Part shown: positions 1 to 64,000 of the stretch, piece by piece
How positions within the stretch are numbered: the first letter of the stretch is position 1
Layout: every line of letters starts with the position of its first letter
DNA from: Astropecten irregularis
Taxonomy: Eukaryota; Echinodermata; Asteroidea; Paxillosida; Astropectinidae
Reading direction: 5' to 3'
DNA: 64,000 nt
Assembly: GCA_963971285.1 (NCBI GenBank)
Contig: OZ020246.1
Span: 9,717,217 to 9,781,216 of the forward strand
Position numbers and translations under genes: made by a program
Notes under the pieces: generated by a model
The model's database searches: none
What the model saw: only the letters and a program-made list of their open reading frames with translations
Told to the model about the DNA's origin: nothing

Positions 1-905
1 CCAGCCCGCTGGCTCACCCGGGGACAAACTTGGGATGACGGGCCTAGCCTCGGGATCACAGTACTTTCCTCGATACATAGCAGACTACACCATGCATTTC
101 CCACGGAATCTGCTTTTCTCATTTCATCATTCTATTTCCTGGTACACGCTAATTTTGGTCAGCTTTATACTTCTCTCTCTCACCCATTTGTCCTTCAGGT
201 GTTGTTTTAAGGACACGTTCCGGTTGAAATTTCTAATAAATTCAACAAATGTAAAATCCCTGCGCAGTATGTATATAGCGGGCATCTAAACAATATAAAG
301 TCTATTCTTTTAATATACGTCAGGATATAAGTTCAACCAGCGACCACTCTAGGCCTATAGGATTTAACTGGTAAACCTTACACAGACTGTCTTCTTATAG
401 GAACCAGGGACTATGCACCGACCAGTGGCCGAACGATATTCACTGAATCACTCGGGGTCTGAACGGCAACGTTGCAACATTTTTCCACATTTTCTTCTTC
501 GTCAAAATTAAGCGCATGGGTGCATGATGCAACCTTACATCACAATGCGTGTATACGGAAAGTCGTCAGGTGGAATAAAATCCGTATGCTCTTCAAATAA
601 GAAACATGAAGATTAGCAAAATTGTCTTTCCTTTCAACGGACTGAAAACATTGGACCACTACTCCACTATAGTATAGCATATCGTTAAGAGAGCTCGTTT
701 TTACCAGCGCACTCCAGTGGTATAATCTTACTTTCCACATTTTTCTGGTTGGAAGTCATTTCTCTTGCTTTTTTGTACAACGAAGAGGTAAATCTCTTAC
801 ATTGTTAAGCTCAGCCTGGCTTAGCGAGCCACGAGAATATAGCCCAGATTTCAATTGCAGGCTTCGTTACTATTTCTCTGCCTGTCTTCCCACCGTGTTT
901 CCCAG

Positions 906-1146
906 GACGAGCGAGCCGATGCAGACCCAGACGTCCCCGGCCCCTACGGAGGGCAGCGACGAGTCACCGGTTGTTCGAACCCATCACACCCGGCAAAGGC
1001 TTCGTCCCTGGTTGGAGGGCCTGGTCAACGACGGGACGGTCAAGGGCCTGGAGTGGATCGACAAGGAGAAGAAACTCTTCAAGATTCCCTGGAAGCATGC
1101 TGGAAAGCAAGACTACAACCAGGAAGAAGACTCCAAGATATTCAAG
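906..1146 (+). CDS. IRF: IRF gene 1, exon with start codon and first half of DNA-binding domain
   Basis: A pyrimidine-rich tract ending TTTCCCAG precedes the exon; ATG at 919; donor AAG|GTATAC at 1147. It encodes residues 1-76, phase 0 at the end. After an acidic/Ser-rich lead come RLRPWLEGLVNDG, GLEWID, FKIPWKHAGKQDY and SKIFK, which are the first three DBD tryptophans and the IPWKHA signature of the IRF fold. Confidence 0.95.
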
Positions 1147-4100
1147 GTATACACAGTTTGCTTACCTTAGTAAAAAAAAAAAAGCATGGAAAACTTTGGA
1201 GAACCGATCTAATAGTCAACAGCGCACGCGCAAAAGAACGCGCGCATGCTCATAATTGCGTGCGCGTGCGCTGTTAACTTGAAGACCGGTTCTCAAAAGT
1301 CTCCCATTGCTGTCTAGCTAACTCTGTTCTTATAACTATAGCATTTGAGAAAGACTAAGTCTGTGAAAAGAATTCCAGCTGAAAAGTCAGCCCCTCCTAT
1401 AACTCTGAGCATTTTGTGTCTGTTCTGTCAGTGTCCCCGTTGCACTCAAGATGTTCACTCTAGTTCTTTGTCTTGTAGAACTGTCCCCGTTGAATGTTCC
1501 CTTGATCTGATGACATGTTAAGTTCACGATAAATGCCAATTTCTGTCCTCATCTCCACAGGGCACCTTCTTCTTATTTTATCCATTCGTCCAATAGATGC
1601 AATTTGCATCCTTTTAAAAGGATATCAAAATCAAAATTGTGAATTTCTATCAATTTGCAATAAATTGAATCGTTCACGTTGGTATACATTTTTGGGACCA
1701 TGCGTTTTTTTCCCCAAATTTTCTTATCTCCGAAAACAAGTAGAGAACCAAAATAAAGCAGCGATGTCTTTTCTTGAGTGTTCATAAGTGACGAAGAAAC
1801 AATTCCCAGATTGTCTTTTACAACAATTGTGTATCTTCTTCCTACCCCGACAATTATAGCTGTGGTCCCTGAACACTGGCAAGTACAAGCCGGGGATCCA
1901 CGTGCCTGAGCCGGCGGTGTGGAAAACCCGTCTCCGCACGGCGCTCAACAAACTCCCGGACATTGATGAAGTTCACGAGAAGACCCAACTAGACATCCCT
2001 GAGCCTTACAGGGTCTATCGATTCCTGCCCAAGAAACGTGAGTATACAATATTAGATGTAGAATCATTGACCAGGGGGCAATTTCATAGAGCTGCTTAGC
2101 ACAAAAAAATTGCTTAGCACAAAAATAGTTTGCCCAATGAAACAAACCACCATTGAAAAAAATGCTTAGCACAAAAATAGCTTTCCCAATAAAACAAACC
2201 ACCATTGAAAATTCCATTTGGATTCATGGCCAGCGAACGACAGCCAAAGAACAATTGCAAGTGATACAGAACACACGGACATTTGGTTGTTAATCCTGTT
2301 TTTACTAGAGGCAGAAACGTCATGCTTAGCGAATTTTTGTGCTAAGCAGCTCTATGAAATTGGTCCCAGTGGGCCAGAGTTTGATCTGTTATTGCAATTT
2401 AAAATGTATATCTCGTGTTTGGATGAAGGGAGTGAAATAGTGTAGTTATGCAATTCAATATGCTGTTTTCAGCATCTCTGTTATGAAAATTTCGGTGTGA
2501 TTAATTATTATACTGCATGGATTTGAACGTCTATATTATGAGAAAGATTTGAGGCTTTGCATGGTGACAATGTGGATCGGGTTGCGGAAACACCATGTAA
2601 GAATCGTTCGTACTTTCGCACTTCTATATCGTTCGCACTTCTCGCAATTAAGGTCCCAACGTTTCGACTAGTCTGCTCTAGTCCTCATCACGTCTATATG
2701 GTCACAAACATGAAACAAAATCACAATTTGTCATACAGCATTTTTACAAAATGGGGTCGATCGTTAAACCCGTCCGGACTGTTTAGATAATGTGTCATGA
2801 ATTGAGCAAAAACAAGAACAGTTTGATATCAAATATTGCTGGCTATTTTGGGGTCAGTGCGCTGATTCAGTTGTTTTGAACAAAACCAGACTGATTTTTA
2901 TTGATGAGAACTCGGTCAGAAAAACCAATAACAAGCAAAATAGTCACAATTCAGACCAATTTTTGTCTGGACGGAGTTTTTTTTTTCTGGAGGGGGTGGT
3001 CTGGTCAGATCCCACTGGCAGAATTACAGACAAGACGCAGGGGGTTCCCCTCCCCGTGTGGGAAAGCCAGTGTGTATACCCTCCACTGCACCCCGTACCA
3101 GTCGCGTGTTTACGCTACCAGACTTGTATAAACCACAAGTACCCTGACGTCAGTAGTGTGTGCGCCCCCTGCTGACGGGCCTCTGACGTCACAAACTCAG
3201 CCTAGTGATTCATTCTTAAGTTCTTCCAGTATGTCTTCTCTGAAAACCACAATTTCTGAGTGATGTGTGAAATTCTTATATGATAGGTATAGCTCCAACC
3301 TCCCTCCCCTTACACCCCTTTGAGTCGATTATTCCTGTCATGGACAATTTAACCGCATGGAGTTCCGAACTCATGAAGCCGAAATTGTAGACGTCTACAA
3401 TGTGGGGCTATTATAGTCTGTGGCTATATGGACGAACCAACGGACTGGCATGTGGGTGTTAGCCCCCTGCGAACCCTGTCACAAATAATCCCGTTTGTTC
3501 CTTCTGATCTCCGAGCAGAAATTTCCCTTCCTGCAACTCGTTTCTCGAAAGCACAACAGTGTCAAGTCAAGCGAAAACAAACCCATACGCACGGCTCATT
3601 ATGGTCACTGAGAACACATTGTAACACGAAAGATAGTGCTAGGCCTATATCAATTCCATTTAGTTTTTTTTATAAAGATGAATAGATTTTATTAAGTAAA
3701 AGGGTATTGTTAGAAAAATATGTGAAAACAAACCCATACGCACGGCTCATTGTGGTCACTGAGAACAACGGTTTAAATGCTATATCAATCCCATTATAGT
3801 TTTTTTTATGAAGATTAATAGAAATTATTGAGTAAAAAGGCATTGTTCGAAAAAAATCATCCTTTTTGCCTGCAGTCCAGCTGCTTACCTCCAAGTTGCC
3901 TGTAAAATTGTGTCGTCCGATAAGTCATTTATATACATGAGCACTATCCCACAAAGGAATGTCGATTCCGTCCACAGTATGGAAGGAAACGAACCTCAAA
4001 TTTCACAAACTTTCCCTCCAAATTGCAAACTTCAAAATGTGTATAAAATGAAATAGTCTTTGCTTTGATAGTTGGCCTATAATGCTTCTAATGTGTAGTG

Positions 4101-7100
4101 CTGGTCCGTGCATTACACCAAACGGGTTCTACATTTTAAACAATGGGAGACTTTGGAGAACCGGTCTTGAGTCAACAGCGCACGCGCAAACCATGCTTGC
4201 GCAATTGTGAGCATGCGCGTGTTGTTGTGCGCGTGCGTGCGCTTGCGCTGTTGACTTTAGACCGGTTCTCTAAAGTCTCCCATTGCCTTGTGTCGAGATG
4301 GCATAGAGATGGATTGTATAGGGCTTCATAATTGCAGTGAGTTTAGAGGTTGAATTATTCCTAATCATTTTCTTTCTTTGTGGTTTTCGTTTGGTTGGTG
4401 CACACAGCGTCCAAGAGCCCATCGGGACACCGTATCCCCAGCAGCCCAACCTATGGATCAGCAGACCACAGGGTAAGACACGAGCACAAGACTAGCAAGG
4501 AACAACCTATACGATCTTCAAATAATATATCATGGTTAAAACCATGCATTCATTCACGAATATACACTCATGTTCAGAGTACAACATAGAAAATCCATTA
4601 TCAAAATTAATGTGAATCCATAAATTTCTTCAAAGTGACACTTAAAGGTAGTATCATACTTTGGTAAGAAAGCAAAACTGAAATGTTCACAGATTTACGT
4701 ATAACTTACACGGTATGAAGATGGTGATGGTAGAAACATACCGTTAGTTTTTCCGCCTGAAATGGTGTATTTATCCAGAAATTTGTGAAAATACGACCGA
4801 AAATATGTTTAATCTTTTAAAAGATCAAAAATAAAAGAGAAAAGACTTAAGAAATACTGTGGCCGTTTTTCGCTGTTTTCTCAAAAAGTGGGCACCGTAT
4901 GGGACTGCAGTGTTCACAGATGACTGTTACTGTATCTTTCTTGATATTTTTGACCATGAATCTGTATGTCTTTGACAAAAACCAAATAATGATATAACCT
5001 TTAACGATCAATGAAAATGGAAAGTTGGTCAGTCTTTATAATGCGGTGTCAACATGTGGAACATCTTTATTTATTGCAATTTATATGTCAATGCATTGTT
5101 TCGACTTCAGTGGCGTAAGAAGGTCTAGCTACCGCCTCTTCTCTGCCATGTGGTGCATTGGCATCTAGTTATTCTTTGCTGTTTCTCAATGTGATGCTTT
5201 CTCGTTTGCAGACTGTACAGTCAATGACTGGTTATGCAGCGCCCTATAACCCATACATGGTGGACCAGCGCACGCCCTACTACAGCCAGTACCAGTCTAT
5301 GGGTAAGTCCAACACCCTTCTTTCACGTCCGCATTAACTCTTTCACGTCCGCATTAACTTAGCGGTTACTGCACTGAAACAAACATGACACTCAAAACAC
5401 TCGAAGTATGGAATTAGGTTTAAGTTTAAGCATGCACTGGAAATTTGCAACCTCGACCTTTCTTTTGTTTACAAACACTGACATGCTGGTTGGCAATACT
5501 TGGTATGGGCAGCCAAAATGTTGCAAATCATTTCATCTTCTTGACAGACGTTGTGACCAAATTCAGCTAAATTTTGTACAAACTTTCCATAGCATACAAA
5601 ATACATACCATCATTGCTTGTGTTGTTTCCATTACATTCAGCAATATCTTTCAATGTTTATGAAACGTTGTGTACAAAATTGTGGTTATTACTTGTATGC
5701 CTGGCTTTGATGGCTCGCCATAGTTTCCGCCATGTTGATTAGCAAAAACTTGGTCTGTGACGTTGCCGGCAAAAGAAAGGTCTATAAGGCTTAATGTAAT
5801 TAATGGCAGATTTTAATGTTTTTTCGTGTGACAACTGGCCAAAAAAGCAGAATTGTAACAGCTCTCAGTTCGTGTATTAATACCATAATTGCTTAAATAA
5901 CTTAACTGGCACTTCCTCTTTTGATACACCAGTCTAATTTCACATAAACTTCAGAATGTTGACAACTTTTCTTCGTTGTTTTCCTTTCTTTTTATCATAG
6001 GCGGTTCAGACAGACAAAGTTTGGCTCAGTCAAGTTACCATCAGCAGACCAACGCTTGGTATAACGAAGCGGTAAGCTAGTCTCGTTTCGTGCCTCTAGT
6101 TTATTGACTTTAAATCCCATGCGCACTAAATTGAGGGGGTTTTCAACTTGTGTCCTGGAGGACACGTCTACACCTCGGCCAGTGATTATTGTTTTAATGG
6201 TCGTTTCCTTCAAAGCCGGGAGCTATACGAAAACTACTGGAGTAGAATACTTTCATTTATTACATCCTGAACAACTCCCTGCAGTTACCACTACATAATT
6301 GTTGTACTCCAATATTATTATTAATCTATTGACTACAAGTTGGTGCAATTCAAATTGAGAAAGGAAATCCTTGGGGAAAACCAACTGTGACTTATTTTGA
6401 TGTAAATAAAATGGCGCGTGGGGGAAGTGTGGTACTTTCGTCATTGTATGTTGTCCTTTATAAAACAAAAACTTGTAAAAAAAAAAACCTGCAAATTGTC
6501 CTGCGGCTCTGGAATTCAAGTCGTGCTCACTATTGCTTTTGGTGAGAATTGTACATGGAATGTTTTAGTGTGCATGATTTCATGGCTTCTGACTGTCAAA
6601 CGAACAAAGATAATTGACTATTGGGGTCACCACCAACTGGATGGCTCAGTTGGTAGAGCGCCTGTACGGGTATTCTGGAGGTCGCCGGTTCGAATCCCAC
6701 TTCAGTCAATTTTTCTTTGTTCACTTTTCAACAAGGAGAGATTGATGTTTTCAAGTGGAATTTTGTGTTATTTTATTCTTTCTAGACTCGAACGACTAGC
6801 GTGGATCCAAGCTATGGCTACGCAGGTTACAACTGTAAGTAGTTTGATGTTTTTACTCAGATTTGAACTTTTGCATGGTTGATACATTGTTGCATGTTTT
6901 AAAGCAATTAAAAGGTTTTTCCTTGTTTTATTTATATTTTGTGCCAACTTGCCGAATTTATCAAAACAAAGAAGTTGTAGGTGGTGTCATAATTATTTTG
7001 GAATAAAATAAAATGATTGCGATTTTTGTTGTGCGCAGGTTACAATACAAGCAGCAGCACTGCAACGGATCTTGACATCATCAGTGACGTCATCACGGAA

Positions 7101-10100
7101 GATATAGGCGGTAACCATGGTCACCACCCTTCCAGCCACGCCCACTACCCCCAGAGCGGCGGTCACGTGTACGAGCAGGAGGGCGCCCTTCCCATGGAGC
7201 ACGGAAGGCTGTCCAAACTCGAAAACAGTGTTAATGGTGAGAGCCAAAATATTATACTTTAATTCTGTTTAAGTATTCATGTCCTAACTGGGACACCTTA
7301 ATGAATATTAAAGGTCATAGGTCACGCCATAGCGGCCACTCTTTCAGTCAGTACATCCAACAGAACATCGTTTGCGAGTCCATATGCATTTACACGTGCA
7401 TTGAGTAGAATATTATAAAAAATGTTGCAAAATTATTGTTTCTTTGTTTGGTAGATTTTGGAACGAAATTCAGCTTCGCAACTGTACAAAAATACACTCA
7501 TCATTCTTTGCTTCATTCCAATACTGTCTTTGGACGTTTACAAAACATTATGTACGCATAATTTTCGATTATCTGTTTTTGCCTTGCATTAAACGGCTCC
7601 CCATAGTCTCTGCCGTCATCTTGTTGGGCAAAAACTCCCAATTAAGTCACGGGGTTCTTGGCCAATGTCAGTTATCAAATCTCGTTAGGTTCATCTGGTT
7701 TGTTCTGTGTTTGTCTGATTCTAAGATGTCAGGCATTGTTTTGAGAATCTTGAGATTATGGGAAAATAAGTGTTGTGTTTCTCGTGAGGCAGTGTTCATT
7801 GCAAAATTACTACATTACCAGTGGAATTCTGCAGGTCCATATTTAAGTCTGATGCCTAAGGTATCAGTCATATATCTAACTTGGTGAAATACTGACTAGG
7901 CTTACTATTATAACTGTCCCGTGATCTGTGTTGTATATGGATATTTTTTGCCATGCCCACGTGCCTGATACTCTGTTGTATTTATAGTTTCTGACCTTCC
8001 TCTGTGTGTAGCCAGGCTATTGCGGAGTCCTCAACTTGTTACTTCCTTCCCATCCCCTCTAAATAGTGACAGACGCTCTGGCCAATAATAACGATCCCCG
8101 ACACGTCAACTACCACGACCTGGTACCCATGACGACCGTGACGTCATCGGGCTACACCACCTGCGCCGTCACCACCATCAGCAAGCCCCCGGCGAACCCG
8201 CCGCCCAGCTACGAGAGCAGCCTGGCCGCCGACTCCCACCCTTACACCAGCACATGCGCCGTCACCATGGCCACCGCGTCGGCTGCCATGGATACCAGCG
8301 AGTCGGTCGCCATGGACACCACCAGCGTGTCCAATCACCACCTCCAACAGCAGCAGCAGCAGCAACATGAATATTCATCTAATCCCAGGCGCATGCGTTC
8401 ATGTTCGGACCCGGCCTTACCAGCTGGTGAGTTTTTGAACCTTATACCTTACCTTCTTTTTTTTATTCTCCTCTCCACACAGTGCGTGATGACGATATTC
8501 CTATCGAAATTCAATTTATTCTGTCCACAACTCGTGACCGCAGAGAGCTCTATTTATACTCGGCTTGATCTCCGCTGCGGACCAGGAATCTTTTTATACT
8601 CGCCTGAGATAAGCACACGGGCGCAATATGGATTTCACCCTGTGCTTTTTTATACCCCATCAACTGCAGAAAAAAGAAAGAAAGTGCATTACCTTAGATC
8701 TGCATTTTGAAGCAGCTATAGGAAGGAATACCGTCACCAAGACCACGTTTACGTATAGGATGACAATAAATAACACCAGATGATCCCTCCGAAGCTTATA
8801 CCTCGCCAAGTCCAAGGCTCCCCCTTCCAAGTTAATTTGTTTCTCAAACTTTGCAAGCGGGGCAGAAGAGAAGACAAGAGAAGAAAGAGAGAGAGAAGAG
8901 AAAAAAAATCAGGGTATTTTATCGGTTTTGACCCGATAGCCCACGGGCTAAAATTAGCCCGTGTGGGAGCTAAATTTGCCGGTAAGTGTGGAAAGGTCCT
9001 GGCCCACCTGCACTGTGACATTAGACTGTACGCTAACGGAACGGCTCTGACATGTTTGAAATCTCGCGCAGTATATTAAAAAAAAAAAGACAGCCCATTT
9101 GGAAAAAAGACTTGTACACAGGCATCGGGAAACAATTAAGGTGGGGGAACGCCTTCGGTAAACTCGCACGCAAATTCTACCTTGCAAGTATTAATACGGA
9201 CTACCTGCATTCGCAGAATGCACGAGAATGATATTTTGCTGTGGCCCACAGATTGCACCTTTGCCTATAGTTGATATGTATTAATATCATTGGAAGTGGT
9301 ACACAGCGGCATTGAAGCAGCCGTTTCCCGGGCTGTAGTAATCAAAGTAATTGGCCATTTCCCACGTGAGTATGGACTCCAACTCGGAGCAGGTGTCCCA
9401 GGATTTTTTCCATCCCAGCACCAAACTCCCTCCAAAATGTCTCAAGATTGAACGGGTCGGAGTCACTTCTTTACTCGTGTTTCTCGAGCCTGGGTTCAGA
9501 AAATTGATCATTCATCATTGTCACTTGTGTTAAATGCAGCACGGACGCACCTTTTGAACAATCTCTGCTAGTGGCCGAAATCTTGCAACGGTGTGCTATA
9601 AAGAAACAGTTTAACGCAGGCTGGAGCCTTCACCAGAGCTCTATCCGTGTAGCACCAAAGGTCACTCTAGGTTGTTTGCGCGGCACGTGACTCTTCGTAT
9701 GCGCCTAGATTTTTTTTTTTGGCTCAATTTTTCACCTCACTATCGAACGTGTTTGATATTTAATCTCATTGATCGTCGAAAAGAAAGAAGTATGAACGAA
9801 ATAGTTGCACATTGCGAGGTACGTGCCGAGCAAACGGCTACCGTGTTGACCGACTTTCTTGCCCCGCAGCGAGCTCTTGTACGCGGCATGTAACAAACTG
9901 TGAGCATGAGTAGGCTTTATTTTTACCCGTATCACACACTTACCCAATTAATCGTGACATTTTGTGCGCTTTGAAACCAGTGCAATTTCTCAAACGAAAT
10001 CTTACCGGGGGTCGATTTCACCAAACTCATCGTAGTTTACTATCAATTGTAGGACTTAATGCATTGCAGTTCTACGTATGGATACGATGGATTATCCTTT

Positions 10101-11814
10101 GTAACTCGAGTTACGATCGATCGTATAGGGCTTCGTGAAATCGACCCCGGGACCCAATGATAAGCGTAGTTTAGTCAATTCGAAGAATTGCGACACTCTC
10201 CATAGAGCAATCAACATTGCGTCTGTAATAAGTATGGCTATCTCTTTGAGCGTAGTTAGAATCCTGACTTCGGCTGGTATAAGAGTCTGATGATAACAAG
10301 GAAATTGTCGACGTTTCGGACTGGGGTATCTGACAATCCCAAGAGGTCTCTTTAACCTTTCGCCATTTATCATCTTTATTTATCATCTTAAAATTTATGT
10401 TCTGGAATGTTTGTTGTTTCTTTTCTCCAGAGCATGTGACGTCAATCCAGATTTTCTACCGATCTACGGATGCCGGGTACCGGTGCGTGGACAATCCCAA
10501 CGGCTGCGTGTTGTACTTCAACCAGCCTTGGGACGAAGGGATGCAGCGGGGCATGGAGGCTATTAACCTGCCCGACATCGGTGCTGTCCCGGCCCATCCG
10601 GATATGACCGAGAGCCAAATGAAACTGACCGCCGAGGTGCTCAAGTGTTTTGAGAAAGGGTAAGTCGATCAGGCAGGGATATTGGTGTTTCGTGTGGTAT
10701 TTATAATTCGATAGCTTTTTTAGAAAGGATTGAGACTGATATAAAGGTCACATACTCTTCAATCTGGACAAATTTGTTTGAATCCTGTTTGAATTTAATC
10801 TATATCCCTATGAAGGTTTCATCTTAAGTCGTGCAGTTGTAAAAATCTTGCAGATTTTTGTCACAATTTCTCCGTATGCTTGAAAACATAGGGCCTACAT
10901 GCATCTGCATCACAATAATTTTCTTTTGCTAATTACCAGACCCATAGGTGCCGTTTCATATTTCATTGGTAGCCTGGGGTGCGTTCCGCTTGCGCGAACA
11001 TACGCGAACATGTTTGCGCCGTTTGCGTTACGCTTGGATTTTGTAGTGGAACGCACACGCAACAAACCACGAACATGTATTGCGAACTGCGTCCATCTTT
11101 CATTCGATGTAGTTAGCCAAATTCAGCAAACACCTCCTCTACACCGTTAGCTTTGTTAGGCGAACGTTGTGTGCGTGTTGTGTTGTGTGTTCCGGTTTGA
11201 AAACGGTGGCGCACATTGTGCGCCGTGCGCGTAGTTAGCTGGAGTGGAACGCACCCCTGGTGCATTCTGAAGTCATGTGATTCCACGTGATTCTCACGTG
11301 AATATGACGTCTCTGATTGTGTATTATTTTTGTTGCCACCAATTTCCTCTTCTGCAGGATGAGCATCGAGTGTCGCCATGGGAACATCTACGTCACGCGT
11401 CGCTGCCGTGCGGTGGTGTTTTGGTGCGCCCCCAACGCCAACGAGAAGCCAACCAAGCTGGAAAGGGACGTGGAGGTCAAGGTGTTTGACCTGGTCCAGT
11501 TCCACGACCAGCTTCGTCGCTACTACCTGGGCGAGGATGCGCCCCCTATTCTCCCCGAGATCTACTTCACCGTGGCGCAGAAATGGAGCTCGCAGGACAT
11601 GCCCCTCCACGCCTGCCTCATATCCATCGTGGTCACGCCGTTGAGGGCGTCCGAGGAGCTCCGCACCATCAACCCAGAGGTGCATTCCCTGCCTCACAGC
11701 AACTACAGCGGTATGCTGCAGATATCGGGGCCGGTACCAGACTGTTCATCTCCCATTGGCAGTAGCTCGCTCAGCGACTTATCCCAGTGTTGTCGCATGA
11801 GTGCCATGGTGTGA
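919..11814 (+). CDS. IRF: Full-length interferon regulatory factor (IRF family), 10 coding exons, 641 aa
   Basis: Sequence-specific transcription factor of the IRF family, expected to act in the nucleus on GAAA-repeat (ISRE/IRF-E) sites after activation in the cytoplasm. Coding exons: 919-1146, 1860-2037, 4408-4472, 5212-5302, 6001-6071, 6786-6834, 7039-7236, 8067-8426, 10431-10659, 11358-11814; all joins keep frame and have GT-AG borders. Domains: DNA-binding domain about residues 25-135 with the five family tryptophans; Tyr-rich linker about 158-232; Ser/Thr/Pro linker to 413 with PPSY (339-342) and a short poly-Gln; IAD (SMAD MH2-like fold) about 414-600; LQIS at 610-613. The start is the first ATG after the acceptor at 905. 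A 5' UTR exon must lie upstream. The IAD plus C-terminal LQIS points to the IRF3/5/4/8/6 side rather than IRF1/2, but orthology is not assigned. Confidence 0.93.
1183..1310. mobile_element. GCGC-rich foldback MITE, copy 1
   Basis: Ends are inverted copies of a GGAGAACCGGTCT-like sequence, with an alternating GCGCACGCGC core between two GTCAACAGCGC arms. Lies in an intron of IRF gene 1. Same family as 4141-4285 and 20315-20462. Confidence 0.8.
1860..2037 (+). CDS. IRF: IRF gene 1, second half of DNA-binding domain
   Basis: The acceptor ends AATTATAG and the donor is AAAC|GTGAGT. It encodes residues 77-135 (LWSLNTGKYKPG, VWKTRLRTALNKLPDIDEV, then YRVYRFLPKK). TWKTRxRxALNK-type residues form the recognition helix that reads GAAA. 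This exon completes the five-tryptophan set and ends in phase 1. Confidence 0.95.
2071..2372. mobile_element. Foldback element with AATTTCATAGAGC ends
   Basis: Inverted termini AATTTCATAGAGCTGCTTAG and its complement, about 300 bp apart. Inside the left half a ~48-bp segment with GCTTAGCACAAAAATAG is tandemly duplicated. Intronic in IRF gene 1. Confidence 0.75.
4141..4285. mobile_element. GCGC-rich foldback MITE, copy 2
   Basis: Terminal inverted repeats CAATGGGAGACTTTGG / AAGTCTCCCATTG and inner AACCGGTCT / AGACCGGTT; CG/GC alternating centre. In an intron of IRF gene 1. Confidence 0.85.
4408..4472 (+). CDS. IRF: IRF gene 1, short linker exon
   Basis: 65-nt exon between acceptor CACACAG and donor AGG|GTAAGA; residues 136-157, Ser/Pro rich (SKSPSGHRIPSSPTYGS). 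Frame is retained on both sides. No domain recognised. Confidence 0.8.
4642..5004 (+). mobile_element. TTAA-flanked MITE (family T), copy 1
   Basis: Bounded by TTAA on both sides with inverted ends AGGTAGTATCATACTTTGG / AAATAATGATATAACCT; about 360 bp with no ORF. The TTAA target and short inverted ends suggest a piggyBac-type non-autonomous element. Other copies: 12215-12418, 43804-44138, 45564-45898, 46929-47264, 48555-48925, 57394-57698. Confidence 0.8.
5212..5302 (+). CDS. IRF: IRF gene 1, Tyr-rich linker exon
   Basis: 91-nt exon, acceptor CGTTTGCAG, donor ATGG|GTAAGT. It encodes residues 158-187 with many tyrosines (GYAAPYNPYM, TPYYSQYQ). Part of the prion-like low-complexity segment that continues through the next exons. 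Confidence 0.85.
6001..6071 (+). CDS. IRF: IRF gene 1, Gln/Ser/Tyr linker exon
   Basis: 71-nt exon, acceptor TTATCATAG, donor GCG|GTAAGC, phase 1 in and 0 out. It encodes residues 188-211 (SSYHQQTNAWYNEA). Low complexity, no known domain. Confidence 0.85.
6570..6735 (+). repeat. tRNA-derived SINE-like repeat, copy 1
   Basis: A-box-like TGGCTCAGTTGGTAGAGCG and B-box GGTTCGAATCCC in tRNA spacing, flanked by inverted AACAAAGATAATTGAC / GTCAATTTTTCTTTGTT. The T-stem and anticodon stem do not pair well, so this is a tRNA-derived repeat, not a functional tRNA. In an intron of IRF gene 1. Confidence 0.75.
6786..6834 (+). CDS. IRF: IRF gene 1, 49-nt Tyr-rich micro-exon
   Basis: 49-nt exon, acceptor TTCTTTCTAG, donor AACT|GTAAGT. 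It encodes residues 212-227 including SYGYAGYN, which resembles the [G/S]Y repeats of FET-type prion-like domains. Confidence 0.82.
7039..7236 (+). CDS. IRF: IRF gene 1, His/Ser/Gly linker exon
   Basis: 198-nt exon, acceptor TGTGCGCAG, donor AATG|GTGAGA, phase 1 to 1 (skippable without frameshift). Residues 228-293; starts Tyr/Ser-rich, then acidic (DLDIISDVITEDIG), then a His/Gly segment and a charged helix-like end (HGRLSKLENSV). Confidence 0.87.
8067..8426 (+). CDS. IRF: IRF gene 1, Ser/Thr/Pro linker exon with PPxY, poly-Gln and RSxSxP
   Basis: 360-nt exon, acceptor CTCTAAATAG, donor GCTG|GTGAGT, phase 1 to 1. Residues 294-413. Visible motifs: PPPSY at 338-342 (WW-domain ligand class), a six-Gln run, and RRMRSCSDP near residues 400-407, matching the mode-1 14-3-3 pattern RSxSxP. 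GC-rich compared with its introns. Confidence 0.9.
10006..10152. mobile_element. GGTCGATTTCAC foldback MITE, copy 1
   Basis: About 147 bp, ends GGGGGTCGATTTCACC / GTGAAATCGACCCC, no ORF. In the last large linker intron of IRF gene 1. Related copies at 20056-20214 and 17068-17224. Confidence 0.82.
10431..10659 (+). CDS. IRF: IRF gene 1, first IAD exon
   Basis: 229-nt exon, acceptor CTTTTCTCCAG, donor AAAGG|GTAAGT. Residues 414-489. It begins HVTSIQIFYRSTDAGY and has NPNGCVLYF, the start of the IRF-association domain (IRF-3/MH2-like). Same length and phase as the paralogous exon at 23304. Confidence 0.93.
10974..11260. mobile_element. GGGGTGCGTTCC foldback element
   Basis: Ends CTGGGGTGCGTTCCGC / GTGGAACGCACCCCTGG, centre rich in GTTTGCG/CGCGAAC. 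Lies in the IAD intron of IRF gene 1, about 100 bp from the next exon. Confidence 0.8.
11358..11814 (+). CDS. IRF: IRF gene 1, second IAD exon and C-terminal tail
   Basis: Acceptor CCTCTTCTGCAG; stop TGA ends at 11814. Residues 490-641. Family landmarks: YVTRRCRAVVFW, KLERDVEVKVFDLVQFH, PEIYFTVAQKWS, LISIVVTPLRASEE. The tail carries MLQISGP (610-615), then Ser/Cys-rich residues; LQIS matches the phospho-acceptor context known from vertebrate IRF5 (LQISNP) and IRF3 (LHISNS). Confidence 0.94.
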
Positions 11815-13305
11815 ATAGATGCCAACATAATGAGACTTGGGCCCGTTTCTTACAGAAACTACTATCAAAACATAGGCTTTTGGATACGGTTTAAAAGTAG
11901 ATACCCTTCCGTTTTTAGCCTAAGCCAGGGTTTTGTGAAGGCCCATATTTATGAAAGGGTAATGATCCTTTAATACTTATAACGAGTAGTGCCTTAGAAG
12001 CCTATCTGTGTATATTTAAGTCAGCAATTGTACATTGAAGAATGAGGAGTAAATCTTACGATTGATTATGTAATTCATTTCTTTCTCCGGACCAAAGTCA
12101 CTGGCACAATCGTCACTGTACATAAATAACGATGGGTAAACTTTCATTATAAACAAGATATTCTTCCAGTATTTGGCTCTGGTCTTTACGTTAAACCCTA
12201 AGGCAGGTAATTTGCCTCTTAAAGATTGTATCATACTTTGGCTTTTGTCGAGGAAATACAGATTCATGGACAAAAATATCAAGGAAGATACAGTAACAGT
12301 CATTTGTGATAATTTCAGTCCCATACGGTGCCCACTTTGTGAGAAAACAGTGAAAAACAGCCACAATATTTCTTAAGTCTTTTCTCTTTTATTTTTGATC
12401 TTTTAAAAGATCAAAAAATGTTCGTCTGAAGTCTGCAGTGTTTTGAATAATTTGGCAGACTTTGGGATCTACAATAGTGTCCATGTTGACATGAAGCGTA
12501 CGTCAATAGTGCAGAGGCAGTACATGTGAATGATGCATTATGTAGTATGTATGCTGCATTGCGTGGGATAACTACCGTAAACCGTTTTGCAACACGATGT
12601 ATGCGTACCGTTGCGAAATAAGTGAAAGGTTGCTATAATGTCGTTACGGTGTAGAGATATTTTGCAAACTTTTCGTCGATGTATATTATTAATTGAAATC
12701 TCCAGGCAAAGGTGGGCGTGGTACATGGGCGTGGCACTTCCTACGCTGCTCTTATAGTGTATAATATTAATTGGGTAATGTTCAGAATAAACTTCAGAGA
12801 CCATTGAGTTTTCAATGCCCCGGTAGAGTAGCCAAATAGGTGCTACGGGGAAACCTTAGAATCGTTAACTGCGGTTTCAAATTTGTAAATAAAAATCATG
12901 AAAAATCTTTTCTTTTTTTAAAATGAACGAGAAATCAGGAATATATTGTGTGTAAATATTACTTATTTACCGTAGCTATTTTACACGTTTTATAATATTT
13001 TGTACTCTTGTAAATAATCAATATTATTATGGATATGTGTCATTATAAAGTGGAAGGAAAGACTTGACACTAATTATTAATTTTTTTTCAGGACCGAATT
13101 TCCATCAGCTATGCCTATAAATATTGCCTCTTGATTGGTGCGCCAACTTTGTAGTTGAGTATACAAGAAATATTTTATCATGATTGTAATCAAGGAAATT
13201 GCTTTGATATTCTTTACGATCAAACAAGTTTTTTTTATTTATCAAGTGATTTTATAAGAACGGAAGATGCTGGACATTTAAATAAAGATTTGTACAGACA
13301 AAAAA
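11815..13305 (+). other. 3' UTR of IRF gene 1 with AATAAA
   Basis: A-T rich sequence after the stop, with an AATAAA at 13281-13286 as the best distal polyadenylation signal. It contains a reverse-orientation fragment of the TTAA-flanked foldback repeat (about 12215-12418). The exact cleavage site is not visible. Confidence 0.6.
12215..12418 (-). mobile_element. Family T MITE fragment in 3' UTR of IRF gene 1
   Basis: Reverse-orientation partial copy, recognised by GTATCATACTTTGG, CAGCCACAATATTTCTTAAG and TTTTAAAAGATCAAAAA. It could carry part of the 3' UTR. Confidence 0.75.
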
Positions 13306-15180
13306 ACTTGTTTATGTGATAAGTTAGTTATCTTTCGTGGAATCGCAATGTTTGAATTTTAGAGCCATGAACTTATTTTCGACCCTGTGAGCAATGCCCT
13401 GGCAGGGTACCAGGTGTGCTATTTTGGTCATAGCGTGGATGGATAGTGATTTCTTTCCGCTGGTAACCTGCCATTTTGCTATCGGTTCCCTGTAGCTAAC
13501 CAGACAATTGGCAAGACCAAGTACTGCAGCCAATGAGTAATAAATACTGAGTGCAGAAAATTGGGAGGCAGAGTTGAGGTCTAAGCCATGCCAGGCTTGG
13601 GGTTGGGAGGGGTGGGGGGCTTCGGCATGACTGAGGGCAGTGGGGTATGGTAAACGACTCCAATTTCCAGTTCTTAAACCGACCCACAAGACGCGAGAAA
13701 CTATTCGTCCTCACCTTACCGGGTTCTTGACTGCCGTCCGATGAGAAGTTTCTACTCAAGACTATGATGGAAAAAGAAACAAACATGTCGACGGACGGAG
13801 GGAGTGAGGCTCGTGACCGGTCGTGTTCTGTAAGCCTGTTGAATGTTTTTGTGCATGTGTGTAAAAACGAAATTATAAGAATGAATATGTAGGTTCAAAA
13901 TTGAGGATCGAATTTACATAGGCATCACTTGTACGTCTATAGTACTTCAGTAATGATAGTACTAATTTTCAATGAAATTTGGTCAAGTGCTAAACTTGAC
14001 TTGGACTAAAAAGAAAAAAAATCATGTAATCATGTAACAACAGAAGTAGTTCCAAAAAGGCCGTTTAAATAATAGATAATTTATATAGCGCAGAAAATAT
14101 GTATATATATTCCACTGCGCTTTAAGAGCTCCATGCTGCCTATGCTGCATAATGTAATGTAATTCAAACAAAGAACGTACATGCTAAAAAAAGATGAGTT
14201 TTCAATTTGGATTTGAAGCTTTCTATAGCGTCTGAGATTTTCTAATATAGTGGTAATCTGTTCCAAAATCATAATCTATTCCATAGTAATTTAAGGCTTC
14301 AGATTATTATTATATGGTATTTTTAGGGAAGTAAGGGACTTGGTTTTGAAGTTACCTACAGCATCAGATTATATTCGGTGTACAAAATAAATATTGCATC
14401 ACCGCGATTACAGTGCACAGAAAAACCCCGAAGAAATGCAATACACTGTTCATGTCCGTTACATTAAACACGCGTGAGAGGGCGTCCTTTAAGGGATTTC
14501 GTGGGACCGGGGATTTCCCAGGATCAGAAATACTGGCGCGCTTAGTGGCCTTTGTTCCAGTCGGCATACGTGAAACACCATCGTAGCATTAGCATATTCA
14601 ATTTGGCAAAGGTTCTTTAAAATGAATTAAAATACAGGTTTTCAGTCACTTATTATAATGTGTGCCATTAACAGAGTGCCATTCTTACAAGACAATTTTG
14701 TGATTTGAAACAGAAGCACAAACTCGATCACGATTATGCATGTGACTGATGATTGCCTTAAGTTCAAGTTTGTAGGCTCGAAAAGACTCAAGGAAATTGA
14801 AGAGATGAAAAACGAGTGTGTTCATTCATGTATCCATTTCATTCTTTATGCAGGGATTGAGTGTCATAAGATATAGATGCGGACATCGGGTCAAATTTAT
14901 ATGCTTGTATTTCAACAAGCTTATGATCAATTTGGTTAATGTATTACTATTTTGGTTAATGTTTCGTCTGTCGAATCGTTGAGTTTCCTTGAGAAAAGTA
15001 CACGGTATTGAAGAACAGGTAAATGTTGACCATCACTGAATATTTAGGGTTTTTCTACCTTTGGTAATTATACCTGAATTCTCCCGGTTTCATTAAAGAA
15101 AACACGAGCCATCACAACCACGCCCATGCATTTCCCCACTTGGGAAAATAAAACAGTGGAAAACTTCAAGAGCGCCACCA
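13306..15180. other. Intergenic spacer between the two IRF genes
   Basis: About 1.9 kb. No gene, RNA or strong repeat recognised; the reading frames here are short and lack splice support. Confidence 0.6.
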
Positions 15181-15190
15181 ATAATTTTCT

Positions 15191-15200
15191 GGGAATTCCC
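15191..15200. promoter_or_regulatory. Putative kappaB site (GGGAATTCCC)
   Basis: Perfect palindrome fitting the NF-kB consensus GGGRNNYYCC, about 160 bp upstream of the TATA box of the DBD-less IRF-like gene. Confidence 0.5.
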
Positions 15201-15273
15201 AATTTCCTAGGCATGCGCAGTCGAAAAAAAAATTAAATGTCAAACACACAGGGCATTATTTTGAGAGCGAAGA

Positions 15274-15283
15274 GGGGATTTCC
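15274..15283 (+). promoter_or_regulatory. Putative kappaB site (GGGGATTTCC)
   Basis: Second match to GGGRNNYYCC, 74 bp downstream of the first and 68 bp before the TATA box. Confidence 0.5.
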
Positions 15284-15301
15284 AACATTTCATGCTGAAA
15301 A

Positions 15302-15308
15302 TGAGTCA
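15302..15308. promoter_or_regulatory. Putative AP-1 site (TGAGTCA)
   Basis: Canonical AP-1/bZIP heptamer between the kappaB sites and the TATA box. Confidence 0.5.
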
Positions 15309-15350
15309 GTTTTCTATAATTAGCTGGCCAAAAATCACCCGGGCATGTAG

Positions 15351-15358
15351 TATATAAT
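15351..15358 (+). promoter_or_regulatory. TATA box of IRF-like gene 2
   Basis: TATATAAT, about 220 bp upstream of a strong splice donor at 15571. Predicts a start near 15380. Confidence 0.55.
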
Positions 15359-15373
15359 GTTAAAAGGCAAAGA

Positions 15374-15383
15374 GAAACTGAAA
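15374..15383 (+). promoter_or_regulatory. Putative ISRE / IRF site (GAAACTGAAA)
   Basis: Exact match to GAAANNGAAA, the IRF recognition core, 23 bp downstream of the TATA start and at or next to the predicted start site. A likely target for the IRF encoded at 919-11814. Confidence 0.5.
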
Positions 15384-15570
15384 GTTGCATGCATGCGTGG
15401 GCCGTGGTGGGTTTTGGGGCCGTTCATCTAGTGGAGAGTGTTGGTCTTGTGTGGTCGGAAGTGAAAAATTCGCCCGAGTAACCTTGCCTGTGAAACGTGG
15501 TTGTCTGGTTGTTTGTGGTCGACGTGTGATTTCACTGGCTTGCACTCGCAGTTTTATCTCAGTGGATCAG
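15380..15570 (+). other. Non-coding first exon (5' UTR) of IRF-like gene 2, with upstream ORFs
   Basis: From the predicted start to donor GATCAG|GTAAGC at 15571. GC-rich against its surroundings. It contains ATGs at 15389 (30-codon upstream ORF) and 15393 (12 codons), neither joined in frame to the main protein; they could dampen translation. Confidence 0.5.
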
Positions 15571-16289
15571 GTAAGCCTTAATTAATCATCAGGATGTTAT
15601 TACGCTGCCATCAAAACAGTTCAAAGGAAATTGATTGGATAATTATTCGTAGAAAACATTCAGCCATTTTAATATCAAGACAAGAAGAAGAGCCTGCACT
15701 TTCCATAGTTTCCAAGAACATTTTGAAATCTTGCCAAAATCTGAAATGTGGGCAAAGTCACTGTGCCCAACTTATTATGTTTGGATTTATTTAGACCTGG
15801 GTCCTGTTGGTGATCTTGCAAAACTGCGTCCCATGCAAGATACGCTAATTCAGTAATTGGATCCCGGAGCAGCAGAATCACTGTGTCTGTGATCGTGTGC
15901 AGGAAAGAAATGTACAGGCCCCTACTGTTGTTGTGATGATCCCAACTTCCCAAGTCCCAAGACCATGGACTGGAGGAACCTTCTTTCATGGTCAGACCAA
16001 GGGTTACGATCATTGCAACTAGTTTAGGGAATGGGGGATGGGCTGGATTGAATATAGTTTATACTGACCTACATGATTACATATGTACGTAGTGCATTAC
16101 AATTTACATCCATGATTTGTTGCCAGTAGACCCTGCCGTAGGCTATGGGCAAGAGTACTGTACGAGATCAACATAATCCTAATGTCCATTTAACTTTAGC
16201 TGGTCACCGCGGCCAGTGGCCGTGATGACTTGCTGGATTGACATGTACTATGCAGTTGATGATCACAATTCCCCTGGTCCATAAAGGTA

Positions 16290-16711
16290 ATGCAGCTGTC
16301 AATTGTAAGACACACTATATGACCCCCGGGAATGGTGCGTCACTTGTTCAATGTGGGTCACGTTTTTATGTACATGTACTATGACGGACCCCAGCGTCCA
16401 AATTATGACGGACATTCATCTATCTTGATGGACCCCTAAGTCAGTTTTGTGACGCACCATTTCTTGATTCTGACGAACCATTACTGTCCTAGTGGCGGAC
16501 CTACCATAATAACAACCCTGTGTGCAGCACAATTTACACATAAGTCTATGTAGTTTAAAATGACTGACATTGACGCACCCATTCGTCAAGGTTGTGACGG
16601 ACCACAGGCTTCATTGACGGTACCCTGCGTCAGAAATGCATGGTAAATGACCTATCCATGACGCATCTTTCCCGGGGGTCTAATGGTGCGTCTTACAATT
16701 GACAGCTGCAT
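16290..16711. mobile_element. Foldback element with internal TGACGSACC repeats
   Basis: Inverted ends ATGCAGCTGTCAATTGTAAG / CTTACAATTGACAGCTGCAT and inner GACCCCCGGGAA / CCCGGGGGTC. The interior carries about ten degenerate TGACG(G/C)ACC-type motifs in both orientations. In intron 1 of IRF-like gene 2. Confidence 0.8.
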
Positions 16712-17067
16712 AACATGCACTGATCTTAGATTTAGATATGACGGAACATCATTCCTGGCTTCTTATGTTTGTGTACAAAACAAATTGTTAGTATATATTA
16801 CAAACGACCATTATATTAAACAGACAATTTCTGTGGATCACCAAGCACAATTTTAAAGAAAATATCAATTGTTAACAGTTAGTTGTTAATGGTTATAATT
16901 TTCATATCATGAGCTTTACCCTGGTGTTAGTAATGCCTGGCATGCACTAGTATGTATTGTTAGCTTAAAATTGTGATTACACAAAACTTTATTTATTGAA
17001 AGGGCAAGCACAAACCAGAGTGCAAATCAATCCTGTAGGACTATGTCAGGTATAAGAACATCAGAGC

Positions 17068-17224
17068 TGGGTCCGATTTCACTAACGCTTTGCGATCATC
17101 GCATCGTAAAGCCCAAACCCATCGCTGACTGGGAAACTCCTACACAAAGTAGCGATCGATTTTCCGTTTAGCTATGGATTTGGGCTTTACGATGGTCGCA
17201 ATGCTTTAGTGAAATCGGCCCCTG
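17068..17224. mobile_element. GGTCCGATTTCAC foldback MITE, diverged subfamily
   Basis: Ends GGGTCCGATTTCACT / AGTGAAATCGGCCCC and long inner arms around TTTACGATG/CATCGTAAA; intronic in IRF-like gene 2. Confidence 0.8.
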
Positions 17225-17286
17225 ATCTGAAAATAAAAAAAAAAAACACAAAAATTTCCTATTTTGATTTTGCACATTGGACTTAA

Positions 17287-17388
17287 TAGCTGCAGTAACT
17301 CTAGCCCAATATTACTCCCGATGTTGTTGTTGGATAGGCAACAACGTCAAGAGTAATATAGCCTACAGGGTTACAGTTACTGCAGCTA
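17287..17388 (+). ncRNA. Long imperfect hairpin, precursor-miRNA-like, in gene 2 intron 1
   Basis: Arms TAGCTGCAGTAACT / AGTTACTGCAGCTA (14 bp), ATATTACTC / GAGTAATAT (9 bp) and GATGTTGTTG / CAACAACGTC (10 bp, one G-U) with small internal loops and a 9-nt terminal loop. Length (102 nt) fits a pre-miRNA or a small foldback element; only expression data could tell them apart. Confidence 0.35.
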
Positions 17389-18313
17389 CATTGGACTATG
17401 CATCGGGGGTGCATTGCAAAGTCAACAGGAAGATCTACAAAAGAAAACATTCAATACAAAAAAATGAGGTTTTTGGGCTCATATGTTTGTATACAAACAT
17501 AGTGTGTGTATTTCAAACATGACAGATAGAGTTATTTTCTAGGTCAATCAGTAGTAATATTGTTCTTTTGCAATCCAATACAGTTTGTATGCGGGGATTA
17601 TTTGAAGCATTAGTCATATTCTGCACCAAAACATCTAGAATTGTTGCTAACTTCAGATTAGCTCTGTTCTCCCCATGCTTTTTAACTTGATTAATTTGCT
17701 GTCTGGATTCCCCCACCCACCAATGTTGCGCAATCATAATGTCAACAGGACTGGTGCTTTCCAAAACCTCATGACCCATGTTTAACAATTTCAGGATTTT
17801 TTAAGTGGATTATCATATTTTTTTCTGAAGGGTATCATTGTTACAATGAGGCACTATACAAACAAAGCAAGGACAACGCAGGTTGTCAACAAAACTGCCA
17901 GGAGTAATAGTTTGTTTTCAAGAGAATATGATGTACGTCATGTACTAGGAATTCTGTTTGCCAGATTGTAAACCATAACAGAAATTGGCCCACACGCGTG
18001 AAATTGACACAAAAATCAGACTATGGGACATATGTATTATTGCCATTAAATCAGGTAAAGTGAAAATGTATAGCAGCTTATAATCCTTTCAAATATTTAT
18101 CTTTTTGAGCTAAGTGCCTTGCAGTGTTTTCATGATTTGTACATTGAGTGATGCTGTATGGCCTCTGCTCAATCTTTCGTTTGAGGAAAGTCCAGAAAAT
18201 CTTCCAGACTTAGTTTGGTATTATCCCAGGGTTTGCAGGGAAATTACTGTGTGTTTTTTCATGAATGGTGAATAACTAACCAAGCCTTTTAATCTGTGCC
18301 AATCTCCACACAG

Positions 18314-18512
18314 TGTGGAATTGACGTGGGCGGAGTCCTTGAGAGTACGCTGCATCAATCAGAAGAAAGTTGGAAGGAAGGGGGAGGACAGCTTAGCCAC
18401 ACCCTGACACTGACACCAACCATCCCAGTGTTCCATCAAGAAAAACATGGACGGGTTTCAACCTGGCCAACAAGATTGCTTGGCGGACGCCTTACTGTTT
18501 GGTAACTCACAG
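18314..18512 (+). CDS. IRF-like gene 2, exon with start codon
   Basis: Acceptor CTCCACACAG, donor TCACAG|GTGAAT. In-frame stop TGA at 18405, then ATG at 18447; coding part is residues 1-22 (MDGFQPGQQDCLADALLFGN), phase 0 at the end. The first 133 nt are 5' UTR. Confidence 0.75.
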
Positions 18513-21500
18513 GTGAATTCATTTTGCACATTTTTTTGTAAAATAATATCTGATGTTTTCCAAGTATCAAATGGAGTAAGCAGCACAGGCTGCAAGGTTT
18601 TTTAAAACAAGAATTTCTGAGAAGAGTGGCACAACGTCCAATTTCAATAAACATCTTTGTGAAACAAACCGCATTTGTGGCACTGTGCATTGGTACTGTG
18701 CCTGTACTCGACGAGGACTCGGATCTTGGTACTCGTACTCGGCCCTGTACTCGACCTTGAATGTACTCGGACCCGGCCCAGAACTCAGACCTTGAAGTAC
18801 TCGGAGTACTTTGTACTCGGACTCGAGGACTTGACTCCAACACTGGCAGTAATACCTATTTATAACCATCATTAACTAAAGGAAGCAGCATGACCAGTAG
18901 TGCACTATATCTTTTACAATTTGCTTCAGCAGCCGTCGGAACATCCATGGCAAGGAGGACCTCAGCAGCAGTTACTGTTACAGCAGCAGTTACTGTTGCA
19001 GCAGCAGTTGTTGCAGCAGCAGCAGGACCTGCAGACAGCAGCTTACCCTGTCAAGCAGCTGGTTCAACCTCAGACTGACCCGCAACAACCTAGTCACCAG
19101 GAAGTGCAACATCCTCCTACCTATCTCCCTGCAACCTCTGAGGAGCCGCAATTAGAACAAGGTATAATTACTATACTATTAATGAACAACAAGTCTGGGC
19201 ACTCAATGTGGAGCCAATATTAGTGCTGGGTTGGTTTGCATAATTAATCAGGACATCTGCACACATGTGATAGACGCTCACTCGCTTTAATTTACAGCGA
19301 GTGCGTCTATCACATAGACTAGCTAGCATCATTCCTGCACACAGAACCAAATCAAGGCTTTCTCAGACTCCGATGTTAAGTAATTCTTTTCCTTGGTTCT
19401 CGACTGAGTGACTGAGTTTTCAGTGATTCAATATGAGAAGCCATGGGTTTGAGTAAAGAAATAAAAGTGTGAAAGATTCCTCCTTTTTTCCTCTTTCAGT
19501 TCTGGATCAGAATCAACTCCTGAGAATGACTGATGCTGAGTTTGAACAGATTGTGATGGGCCTATTTCCTGGGACGACTGGAGGTACATATGCTTGTTTA
19601 TTTAAGTCAGTGATCTGGGAAGGCTCAAACTTGTCCGTAGATCACATTTTCATTTACAGATGGCACATGTCTGGTTGCCAGCATTTAGACGTCCTGGCAA
19701 ATTTGAATCTTATTATGGGGATAGCGCATGCACCAAGGGGACTGATCAACTACAATCAGCATTATCTTCTTTGGTCATATTAGAGATGTGAGATGAGCTG
19801 TGCTTTTGAAAAAGGAGAATACTGGTAAAAATTGGCAAAAAGCATCTTGGACTCCTATGCATAGAAGCTACATTTCATTTGACAATAGAACATCATTATC
19901 AGCAGTGTAACATTTCTTCCTCACAGTCTAGCTAATTTGAACCGGGCTGGGCCACAATAACAAAGACCGCATCACATTTCACCTAAAATCTTTTTCAGTC
20001 AGTTTCCCCTGTGGTCATTTGACGACAATCTTTTTCCGTTTGCTTCATTCTCAGTCCTGGGGTCAATTTCACCAAACTCATCGTAACTTACTATCATTCG
20101 TAGGAGGACTTAGGATGCATCGGCAGGATTTGCAGCACTACACAGGATACGATGGGTTATCCTTTGTAACTCGCGTTATGATTGATCGTAGGGCTTTGTG
20201 AAATCGACCCCTGGGTTGGCATCAGGCTTTGTTAGCAATTTTTGTTTTTGACTCTGCTGTTATTGCCACTGCATCTGCTCATCTGTTGGGTCTTGTAGGT
20301 TTCTTATTCCTCATTGAATGGGAAACTTTGGAGAATCTGTCTTCAAGTCAACAGCGAACGCGCACGCACAACAGCACATGCGCAAAACAAAGCGCGCATG
20401 CTCACAATTGCGTGCACGTGCGCTGTTGACTTGAAGACCGATTCTCCAATGTCTCCCATTGGCTGACATTGTGTGTCCTCTACCCAGTCACGCCATTGTT
20501 CATCTGGTTACCACCTCCCCATGCTGTTATTTCTTTGCCAGCCAGCCTTGCCATGCTCCATCAGTCAAACAGTGCCACCCAGAGTAATTATAAAACTAAA
20601 AATGCTCAAAATTCTTTCTTTGTTGCAGCAGGAAATCCTGTCCAGCAACCAGCTGAAGCACCTGTTACAATGGCAATGCCTGTCCAGGCCAGTCATCAGG
20701 CTCCAACCCCAAATGGACCCAGTCTTTTGACTCAGTCTAGTACCCCAGCTCACGTGGCTCAGCTTAACCCCCGATTTGATGTGTACCAGCTCAATCCCCA
20801 TACCCCACGGGCTCAGCCTAGCACCCAGGCTCACGTGGCTCCATTTACCCCCCAACATAATGGGAATCAGCTCAACCCCCTTACCCCAGGGGCTCAGCCT
20901 AGCACTCCAGCTCACGTAGCTCCGTTTACCACCCAACATAATGGGAACCAGCTCAACCCCCGTACCTCAGGGGCTCAGCCTAGCACCCCAGCTCACGTAG
21001 CTCCATTTACCACCCAACGTAATGGGAACCAGCTCAACTCCCGTACCCCAGGGGCTCAGCCTAGCACCCCAGCTCACGTAGCTCCATTTACCACCCAACG
21101 TAATGGGAACCAGCTCAACTCCCGTACCCCAGGGGCTCAGCCTAGCACCCCAGCTCACGTGGCTCCATTTACCCCCCAACATAATGGGAATCAGCTCAAC
21201 CCCCTTACCCCAGGGGCTCAGCCTAGCACCCCAGCTCACGTGGCTCCATTTACCCCCCAACATAATGGGAATCAGCTCAACCCCCTTACCCCAGGGGCTC
21301 AGCCTAGCACCCCAGCTCACGTAGCTCCGTTTACCACCCAACATAATGGGAACCAGCTCAACCCCCGTACCTCAGGGGCTCAGCCTAGCACCCCAGCTCA
21401 CGTAGCTCCATTTACCACCCAACGTAATGGGAACCAGCTCAACTCCCGTACCCCAGGGGCTCAGCCTAGCACCCCAGCTCACGTGGCTCCATTTACCACC

Positions 21501-24500
21501 AAACATAATGGGAACCAGCTCAACCCCCTTACCCCAGGGGCTCAGCCTAGCACCCCAGCTCACGTAGCTCCTTTTACCACCCAACATAATGGGAACCAGC
21601 TCAACTCCCGTACCCCAGGGGCTCAGCCTAGCACCCCAGCTCACGTGGCTCCATTTACCAACCAACATAATGGGAACCAGCTCAACCCCCTTACCCCAGG
21701 GGCTCAGCCTAGCACCCCAGCTCACGTGGCTCCGTTTACCACCCAACATAATGGGAACCAGCTCAACCCCCGTACCCCAGGAGCTCAGTCTAGCACCCCA
21801 GCTCACGTGGCTCCACATACCCCCAAACATAATGGGAACCAGCTCAACCCCCGTACCCTAGGGGCTCAGTCTAGTACCCCGGACCATGTGGCTCCACATA
21901 CCCCCAAACATAATGGGAACCAGCTCAACCCCCGTACCCTACAGGCTCAGTCTAGCACCCCAGCTCATGTAGCTCCGTTTACCCCCCAACATAATGGGAA
22001 CCAGCTCAACCCAGGGGCTCAGCCTAGCACCCCAGCTCACGTGGCTCCACATACCCCCAAACATAATGAGAACCAGCTCAACCCCTGTACCACAGGGGCT
22101 CAGTCTAGCACCCCTGAGCATGTGGCTCAACCTGACCAGCCAGTTTCCTCTGCTCCGAGGAGGCGTAAAGAAGTCTCCAAAGAGCGGCCATCTCCTACAG
22201 CCAGAAATGCCTGCAGGACCAATCAGGATGGCAGTGCCACTGCCGTTGCCGAGAATCAACAAAGCCGCACTTCCACCAAGAAGAGACCTCGAGTGAAGAC
22301 TACTAAAGCCAAAGCCCAAGCCAAAGCCAAATCAGGAGAGCCCGCATCACTGGATTCCATTGAGTCCAAGAGACCGAAGACATCTACCCCTCCCTCGGAA
22401 ATGCCAGATGGTAAATGCATCCAATCTTTCCACTGCATCAGTATCACTTCAATTGTCACCCACACATATACTCTGGGACTTAGCAATAGATAGCCTTTTA
22501 TTTGTTCATCACTTTCACTGATTAGAGAATGTTGCCTATATAACATGCTGCAGATGTTGCCAATGGCTTGTGGGTCCAGTGCCACATGTACCCATCTCTT
22601 CCCCCACATGTACCCATCTCTTCCTCCACATATACCCACTTCTTCCTCCACTGCTCCACATGTACCCATCTCTTCCTCCACATGTATCTATCTCTTCAAC
22701 CACATGTACCCACTTTTTCCTCCACGCGTAACCATCTCTTCCTCCACATGTACCCACTTCTTCCTCCACATGTACCCACTTCTTCCTCCACATTTACCTA
22801 TCTCTTCCATCACATGTACCCACTTCTTCTTCCACATGTACCCATCTCTTCCTCCACATGTACCCACTTCTTCCTCCACATGTACCCATCTCATCCTCCA
22901 CATGTACCCATCTCATCCTCCACATGTACCCACTTCTTCCTCCACATGCACCCATCTCTTTCTCCACATGTACCCACTTCATCCTCCACATGTACCCACT
23001 TCTTCCTCCACATGTACCCATCTCATCCTCCACATGTACCAACTTCTTCCTCCACAGTTACCCACTTCATCCTCCACATGTACCCATCTCATCCTCCACA
23101 TGTACCCACTTCTTCCTCCACATGTACCCACTTCATCCTCCACATGTACCCACTTCTTCCTCAACATGTACCATCTCATCCTCCACATGTACCAATTTCT
23201 TCCTCCACATGTACCAACTTCTTCCTCCACAGTTACCCATATCGTCACCCACATGTACCCATCTCATGACCCAAATATAGGCTGTTTCTTCTTCCGTTCA
23301 CAGCGAAGGTACTGAACTTGCGATTCTTCTACCAGAATCACATGGTCTTGGGTCCCGATAGCATAACCAATTCTAACGGGTGCCTGGTCTACCACAAGAA
23401 GCCCTGCCAGTTCCAGGAGCCAGGATTGGATTGTGCCAACAAAGAGTTTCCAGTACTCGACACACAACAGACACAGATGACCGACAAACAACAAGTTGCC
23501 ACCAGAAAGTTGTTGGAGGCACTGGCTAAAGGGTAAGATTCTATGTGCTGGCAAGGCCTCATCATCAGATTTATTGAAAATTTGCTATTAAACCAAGTTA
23601 CCAAAACCAAAATGGAAAAATTGTTATCTCTAAGGATGAAAATTTCCGATTTGTATATTAAACGAGGCCGTGATTTATTTTTAAGAGCCACCGTAAGCAT
23701 TATTTCTGGAAGCACATTCTTTGTTTGGGTGTTGGGAAGTTGTCTTTGTTGAATAAATCAGTGTTAGTTACACATCAAATACAATGAAAGCATTTGCTGT
23801 GCTGAGGGGCCGTCCATAAACTACGTACGTACGCATGAAATGCCGACTTTTTTTACCCCCCCTCCCCCTCTGTACGCAAGGCGTACGCAGTGGTCCCAAC
23901 CCCCACTCCCCCCCTGTATGCATACGCATTTCACATAAGGTTTTTCACTTCTCGTGGTACCTTGCTTTAGCATCATAAATATGTCACAATAATCCGGGCC
24001 GGTACCGTTATTGGGACGTCACTTTCAAATTTTGAAATGAATGAAGTGTAACAGGTTTTTATACATTTACAGATGTATTTTACTATTTTGTTATCATATT
24101 GAATAAGAAAAAAAGGAAAAAACAAATAAATCCTGGTGCTTTTTCTCGTTTGTTTCCCTCTCTTTTCACACGAAATGATTATGCAAATTTTTTGTTTGCG
24201 TACGGTACGCATTGGCCTGAACCCCGGCCCCCTCCCCCCCTGTACGCATGGCGTACGCATCGGTAACAACCCCCCCTCCCCCCCTCTGTGCGTACGTACT
24301 TTATGGACGGCCCCTGACCAAAATTATGCAGTGTTTAGTGTTAGAGCTCGGTGCAATGATCAGTGGAGCTATATGATCATAGGTGCTAAGCTACGCTGTA
24401 ATAGTATATGCTGCTCGATGCAGTATGATCTAAGGCGCTAGACTTAGCTGTGTTATATGGTGAGCTGTATGATCTATAAGGAGCTAGGGTAAGTCATATG

Positions 24501-25212
24501 ATGAACCCATGCCTCTGCATATACCACACAAGACGAGCTGTTTAGCACACACTACCACAGCCTCCACAGTGGAATTAGATCATTATTACCACGCATTACC
24601 ACACAAACCACACTGTGGTGTATTGTGGTTTTCAGAACCATGTGTGGTAAACTGTGGTATGCAAGTGCAGGTGGGTTAGGGTTAATAAATAAGCGAGGCA
24701 GACATCACAATTTTAGGCTGAGGCTGCGAGAAGCTCCTTGGTATTAAAATTAAAATAAATCTTCTGATTTTTGTTTCAGGATTCACATATCTATGGACGA
24801 GTCTGGCAACATCTACGCCAGGCGTTTCTGTAAGGCCAAAGTGTTCTGTTATGCCTCTGAGCCTGTGGCAAATGAGGAGACTCGGTTGGTAAAGCATGCT
24901 GGGCAGAAAGAGTATTATGTCCACAAGCTGGTGCAGCAGAGGATTACGAAGATCTTCGACCAGGATCAATTTAAATTGCGCCTTCTTCAAGCACTGCAAA
25001 CTGGTAACTTCCCCCGGGCACCTGAGCTGGTCTTCACCTTTGCTCAGGAGTGGATGCCGAAGTTCCCCATCTCCAACTGCCTGGTCTACATGATTCTGCA
25101 TCCAGAGCGTGCCAGGTGTCAGCAGAAGGTCATGAGCAAGACCAAAGATGCGTCCCTGGACCCCGATGACATCGGGCTGTCTTTCTCCTTGACCTCCCTC
25201 AGCTTAAATTAA
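18447..25212 (+). CDS. IRF-association-domain protein lacking an IRF DNA-binding domain, 6 coding exons, 941 aa
   Basis: Coding exons 18447-18512, 18930-19161, 19500-19583, 20629-22410, 23304-23532, 24780-25212; all joins are in frame with GT-AG borders. Layout: short N-terminus, Gln-rich segment (23-99), short helical-looking segment (100-127), about seventeen 27-residue Thr/Pro/Asn repeats (164 to about 628), basic segment with KKRPRVK (NLS-like), then an IAD (722 to about 915). The start is the ATG at 18447 (A at -3, G at +4), preceded in frame by TGA at 18405, so no DBD is encoded upstream on this transcript. The last two exons share intron position and phase with IRF gene 1, indicating tandem duplication. 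Likely role (inference): dimerisation partner, decoy or coregulator of the neighbouring IRF. Alternatives are an unseen alternative 5' exon or a decaying paralogue; the clean frame argues against decay. Confidence 0.85.
18930..19161 (+). CDS. IRF-like gene 2, Gln-rich exon
   Basis: Acceptor TTTGCTTCAG, donor CAAG|GTATAA. Residues 23-99, dominated by QQQLLLQQQ-type runs, then PVKQLVQPQ and a Pro/Glu end. Typical of activator or assembly segments. The other open frame here (Ala/Val-rich) is a shadow of the CAG repeats. Confidence 0.82.
19265..19315. repeat. 20-bp stem hairpin in gene 2 intron
   Basis: ATGTGATAGACGC..CACTCGCT pairs with AGCGAGTGCGTCTATCACAT with a 2-nt bulge and 9-nt loop; sits in the 338-nt intron between exons ending 19161 and starting 19500. 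Confidence 0.6.
19500..19583 (+). CDS. IRF-like gene 2, 28-codon exon
   Basis: 84-nt exon, acceptor CCTCTTTCAG, donor GGAG|GTACAT, phase 1 to 1. Residues 100-127; encodes DQNQLLRMTDAEFEQIVMGL then FPGTTG. Looks like a short amphipathic helix; no family recognised. Confidence 0.78.
20056..20214. mobile_element. GGTCGATTTCAC foldback MITE, copy 2
   Basis: Ends CTGGGGTCAATTTCACC / GTGAAATCGACCCCTGG; the inner GGATACGATGG and TTATCCTTTGTAACTCG match the copy at 10006. Confidence 0.82.
20315..20462. mobile_element. GCGC-rich foldback MITE, copy 3
   Basis: Same ends and core as the copies at 1183 and 4141; sits in an intron of IRF-like gene 2. Confidence 0.85.
20629..22410 (+). CDS. IRF-like gene 2, giant repeat exon and basic segment
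   Basis: 1782-nt exon (594 codons), acceptor TTTGTTGCAG, donor GATG|GTAAAT, phase 1 to 1. Residues 128-721. From 20736 it holds a coding minisatellite; after about 22130 the protein turns basic (RRRKEVSKERP, KKRPRVKTTKAKAQAKAK, SKRPKTS), consistent with nuclear localisation. The minus strand is also open through the repeats as a by-product of the 81-bp period. Confidence 0.87.
20736..22130 (+). repeat. Coding minisatellite, 81-bp (27-residue) unit, about 17 copies
   Basis: Unit contains PSTPAHVAPFTTQ, HNGNQLNP and a TPGAQ linker. Copies are nearly identical, with position-specific swaps (QHN/QRN/KHN, NPLTP/NSRTP/NPRTS); adjacent copies 4-5 and 6-7 repeat the same variants, indicating recent unequal exchange. 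One copy near 22012 is shortened. The period is a multiple of three, so copy-number change keeps frame. Confidence 0.95.
22573..23270 (+). repeat. Intronic minisatellite (CCACATGTACCCA..TTCCT units)
   Basis: About 700 bp of units near 21-22 bp (CCACATGTACCCACTTCTTCCT with ATCTC variants) filling the intron between the coding-repeat exon and the IAD exon of gene 2. Open in several frames on both strands only because of the repeat; no splice support as coding. Confidence 0.9.
23304..23532 (+). CDS. IRF-like gene 2, first IAD exon
   Basis: 229 nt, acceptor TTCCGTTCACAG, donor AAAGG|GTAAGA. Residues 722-797 (KVLNLRFFYQNHMVLGP, NSNGCLVYH, VATRKLLEALAKG). Aligns with gene 1 residues 414-489. Confidence 0.92.
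23805..24316. mobile_element. Long foldback element with GGGGCCGTCCATAAA ends
   Basis: Ends AGGGGCCGTCCATAAA / TTTATGGACGGCCCCT, followed inward by CGTACGTACG and poly-C/T tracts. No ORF. In the IAD intron of gene 2, the intron that in gene 1 also hosts a foldback element. Confidence 0.85.
24780..25212 (+). CDS. IRF-like gene 2, second IAD exon and C-terminus
   Basis: Acceptor TTTTTGTTTCAG, stop TAA at 25210-25212. Residues 798-941. IAD landmarks: IYARRFCKAKVFCYAS, KIFDQDQFKLRLL, PELVFTFAQEW, CLVYMILHPERA. The tail is acidic then Ser/Leu-rich (IGLSFSLTSLSLN) and has no LxIS motif, unlike gene 1. Confidence 0.93.
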
Positions 25213-25775
25213 GCCTATTCTCCTCAGTTTGCCCACCCACTCTGGGCGGCTTTGATTTGTTTCAGATGGCCAAATGTATTTGGTTGCTATCAGTGTTGTA
25301 TCTGAGTCCACAACCTCCAAGGCAGAGGCCGAGACCGAGTCATGGGTCTCCGAGGCCAAGGCCAAGGCCGAGTCATGGGTCTCCGAGGCAGAGGCCGAGG
25401 CCAAGTTTCTCACAAGCAGCCGAGGCCAAGGCCGAGTCTGAGTCATGGGTGTCCGAGGCCGAGGCCATGGCCGAGTCACACATGAGCATATCATTTCACT
25501 CCGCGAGAGACTGTTTGCTAGTCTAGATGCGGTACCCGAACTCCCCAATGCGGTTTAAAACCACACTAGCACAGGGCACCATGCTCTAGCTCAATTCATT
25601 AAATTTGATGCATTACACGCTATACAATAATGTCGGCGTGTATGTGAGCGCTATTTGCATGTTATTTTTAACTTTCTTTGTGTAAGTGTATTTAATGAAA
25701 AATTAAAAAAATTTCCCCCTAAAATGTTGGTAAACACGTTTCCGTTTTGAATAAATTTCCGGCCTCGGGCCGATG
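25213..25775 (+). other. Probable 3' UTR of IRF-like gene 2
   Basis: Contains a GAGGCC-rich simple repeat (about 25318-25475) and AATAAA at 25750-25755. The end is not resolved. Confidence 0.5.
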
Positions 25776-25779
25776 CTGG

Positions 25780-26840
25780 CCTCGAGTCATACAACACTGG
25801 TTGCTATGGTAGAACAGATCAATAGACCTGTGCTGAGAAAGTCAGTCATTGCAAGCAGACATAGGAAACCGACTGCAGTGGGATCTGAACCTGCGACCCT
25901 TTTGGAATACCACGCCTAGTCTCTACCAATAAGAGCTATCCCTCCCTATTTAGGGAATATCCTAAATTATCAATTACCATACCCTCTTTGCTTTCCCAAT
26001 CGGAAGCCATGAAGCATACATGTATCGATATTGTGGAAACGGTATGCTCTGTCTGTAAGAAATACTATTAATGAATGAAATAGATAAATCGCTGCCAATG
26101 AATAGTGAGCTGAAATGCTTAGAGTTAGGAGGGTCTGATGCTTCAATCCTTGCTGAATCTTTTATGAGCCTTCAAGACAAATACCGCTCAGTTCAAAATG
26201 CCATGACCTTCTAACATATACATGTAATCTAGCAGAAACATTTTAACTTCAACATGTGCAAATTAAACAGCTGATCTATAGTGAAGGCGATTGTACCAAC
26301 TTGCCACTTCACAATTTTTGTCACGGTGTAATCACAGGTTTCTGGTTGTTTGAGGAAAAATATGTTAGAAATAAGCTGCCACGCACTGCCTTTCTTTTGC
26401 ATTCTGTAAAGTAAATAATACAATGAAGATAAATTATTGTATAAGCAAAGATTGCTAATTTTTTAGCACTTCCCATTTGTTTATTCTTGTTATTAGGAAC
26501 CTGGTTGAACATAGTTGCATGTGCAAATTGTTGAGACCACAAGGATTCTGAAAAAATTGAATTCTTCCAAGCTAAGTAAAAACTAAATGATGACCATTTA
26601 TTTCTTCTTGTGACGACGTCAAGGTAGCAAACAGTAATATTGACCCCCATTAATTGTGATCAAAAGCTGGGGATTATGCAATTTTTTTTGTTGCCTTGAT
26701 CAATATGCTTTTAGTACTAATGTTCCTTTTTTAGTTATAAAGCCGTATCCTCTTTGAGTGATCCCCCATGTACCGTTCCCAGGTTGCAGCATTGCTGCGC
26801 ATATCAGTGAAATGATCCTTGGGATATGGTGGTGTGTGCG
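25780..26840. other. Intergenic sequence without recognised features
   Basis: No supported gene, RNA or repeat. Reading frames are short and A-T rich. Confidence 0.5.
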
Positions 26841-26841
26841 T

Positions 26842-27006
26842 GGTTTCATGACTTCTGACTGCCAAACGAACAAAGATAGTTGACTATTGGGGTCACCACC
26901 AACATAGGGCTGGATGGCTCAGTTGGTAGAGCGCCTGTACGGTATAATTAAGGATGTCGCTGGTTCGAATCCCACTCCAGTAAATTTGTCTTTGTTCACT
27001 TTTCAA
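26842..27006 (+). repeat. tRNA-derived SINE-like repeat, copy 2
   Basis: Same A and B boxes and the same inverted flanks as 6570-6735, with substitutions between the boxes. Two copies with matching non-tRNA flanks show a dispersed family. Confidence 0.75.
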
Positions 27007-28125
27007 TGATTTTAAATTCAGTCAGTTTCCCTTATGGTTATTTGATGATAATAAAGTATAGCATTTCATTCCCCAAACATTCTGTGCGTGTGACGTTGTT
27101 GCTCTTTTTTGTCTAAGATTTGTGAAAAGTCTGACACTACAACTCACAAGTGGTATTTTGGGGATTTGTATAAACATTTATGGTGTAGAAATGGAAGTAG
27201 TAGATTGATTTTAATACCTTTTAAAAGGTTTAGGGCTTAGGATTTTAGTCATTGATCCATGCCCTGTGCTGGATTTCACAAAACCGTAGATTAATCTTAA
27301 GATAAGCTGTTTGTTTTACCATAGTAATTTGTATTGTGTCTGTAAATCAAATTCTGAAATTTGTACTTTTTAAAAATAAATTGAATAGAGCCAAGGCTTA
27401 TACCTATGGTACAGCTTTTTGAAGAAGGTAAATTTTGTTTTCAATATGAGGGACTGGTTTTCCTGCATGTAAATAGTTGTCTAAGTTCTCAAGTGGTGAT
27501 TTTTGAAAAAAAAATGCCAACACACAATAGATGTTTAAAATGATATAATATATATGAAATTCTCAAATATTAAGTAATAGTTTAATTGTAAATGCAAAAA
27601 GATGCAAATAGAGACATGTAATACGCGCATAGATACATCTCACATTGATTGTGGTATGTGCTGTATAAATAATTAAATTTCAAACAAATGTTGCAATGCA
27701 CAGTAGAGTATATTATAAATGTCCTATATTGTTATTTTTTATATAAGATGTATATTCCGTGTTCAATAATATAATGTCAAATTAATATTTTTTTCTGTTT
27801 TCTCAATTGATGGTTTAAGGCTCATGCCACATGAGCCAATTTTTACAGGCAACTGAATTGGAGGCAACCATCTACACCACACACAAAAGGAAAACTTCCA
27901 TCACTCAAAGGACATTTTGTTTATGGCAGTGTCTTACTTGTGTTTTGTGAAAATTTTGTGAAAAGTGAAAGGTGAATGTTATATTTTCTTGGAGATTGCC
28001 TAGAACTGTTTGCCTGTAAATTCCCTCATGTGACATGGGTTCTTAGACCATCAATTAAGCAACTCATAACACTGCATAATAATTGTAAGCTTATTAAAAG
28101 AGAAGGCTTTCCACAACACTGTGTG
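27007..28125. other. A-T rich intergenic sequence
   Basis: Homopolymer-rich, several AATAAA-like runs, no coding or RNA signature seen. Confidence 0.5.
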
Positions 28126-28127
28126 AA

Positions 28128-28465
28128 TGGGTGTGAACTTGAGTTCTGGGAAAGAACTTGGTTTCTGCATGGAAAAGAACTTGGGTTCTGGGATAGAACT
28201 TGATTTCTGGGAAGAACCTGGGTTCTGGGAAAGAACCTGGGTTGTGGAAAAGAACCTGGGTTGTGAAAAAGAACCTGGGTTCTGGGAAAGAACCTGGGTT
28301 CAGGAAAAGAACCTAGTCTCTGTGAAAGAACCTTGGTTCTGGGAAGGAACCTAGGTTCTGGAAAATAACTTGTGTTCTGGAAAGATCCTGGGCTCCATGT
28401 AAGAACCTTGGTTCTGGAAAAGAAAACCTTTGTTCTGGGAAAGGACTTGGTTTTGACAAGAACCG
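28128..28465 (+). repeat. GAACCTGGGTTCTGGGAAA minisatellite
   Basis: About 17 degenerate ~19-20-bp units such as AAAGAACCTGGGTTCTGGG. Each unit is partly palindromic (GAACC..GGTTC). A short open frame through it is repeat-driven. Confidence 0.88.
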
Positions 28466-28959
28466 TAAGTTTTTCACCAAGTTTCTAATCACAACCTTGA
28501 CTCTTAAAGATGTTGTTCATACAGTGGTACTGCTAAATTGTTGTTTGTTGTTATTTCCTCCAAACATGCAAAGCTGCAAATCTCATGCTGTAAGTATCTC
28601 ATTGTTAACCTCTATGGCTGTGTCCTTGGGAGTTTTTAGTGTAATATTTTTATATGAATATTTAAGAGCTTTTTTTGTCTATGCTTCAAATAAATTCTAT
28701 GATTGTTATTTTATGGGGATTAATAAACAAGAAAAACAAAAACAGTTTGTTTTTCTGTCCAGTTTCTTCACCACCTTCCACTTCCCAAAGTCACACACAA
28801 TGTTAGCCGAATTCATGATATGAAATCAATACTGAAGTCGAATGTAATGTTAGACATAGCAGCTTATAAAGTTATAGCTATTTCAACAGCCTGGAAATCG
28901 TCCCGAAAGTGATTTCTATAACGTCCGCCACTTGGCCAGACCTGGCTTCCGGCCTGTAT

Positions 28960-29848
28960 TATGCAAATGAGCACTGAACTCTACTATCCAATCAAGTTGG
29001 TCACACTGACAAACTTATATCGTCTGCTAATCTCTGTCACATTGTTGGACAATATAACTCTCATAAATTATTATATCATTAAGACATTATAATCAAGCCC
29101 CCAGACAAGTCAAAGAAAATAGACCCGGTAATTAGGTTAATTAATTTTCAGATAAGCAATAAGGTTTAGAAATTATAATCCATTACTTTTCGTGCGAGAA
29201 ATAATTCTTCGTTTTCATAATTTCTAACAGAAATTCCTTAAAAGTGGGGGATTTTATAAGACAAACATACAAGAATCTAACTCGCGGATTAATATTTAAA
29301 GCAGGGGTCTGCCCCTCCCGCTCCCATAGCCTTCCCATGCTGCATGCCGATCCGTATATAAACGCGGTGGGTTCACTTCGATATCATTCCGCAGTCAGAA
29401 GTTACTCGGTGAAGATCACGGTTTACTACAATGCGTATCTGGTCGGGCCGAAACACTTGTGCGTGCTTCATCATACCGATGTGTGTTCACCGCGGCGTGC
29501 AGCCTCTTCAACCAAGATTTCACGACGACTCTGCCACGCTGGGACTTGCCCGATAAGACTAGCGGACACTTTGCGGAGAGAGCAACGGACTAATATCAAT
29601 ATTGAACTCTGTCATGTTTGTATGAAACGGGACAGGTGACGTGAAGAACTTTTCACCGAGGGACACTGTCAACTGGTCAAGTTGGACTGCATAATCATCT
29701 CCGCGACGTGAAACGTTTTCCCCCGCGTACTGAATAATGAACATTTTGCACGGACAAGAACTAGATTGTGCCAAATTATCATGAATGTTGTGAACTTATT
29801 TGTCGCATGATCTGAATGACGAATTTAGGATTTAAGTGCAAGTTGAGG
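28960..29848 (+). promoter_or_regulatory. Candidate promoter and first exon of a long (probably non-coding) transcript
   Basis: TATATAAA at 29355-29362 in a locally GC-rich stretch, initiator-like GCAGTCAG near 29392, and upstream octamer ATGCAAAT (about 28964) and CCAAT (about 28989). A donor GAGG|GTAAGT at 29849 ends a possible ~455-nt first exon with only short ORFs. A 131-residue open frame overlapping the TATA box starts upstream of the predicted start site and is not supported. Confidence 0.4.
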
Positions 29849-29849
29849 G

Positions 29850-32120
29850 TAAGTCAAAAAATTCTTGGATCAGTTGAGGTGAGTGGAAACTTAGGGCAAT
29901 GTTTCACAATAGCACCCGCCACACGTACCTAACTAGTTCTAAAATTGCTCAAAATTTACCATTCTCAACTTACTTTATCTAACTGAGCAACCAGATAATT
30001 TGTCTGAGAATGTTTTAATTTCTGGAATTTGGAATGAAAAAAGGGTCAAAATTTAACCGAATTTTGCAGTGAGTCGGCAGTTTTAGTCCGTGTGTGCCGT
30101 TCGTTATAATTAGAAAATTTCCCTTAAAAGACATAAATAAAAACCACAAAACGACGTAAACATGGATATACTAACAAAAGTAAATTATAATTTTGTTCTC
30201 GTAATGGAACAGGGAGGGTGCTATTGTGGACAAAATGCCAAACATAGGCCTAGTCCTAGTCCTAGTTTATTGTCACAGTCTGGCACCGGTAAAAATTAAC
30301 TTGTACTGAAATTTTCACCTGAAGCTCAGCTAGAACCCTCCCCTTGAAAAAATATATTTTCATTATTTTCATGCTCAATTTATCTAGAATTGAAGGCTCA
30401 AAATTTGCCTGAACCAGATTTCATATTTTGTCCCGATAATTTCAGTTTTTAAAAAAGTTGTTCCACTGCTAACATCAGTTCTGAAGCCCCATGTAAAAAA
30501 ACCCGACCTCCCGGGCATTGCGCCTTCCCTGGTCAACATTGTCTATCCAGCTTGGTATAATTTGCATATGAATGGCTTGTTTGGCGAGCCAAATTTCGGT
30601 CACTTTTACCATCAATTAAAATGTACCGCCTTTTCATTCACTTTTCGTCTGAACCAATCAAGTTTCATGCATTTGTAATTTGCATATGATGAGTCATGGG
30701 CTCACATACCAGTGTGGGCGTGAGTGGGCGTGGTTTAATCTAGTCACTGTCAAAAGTTTACTTCAGCACACTGTAGCCCCTATGTGGCCGTGTGCACCAT
30801 TCATGTAGCGTATGTTTGTGCACATGTATGTGGGATGTTTTTGTGCAGTATGCTGTGTCAATGACTTCAATGACTTATAATTCGTCCAGTAATTTTTTTG
30901 GTTTACAAAATTATTTCAAAGCTGAATGATATGAAAACAGACAAACGAAATGTATCAGATTTAATTCATTGGAATAAAAAAGAAAGCATTTTTAGATTTT
31001 ACTCTGGCTTTTACTGTTTTAGGGGTCAATCGAACAAGTTTTGATTAAAGGAGTAACCCCTTGTAGGGGCCCTTTGTTCAATTTTCAAGGACTTTAAAAT
31101 TCAGTCAGTTTCCCTTGCGGTTATTTGATGATTAGATAATGAGGGAACAGATCACTTGTAGAGCTGTAACAGGTGATAGTTTTCCAGTGGATGATAATTT
31201 TGTCGTTTCAAATTTTGTCAGATTCTTTTTCTATGCATTTGAATTCAACACATGATCATCTTTATAACAGTATACTTTCAGTGGACCAGATTTTCCCATT
31301 AACTGGATGTAGAGAGGGGAAAACACAAAACTGAAAAAAAACTTTCAATTATAAATCTTGGTAATGCTCCTATTTGGTTGAGTGAACAGCATTTGTACAT
31401 AGCAATTTTTAATCAATATCAGTTGTGCCAATCACAGAACTGATTTTGTTTTTGCCATGTTACTGCATAGTAACTTGGTAAAAACAAAAACAAACACAGC
31501 AAGTTGATCAAACATTCACCCATACACCCATTCACCCATTCATCGGATACGGTTTCTCGCTGACATTTTGCTATCGCGTCACCTCAGTTTAGGTGCTAGT
31601 TAGTTCAGGATTATGCTAGGTGTAGGGTAGGGTTAGGGTAGGGTAGTTTAGTTGATAGTTTAGTGTAGTTTAGTGTAGTTCTTAGTATAGGGCCTAGCTA
31701 TAGTGCCGCGTTACGTCGCGACCCACGTGACCGTGCTCGGTGCACTAATCAGCTCAATCGGCTCAATTGACATACTCATTCATCAAATCAGTTGCCCTAT
31801 GATTTGCAGTGTTCATCCAAATTAATTTCAACACACATTAACACACATCTCGTACAACTGTTAAACCATGCTGTTTAATCTCAACCAACGGGAGATAAAT
31901 TTTGGCTGCTATAAAGAATTAGTCATCAGTCCACTGAAAGTAATGGAGTAAAGATGGTGATGGAGAAAAAGCACAGGTTATAACCAGTGTACAAATTCGG
32001 GTGAATGAAACATTGAAAATGGACAAGTTACCATCCACTGTAAAAGTCAAATAAGATAACGGGGGTTGGCCAATGGACATTAAAGGTGTGCTTGTGGAAT
32101 GAGTAACTCTTTCACTAGAC
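29850..32120. other. A-T rich sequence after candidate first exon; telomere-like G tract
   Basis: No gene recognised. Includes four GGG tracts at 31625-31643 (GGGTAGGGTTAGGGTAGGG) followed by TTTAGTGTAG repeats. Confidence 0.5.
31625..31643 (+). other. G-quadruplex-capable telomere-like motif
   Basis: Four G3 tracts with loops of 2, 3 and 2 nt, an ideal intramolecular G4 pattern containing one TTAGGG unit. Confidence 0.7.
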
Positions 32121-35100
32121 AGAAGAAAATAGGTACAGAGTATTGGCCTGTATAGACCCAACTCTGTTACTTCAGAAGTTCATAAATGTAGGTTTAACCT
32201 AAACCTGAGGAGAATTAGACAGCAAAAGCTTTGGTTAAAAACCAAGATTCAGGTTAAAAAAATAATTTGCATTAATAATTCTATGTGCATTGTAGGGTTA
32301 GGACATTATAATCTTCAAACCTGTGACAGTGCCTGGTGCCTTGTCACTTCAAAGGTAACCTCTCAGTGCATATCAGTAGCGCTGATTTACAGAGGCCCTT
32401 TGTTGTAGATTATGGTGGAAAAATGTCCTGATACTTGGACATGAAGGAATAATTAACCTAGGAAATGATAGGTACAGAGTATTGGCCTGTATAGACCCAA
32501 CTCTGTTACTTCAAGAGTTCATAAATTGAGGTTCGACATAAACCCAAGGAGAAATCGACATCAAAAGCTTGGGTTGAAACCAAAATTCAAATAAAATAAA
32601 AACTTAATTTGTGATACTAATTGACTCATAATAATTAATACAGAGTATTGGCCTGTATAGACCCACTTCTGTTAATTCAAGAGTTCATAATTATAAGTTC
32701 AACCTAAACTTTGAGGAGAAATAAACATCAAAAGACAACAAATAAAAGAACAGTTGAATAAAGGAATGAGCAGAAATACTTACTGGTTGTGATTGTCAGT
32801 TATTTGATGTTTAAGATGATGACAAATAAACCATATTCGAAAAAAATGTGTTGTGTTTTTAAACTCAGTTAGAAATAAAGGTCAAAAACAGTTTTACATG
32901 AACACGTTGAGTAAAGACTCAAAATATTCAGAAATAAAACCATGTGTGAACAACTTTTTTGCATTTGTGTGTATGTCTATGTCCGTTTTACTTAGTTTAA
33001 GAAAAAAAGTTTTAAAAAGTCAATGAAAAGATATAACCTCCTACAGCAAGACACCCTTTGTGTGCCGCTGAAACTATTTGACTAAGAAGCTCAGGATGCA
33101 ATGCCTGCTACATTGCCCAGCACGAAGGAACTTCTTATTTTTAAGTCCACTGTATAGCCTTATAGGGCTAGGGCATTATAATCTGCAAACCTGTGACAGT
33201 GCCTTGTGCCTTGTCACTTCAAAGGTAACCTCTCAGTGCATATCAGTAGCGCTGATTTCCAGAGGTCCTTTGTTGTAGATTATGGTGAAAAAACTACCTG
33301 ATACTTGGACATGAAGGAGTAACCTCTCTATATACATTTAACACAAAACAAAAGAAAATAGGTACAGAGTATTGGCCTGTATAGACCCAACTCTGTTACT
33401 TCAAGAGTTCATAAATTTAGGTTTGACCTAAACCCAAGGAGAAATAGACATGCTTGGGTTAAAACCAAGAATAAGAGATAATAATAATTTGTGATAATAA
33501 TTAATTCATAATAATTAATACAGAGTATTGGCCTGTATAGACCCAACTCTGCTAATTATCTGAGGAGAAATAAACATTAAAAGACAACAAATAAAAGAAC
33601 TGTTGAATAAAGGAATGAGCAGTAATGCTTACTGGTGTTGCTTGTCATTTATTTTTTGTAAAAGATGATGACAAATAAAACATATTTGAAGAAAATGTGT
33701 TGTGTTTAACTGTTTAATTAGAAATAAAGGTCAAAACAGTTTGCGGTTGAGTAAAGACTCATCATTTTCAGAAATAAAACCATGTGTGAAAAACATTTTT
33801 GCATCTGTGTGTATGTCTGTCCATTTAACTTAGTTTAAGAAAAAAAAGTTTTCAAAAGTCAATGAAAAGATATAACCTCCTACAGCAAGACACCCTTTGT
33901 GTGCCGCTGAAACTATTTGACTAAGAAGCTCAGGATGCAATGCCTGCTATATTGCCCAACATGAAGCAACTTCTTATTTTAAAGTCCATTTTAAATTTAT
34001 ATTGGGCTAGGGCATTATAATCTGCAAACCTGTGACAGTGCCTGGTGCCTTGTCACTTCAAAGGTAACCTCTCAGTGCATATAAGTAGCGTTGATTTTCA
34101 GAGGTCCTTTGTTGTAGATTATGGTGTACAAACTACTTGATACTTGGACATGAAGGAGTAACCTCTCTATATTTAGGTTTAACACTAGACAGAAGGAAAT
34201 AGGTACAGAGTATTGGCCTGTATAGACCCAACTCTGTTAATTTAAGAGTTCATAAATTTAGGTTTGACCTAAACCTGAGAAGAAATAGACAGCAAAAGCT
34301 TTGGTTAAAAACCAAGATTCAAGTTCAAAAGATAATTTGCATTACTAATTAATTCTATGTGCATTATAAGGTTACGGCATTATAATCTGCAAACCTGTTT
34401 CAGTGCCTTGTGCCTTGTCACTTCAAAGGTAACCTCTCAGTGCATAATAGTAGCGCTGATTTTCAGAGGTCCTTTGTTGTAGATTATGGTGGAAAAATTA
34501 CCTGATACTTGGACATGAAGGAATAAATAACCTCTCTTAGAGGCCCTTATCTGCATATTTATCCCTGGATAGAAGGAAATAGGTACAGAGTATTGGCCTG
34601 TATAGACCCAACTCTGTTACTTCAAGAGTTCATAAATTGAGGTTCGACCTAAACTCTGAGGAGAAAAAAAAGCATCAAAGACAACAAATAAAAGAACAGT
34701 TGAATAAAGGAATGAGCAGAAATGCTTACTGGTGGTGCTTGTCAGTTATTTGATGTTTAAGATGATGACAAATAAACCATATTGAAGAAAATGTGTTGTG
34801 TTTAACTCTTTAATTAGAAATAAAGGTCAAAAACAGTTTTACATGAACACGTTGAGTAAAGACTCAAAATGTTCAGAAATAAAACCATATGTGAACAACT
34901 TTTTTGCACTTGTGTGTATGTCTATGTCCGTTTAACTAAGTTTAAGAAAAAAAAGGTTTTAGAAAGTGATTGAAAAGATATAACCTCCTACAGCAAGACA
35001 CCCTTTGTGTGCCGCTGAAACTGTTTGACTGAGAAGCTCAGGATGCAATGCTAGCTGCTATATTACCCAGCACGAAGGAACTTCTTATTTTAAAGTCCAA

Positions 35101-36030
35101 AATAATTTAACCTATTATAGGGCTAGGGCATTATAATCTGCAAACCTGTGACAGTGCCTGGTGCCTTGTCACTTCAAAGGTAACCTCTCAGTGCATAATA
35201 GTAGCGTTGATTTACAGAGGCCCTTTGTTGTAGATTATGGTGGAAATGACTACCTGATACTTGGGCATGAAGGAGTAACCTCTCTCTATAGATTTAACAC
35301 TAGACAGAAGAAAATAGGTACAGAGTATTGGCCTGTATAGACCCAACTCTGTTAATTTAAGAGTTCATAAATTTAGGTTTGACCTAAACCTGAGAAGAAA
35401 TAGACAGCAAAAGCTTTGGTTAAAAACCAAGATTCAAGTTCAAAAAATAATTCATTGCATTAATAATCAATTTTATGTCCATTGTAGGGTTAGGACATTA
35501 TAATCTGCAAACCTGTGACAGTGCCTGGTGCCTTGTCATTTCAAAGGTAACCTCTCGGTGCATATCAGTAGCGCTGATTTACAGAGGCCCTTTGTTGTAG
35601 ATTATGGTGGAAAAATTACCTGATACTTGGACATGAAGGAATAAATAACCTCTCTTAGAGGCCATTATCTGCATATTTATCCCTGGATAGAAGGAAATAG
35701 GTACAGAGTATTGGCCTGTATAGACCCAACTCTGTTACTTCAAAAGTTCATAAATTGAGGTTCGACCTAAACTCTGAGGAGAAAGAAAAAAAAATCAAAA
35801 GACAACAAATAAAAGAACAGTTGAATAAAGGAATGAGCAGAAATGCTTACTGGTGGTGCTTGTTAGTTATTTTATGTTTAAGATGATGACAAATAAACCA
35901 TATTTGAAGGAAATGTGTTGTGTTCAAATGTTTAATCAGGAATAAAGGTCAAAAACATTTGTACATGAAAATGTTGAGTAAAGTCTCAAATATTTCAGAA
36001 ATAAAACTATGTGTGAAGAACTTTTTTGCA
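32120..36030 (+). repeat. Complex tandem array carrying two hairpin-forming elements (A and B)
   Basis: Element A (~116 nt) recurs at 32302, 33172, 34011, 34377, 35128 and 35493. Element B (~40 nt, core ACAGAGTATTGGCCTGTATA) recurs at 32131, 32470, 32640, 33360, 33520, 34200, 34580, 35316 and 35698. Other shared segments include CTACAGCAAGACACCCTTTG (33041, 33879, 34985) and AATAAA-rich stretches. No ORF. Possible exons run from the TCCTACAG acceptor to the TTCAAAG|GTAACC donor. Confidence 0.85.
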
Positions 36031-36059
36031 TTTGTGTGTATGTGTATGTCTTTTAACTT

Positions 36060-37850
36060 GAATAACACCTGTAAAAAGTTATATTCCATACTATTTACTC
36101 ACATGTATTTGCCTTTACTGAGAAAGGATTTTTTCTCCTCTTCTTACAGGAACATGTTCTAATCTTTTCTTTCCCCTGTGTATTGATATGTTTGTAATGA
36201 AAAACTTCTTTAATAAAGATATTTCTCTTTGCATGATGTAATGAACATGTTTTCTTTTTCCTCATTCTTTGAACCACAGTAGTTCTGTTGTTCACACTTG
36301 TAAACAGTTATATTCCATACTAATACTCACATGTATTTGCCTTTACTGAGAAAGGATTTTTTCTCCTCTTTTCTTACAGGAACATGTTCTAATCTTTTCT
36401 TTCCCCTGTGTATTGATATGTTTGAAATGAATAACTTCTTTAATAAAGATATTTCTCTTTGTATGATGTAATGAACATGTTTTCCTTTTCCTCATTCTTT
36501 GAACCACAGTAATTCTGTTCTTGACGCCTGTAAACAGTTATATTCCATATTATTTACTCACATGCATTTGCCTTTACTGAGAAAGGATTTTGTTCTCCTC
36601 TTCTTACAGGAACATGTTCTAATCTTTTCTTTCCCCAGTGTATTGATATGTTTGTAATGAATAACTTCTTTAATAAAAATGTGTCTCTTTGCATGATGTA
36701 ATGAACATGTACTTTTCTTTTTCCTCATTCTTTGAAACACAGTAATTCTGTTGTTCACACCTGAAAACAGTTATATTCCATACTATTTACTCGCATGTAT
36801 TTGCCTTTACTGAGAAAGGATTACTTTCTCCTCTTCTTACAGGAACATGTTCTAATCTTTTCTTTCCCCAGTGTATTGATATGTTTGTAATGAATAACTT
36901 CTTTAATAAAAAAATGTGTCTCTTTGTATGATGTATTGAACATGTTTTCTTTTTCCTCATTCTTTGAACCACAATAATTCTGTTGTTGACACCTGTAAAC
37001 AGTTATATTCCATACTATTTACTCACATGTATATATTTGCCTTTACTGACAAAGTTTTTTTTTTCCTCTCCTTACAGGAACATGTTCTAATCTTTTCTTT
37101 CCCCTGTGTATTGATAAGTTTGTAATGAATAACTTCTTAAATAAAAAAATCCCTCTTTGCATGATGTAATGAACATGTTTTCTTTTTCCTCATTCTTTGA
37201 ACCACAGTAATTATGTTGTTGACACCTGTAAACATTTATATTCCATACTATTTACTCACATGTATTTGCCTTTACTGAGAAAGGATTTTTTCTCCTCTTC
37301 TTACAGGAACATGTTCTAATCTTTTCTTTCCCCTGTGTATTGATATGTTTGTAATGAATAACTTCTTTGTGTCTCTTTGTATGATGTAATGAACATGTTT
37401 TCATTTTTCCTCATTCTTTGAACCACACTAATTCTGTTGTTGACGCCTGTAAACAGTTATATTCCATACTATTTACTCACATGTATTTGCCTTTACTGAG
37501 AAAGGAGTTTGATTCCCCTCTCCTTACAGGAACATGTTCTAATCTTTTCTTTCCCCTGTGTATTGATATGTTTCTAATGAATAACTTCTTTAATAAAAAA
37601 ATATGTCTCTTTGTATGATGTTATGAACATGTTTTCTTTTTCCTCATTCTGTGAACCACAGTAATTATGTTGTTCACACTTGTAAACAGTTATATTCCAT
37701 ACTATTTACTCACATGTATTTGCCTTTACTGAGAAAGGATTTTTTTTCTCCTCTTCTTACAGGAACATGTTCTAATCTTTTCTTTCCCCTGTGTATTGAT
37801 ATATTTGTAATGAATAACTTCTTTAATAAAAATTGTGTCTCTGTCATAAA
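36060..37850 (+). repeat. Eight ~230-bp tandem units, each with 3' splice-site-like and poly(A)-signal sequences
   Basis: Units are phased on CTTCTTACAG|GAACATGTTC at about 36150, 36380, 36610, 36842, 37079, 37307, 37530 and 37763. Most units continue with TTTAATAAA then a T/G-rich stretch, as in a terminal exon with cleavage signals. Spacing 223-237 bp. No coding potential. Confidence 0.88.
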
Positions 37851-39340
37851 CATGTACACAATTTTATTTCTCTTTATTTATTTTGTGTTGTACATGATTT
37901 GATAAATAGTTTCATAATAAAAGTTCCCAGTTCTGTAGGAATGTGTCCTTTTATCCACAGGTGATGGACATGCACTAACTTGTTTTCTGCCCATGTTTTG
38001 TAATGTATATTCAAATGAAAAGGCTTTGAAAAGTTGTTTCTCTGTCAGTACTTTCTCATCAATTAAATTGTAGAGCCAAACATGTGGTAAGTAAAAGCGC
38101 ACATGTAAGTAAGAATAAGCGTGAGATTGTGTTCTGGAATTTAACAAATTATCTGTGATTCAGTTATATATCTCACAAAATATATCTAACAAAACCTAGC
38201 TCTGCTAGGTCGAATGTTTTCCAGTTTTGTTAAGATTTACAGCTCAGCAGAGGGATATCTACCTGCCAGTGGATACTGAGGATGTTGAGTGAGAATGGAC
38301 AGCCAGAGAAGATACCAAAGAGGATGCTAATTAGGATCCGGAAGCAGGGACGGAGGACAGATGTTTGCACTGATGGCCCCGCTTGCTGAGCTTTCCATCA
38401 CTTATCCCCAAGGTGAATGTCATTTGAAGAAAAATGGAACTTATCAAAAGGGCTTGCATTTTAGGTTCAGTTTGACTCTAGGCTGGTCACTCTAAACATG
38501 TTCCAGAAGGTCTTTTGGAGAGGGTCTATATAGATAGATCTTGTTATGTGACCATACCTCCAAGTGTACTTTTTCTTTTTATTCTGTTTTGTGTCATTTG
38601 GTTTTTGAAGAGATGGAAACAAGTGCTCTTGAAATGGAAAGTTGAGGTTTTGAAATTGAGACAAATCATCACAGAAAGTGATCAAATTGTGATTGTGGCA
38701 TTGTAAAGAAACCAGAATTTCTGGAAGTCATCCTTCACAATTTTTAGCAGTCTTAGATTTGTGGAACAAGGAACAACATAACTTAGCCGGTAAAATACAA
38801 AATTCTCTTTGTATTTGATTTTGCTCCTAAAGGCTTGAAGAACATGATGTGCTGACGGGAAGAGAAGATACCAAAGAGGGTGCTAATTAGGATCCGGAAG
38901 CAGGGACGGAGGACAGATGTTTGCACCAATGGCCCCGCTTGCTGAGCTTTCCATCACTTATCCCTAAGGTGAATGTCATTTGAAGAAAAATGGAACTTAT
39001 CAAAGGGCTTGCATTTTAGGATTTAGAGTGAGGTTTGTCCTTCTCAAAGCAAACCCAAAGGCAGTCCTTACTTTAAATTACTTTCTCACCAATAATGAGA
39101 GACTCAAGTCGAATCATTTGCTCGCAATGACTCAAGTCGGGTCATTTAGCCTCCGGGACTCCAGTCAAGTCGAGTCACAAAAAAATGTGCCTCGAGTAGA
39201 GTCATTGACTCAAGTCATTACAACTCTGCAAATGTGCCAGTCGAACACATGGAGCTTTGTGGTCTAGGTGGTAGTTTGTGCTTGTAAATTTTTATTTTGG
39301 AACTTTGTAATTATTTGGAACTGTTTCATTTCTATTTCAG

Positions 39341-39490
39341 AATTATCAGCGGCACATTGTAAGGATATCAACAGGCTATGACGGGACATTCTGCAACAAG
39401 GAGAACTGTTCAACATCTGCAAGCCAGCTTCATCAGTAGATATTTGATCATGCTGTAGCATCTATGTCTGCTTCTATATGATGATAAAAC
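39341..39490 (+). other. Exon-like block with short conserved reading frame
   Basis: Follows TTTCATTTCTATTTCAG. Open frame YQRHIVRISTGYDGTFCNKE then NCSTSASQLHQ and stop; the copy at 41397 keeps the frame with three substitutions (N-V, R-Q, G-V). ACATAG|GTATTA follows as a possible donor. Family not recognised; could be a last coding exon or chance. Confidence 0.3.
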
Positions 39491-41396
39491 ATAGGTATTA
39501 GAATTTGGGGTCAACTTTTATTTGTGACACTTTGGTGTACTTAAAATTTTCAAAGATGATTTAAAATTTGGGTTGACATCAATTTACACGAGGGTTTGCT
39601 CTTCATGGATGTGTATTTAAACTGTTGGCTCAGTGTTTTTGAGTGCCTATGAGAAATAAATTCTTATGATGGTTCAAGCTCATGTGCAGGAGGTTGTGGG
39701 TTTTAGGAATCCCACTTGAGCCAGCGTATGACATTTCTTTCTCTTGGGCACTCTAATGTACTGAGTACAGGGCTAGTATACACCTTCATGAATGTTGGTA
39801 TTTCTGACTTAAAAGTTGGACTAGTAAAATCCATATGGGATCTCTCTTTAAGATCTTTATTTGATATCATGGAAGTACACATAGATGGTTACAGCAAGAT
39901 AAAATCTGTAGCGAGGGGTTGATTTGGAGAGTGTGCATCAATATGGATTCATAAGACCATGAAACCGGTCCGAACATTTTTTTGAGAGTGTGTTTTTTTC
40001 ATAAGATTCCGTCGTTACAAGTAAAAACTATGGAAAAATAGTCTTACACTTAAGCCTCCATCCAGATCAGCCATTAACTACATTATTAGGTCTATTGATT
40101 TAATTTGAAAACTAAAGCTCCTGATATGGAAAGCCTTTTAAAACATTTCACTCCATTTAATTTCAAACTCTCACAAAATGCACTCTTCAAACTGGTTTTT
40201 TTTTTTTTTGCTTATTGTATTGTAAATCTCACTAAATATATCTAACAAAACCTAGCTCTGCTAGGTCGAATGTTTTTCAGTTTTGTTAAGATTTTCAGCT
40301 CAGCAGAGGGATATCTACCCGCCAGTGGATACTGAGGATGTTGGGTGAGAATGGACAGCCAGAGAAGATACCAAAGAGGATGCTAATCAGGATCCGGAAG
40401 CAGGGACGGAGGACAGATGTTTGCATTGATGGCCCTGCTTGCTGAGCTTTCCATCACTTATCCCCAAGGTGAATGACATTTGAGGAAAAGGAAACTTATC
40501 AAAAGGGCTTGCATTTTAGGTTCAGTTTGACATCTAGGCTGGTCACTCAAAGCATGTTCCAGAAGGTCTTTTGGAGAGGGTCTGTATAGATAGTTCTTGT
40601 TTAGTGACCATACCTCCATGTGGACTTTTTCTTTTTATTCTGTATTGTGTCATTTGGTTTTTGAAGAGATGGAAACAAGTGCTCTTGAAATGGAAAGTTG
40701 AGGTTTTGAAATTGAGACAAATAATCACAGAAAGTAGTCAAATTGTGATTTTGGCATTGTAAAGAAACCAGAGTTTCTGGAAGTCATCCTTCACAATTTT
40801 TAGCAGTCTTAGATTTGTGGAATAAAGAACAACATTACTTAGTCGGTAAAATACTTAATTCTCCTTGTATTTGATTTTGGTCCTAGAGGCTTGAAGAACA
40901 TGATGTGCTCACGGGAAGAGAAGATACCAAAGAGGGTGCTAATTAGGATCCGGAAGCAGGGACGGAGGACAGATGTTTGCATTGATGGCCCCGCTTGCTG
41001 AGCTTTTCATCACTTATCTCCAAGGTGAATGTCATTTGAAGAAAAATGGAACTTATCAAAGGGCTTGCATTTTAGGATTTAGAGTGAGGTTTGTCCTTCT
41101 CAAAGCAAACCCAAAGGCAGTCCTTACTTTAAATTACTTTCTCACCAATGATGAGAGACTCAAGTCGAATCATTTGCTCGCAATGACACGAGTCGGGTCA
41201 TTTAGCCTCCGGGACTCGAGTCAAGTCGAATCACAAAAAAATGTGCCTCGAGTAGAGTCATTGACTCGAGTCATTACAACTCTGCAAATGTGCCAGTCGA
41301 ACACAGGGAGCTTTGTGGTCTAGTTGGTAGTTTGTGCTTGTAAATTTTTATTTTGAAACTTTGTGATTATTTGCAACTGTTTCATTTCTATTTCAG

Positions 41397-41545
41397 GTTT
41401 ATCAGCAGCACATTGTAAGGATATCAACAGTCTATGACGGGACATTCTGCAACAAGGAGAACTGTTCAACATCTGCAAGCCAGCTTCATCAGTAGATATT
41501 TGATCATGCTGTAGCCTCTATTGTCTGCTTCTAAATGATGATAAA
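41397..41545 (+). other. Second copy of the exon-like block
   Basis: Same acceptor context and frame as 39341 (VYQQHIVRISTVYDGTFC then the same tail). Duplicated as part of the ~2.05-kb unit. Confidence 0.3.
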
Positions 41546-43803
41546 ACATAGGTATTAGAATTTGGGGTCAAATTTTATTTGTGAAACCATTTTCAAATAT
41601 GTTTCAAAAATTGGGTTGACATCAATTTACACGAGGGTTTGCTCTTCATGGATTTGTATTTAAACAGTCTGCTCAGTGTTTTTGAGTGCCTATGAGAAAT
41701 AAATTCTTATGATGGTTCAAGCTCATGTGCAGGAGGTTGTGGGTTTTAGGAATCCCACTTGAGCCAGCGTATGACATTTCTTTCTCTTGGGCACTCTTAT
41801 GTACTGAGTACGGGCTTAGTACACCTTCATGAATGGCAAAGACTTATGTTGGTATTTCTGACTTAAAAGTTGGACCAGTGAAATCCATATAGGATCTCTC
41901 TTTTAGATCTTTATTTGATCTCATGGAAGTACACATAGATGGTTACAGCAAGATAAAATCTGTAGCGAGGGGTTGATTTGGAGGTGCATCAATAAGAAAC
42001 CATGAAACCGATCCGAACATTTTCTTGAGAGTGTTTTTTTTCCATAAGATTCTGTCGTTACAACTAAAAACTATTCAAACATCTCTCAAGCCTCCATCCA
42101 GATCAGCCTTTAGCTACATTTTTAGGTCTATTGATTTAATTTGAAAACTAAAGCTCCTGATATGGAAAGTCTTTTTAAACTGTTGATGTTTTTTTTTTGC
42201 TTATTGTATAGATTAGTAATATAAAATGATTTAACCTGGCAGCCATAACTTGGAAACTGTCAAAAACAACAGTCTGTATTCTAAGCATAATCCATGGTGT
42301 GCATGCACATTTTGCCAAGCTTTAATCACTTGAACATTGTTCTGAGACCAATGATGCACACATGAGAATATGGTAGTATCTCAGAAGCAGTGGCGTATCT
42401 TGGGAAAACAGTGCCCGATGCAAACGCAAAAATTGCGCCCCTAATTCCAACTTCTGATGCCAAAGATAAAAGAAATCAGACATTTTTTAATTGGAATCTT
42501 TCTTTGTTGTTCATTGGATATAATTTCCAATAACTTGAACAGTACAGCTACTTTTTTTATTGATGTTCCATTTTTGGCGCCCCCTAAAAAGTGGGGCGAG
42601 GGGCACATCCCCCCACAGATGCATCACTGCCCAGAAGTGGCATCATATTAAATACAGAGCCACCAAAAATCTAGAAATGGCTTAAATTAGAAACCTTTCT
42701 ATTGGTCTCGTGATGGCGCTCTAGTGGAATGCCAACTTTGAGTAAAAACAAAAACTCATACTTGGAATGATTGTGATTTGATTCAATGGTGATTAGATTC
42801 AATGGTGATTAGATTCAATGGTGATTTGATTCAATGGTGATTTGATTCAGTGGTGATTTGATTCAAAGCTGATTTGATTCAATGCTAATTTTATTCAATG
42901 CTGATTTAAAAGTTGGGGTAAAATAAACCTATGTAAAGGGTTTGTCCTTCACAGATGTGCATTAGAACTGTATGCTCAGTGCCTTGGAGTGCAGACGAGA
43001 AATAAATTCTTATGATGGCTCAAGTTCATGTGCAGGAGGTTGATCCAGCATATGACATTTCTTTCTCTTGGGCACTCTAATGTACTGAGTACAGGCCTCG
43101 TACACCTTCATGAATGGCAAAGACTTATGTTGGTATTTCTGACTTAAAAGTTGGACCAGTAAAACCCATATAGGATCTCTCTTTTAGATCTTTATTTGAT
43201 CTCATGGAAGTACACATAGATGGTTACAGCAAGATAAAATCTGTAGCGAGGGGTTGATTTGGAGATGCATCAATATGGATTCATAAAACCATGAAACCGG
43301 TCTGAACATTTGTTTGAGTGTGTTTTTTTTTCATAAGATTCCATTGTTACAAGTAAAAACTATGGAAACATAGTCTTACACTTAAGCCTCCATCAAGATC
43401 AGCCATTAGCTACATTATTAGGTTTATTGATTAAATTTGAAAACTAAAGCTCCTGATATGGAAAGCCTTTTAAAACATTTCACTCCATTTAATTTCAAAC
43501 TCTCACAAAATGCACTCTTCAAACTGTTTTTTTTTTTTTTGCTTATTGTATTGTAAAATCAATCTATGTACGTAACGGATTGTCCTTCACAGATGTGTAT
43601 TAGAACGGTCTGCTCAGTGCCTTGGAGTGCAGATGAGAAATAAATTCTTATGATGGTTCAAGCTCATGTGCAGGAGGTTGTGGGTTTTAGGAATCCCACT
43701 TGAGCCAGCATATGACATTTCTTTCTCTTGGGCACTCTAATGTACTGAGCTCAATGTTAGTACACATTCATGAATGGCAAAGACTTATGTTGGTATTTCT
43801 GAT

Positions 43804-44138
43804 TAAAAGGTAGTATCATACTTTGGTAGCATACCCAAACAAAAATCTTCACAGATTTACCTTAAACTCACAGGATATAAAGATGGTGATGGTAGAAACA
43901 TACCGTTAATTTTTTTCTGCCTATCCAGAAAAGAGTACAACCAGTGTCCAATATTATTTTTGACCTATGAAAAGACTAAAGAAATACTGTGGCCGTTTTT
44001 TCCTGTTTTCTCAAAAAGTGGGCATGCACCGTATGGGACTGAAACTTGCATAGATGACTGTTAATGTATCTTCCTGGATATGTTTGCCCATTAATCTCTA
44101 TTTCTTTGACAAAAACCAAAGTAAGATGTTACCTTTAA
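43804..44138 (+). mobile_element. Family T MITE inside large duplication
   Basis: Complete-looking copy with AGGTAGTATCATACTTTGG start and GATGTTACCTTTAA end; duplicated with its flanks at 45564-45898. Confidence 0.8.
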
Positions 44139-45563
44139 AGGTTGGATCAGTAAAACCCATGATCTCTCTTTTAACTCTTTACTTTATCTTTATATGGGAT
44201 TATACAACTAATATGGTTACAGCAAAATAAAATCTGTAGTGAGGGGTTGATTTGGAGGAGCATCTATATGGATTCACAAGACCATAAAACCGGTCAATTT
44301 ACACGAGGGTTTGCCCTTCATGGATGTGTATTTACTAACTGTCCGATCAGTGTTTTTGAGTGCCTATGAGAAATAAATTCTTATGATGGTTCAAGCTCTT
44401 GTGCAGGAGGTTGTGGGTTTTAGGAAGCCCACTTGAGCCAGCGTATGACATTTCTTTCTCTTGGACACTCTAATGTACTGCGCACAGGGCTAGTACACCT
44501 TCATGAATGGCAAAGACTTATGTTGGTATTTGATTGTGATTTGATTCAATGGTGATTAGATTCAATGGTGATTAGATTCAATGGTGATTTGATTCAATGG
44601 TGATTTGATTCAGTGGTGATTTGATTCAAAGCTGATTTGATTCAATGCTAATTTTATTCAATGCTGATTTAAAAGTTGGGGTAAAATAAACCTATGTAAA
44701 GGGTTTGTCCTTCACAGATGTGCATTAGAACTGTATGCTCAGTGCCTTGGAGTGCAGACGAGAAATAAATTCTTATGATGGCTCAAGTTCATGTGCAGGA
44801 GGTTGATCCAGCATATGACATTTCTTTCTCTTGGGCACTCTAATGTACTGAGTACAGGCCTCGTACACCTTCATGAATGGCAAAGACTTATGTTGGTATT
44901 TCTGACTTAAAAGTTGGACCAGTAAAACCCATATAGGATCTCTCTTTTAGATCTTTATTTGATCTCATGGAAGTACACATAGATGGTTACAGCAAGATAA
45001 AATCTGTAGCGAGGGGTTGATTTGGAGATGCATCAATATGGATTCATAAAACCATGAAACCGGTCCGAACATTTGTTTGAGTGTGTTTTTTTTTCATAAG
45101 ATTCCGTTGTTACAAGTAAAAACTATGGAAACATAGTCTTACACTTAAGCCTCCATCAAGATCAGCCATTAGCTACATTATTAGGTCTATTGATTTAATT
45201 TGAAAACTAAAGCTCCTGATATGGAAAGCCTTTTAAAACATTTCACTCCATTTAATTTCAAACTCTCACAAAATGCACTCTTCAAACTGTTTTTTTTTTT
45301 GCTTATTGTATTGTAAAATAAATCTATGTACGTAACGGATTGTCCTTCACAGATGTGTATTAGAACGGTCTGCTCAGTGCCTTGGAGTGCAGATGAGAAA
45401 TAAATTCTTATTATGGTTCAAGCTCATGTGCAGGAGGTTGTGGGTTTTAGGAATCCCACTTGAGCCAGCATATGACATTTCTTTCTCTTGGGCACTCTAA
45501 TGTACTGAGCTCAATGTTAGTACACATTCATGAATGGCAAAGACTTATGTTGGTATTTCTGAT

Positions 45564-45898
45564 TAAAAGGTAGTATCATACTTTGGTAGCATACCCAAAC
45601 AAAAATCTTCACAGATTTACCTTAAACTCACAGGATATAAAGATGGTGATGGTAGAAACATACCGTTAATTTTTTTCTGCCTATCCAGAAAAGAGTACAA
45701 CCAGTGTCCAAAATTATTTTTGACCTATGAAAAGACTAAAGAAATACTGTGGCCGTTTTTTCCTGTTTTCTCAAAAAGTGGGCATGCACCGTATGGGACT
45801 GAAACTTGCATAGATGACTGTTAATGTATCTTCCTGGATATGTTTGCCCATTAATCTCTATTTCTTTGACAAAAACCAAAGTAAGATGTTACCTTTAA
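45564..45898 (+). mobile_element. Family T MITE, duplicated copy
   Basis: Near-identical to 43804-44138 including flanks, so copied by segmental duplication rather than a separate insertion. Confidence 0.8.
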
Positions 45899-46928
45899 AG
45901 GTTGGATCAGTAAAACCCATGATCTCTCTTTTAACTCTTTACTTTATCTTTATATGGGATTATACAACTAATATGGTTACAGCAAAATAAAATCTGTAGT
46001 GAGGGGTTGATTTGGCGGAGCATCTATATGGATTCACAAGACCATAAAACCGGTCAATTTACACGAGGGTTTGCCCTTCATGGATGTGTATTTACTAACT
46101 GTCCGATCAGTGTTTTTGAGTGCCTATGAGAAATAAATTCTTATGATGGTTCAAGCTCTTGTGCAGGAGGTTGTGGGTTTTAGGAAGCCCACTTGAGCCA
46201 GCGTATGACATTTCTTTCTCTTGGACACTCTAATGTACTGCGCACAGGGCTAGTACACCTTCATGAATGGCAAAGACTTATGTTGGTATTTCTGACTTAA
46301 AAGTTGGACTAGTAAAATCCATATAGGATCTCTCTTTTAGATCTTTATTTGATCTCATGGAAGTACACATAGATGGTTACAGCAAGATAAAATCTGTAGT
46401 GAGGGGTTGATTTGGAGGTGCATCAATATGGATTCATAAGACCATGAAACCGGTCCGAACATTTTTTTGAGAGTGTGTTTTTTCATAAGATTCCGTTGTT
46501 GCAAGTAAAAACTATGGAAACATAGTCTTACACTTAAGCCTCCATCCAGATCAGCCATTAGCTACATTATTTGGTCTATTGATTTAATTTGAAAACTTAA
46601 GCTCCTGATATGGAAAGCCTTTTAAAACATTTCACTCCATTTAATTTCAAATTCTCACAAAATGCACTCTTCAAATCTTTTTTTTTTTGCTTATTGTATT
46701 GTAAAATAAATCTATGTACGTAACGGATTGTCCTTCACAGATGTGTATTAGGACAGTCTGCTTAGTGCCTTGGAGTGCAGATGAGAAATAAATTCTTATG
46801 ATGGCTCAAGCTCATGTGCAGGAGGTTGAGCCAGCGTATGACATTTCTTTCTCTTGGGCACTCTAATGTACTGAGTACAGGGCTAGTACACCTTCATGAA
46901 TGGCAAAGACTTATGTTGGTATTTCTGA

Positions 46929-47264
46929 TTAAAATGTAGTATCATGCTTTGGTAGCATACCCAAACAAAAATCTTCACAGATTTACCTTAAACTTACAGG
47001 ATATAAAGATGGTGATGGTAGAAACATACAGTTATTTTTTTTCTGCCTATCCAGAAAAGAGTAAAACCAGTGACCAACATTATTTTTGATCTATGAAAAG
47101 ACTTAAGAAATACTGTGGCCGTTTTTTCCTGTTTTCTCAAAAAGTGGGCATGCACTGTATGGGACAGAAAATTTCACAGATGACTGTTACTGAATCTTCC
47201 TTGAAATTTTTGCCCATGAATTTCTATTTCTTGGACAAAAACCAAAGTATGATGTTACCTTTAA
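46929..47264 (+). mobile_element. Family T MITE, diverged copy
   Basis: Same ends and internal landmarks (CTGTGGCCGTTTTTTCCTG), more diverged than the pair upstream. Confidence 0.75.
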
Positions 47265-47600
47265 AGGTTTGATCAGTAAAACCCATGATCTCTCTTTTAG
47301 ATCTTTACTTTATCTTGATGAAGTATACAATTAATATGGTTACAGCAAAATAAAATCCGTATATGGATTCACAAGACCATAAAACCGGTCAATTTACATG
47401 AGGGTTTGCCCTTCATGGATGTGTATTTAAACTGTCTGCTCAGCTTTTGAGTGCCTATGAGAAATAAATTCTTATGATGGTTCAAGCTCATGTGCAGGAG
47501 GTTGTGGGTTTTAGGAAGCCCACTTGAGCCAGCGTATGACATTTCATTCTCTTGGGCACTCTAATGTACTGAGCACAGGGCTAGTACACCTTCATGAAAT

Positions 47601-49500
47601 GGCAAAACCTTATGTCCATATTTCTGATGGATCCGTTTTCAGTACTGATGATCTCACACCGAGATCAAAACTGTTTTCAGTCATTGTTTTACTAATTTCT
47701 GGATAAAAATACAGCATTTCATCCTGAAAGTTATATGTAAATCTGTGAACATTTGTATTTGGGTATGTTATCAATCCTGTACTCTACCTATAATGAGGCC
47801 GCTGTACATTTTGTAAAATTTGGGTACAAGTCAGGAAAGTAGACATCCCACGAATATTCTTAGAATGATGCCACCTTACCCATAATAAATTCACTTAAAA
47901 TGATTCGAAATAATTTATAATCAATTCAAATTACTAATGCCTGTATACAAGACTGTTTTATTCTGATATTTTGACATAGGATGATAATTTCAAACTATAT
48001 GAACAGATGGCATGAATAGAATGCCCTCATTCATATGGCCTATATCTCTTAGCACCCAATGGCTGAATTAATGGGTCAAAACTGTATAAGACTTAAAGGT
48101 ATAATACATGAATGGTAAAGGTCACAGAACAGCACTTACACTTTGTCAGTGACCCAGCATGTTCATGAAATGATAAACCTGTGAACATTTGAGCTCAACC
48201 AGACATATCAGTCACAAGAAAATAGCGAACATGAGACTCAATTTTTCTTATAAAACATGAAGAAAGATTTTAAACTGTTTTTGGTCTTTGTTTTACTAAT
48301 TTCAGGATAAATACACAATTTCAGGTGAAAATATTTTAACGGTGTGTTTCTATCGACACCATCCTCATATCCTGAAAGTTATACGTAAATCTTTGAACAA
48401 TTCTGTTTGTGTATGTTACCAATCCTGCACTGTCCTTTTAATAAATGATTTTAAGCTTTATGTACTTTTGATTGATATTAAAACATGATGAGACTAGAAT
48501 TTAATATGTCAATATTTATGGACTGCACAACATTTTCAAACTGCATTTTTCCTTTTAAAGGTGGTATCATACTTTGTTTTTATCAAAGAAATACTGATTC
48601 GTGGGCAACAATATCACGGAAGAAACAATAACAGTCATATGTGAAAATTTCAGTTCCATATGTTGCCCACTTTTTGAGAAAACCGTGAAAAACAGCCACA
48701 GTATTTCTTAAGTCTTTTCTCTTAAATTTTGATCTTTTATAAGATCAAAAAGATTTTCGGTCGTTGTTCTACTAATTTCTGGATAAATACATCATTTCAG
48801 GTGGAACAATTTTAACGGTATGTTTCTACCACCACCATCTTCATACCCTGTATTCCTGTAAGTTATACATAAATCTGCAAACATTTCTGTTTTGGTTTCT
48901 TACCAAAGTATGACACTACCTTTAAATACAGGCAATTTGTTTATACCTAGCCTGGATTTTCTAAGTAAATAATAAGAGTCAATTGTGATATTCAACAAAA
49001 TTGACTTGCAGAGCAATTCTCTCTTGATTACTGTTACCTTGCAACAAATAAATAAACAAAATAATTGTAAGCAAAATATAACCAAGCATTCGTCTCCATT
49101 TGCAGTCTCTTTAATTTGAAGTTCATAATTATCTTTGTGTTTTAGCTATATGTGCAACGTTTTGAAATCTTGGCTTAGGCTCCAGCTTTGTCACCAAAAA
49201 CCCTGGAAATTCGGGGGGGGGGGTTAAAAAACTATTTTATTTTTGATTAATTCAGTCATCAATTTAGGGAATTCAATAAAGAAATACAGGAAAACAAAGA
49301 CTTCCTCTTTTATTTCCATACATATTTGCTCAGATAAAAACAGGTTATTTAGAATAGACCTATACCTTGGAAACTGAAAGTATTGAAGTATGAAGTATAC
49401 ATGTATGCACATGTAACCTCAAGTCCAAAAACAATTAAAGCTCTTTGTCTGAAAAATTAATTGCGCCCTCTTTACGTCAAGTGACTTCTTGCAATTTTGG
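47601..49500. other. A-T rich sequence with reverse family T fragments
   Basis: No gene. Contains family T pieces (about 47675-47790, 48275-48441, 48555-48925) and a G11 run near 49212. Confidence 0.55.
48555..48925 (-). mobile_element. Family T MITE, reverse orientation
   Basis: TTAA at both ends, inverted ends intact; internal GATCTTTTATAAGATC palindrome. A further 3' fragment lies at about 48275-48441. Confidence 0.78.
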
Positions 49501-49524
49501 CTTATCTCTGCTTTTGCCTTTCTG

Positions 49525-49885
49525 TCTCCCTGCCTATGGGAGTTTACACACAAACCGACTCTCCATAAGGAAAGCACACGAGGCACCTGATTGGTCAATT
49601 GTTCCACGCAGTGGATCCCAACTTTGTCACAAATTTGCCTATGGGATTTTACACACAAACTGACTCTCCATAAGGAAAGCACACGAGGCACCTGATTGGT
49701 CAATTGTTCCACGCAGTAGATCCCAACTTTGTCACAAATTTGCCTATGGGATTTTACACACAAACCGACTCTCCATAAGGAAAGCACACGAGGCACCTGA
49801 TTGGTCAATTGTTCCACGCAGTGGATCCCAACTTTTTCACAAATTTGCCTATGGGATTTTACACACAAACTGACTCTCCACAAAT
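49525..49885. repeat. 105-bp tandem repeat, about 3.4 copies
   Basis: Unit starts GCCTATGGGATTTTACACAC and contains CTGATTGGTCAATTGTTCC. The period is 35 codons, which gives a 188-codon repetitive open frame on the minus strand; no start or splice evidence supports coding. Confidence 0.9.
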
Positions 49886-50205
49886 CCTCTCTATTTTGTG
49901 TATGCAAACAGGCCAGACTTTGTAAACTGCGTGTACGTACATGCAGTACGTGTATGTCACGTACAATGCGTGAAAGATACCACATAATTAATCATATTAA
50001 AGTCTTCGGCTTATAAATAATTTGATAATAAAAATCATAACATCTAATCAGTGTATAGAGGGCGCTCTTTAATTTTTGAAAGAAACTTCACGTAGCTGAA
50101 GCAAGAGCTTCCATTAATGGGCTGTGTGATAACTCCATGGTTAGGGCTACTAGATTTAGCACAAACATAATGTAAACCTCTCTGACAAAAGGATAATATT
50201 TATTT

Positions 50206-50234
50206 AAGACCATATCGATCACCGATATGGTCTT
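50206..50234. repeat. Perfect 12-bp-stem hairpin
   Basis: AAGACCATATCG / CGATATGGTCTT with a 5-nt loop. Isolated; no U tract follows. Confidence 0.7.
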
Positions 50235-50639
50235 CGTGCCGGTTCATTCATATTTGGCAGTATATTACTTTTGATAATAATTGCGACCAATGTGTTATTT
50301 CAGCATAGAAATTATTTCATTAAATTATGCCAATATTTTTTCAAAAACTAAAAATTTTTTGTTGATAATAGGAACGATATTAAGGCCGCTATAGGCGCTA
50401 TATATCGCTAATAATTAAGGCAAAAGATTTTATAATATATATTCCCATTATATATATCTCCCATTCAAATCGATGAAGGCCTAGAGCTCGAGCCTGTACG
50501 GCCAAAACATTTTGTGCAAAATGTCCTCACTGAAAACCATCCAATGAGTGTGCAATGTACCACCTGATGCAGACAACACGTAGTTTGTATACCTGTGCAC
50601 TATTATGAATGGGATGCGTACGTGATGGAATGCAAACTT

Positions 50640-50991
50640 ATTGTCTCGCGGGTGGCTATTTGAATTTCACGTGACAGGGCAGCAGGACGGGTCAGGAAAC
50701 CCGTCTCGTTTTTGCAGCTTATGTATATGATACCGGCGCCATGTTTAAAATTCCACTTCACCGATTTTCCTTCTACATTTTACAAACATAAATAGTCAAT
50801 TTCTGCAGTCAAACACTGGAACAAAGTATACCCGTGAGCTGTTTTCATCACCCGACCTACGGACGGCCAGAAAACGCAGGGAACCTCGTTTTATCGGAGT
50901 GATTTTTGTCACGGATTGAAATTTGAAATCGAGATGTGGCCGCGGCCGGAGCCTGGAGCTGTTGGGAGGGTTGCAGAAACCCAATAGCACG
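50640..50991 (+). promoter_or_regulatory. CpG-rich stretch, candidate promoter/first exon of the distal exon array
   Basis: Locally GC- and CpG-rich sequence in an A-T rich region, ending at a possible donor CACG|GTAATA. It lies just upstream of the exon-like series beginning near 52.1 kb. No TATA box or ORF supports it. Confidence 0.25.
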
Positions 50992-51219
50992 GTAATATAA
51001 TGTAACTCTTCATTTAATGAATGTTCCATGCATTCTCTCCTGGGGAAGACTGTATTCCGGGGTTATTTTCTGACATAATAATGGTTTCCAGTACAGTCAT
51101 GACAGAAAAAAAAAATTAAACTGTTTCGGACCAGTTGGGATGTCCTCTTCAAGTTCAATATTAGAACTTAGCAAGGTTAAATTTTTATTTGTGGAAAAAA
51201 GGGCAGGGCTTTGATTTCT

Positions 51220-53450
51220 GAGGTAAATTATGGGGTATGAAAATAATCTTTGTGGGGAAAGAATTCCACTGACGGCCATCACTTGTGCACAAACCTATGG
51301 GACCAACAGAGGGCGTTTTTATAAAAATGGCTACCGCTGCATTCGAAGTGTATAATTGTAGGTAAAAAAACCCTGAAAATCTCACTTTTTAGATAAGCTA
51401 CACCCTGTTTCCGTCATGGCCGTCAGTGGAATTCTTTCTGTTATCTCTTACTAGAAAATTAACCCTTTTTGGCATTCGTGTACATTAGATCAGCTCTGGT
51501 CTGGTACCCAGCCTCTTGTAATTTTGGTATGCTTTTTCTGTAGTGGTTGTCAGTGGAATGATAACTGGGATCCCATGCATTGTTTCAAGACCTCCAGGAA
51601 GTTCGCCTAATTATCATAATTACTATGCAGATGTTGAACAGATCCTAGAATATAATTTTATTGCATTTACTTGGGCGTATGGATATAAGTCCACTCCGGT
51701 GTTAGTGTGCATGGAAAGAATTCCACTGATGACCATTATTTGTGCACAACTCTATGGAACCAATAGAGGGCGTTTTGAGCAAAATGGCACCGCTGTATTG
51801 GAAGTGTACAATTTGTAGGTAAAAAAACCTGTAAAACTCACTTTTCAGATATGCTACCCAAGTTTTCCACACCTGAGATTGAAGTTCATCATAATTTGTA
51901 TTCAATAAGTTAACTCTTGGAGAATATAATCCTTTTTCCGTAATGGTCATCAGTGGAATTCTTTCCGTGTGCATTTATAGTCCACAAGGATTATTTTCAG
52001 TTCCCTAAAAAATAAATCCAAGTCTGCTCTCTTTCCACAAATGTAACCTTGCTATAATATTATGAAGATATCATTAGATGCAGAGGTATATGGTTACTTA
52101 TTTGTATTATTTCAGGAGATTTCTGGAATCAGTGAGATACTTGTACTTGTACATCGCCAAGCAGCCTAGATACTGGATGATGCCAACATTGTTGAATGAG
52201 CTGCTCATGCTTCTCTTTAGTAGGTATAGGTCCATATTATTGTCACATGTACACATTAAAATGTACACTCTGTGATCATAAACTTCTATTATTGTAGGAG
52301 TATAACAGTCCTAGATGGTTGTTTGTATATTTTAAATTCAGAAAATGATATATATTTACTAGATCTTGGAAAACAAATTTTGATGATAAGCAGTAAAAAC
52401 AGACACAGTTGCTGTACCCCAGTATTACACATCTGAGATTGAATGTTCTTCATGACTTGTATCCAGTAAGTTATTCCATAACCCTTTTTCTGTGATGGTC
52501 GTCAGTGGAATTTTTTCCGATAAATGGATTGATTGAGGTCAGAATGTAGGTCCATATTTTGGAATAACTATAAGAGAAAAATGTATTAACATTTGCAAGA
52601 ATCTGTGTTTTTGCAAATGCATTGGCCCACTTGGATTCACTTGCACATGTTTCTAACTTTGCAACTTTTCCCATTTGAGAAATATTTCCTGGCTTTTAGG
52701 AAGTAGAACAATATAATTTGATATAGAGGTTTGGTAAATTTGTATTATTTCAGGAGATTGCTGGAATCAGTGAGATACTTGTACATCACCAAGCAGCCTA
52801 CAGACTGGATGATGCCAACATTGTTGACTTGAATGAGCTTCCGATGCTTCTCTTTAGTAGGTAGGTCCATATTATTGTCACATGTATGCATTTACATGTA
52901 CACTCTGTGATCATAGTTTCTATTGTTGGTCCTAGGTGGTTGTGTGTATATCTAATATTCAGAAAATGCTATTTATTGACTAGATCTTAGAAAACAAATT
53001 TTGTTGCTGAGCAGTAAAAACAGACACAGTTTCTGCATCAGTTTACATTATACAGCAATTCACTTCAATATGCACAAACCCTATGGGACTGACAGAGGGC
53101 CTTTAAAAAAATAGCTGACGTTGCATATACAAAGTATCATTGTAGGTTAAAAAAAATCTTGTAAGACTCACTTTTCAGATGTGCTACCCCTATATTATAC
53201 ACCTGAGATTTAAGTTCATCATGACTTGTATCCAGCAAGTGAACTCTTACAGGATATAACCCTTTTTCCGTTAATGGTTGTCAGTGGAATTCTTTCCGTC
53301 CTGTTTTACCAGCTTTTAAGATGTAGATTACAATTTGTATTCTTTCAGGAGTTTGCTGGAATCAGTGAGATACCTAAGCACCACCATTCAAGCAGCCTAC
53401 ATACTGGATGGTGCCTACATTGTTGAATGAGTGTTTTCAAGGTAGGCCCA
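51220..53450 (+). repeat. Diverged ~0.55-kb units with exon-like segments
   Basis: Recurring GGTCGTCAGTGGAATTCTTT-type block (51409, 51538, 51937, 52490, 53268; inverted at 51253) and an AGAGGGCGTTT block. Exon-like pieces after ATTTCAG: about 52116-52222, 52753-52860 and 53350-53441, all beginning GAG(A/T)TT(T/G)CTGGAATCAGTG and ending at GT donors. Non-coding in all frames. Confidence 0.7.
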
Positions 53451-54240
53451 TAGCTAGTATTGTCACATTATTGCCCTATAATGCTTTCACATGTCACTCA
53501 GTGATCATACGTTTCCATTGTTGGTGGAGTGCACAGTCCTAGGTTGTCGTGTGTACAGTTAATATTCAGAAAATGATATTTTTTTACTAGATCTTAGAAC
53601 ATATATTGATGTTGAACAGTAAAAAAAAACCACAGTTTCTTCTGTATCATTTCACATTATAATGCAATTAGGCTCCCACATTTTTGAAGACCTAGACCAT
53701 TTTTGAACGACAGAATTTATTTCCACACCCAGTTTTTATAACGCATGTGGAAATTGCTTGCCTGTCTCAGGTTGAGTCTGTGACATGCAGTTAATTAGTG
53801 AAGATTCATATTAATATTGGGAAGTGCCCCCAACAAACAGGTGACTAACATTATCAATTTGGATTGATTTCATGAGGCCAATTTACAAAAGCATTTCACT
53901 TAACATGCATCGGCTTGTTGATACCCAAAATGCATCAAGAACATTGCAGTGTTTATGTTCCAAGGAGCATATACAGGTTTGTATTCTGTTCTAAACTATT
54001 TTTTAATCATTCTTCAAGGTTCATGCTGATTCGGCTTCTAATTGTTACCTACAGTATATTCTGATGACTGTTCTGTCATCAGTACAACTGTGCAAGCCAC
54101 CAATCAGCATGACAATATGCATGACTGTCCACAGACTGGTAGTTTTTGTATCACGTTCTTTACCTTTTCCTTCATTATGCCTTACAGTTATATATTTTCC
54201 TTTTAATGACGTTCTGTCATAATTGGCATTACTTCACCAG

Positions 54241-54623
54241 ATGCAAAGAAGCAAGAATGATTGCCGTGCAGTTCAAGTACAGCCTAGGATACAAGCAAGC
54301 AAGCTAGACAGCATGTTCACTGAGGTAGGTTAACCATTGTCTTTCAGGTGAACATGCTCAAGACCCTGGATGTCGCTGGATGCAAGGAGTGAATGGCATG
54401 TTTGCCACGACGGTCAAGACAAGGTGCAACAGGCAGGGGGTACAAGACTGCATGTTCACTGAGGTAGGTTAACCATTCTCTTTTAGATGTGAACATGGCT
54501 CAAGACCCCAAGGAGGATTGGCAGCAAGGCATGATCACATTAAGGTAAAACTAACCCTCTCTTTCAGTCATGTGTGAGCCAAGATTCACCTGCAACATCC
54601 TGATGTGTCTGTGGATTATCTGA
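54241..54623 (+). other. Four exon-like blocks separated by three 23-nt GT-AG segments
   Basis: Blocks 54241-54324, 54348-54463, 54487-54544 and 54568-54623. The separators (54325-54347, 54464-54486, 54545-54567) are each exactly 23 nt, start GTAGG or GTAAAA, contain TTAACC or CTAACC and end TTTCAG or TTTTAG. The first two are flanked by inverted CATGTTCAC / GTGAACATG. An outer donor CTGA|GTAAGT follows. Confidence 0.5.
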
Positions 54624-55430
54624 GTAAGTCCTGCCTATCGGCTCCTTGTCTATGTCTTGCCTTTGGAAATAATAGACTACACATTCATAAAAAGGTTGCA
54701 TTTCAACTTATTTGTAATTATAAACAAAAGGGGAAAAACTGCCTATAATTGTCATAAATGGAACTTACTTTTCTTTTGGATGATTTAAAACTTTGAAAAC
54801 ATGAAATCTTTGTTCAGATATTGTTCAGATAAGGAAAAACAATATTTTTAGTACAAAAAGGGAGGAACTCTCAAGTTAAAATGCATTATTTCCAAGAGTG
54901 GGTCATATTTCTTTGTGTTGTGATGTGGGGTTATGGTGGTTGGGTTCTCTCCAGACCTAGTACCCTAGTCTTTGGATGTTACTAACATTAGCCTACATTT
55001 TTGAATTCATTCTCCCAGTGCTCTTAGCTGAAACACCTAATTCATATTGTCATAGATGACTGTCTCTAAACCATGTACAGTTTTAAAGAAAAATTCATCT
55101 AAAAGGACAATCAAATACAGGAACTAGTATTTGTGGAATATTGGAAAGTTTTGATATAATGGATGCAAAACACCATGATTATTCATGGTTAAGAATCATG
55201 AACAGCCTCATTGCGATGAACCTCAAAACCAACAAAATATGAATCATCATAAAATGGCCCCATGATCCTCAAGTTATGTTTGTATATTTCTAAGTGTTGT
55301 GATTGTGCGGGAAGGTGGTGGGATTATTTCCACAGCTTTCTGTTTCAGTCATCAAGCCTCAATTATCTGCAAAAAATGAAAGATGAACTGCAAATACTGA
55401 TATAGTCTCCTGACTTTGAAACAAACTGCA
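54624..55430. other. A-T rich spacer
   Basis: No feature recognised. Confidence 0.5.
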
Positions 55431-55435
55431 CATGT

Positions 55436-56560
55436 TAACATGGACTGCCACAATAGGACTGACACCTAAGTCACAGTGAAACTGCAATATGTCACAATGG
55501 AACTGCTATTTATGTCACAGTGAAACTGCTTTTTATATCACAATTGAACTGCAATATGTAACAATGGAACTGCTATTTATATCACAATGGAGCTGTGATG
55601 TGTTACAATGGAACTGCATTTTTATCTCACAATGGAACTGTGATGTGTTACAATATTAATGGAACTGCTATTTATGTCACAATGGAACTGTGTTGTGTCG
55701 CAATGGAACTGCATTTAATGCTACAATGGAACTGTGATGTGTTATGCATTTTTATGTCACAATGGAACTGCAATTTATGTCACAATGGAACTGCATTTCA
55801 TGTTACAATAGAACTTCTATTTATGTCACAATGGAACTTTGATGTGTCGGAATTGGAACTGCATTTTATGTCGCAATGGAACTGCTATTTATGTCACAAT
55901 GGAACTGCTATTTATGCCACAATGGAACTGCTTTTTATGTCACAATCTTCTAAATATCGTGTTCACACACATCAGATGTTGCGTTACAGCCGAAGCTTGA
56001 CACAGCTCTAAGCAATACAATTGTACTCTGCAATGGAAATGCTTTTTATGTCAGAATGGAACTGCTATTTACGTCAATGGAACTGCTATTACAATGGAAA
56101 TGCATTTCATATGTCACAATGGAACTGAAATATGTCACAAATGGAACTGTTATTTATTTCTCAATGGAACTGTTATTTATTTAACAATGGACTGCAATTA
56201 AAGCGGCACAGGCTAGACTGCAATTTATTTCATTCCCTGTGCAATTTATGACTCAGTAGAGTAGAGCACAGTAGAGTTCATACTTATGTCTTGATTGAAC
56301 TGCACCACAGTATGTCACAATGGAACTGCACTTTACTTCAAAATGGAACTGCAATATGTTGACATGGAACTACAATTTATAGAACTGCAATTTATGTCAC
56401 AATCCTGTAATTTATGACTCAGTGGACTACAATGTCTTGATGGAACTGCACTACAGCATCACTGCCAGTATGTCACAATGGAACTGCACTTTACTTCACA
56501 ATGAAACTGCAATATGTTGCAATGGAACTACAATTAATCACATCATAAGTCTTTGAACTA
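55436..56560 (+). repeat. TGTCACAATGGAACTGC minisatellite
   Basis: Over 40 degenerate ~22-26-bp units of TGTCACAATGGAACTGCTAT with insertions. A 138-codon open frame through it encodes cyclic repeats only. Confidence 0.92.
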
Positions 56561-56599
56561 TGAAAATATGGAACTGGTCGATGACCCTATAAGTGAACT

Positions 56600-56990
56600 C
56601 TTTAAGGACTTGGTGGGTGCGGTAATCGTTAAAGGGGCTGGAACACCACCGGGGGTGTGGGTCCTACCGGCGGCCGTCGGGTTCGGTGACCAACTGTAAA
56701 GGTGCTTGTTAGCTGCGGCCCTTTTTGGTTATAGGGCTAGGCTTTGTAATCAGAGTTGGTCAAACGTCGGTACGTCCTAGGCCTATGGCCACGGAGAGGG
56801 CGGCGTGCACAGAAGGTAGGGTGCCCCTGTGATGGGGGTGTACCGGACAACGGCATCGCTCTATGCTTCGGCGTAACCTTGTCAAGCAATGGACCCGACA
56901 ATCCATGACAGCACGTTGGGGCTGGCTTCCTGGGACCTTCTCGTTGGTGGCCCTGTTTAAAACTGACCTTACCAGGATGATGATTGTTCA
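56600..56990. other. GC-rich island of unknown nature
   Basis: About 390 bp, clearly GC- and CpG-richer than its surroundings, abruptly bounded; contains CACCACCGGGGGTGTGGG and CGGCGGCCGTCGGG. Open for 84 codons on the minus strand, but the product is unrecognised. Could be a mobile-element end or foreign insert. Confidence 0.4.
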
Positions 56991-57105
56991 CGTGACCCGA
57001 AAATGTAAGTCAAACTTATATTTACACCGTATAGCTCAGAGAATAACTTTACCGAGAAAAAAAAAAAAAAAAAAAAAATTACAGTAGATATTGCTACCAT
57101 TTGGT

Positions 57106-57390
57106 GTGAGGGTCATTCCGTGTCAATTCAACACGCTTTGGAACCTGACCAACATAGTTGGACTCCCTGAGAAACCCCCAGAGCTTCTTTTAATTTATTT
57201 ATCTCTGTAGGTTCTTTGCTTCTAGAGATATGGCTGTTTGAAAAGTTTATTAACCCATATCTCAAAAAGTAATAGACCAAATGACATAAAATTTCGGTTC
57301 TGAGGGTTTCTCAGGGAGTCCAACTAGCATTTTATTGAAATCTGTGTTGGTCGGGTTCCAAAGCATGGTAAATTGACATGGAGTATTTGC
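57106..57390. mobile_element. Nested foldback element
   Basis: Outer ends TGTCAATTCAACACGCTTTG / CAAAGCATGGTAAATTGACA, inner arms GTTGGACTCCCTGAGAAAC / GTTTCTCAGGGAGTCCAAC (19 bp perfect). No ORF. Confidence 0.82.
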
Positions 57391-57393
57391 TGT

Positions 57394-57698
57394 TTAAAGG
57401 TAGAATCATACATTGGGATCATAACAAAACAGAATTCTTCATAGATTTACCTACAACTTCCAGGGTATAAAAATGGTGGTGGTAGAAAGATGCTGCCAAC
57501 TTTTTCTGCCTAAAATGCTGCATTCTCAAGAAAGGAGTAAAACCAAAGGCCAAAAATAATTTTTATCTCATAGAGAGAAACAAAAACGGTGAAAAGATTT
57601 TTGTGGCCGTGATGTGGCCATTTCTCATATTCTTCTTCATATTTTGCCCATGAATGTGCTTTTCTTTTACAAAAAATAAAGTATGATATTACCTTTAA
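57394..57698 (+). mobile_element. Family T MITE in distal array
   Basis: TTAA-bounded, ends AGGTAGAATCATACATTGG / GTATGATATTACCT; shortened internally. Confidence 0.75.
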
Positions 57699-57767
57699 GG
57701 GGAAAATCAATGCAATGTTCTCATAGCACAAGACTTATTCAAGTAACATGATCTTTCATTTCATAGG

Positions 57768-57902
57768 ATGGCTGGAATCATATCGGAGAGATCTGTGTAT
57801 CCGGATGTGCTGTACTCTGTCCAGGACGGTGATTCAAGCAGCCTAGACTGGCATGGATGGTGACTGGTTGCTGTGCAGCTCCATTATGCAACTGTTTACC
57901 AA
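57768..57902 (+). other. Exon-like unit of distal array
   Basis: Acceptor CATTTCATAG, then GATGGCTGGAATCATATC and CAAGCAGCCTAGACTGG, donor ACCAAG|GTAGGT. Longer (135 nt) relative of the 59.7-62.3 kb units; stops in all frames. Confidence 0.5.
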
Positions 57903-58760
57903 GGTAGGTTATTTTCTCAAATTAAGTCAAATTGAGCAGTGAACTTGATTACCATGAGCATGTTCACTACACAATGAAAACCCTTCTATATTCACTTGTG
58001 AAACAAACACTACCTGACAGAAAAATTTGACTTTCGATGTGGTATGCCATGATTATCCCACATATTTCATATGACAGGGTTTTATTCCTGTACTTATCAA
58101 ATTTGTGTCTGACCATTTTCTAAACAGATCTTGCTTATCTCATGCTGTGGGTATCTTGCTCAACCATCTTTCATCATGTTCATGGACTGCAGCCTCATAC
58201 GTCTATGTGTGCTAGTATATCCATTCTCACCTCAAGACAGCTTCATGGGGCATCCACAGAAAACCTGCTGGTTCCTGTATCACCAGTAATCTTCTTGTTC
58301 ACGCATATGTAAAGTATACCAAACGTATTTATAACCACTAGACGGACAGAAATCTCTTGTAGCCCATTGTGCCTTGCCTGGACTGAATACAAGATGAAAC
58401 CCAAAGTTAGTGTACATTACAATTATAGAGACAAACATGGGTCCTCTGTATACAAATTTGCAGTGTTCACTGCCACTCAGATTTGAACATGTAAGCTAAA
58501 CTCATCATTCAGTGAGCATTTTTTTAAATCATTTTGCATAATTTCAAAAGTACCCTGGCACCAAATGTTTATGTCCTCAGGACTCTGTATGAAAATGATC
58601 ACTCAATGAACTAATGGCTAATCAACACAAAATGCATGAAGTTGTTCTGTCTACATGTTTATGTTATGACAGGTTATGCAAATTTCAATGCCAGTCATGA
58701 ATAAAATGAACAAAAATTGTCATAATTAACATGTTGTAACTTGTAATATTACATTTTATA

Positions 58761-58868
58761 GGATGGTTGGAATCATATCAGGGAGATGTTTACTGGCATG
58801 ATAGCTGGATGTTACCTGGATGATGACTTTTTGCCATGCAGTTTCAGAAAGACACCTGGATTTGAAGG
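58761..58868 (+). other. Exon-like unit of distal array
   Basis: Acceptor TTTTATAG, begins GATGGTTGGAATCATATCAG, donor GAAG|GTAGGA. Same family as the unit at 57768. Confidence 0.5.
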
Positions 58869-59728
58869 TAGGATATTAATTATTTCAACAGCCGGATGTA
58901 TGAATTGTCAAGATGCTCGACTTTTTATCCAACCCTAAACAAGAAGGTGTCTAGGCATCTGCTGGTGTCATAGGCAGCTCATGAGCTTGCAAGGCAATTG
59001 GCTCTTGGAATTTGAAGTGACTCTCATCCTGACTTTCAGTGACAATTTGCTTCTGCAATTGAGAGTGTGTTTGCATGGTGTCAGTGCCTGATGCTCTCTC
59101 ACAAACTATTGATTTAGAGATTTATTTCTTTTCTAAAACAGATCTGGCTGATCTCATGTTGTCAGGATCTTGGTCAACCCACTTTCATGGACTGTAGCCT
59201 CCTTCCTTGGATTAGAATCTACATCTCTATGAGCTAGCAGTCAACCTCTGGGACTCTGGGAGGCTCTCACCTCATCAAGACCACTCAGTCAACACCCTGT
59301 TTATAGTTCACGGTTTGACCAAAGACGATCACCCACCAACCTCTTCACGGCCGGTATCTCCTTGGTCACTTGTAGGAAGTATATGTTCTACAATTAGACA
59401 GAAACCTCTGTTATTCTATAACCCCTTTTCCTGGACAGACAACAAGAGGAAATCCATATCTTGTTCAATTGATGTTGATGTTTGTTAAATGTGAAAACAT
59501 TTCAGGAGGTTGCTGGAACATTGGAGATTATGCAAACAGCCCTGACCTGATTATCGACTATAGACTTCCCTGAAGATTAACTTAGACTGTCTCCCACCCA
59601 CTTCACTAATTTCTAGCCCTCAGCTGCAGAAAACTCATGGATTGTTGTGTCCTTTGGTTTCAAATACATCATGTATAATAAATATTAATTGATGTTGAAA
59701 TATGATGCATTAATTTCTATCATTTCAG

Positions 59729-62289
59729 GAGTAAAGAATGACCACAAACTTGACACATTTCATGTGTCTGGAATCAGGGAGATGATGTGCCTAGCAGCCT
59801 GGACTGGATGTTGATGGTTACATGGCCCAATGATGATATCTATCTTGAGGTATACATACCCTGGTTAAGGGATTTATCTTGTTGTATCAATGTCTAGTCT
59901 TATATGATTTGAGGCTATTCATGATGTCACAGAGAACAGTACATTCCTATCATTTCAGGAGATGACTGGAATCAGAGAGGTGTGCCCAGCAGTCTATAGA
60001 ATGGATGTTGATGGTTACACTACTGTAAAGCTGTACATGGCCTGATGATGATGATTCTTGAGGTACACATACCCTGGTTAAGGGATTTATCTTGTTGTAT
60101 CAATGTCTAGTCTTATATGATTTGAGGCTATTCATGATGTCACAGAGAACAGTACATTCCTATCATTTCAGGAGATGACTGGAATCAGAGAGGTGTGCCC
60201 AGCAGTCTAGACTGGATGTTGATGCATGGTTACACTACTATATGGCCTGATGATGACTCGTGAGGTATCTTGTATCAATATCTTTAGTCTTATAAATTAT
60301 GATTTGTGGCTACTCATGGTGTAAAACAGAACAATACATTTCTATCATTTAAGGAGATGACTAGAATCAAAGGGGTGTGCCCAGCAGTCTAGACTGGATG
60401 TTGACTATCTGTTACACTACTGCACATGGCCTGATGATGGTGATGATATATCTTGAGGTATGTTAATACCCTCACAAAGGGATTTATCTTGTTGTATCAA
60501 TGTCTAGTCTTATATGATTTGAGGCTACTCATGGTGTAAAAGAAAACAGTACATTTCTATCATTTCAGGAGATGACTGGAATCAGAAAGGTGTGCCCAGC
60601 AGCCTAGACATGGATGTCGATGGTTACACTACTGTACATGGCTTGATGATGATTCTTGAGGTATGTTAATACCCTCACAGAGGGATTTAACTTGTTGTTA
60701 ATAATTGTCTAGTCTTATATGATTTGAGGCAACTCATGGTGTAAAAGAGAAGCTTTTCTATCATTTCAGGACATGACTGGAATCAGCGGGGTGTGACCAG
60801 CAGCCTAGACTGGATGTTGATGGTTACACTACTGTACATGGCCTGATGATGATTCTTGATGTTGATACCCTCACAAAGGGATTTATCTTGTTGTATCAAT
60901 GTCTAGTCTTATATGATTTGAGGCTATTCATTGTGTATTAAGAGAACTGTTTTTCTATCATTTCAGGAGATGACTGGAATCAGAGGGGTGTGCACAGCAG
61001 TCTAGACTGGATGTTGATGGTTACACTACTGTACATGGCCTGATGAGGATTCTTAAGGTATGTTAATACCCTCACAAAGGGATTTATCTATTGTATTAAT
61101 GTAAGGTGACCAGATGTCCCTGATTTGACAGTGCCGTCCCCGAAGAAAAATTGTCCCCGAAAATGTCCCCGATTCAACGAAATGGCCCCAAAAATTCTAA
61201 TTGTCAACACAAATGCTGTGTCATTTCAGGAGATGGCTGGGATCAGGGAGATGTGCCAAGCAGCCTAGACTGGATGTTACTGTTCCTATTGCCTGATGTT
61301 TATTTTGAGGTATGTATCTTATGGACGAGATTCCTTGTCTTCTATATACTTACTCCAATAATAAGTCTAGTCAGATTACACATTTTTGGGGTGGAATTCA
61401 TACCAGTTGGTGGATATTTCTATCATTTCAGGAGATGGGTGCAACAAGGGAGATTTACCAAGCAGCCTACTAGACTGGATGTTGACTGTTCATATTGTTT
61501 GATGTTTATTATGAGGTATGTATGGATTCTTTGTATTCTACTTACTCCAATCAGTTCTAGTCTAGTCAGATTACACATTTGTAGGGTGGAATAGATATAA
61601 ATTGGTGTATATGTCTATCATTTCAGGAGATGGCTGATACTAGGAGATGTGCCAATCAAGCAGCCTAGACTGGATGTTACTGTTCCTGTTGGCTGATGTT
61701 TATCTTGAGGTATGTATCTCATGTACGAGATTCATTGTCTTCTACTTCAGGCCTTCATTTTCATAAAACTGAGGACAGCTGCAAATCACTCTCCTTAAAT
61801 CACAGTAGAGAATTTAGGAGAGTGATTTGCTCTTGTTAACAAAAATCGAGTTTGAGCTGTAAATCCAACTCCTTCAATCAACATACATGTAGGGCCTACT
61901 CATACATGTACTAGTTATTAAAGAGAGCAGTTTGCTCTTGCTAAACCAAATTCTCACATGTGTCCTGTGTTAGAAAAAACAAATCATGCAAATTTTGCTT
62001 GTCAGGCTGTTGTATTTTCCTTAAAGTGTAAATGTCAGGTTGAAAAATTGATATGATGTTTGGAAAACATCAAGGACAGCGGAGGGGAGTGATCACTCTC
62101 ACTCTCCTTAAAAATCAAGGTCTGCTACTTGCTCCAATAATTTCTAGTCAGATTACACATTTGTAGGGTGGAATTATTATAAATTGGTGTATTTTTCTAT
62201 AATTTCAGGAGATGCCTGGGACACTAGGACATGTGCCAAGCAGCCTAGACTGGATGTAACTGTTTCTGTTGCTTGACGTCTGTGTTGAG
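59729..62289 (+). ncRNA. Tandem array of eleven exon-like units (candidate spliced non-coding RNA)
   Basis: Units: 59729-59849, 59959-60062, 60172-60264, 60354-60457, 60569-60660, 60770-60860, 60967-61057, 61230-61309, 61432-61515, 61627-61709, 62209-62289. Nearly all sit between TCATTTCAG and (T)GAG|GTATG; the consensus opens GAGATGACTGGAATCAG and has AGCAGCCTAGACTGGATGTT. Intervening segments are about 105-200 bp except the last. Stops interrupt every frame across junctions, so protein coding is unlikely. Transcription is inferred from splice-signal conservation only. Confidence 0.5.
61781..61830. repeat. Hairpin inside long intervening segment
   Basis: GCAAATCACTCTCCTTAAAT pairs with ATTTAGGAGAGTGATTTGC around an ~11-nt loop; a related AGTGATCACTCTCACTCTCC lies near 62088. 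Confidence 0.65.
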
Positions 62290-62293
62290 GTAT

Positions 62294-62567
62294 GGGCAAT
62301 TCCAGCGTAACGGACATGACAATTACACAGTTTTTGCCTTATTCAGAGGATCACAACGTAGGATTGGCAGTTTGCAAACAATTTTTATTAGGCTTATCAG
62401 ACACATTTAACTATCAGTGACATATGTAGTAAATTTTATGTAATTTCATTGAACAGTTGTAGAGAAAATGCACTTCTTGTGACCGTAACGGACATGACAC
62501 TAAGTTGTGATCCTCTGAATAAGGCAAAAACTGTGTAATTGTCATGTCCGTTACGCTGGAATTGCCC
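62294..62567. mobile_element. Foldback MITE with perfect 63-bp inverted ends
   Basis: Arms 62294-62356 and 62505-62567 (outer end GGGCAATTCCAGCGTAACGG) are exact inverse complements. GTAT flanks both sides, a likely target duplication. Perfect arms imply a recent insertion; it landed in the 5' splice-site sequence of the last array unit. Confidence 0.9.
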
Positions 62568-62794
62568 GTATATGTACCCTGTTCAAGGCATTTTGTCAAT
62601 TTTTTTTATCTAGTCATACTACACATGAAACTTATTTAGGAAACTGCTTGCCAGTTCTTTTTTGTCTTTCCCATTTTCTTATACTGTTTCTCCCCTTTCC
62701 TTCCCCTTAATTTGTCTTGGACCCTATCATGGATCTGTCACACTAATGGTTTGTCTTTCAGTAGCCTGGTCATTGGACAGATTAATGAACCAAC

Positions 62795-63915
62795 TGAATA
62801 CAACAATACAACAACTAGAACAATACAACAACTAGAACAATACAACAACTAGAACAATACAGCAACTAGAACAATACAACAACTAGAACAATACAACAAC
62901 TAGAACAATACTTCAACTAGAACAATACAACAACTAGAACAAAACAATAACTAGAACAATACTTCAACTAGAACAATACAACAACTAGAACAATACAACA
63001 CCTAGAACAATACAACTATTAGAACAATACTTCAACTAGAACAATACTTCAACTAGAACAATACAACAACTAGAACAATACAACAACTAGAACAATACAA
63101 CAACTAGAACAATACAACAACTAGAACAATACAACAACTAGAACAATACAATTAGATATATCAACTAGAACTTTACAACAACTAGAACAATACAACAACT
63201 AGAACAATACAACAACTAGAACAATACAACAACTAGAACAATACAATTAGATATATCAACTAGAACTTTACAACAACTTGAACAATAAAACAACTAGAAC
63301 AATACAGTGAATTAGAACAATTCAACAACTAGAACAATATGCAACTAGAGCAATACAACAACTAGAACAATACAACAACTAGAACAACATGCAACTAGAA
63401 CAAAACAACAACTAGAACAATACAGCAACTAGAACAATACAAGAACCAGAACTATACATCAACCAGAACAATACATCAACTAGAACAATACAACAACTAC
63501 AACAATACATCTACTAAAACATTACAACTAGAACAATACAACTAGAACTATCAATTAAAACTATACAACAACTAGAACAGTACATTAGAACAATACAACA
63601 ACTAGAACAATACAAGAACCAGAACTATACATCACATAGAACAATACAACAACTAGAACAATACATCTACTAGAACAATACAACTAGAACAATACAACTA
63701 GAACTATCAATTAGAACTATACAACAACTAGAACAGTATAACAATACAACAACTAGAACAATACAGCAACTAGAACAATACAACAACAAGAACAATACAT
63801 CTACTAGAACAAAACAACAGAACTATCAACTAGAACTATACAACAACTAGAACTATACAACAACTAGAACAATACAGCATCTAGATGGAATACAACAACT
63901 GGAACAATACAACAA
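62795..63915 (+). repeat. 17-bp minisatellite (CAACTAGAACAATACAA), about 65 copies
   Basis: Over 1.1 kb of near-identical units with phase slips. The sequence TTGTCTTTCCCATTTTCTTA occurs just before it (62669) and again at the window end (63967), so the array sits inside a ~1.3-kb larger duplication that continues past the window. Confidence 0.93.
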
Positions 63916-64000
63916 GATATTTTAATGAATGAGGTGTGCTAAAGTTAATTTTGCCAGTTTTTTTTTGTCTTTCCCATTTTCTTATACTGTTTCTCCCCTT

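Follow-up and report, generated by a model that had tools for sequence, protein, structure and literature searches.

A gene with an IRF-type IAD and no detected DNA-binding domain beside an IRF4-like gene in Astropecten irregularis

Genes 1 and 2 and the rebuilt reading frame

The window, by which we mean the whole 64,000-nucleotide stretch of Astropecten irregularis contig OZ020246.1 that was analysed, carries an IRF4-like gene (gene 1) whose joined DNA-binding domain (DBD) matches IRF4 chains at 4e-39 and, on the same strand with 6.6 kb between, a second gene bearing an IRF association domain (IAD) (gene 2, 18447-25212). Their features are as follows.

919..1146, + strand: gene 1 first coding exon, first half of the DBD (PF00605 61 bits; ATG at 919; phase-0 end)
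1860..2037, + strand: second half of the gene 1 DBD (PF00605; phase-1 end)
10431..10659, + strand: gene 1 IAD exon a, 229 nt (PF10401 24.3 bits, alone below the cut-off of 27)
11358..11814, + strand: gene 1 IAD exon b to the stop (PF10401 61 bits)
18447..18512, + strand: predicted gene 2 exon A with the ATG, MDGFQPGQQDCLADALLFGNSQ (open frame, GT donor, upstream in-frame TGA; no homology support)
18930..19161, + strand: predicted gene 2 exon B, Gln-rich (AG/GT sites and phase; no homology support)
19500..19583, + strand: predicted gene 2 exon C, short, VLDQNQLLRMTDAEFEQIVMGLFPGTTG (AG/GT sites; 3 stops in each other + frame; no homology support)
20629..22410, + strand: gene 2 exon D, Pro/Thr/Ala/Gln/Asn-rich repeats and a basic NLS-like region (open frame; 10 and 43 stops in the other + frames)
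20731..22128, + strand: 81-bp coding minisatellite within exon D (TRF; 17.4 copies, 27-aa unit)
22582..23261, no strand assigned: 22/44-bp minisatellite of the D-E intron (TRF)
23304..23532, + strand: gene 2 exon E, that is, IAD exon a, 229 nt (PF10401 22.1 bits, alone below the cut-off of 27)
24780..25212, + strand: gene 2 exon F, that is, IAD exon b to the stop TAA (PF10401 31.1 bits; vertebrate-IRF HMM 30.2 bits)

All six exons of gene 2 have GT-AG sites and compatible phases and join into 2826 nt (941 amino acids plus stop), so that the 941-residue frame proposed by the sequence-only reading could be rebuilt. The other two + frames contain 7 and 5 stops in exon F and 3 and 3 in exon E; exons A to C are predicted from splice sites and open frames alone. 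The in-frame TGA that had been placed ahead of the ATG is indeed present (at 18405, 42 nt upstream of an ATG with the context AAAAACATGG), but it is no proof of the 5' end of gene 2, because AG sites giving exon starts at 18429 and 18441 fall between the two and the frame stays open from both.

The predicted protein is Q-rich at its N-terminus, has two Trp in 941 amino acids and carries the basic NLS-like clusters RRRK, KKRPR and KRPK (starting at aa 638, 678 and 708) adjoining its IAD. Over 15 full-length units of the 81-bp repeat, pN/pS was 0.69 and the variable columns numbered 8, 9 and 9 by codon position. The repeat exon thus appears to evolve under little protein constraint, and with this ratio and no codon-position bias we rejected it as proof of coding.

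The IAD of gene 2 and its relatives

In IRFs the IAD is the domain that dimerises with other IRFs or with co-regulators. In gene 2 it lies at the C-terminus, at aa 722-941. The joined C-terminal part scored 64.4 bits with PF10401 (IRF-3) (E 1.4e-17; cut-off 27) versus 32.9 bits with MH2, and the reading of gene 2 as a Smad/MH2 gene was rejected on this full-domain comparison; among the 13 genome-wide matches listed for PF03166, none lay on the chromosome of gene 2 (C9). In ten other long frames from the window, Pfam found nothing above its cut-off. With an HMM built from vertebrate IRF3, IRF4 and IRF5 chains only, exon F reached 30.2 bits (E 1e-7 among 7128 six-frame peptides), and the top matches in five shuffled control sets were 5.3, 6.0, 7.5, 10.9 and 10.5 bits; exon E alone, at 10.7 bits (E 0.1), fell within the range of that control. 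The closest solved chain to the gene 2 IAD by sequence was IRF5 (3dsh, E 3e-8).

Searches of the genome (475.7 Mb), which score the best candidates only, so that DBDs or IADs that are weak or divergent could escape, found IADs at three loci, both with the Pfam model (whose PF10401 listing left out IAD exon a of gene 1 and of gene 2) and with gene 2 exon F as the query: genes 1 and 2, and a gene 3 at C9:9345903-9349564, on the same chromosome as gene 2 and 0.39 Mb away. The full IAD of gene 3 scored 76.6 bits with PF10401 versus 24.5 with MH2, and that of gene 1 scored 100.8 versus 22.9; by these Pfam scores, gene 2 has the least IRF-like IAD of the three. Identity was 40.5% between genes 1 and 3 (205 columns), 31.8% between genes 2 and 3 (217 columns) and 30.9% between genes 1 and 2 (191 columns), with 38 columns invariant across all three.

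Each of the three genes has a phase-1 intron at the 5' border of the IAD and a phase-2 intron that interrupts the Gly codon following 'AK/EK', and IAD exon a is 229 nt long in both gene 1 and gene 2. That two intron positions and their phases are common to the three IADs argues for common descent, and gene 2 thus shares introns, chromosome and strand with a full IRF. The Gly-codon intron is weakened as an IRF-specific mark by the locus read as SMAD1/5, which has an intron in the matching codon, in phase 1 rather than 2. A motif, LxDAxLF, occurs in the six-frame set scanned only at the N-termini of genes 2 and 3; we dropped it as evidence, the pattern having been picked post hoc with a blastp E of 0.033, and 15 of 100 shuffles scored equally high (with the gene 3 N-terminus truncated to 67 aa).

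IRF3-type activation uses a pLxIS motif and a basic surface containing R211 and R285, which not every IRF has. The R285-equivalent Arg is present in genes 1, 2 and 3, the R211-equivalent residue is Arg in genes 1 and 3 and Gln in gene 2, and the LxIS position reads LQIS in gene 1, gene 3 and IRF5, LHIS in IRF3 and LSFS in gene 2. Taken as a whole, this surface is represented in gene 2 by the R285 equivalent only. R285 of IRF3 is reported to face the adaptor phosphoserine, and R211Q to have abolished promoter induction via all three adaptors tested (PMC7672473).

DNA-binding domains in the window and the genome

A DBD HMM run at maximum sensitivity over six frames of the window and 90 kb elsewhere found no DBD exon for gene 2 in the window, and the only matches above the HMMER inclusion threshold were the two exons of gene 1 and the two exons of a gene on C28. 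This agrees with the earlier statement that no DBD exon lies between the two genes. Genome-wide, both the Pfam model and the DBD of gene 1 as the query identified two DBD loci, again gene 1 and C28; the gene 1 query gave one extra match (E 0.14, four stops). A hidden divergent DBD between genes 1 and 2 was therefore rejected, appearing neither in the HMM scan nor in the two genome-wide searches. The C28 gene, which has a DBD and for which an IAD was not among the matches listed there, is perhaps an IRF1/2-type IRF.

For gene 2, then, the N-terminal five-tryptophan domain of the IRF family (PF00605) was not found. Gene 3 also has an IAD, and no DBD was found in the 26 kb upstream of it, so that an IAD without a detectable DBD occurs twice in the genome. 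The principal claim of the sequence-only reading, an IRF-family protein with an IAD and without a DBD, is upheld by the PF10401 score and the DBD searches and is strengthened by gene 3. Among the literature matches listed (the best 20 at most of up to thousands), none described an IRF with an IAD but no DBD.

Explanations and known systems

The reading that we prefer, and to which we give about an even chance, is that gene 2 encodes a DBD-less IRF paralogue serving as a nuclear, IAD-tethered co-regulator, one of two IAD genes without a detectable DBD, gene 3 being the other. At the level of sequence, the IAD, the homology to gene 1, the common intron positions and phases and the absence of a found DBD exon are established. 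The protein would enter the nucleus via the basic clusters beside the IAD, and its IAD would bind a partner, for which the IRF4-like gene 1 product is the likeliest candidate and the C28 IRF or an adaptor are others. It would reach DNA solely via that partner, and the role of its Q-rich and P/T/Q-rich parts would be either to recruit co-activators or to block them. Since gene 2 has other residues in place of the Arg equivalent to R211 and the Ile of LxIS, its binding would be expected to be independent of an IRF3-type phospho-switch; gene 3, which keeps both residues, may still be signal-driven. As proposed earlier, gene 2 may plausibly serve the full IRF next to it as a decoy, an adaptor or a scaffold.

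A dominant-negative decoy, sequestering the IRF of gene 1 or its upstream adaptor and so damping the response, is a tentative possibility: the DBD was not found, the R285-equivalent phospho-contact is kept and the R211-equivalent one replaced, and R211Q in IRF3 abolished induction through every adaptor of the three (PMC7672473). However, a co-activator fits these sequence facts equally, and a simple decoy has no need of so long an N-terminal part (720 residues), rich in Q and P and bearing NLS-like clusters. The decoy overlaps the preferred reading, which allows activation or repression alike. We consider it unlikely that read-through from gene 1 uses the IAD exons of gene 2 as alternative 3' ends, yielding a second full IRF in which the gene 1 DBD is followed by the linker and IAD of gene 2, although the two genes share a strand 6.6 kb apart and the arithmetic of the joins allows it in part. 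The sequence-only reading had considered a DBD exon joined in frame to 18930 or later; at 18930 (exon B), gene 1 DBD exon 2 runs into a stop before the IAD, but its phase-1 end matches the phase-1 starts of exons C, D and E, and these joins stay open through the IAD until gene 2 terminates (978, 950 and 356 codons, with the stop counted), so that a DBD-containing hybrid transcript is compatible with the sequence. Against this, gene 2 has its own candidate ATG exon, the phase-0 exon B would need skipping, and gene 3 has a similar layout with no DBD found in its 26 kb upstream and cannot borrow the gene 1 DBD by read-through because gene 1 sits 0.37 Mb downstream of it. Least probable of all is a decaying or unexpressed IAD duplicate: minisatellites fill exon D and the D-E intron and protein constraint is weak in the repeats, but 2826 nt are open through six exons with clean splice sites, the other + frames of exons E and F are laden with stops, and the 38 invariant columns persist despite pairwise identities of about 31-32% for gene 2.

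It is also quite improbable that gene 2 works in the cytoplasm as an adaptor with no part in transcription, in the manner of Drosophila Expansion/Rebuf, where an MH2-type domain serves the deposition of chitin at the apical membrane (PMC4388265, PMC9894549). In a comparison of one 89-residue Expansion fragment with 12 other fragments, the best matches were gene 2 (32.5 bits) and gene 3 (26.9), followed by C23 (22.1), SMAD4 (11.4), SMAD2/3 (7.0), gene 1 (6.8) and IRF4 (6.2), and a loop measures 36-38 residues in genes 2 and 3 and Expansion, 23-29 in gene 1 and three vertebrate IRFs and 30-31 in the Smads measured. Full-domain Pfam scores, on the other hand, group genes 2 and 3 with IRFs but place the Expansion fragment under MH2, and a Smad HMM scored Expansion higher (23.0 bits) than an IRF HMM did (20.6); with the vertebrate-IRF HMM, Expansion scored 9.6 bits, below two Smads and C23. 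Run alone against the PDB, the fragment found itself and chance matches and no IRF or Smad, and with the gene 1 IAD and IRF5 as queries Expansion was not found at E 10. Moreover, the domain is N-terminal in Expansion (N-alpha-MH2; PMC4388265) and at aa 722-941 in gene 2, with the Pfam order reversed, and the NLS-like clusters count against a cytoplasmic adaptor. A broader suggestion, that genes 2 and 3 represent an old DBD-less IAD lineage bridging IRFs and the Expansion/Rebuf N-alpha-MH2 proteins, is speculative and on balance doubtful; if it were true, IAD-only regulators would have existed before protostomes and deuterostomes diverged, and the kin of Expansion would include IRFs, not Smads alone.

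The usual account of the interferon regulatory factors (IRFs), a family of immune transcription factors, is that they act via a DBD and that most members also use an IAD. One full IAD-bearing IRF and two IAD genes without a detectable DBD on the same chromosome would make a natural test of what an IAD does without DNA binding, and such a genome could tell apart decoy, co-activator and adaptor roles. According to PMC10210618, type I interferons are regarded as new to vertebrates, and a clear homologue has been identified in no invertebrate phylum, which raises the question of what tunes IRFs in such animals. The sequence relation of genes 2 and 3 to Expansion also makes a gradation from IRFs to Smad-like adaptor domains testable.

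Among known systems, IRF4/IRF5-type IRFs (PF00605 plus PF10401) share with gene 2 the conserved core of the IAD and, in the adjacent IRF4-like gene, the intron scheme, but gene 2 differs in having no found DBD, a very long repetitive N-terminal part and replacements at two sites, the Arg equivalent to R211 and the Ile of LxIS. IRF1/2-type IRFs, perhaps including the C28 gene, likewise have one canonical domain of two but in mirror image, with a DBD and no IAD listed. The KSHV viral IRFs are also IRF-derived, and two of them are reported to repress interferon promoters by blocking contact between IRF3 and CBP/p300; they are predicted, however, to retain the DBD and IAD fold (PMC11209080), whereas gene 2 is a host gene in which a DBD was not found. 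Expansion/Rebuf, finally, resembles gene 2 in having an MH2/IAD-type domain without a DBD, and its fragment is nearer to genes 2 and 3 than to Smads, but that domain is N-terminal, its described role is at the apical membrane (chitin) and the fragment scores higher as MH2 in Pfam.

Structure of gene 2 and its IAD

The genome analyzed comprises 475.7 Mb in 168 contigs, with the window at positions 9717217-9781216 of C9 (OZ020246.1; other C numbers denote other contigs of the same genome). Gene 1 is a full IRF that carries both a DNA-binding domain (DBD), which matches IRF4 chains at 4e-39, and an IRF association domain (IAD), which scores 100.8 bits against PF10401. Gene 2 starts 6.6 kb downstream of gene 1 on the same strand, and its six exons join at GT-AG junctions to encode 941 amino acids, with the IAD at residues 722-941 (64.4 bits against PF10401). 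Gln makes up 29% of residues 1-99, and the stretch from 128 to 640 is rich in Pro, Thr, Ala, Gln, and Asn; Pfam gave no match to the N-terminal 188-residue piece, even at E 1, and none at E 0.1 to the frame of exon D. Three basic clusters (RRRK, KKRPR, and KRPK), putative nuclear localization signals, adjoin the IAD. The loci and repeats concerned are as follows.

Window 919-11814, plus strand: gene 1, full IRF
Window 18447-25212, plus strand: gene 2, IAD gene
Window 20731-22128: 81-bp coding minisatellite of gene 2, 17.4 copies, low constraint at the protein level, likely length-polymorphic
Window 22582-23261: 22/44-bp minisatellite in the intron preceding the gene 2 IAD
Window 25315-25478: 33-bp array directly 3' of the gene 2 stop codon
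C9:9345903-9349564: gene 3, four exons, 393-amino-acid frame, IAD of 76.6 bits

As a control for chance resemblance, we scored 7128 six-frame peptides with an HMM built solely from vertebrate IRF3, IRF4, and IRF5 chains and found that gene 2 exon F, which holds the second part of the IAD, reached 30.2 bits, against top matches of 5.3 to 10.9 bits in five shuffled sets. Exon E, which holds the first part, scored 10.7 bits by itself, within the shuffled range; it is in frame and in phase with its neighbors and rose to 20.5 bits once gene 1 joined the HMM. Used alone as a query against the PDB, the gene 2 IAD found IRF5 (3e-8) and Drosophila Expansion (5e-6).

Search for a DBD and the 5' end of gene 2

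The sequence-only reading had held that gene 2 has an IAD and no DBD and that no DBD exon lies between genes 1 and 2, and both statements were borne out. A six-frame, full-sensitivity scan of the window, 10 kb upstream of it, 40 kb around gene 3, and 40 kb around a DBD-bearing IRF gene on C28 yielded four DBD exons that passed the inclusion threshold, two in gene 1 and two at the C28 gene; none was found for gene 2 in the window and its 10-kb upstream region, and none between the two genes. Genome-wide, PF00605 matched these two loci, gene 1 and C28, and the gene 1 DBD as a protein query returned them again with one further match (E 0.14, four stops). Since only the best candidates are scored in genome-wide searches, a very divergent DBD may escape them. 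Within 26 kb upstream of gene 3, likewise, no DBD was detected; the ATG in the first exon modeled for gene 3 follows a splice acceptor by 8 nt, so that the 5' end of this gene is provisional. Thus, an IAD without a detectable DBD occurs twice.

Hybrid splicing of the gene 1 DBD onto gene 2 could undo the DBD-less reading. The second DBD exon of gene 1 finishes in phase 1. A join from it to gene 2 exon B or F meets a stop and never reaches the IAD in frame, whereas a join to exon C, D, or E leaves the frame open through the IAD. The in-frame TGA at 18405, previously noted upstream of the ATG, is indeed present but does not prove the 5' end, because an exon could begin between the two, at AG sites 18429 and 18441. 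The pyrimidine tracts of these sites (0.56 and 0.69, respectively) are weaker than those of the five accepted gene 2 acceptors (0.75-1.0). We conclude that gene 2 is a real IRF-type IAD gene without a detectable DBD, and we infer from its sequence that the protein would be a nuclear co-regulator with the IAD as a tether, the sequence assigning neither activation nor repression.

The same assembly holds a 16,335-bp mitochondrial contig in which COX1 reads FSTNHKDIG under code 9 (AAA=Asn), with the large rRNA and two frames read as ND2 and ND1 on the opposite strand; taken together, these features indicate a sea star (Asteroidea). Part of this COX1 has an apparent nuclear copy with seven TGA codons (C25:9951047-9952018). 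Another COX1 gene (C131:32162-33484) lacks TGA codons and looks bacterial, so that C131 could derive from a symbiont or from contamination.

Relations among the IADs and with Expansion

Genome-wide, PF10401 located IADs at three loci, and gene 2 exon F as a query returned the identical three; weak lone exons can escape the PF10401 search, as exon E of gene 2 and the corresponding first IAD exon of gene 1 were absent from the matches listed. In genes 1, 2, and 3, one intron, in phase 1, marks the 5' edge of the IAD and a second, in phase 2, splits a Gly codon within it; the first IAD exon is 229 nt long in genes 1 and 2 alike. The shared intron positions and phases favor common descent of the three IADs. 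IAD identity is 40.5% between genes 1 and 3, 31.8% between genes 2 and 3, and 30.9% between genes 1 and 2. The Gly-codon intron is not strictly IRF specific, because a C20 locus, presumably SMAD1/5, has a phase-1 intron in the matching codon.

A profile of the three IADs matched IRF5 (2e-16), Expansion (1e-12), IRF4 (2e-8), and SMAD4 (0.04). Among 13 fragments compared, the best non-self matches of the Expansion fragment were gene 2, gene 3, and C23, and a long loop is common to genes 2 and 3 and Expansion. Against kinship with IRFs, the Expansion fragment alone as a query found no IRF or Smad chain, and neither the gene 1 IAD nor IRF5 found Expansion. The fragment also scored 23.0 bits with a Smad HMM versus 20.6 with an IRF HMM, and in Pfam the Smad domain MH2 (48.9) exceeded IRF-3 (25.0). 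In the sections available, the Expansion structure paper places the protein in the Smad/FHA superfamily, as it does the IRF-3 domain, and terms Exp/Reb protostome specific (PMC4388265). Kinship of the gene 2 and gene 3 IADs with Expansion may be entertained from these comparisons solely as an open, testable idea.

An MH2-type gene lies on the minus strand at C23:10137471-10138749. Among the fragments compared, the best matches of its one fragment are SMAD4, at 30.7 bits, and Expansion, at 22.8 bits, and a separate exon resembles an MH2 C terminus; it is possibly a deuterostome Expansion-like gene, in a family described as protostome only.

Phospho-switch residues and known IRF layouts

As described in the available part of one study, adaptors bind IRF3 through their phosphorylated pLxIS motif, which docks on a basic surface of IRF3 that includes R211 and R285; the substitution R211Q abolishes induction through three adaptors, and R285Q leaves little phosphorylation and little dimerization (PMC7672473). 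With R211 set within YRGR of the IRF3 chain, counting on from it puts R285 at the Arg of AQRLG; the numbering offset was derived in this analysis. In the alignment, the R285 equivalent is Arg in all three genes, and the R211 equivalent is Arg in genes 1 and 3 and Gln in gene 2; the motif after the IAD is LQIS in gene 1, gene 3, and IRF5, LHIS in IRF3, and LSFS in gene 2. Having kept both Arg residues and LQIS, gene 3 looks switch competent. Gene 2, judged by these residues, looks uncoupled from an IRF3-type phospho-switch.

No IAD-only IRF gene was among the literature matches listed, the top-ranked ones from a limited library (unnamed database entries may exist), and the available portions of PMC11841930 and PMC10210618 do not mention such IRFs. 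In the excerpts available of PMC3308963, which refers to Nehyba 2009, IRF1-type members are without an IAD and all molluscan IRFs have a DBD, as do that paper's five mussel IRFs. In contrast to gene 2, the vIRFs of KSHV are predicted, in the accessible text of PMC11209080, to have kept both folds.
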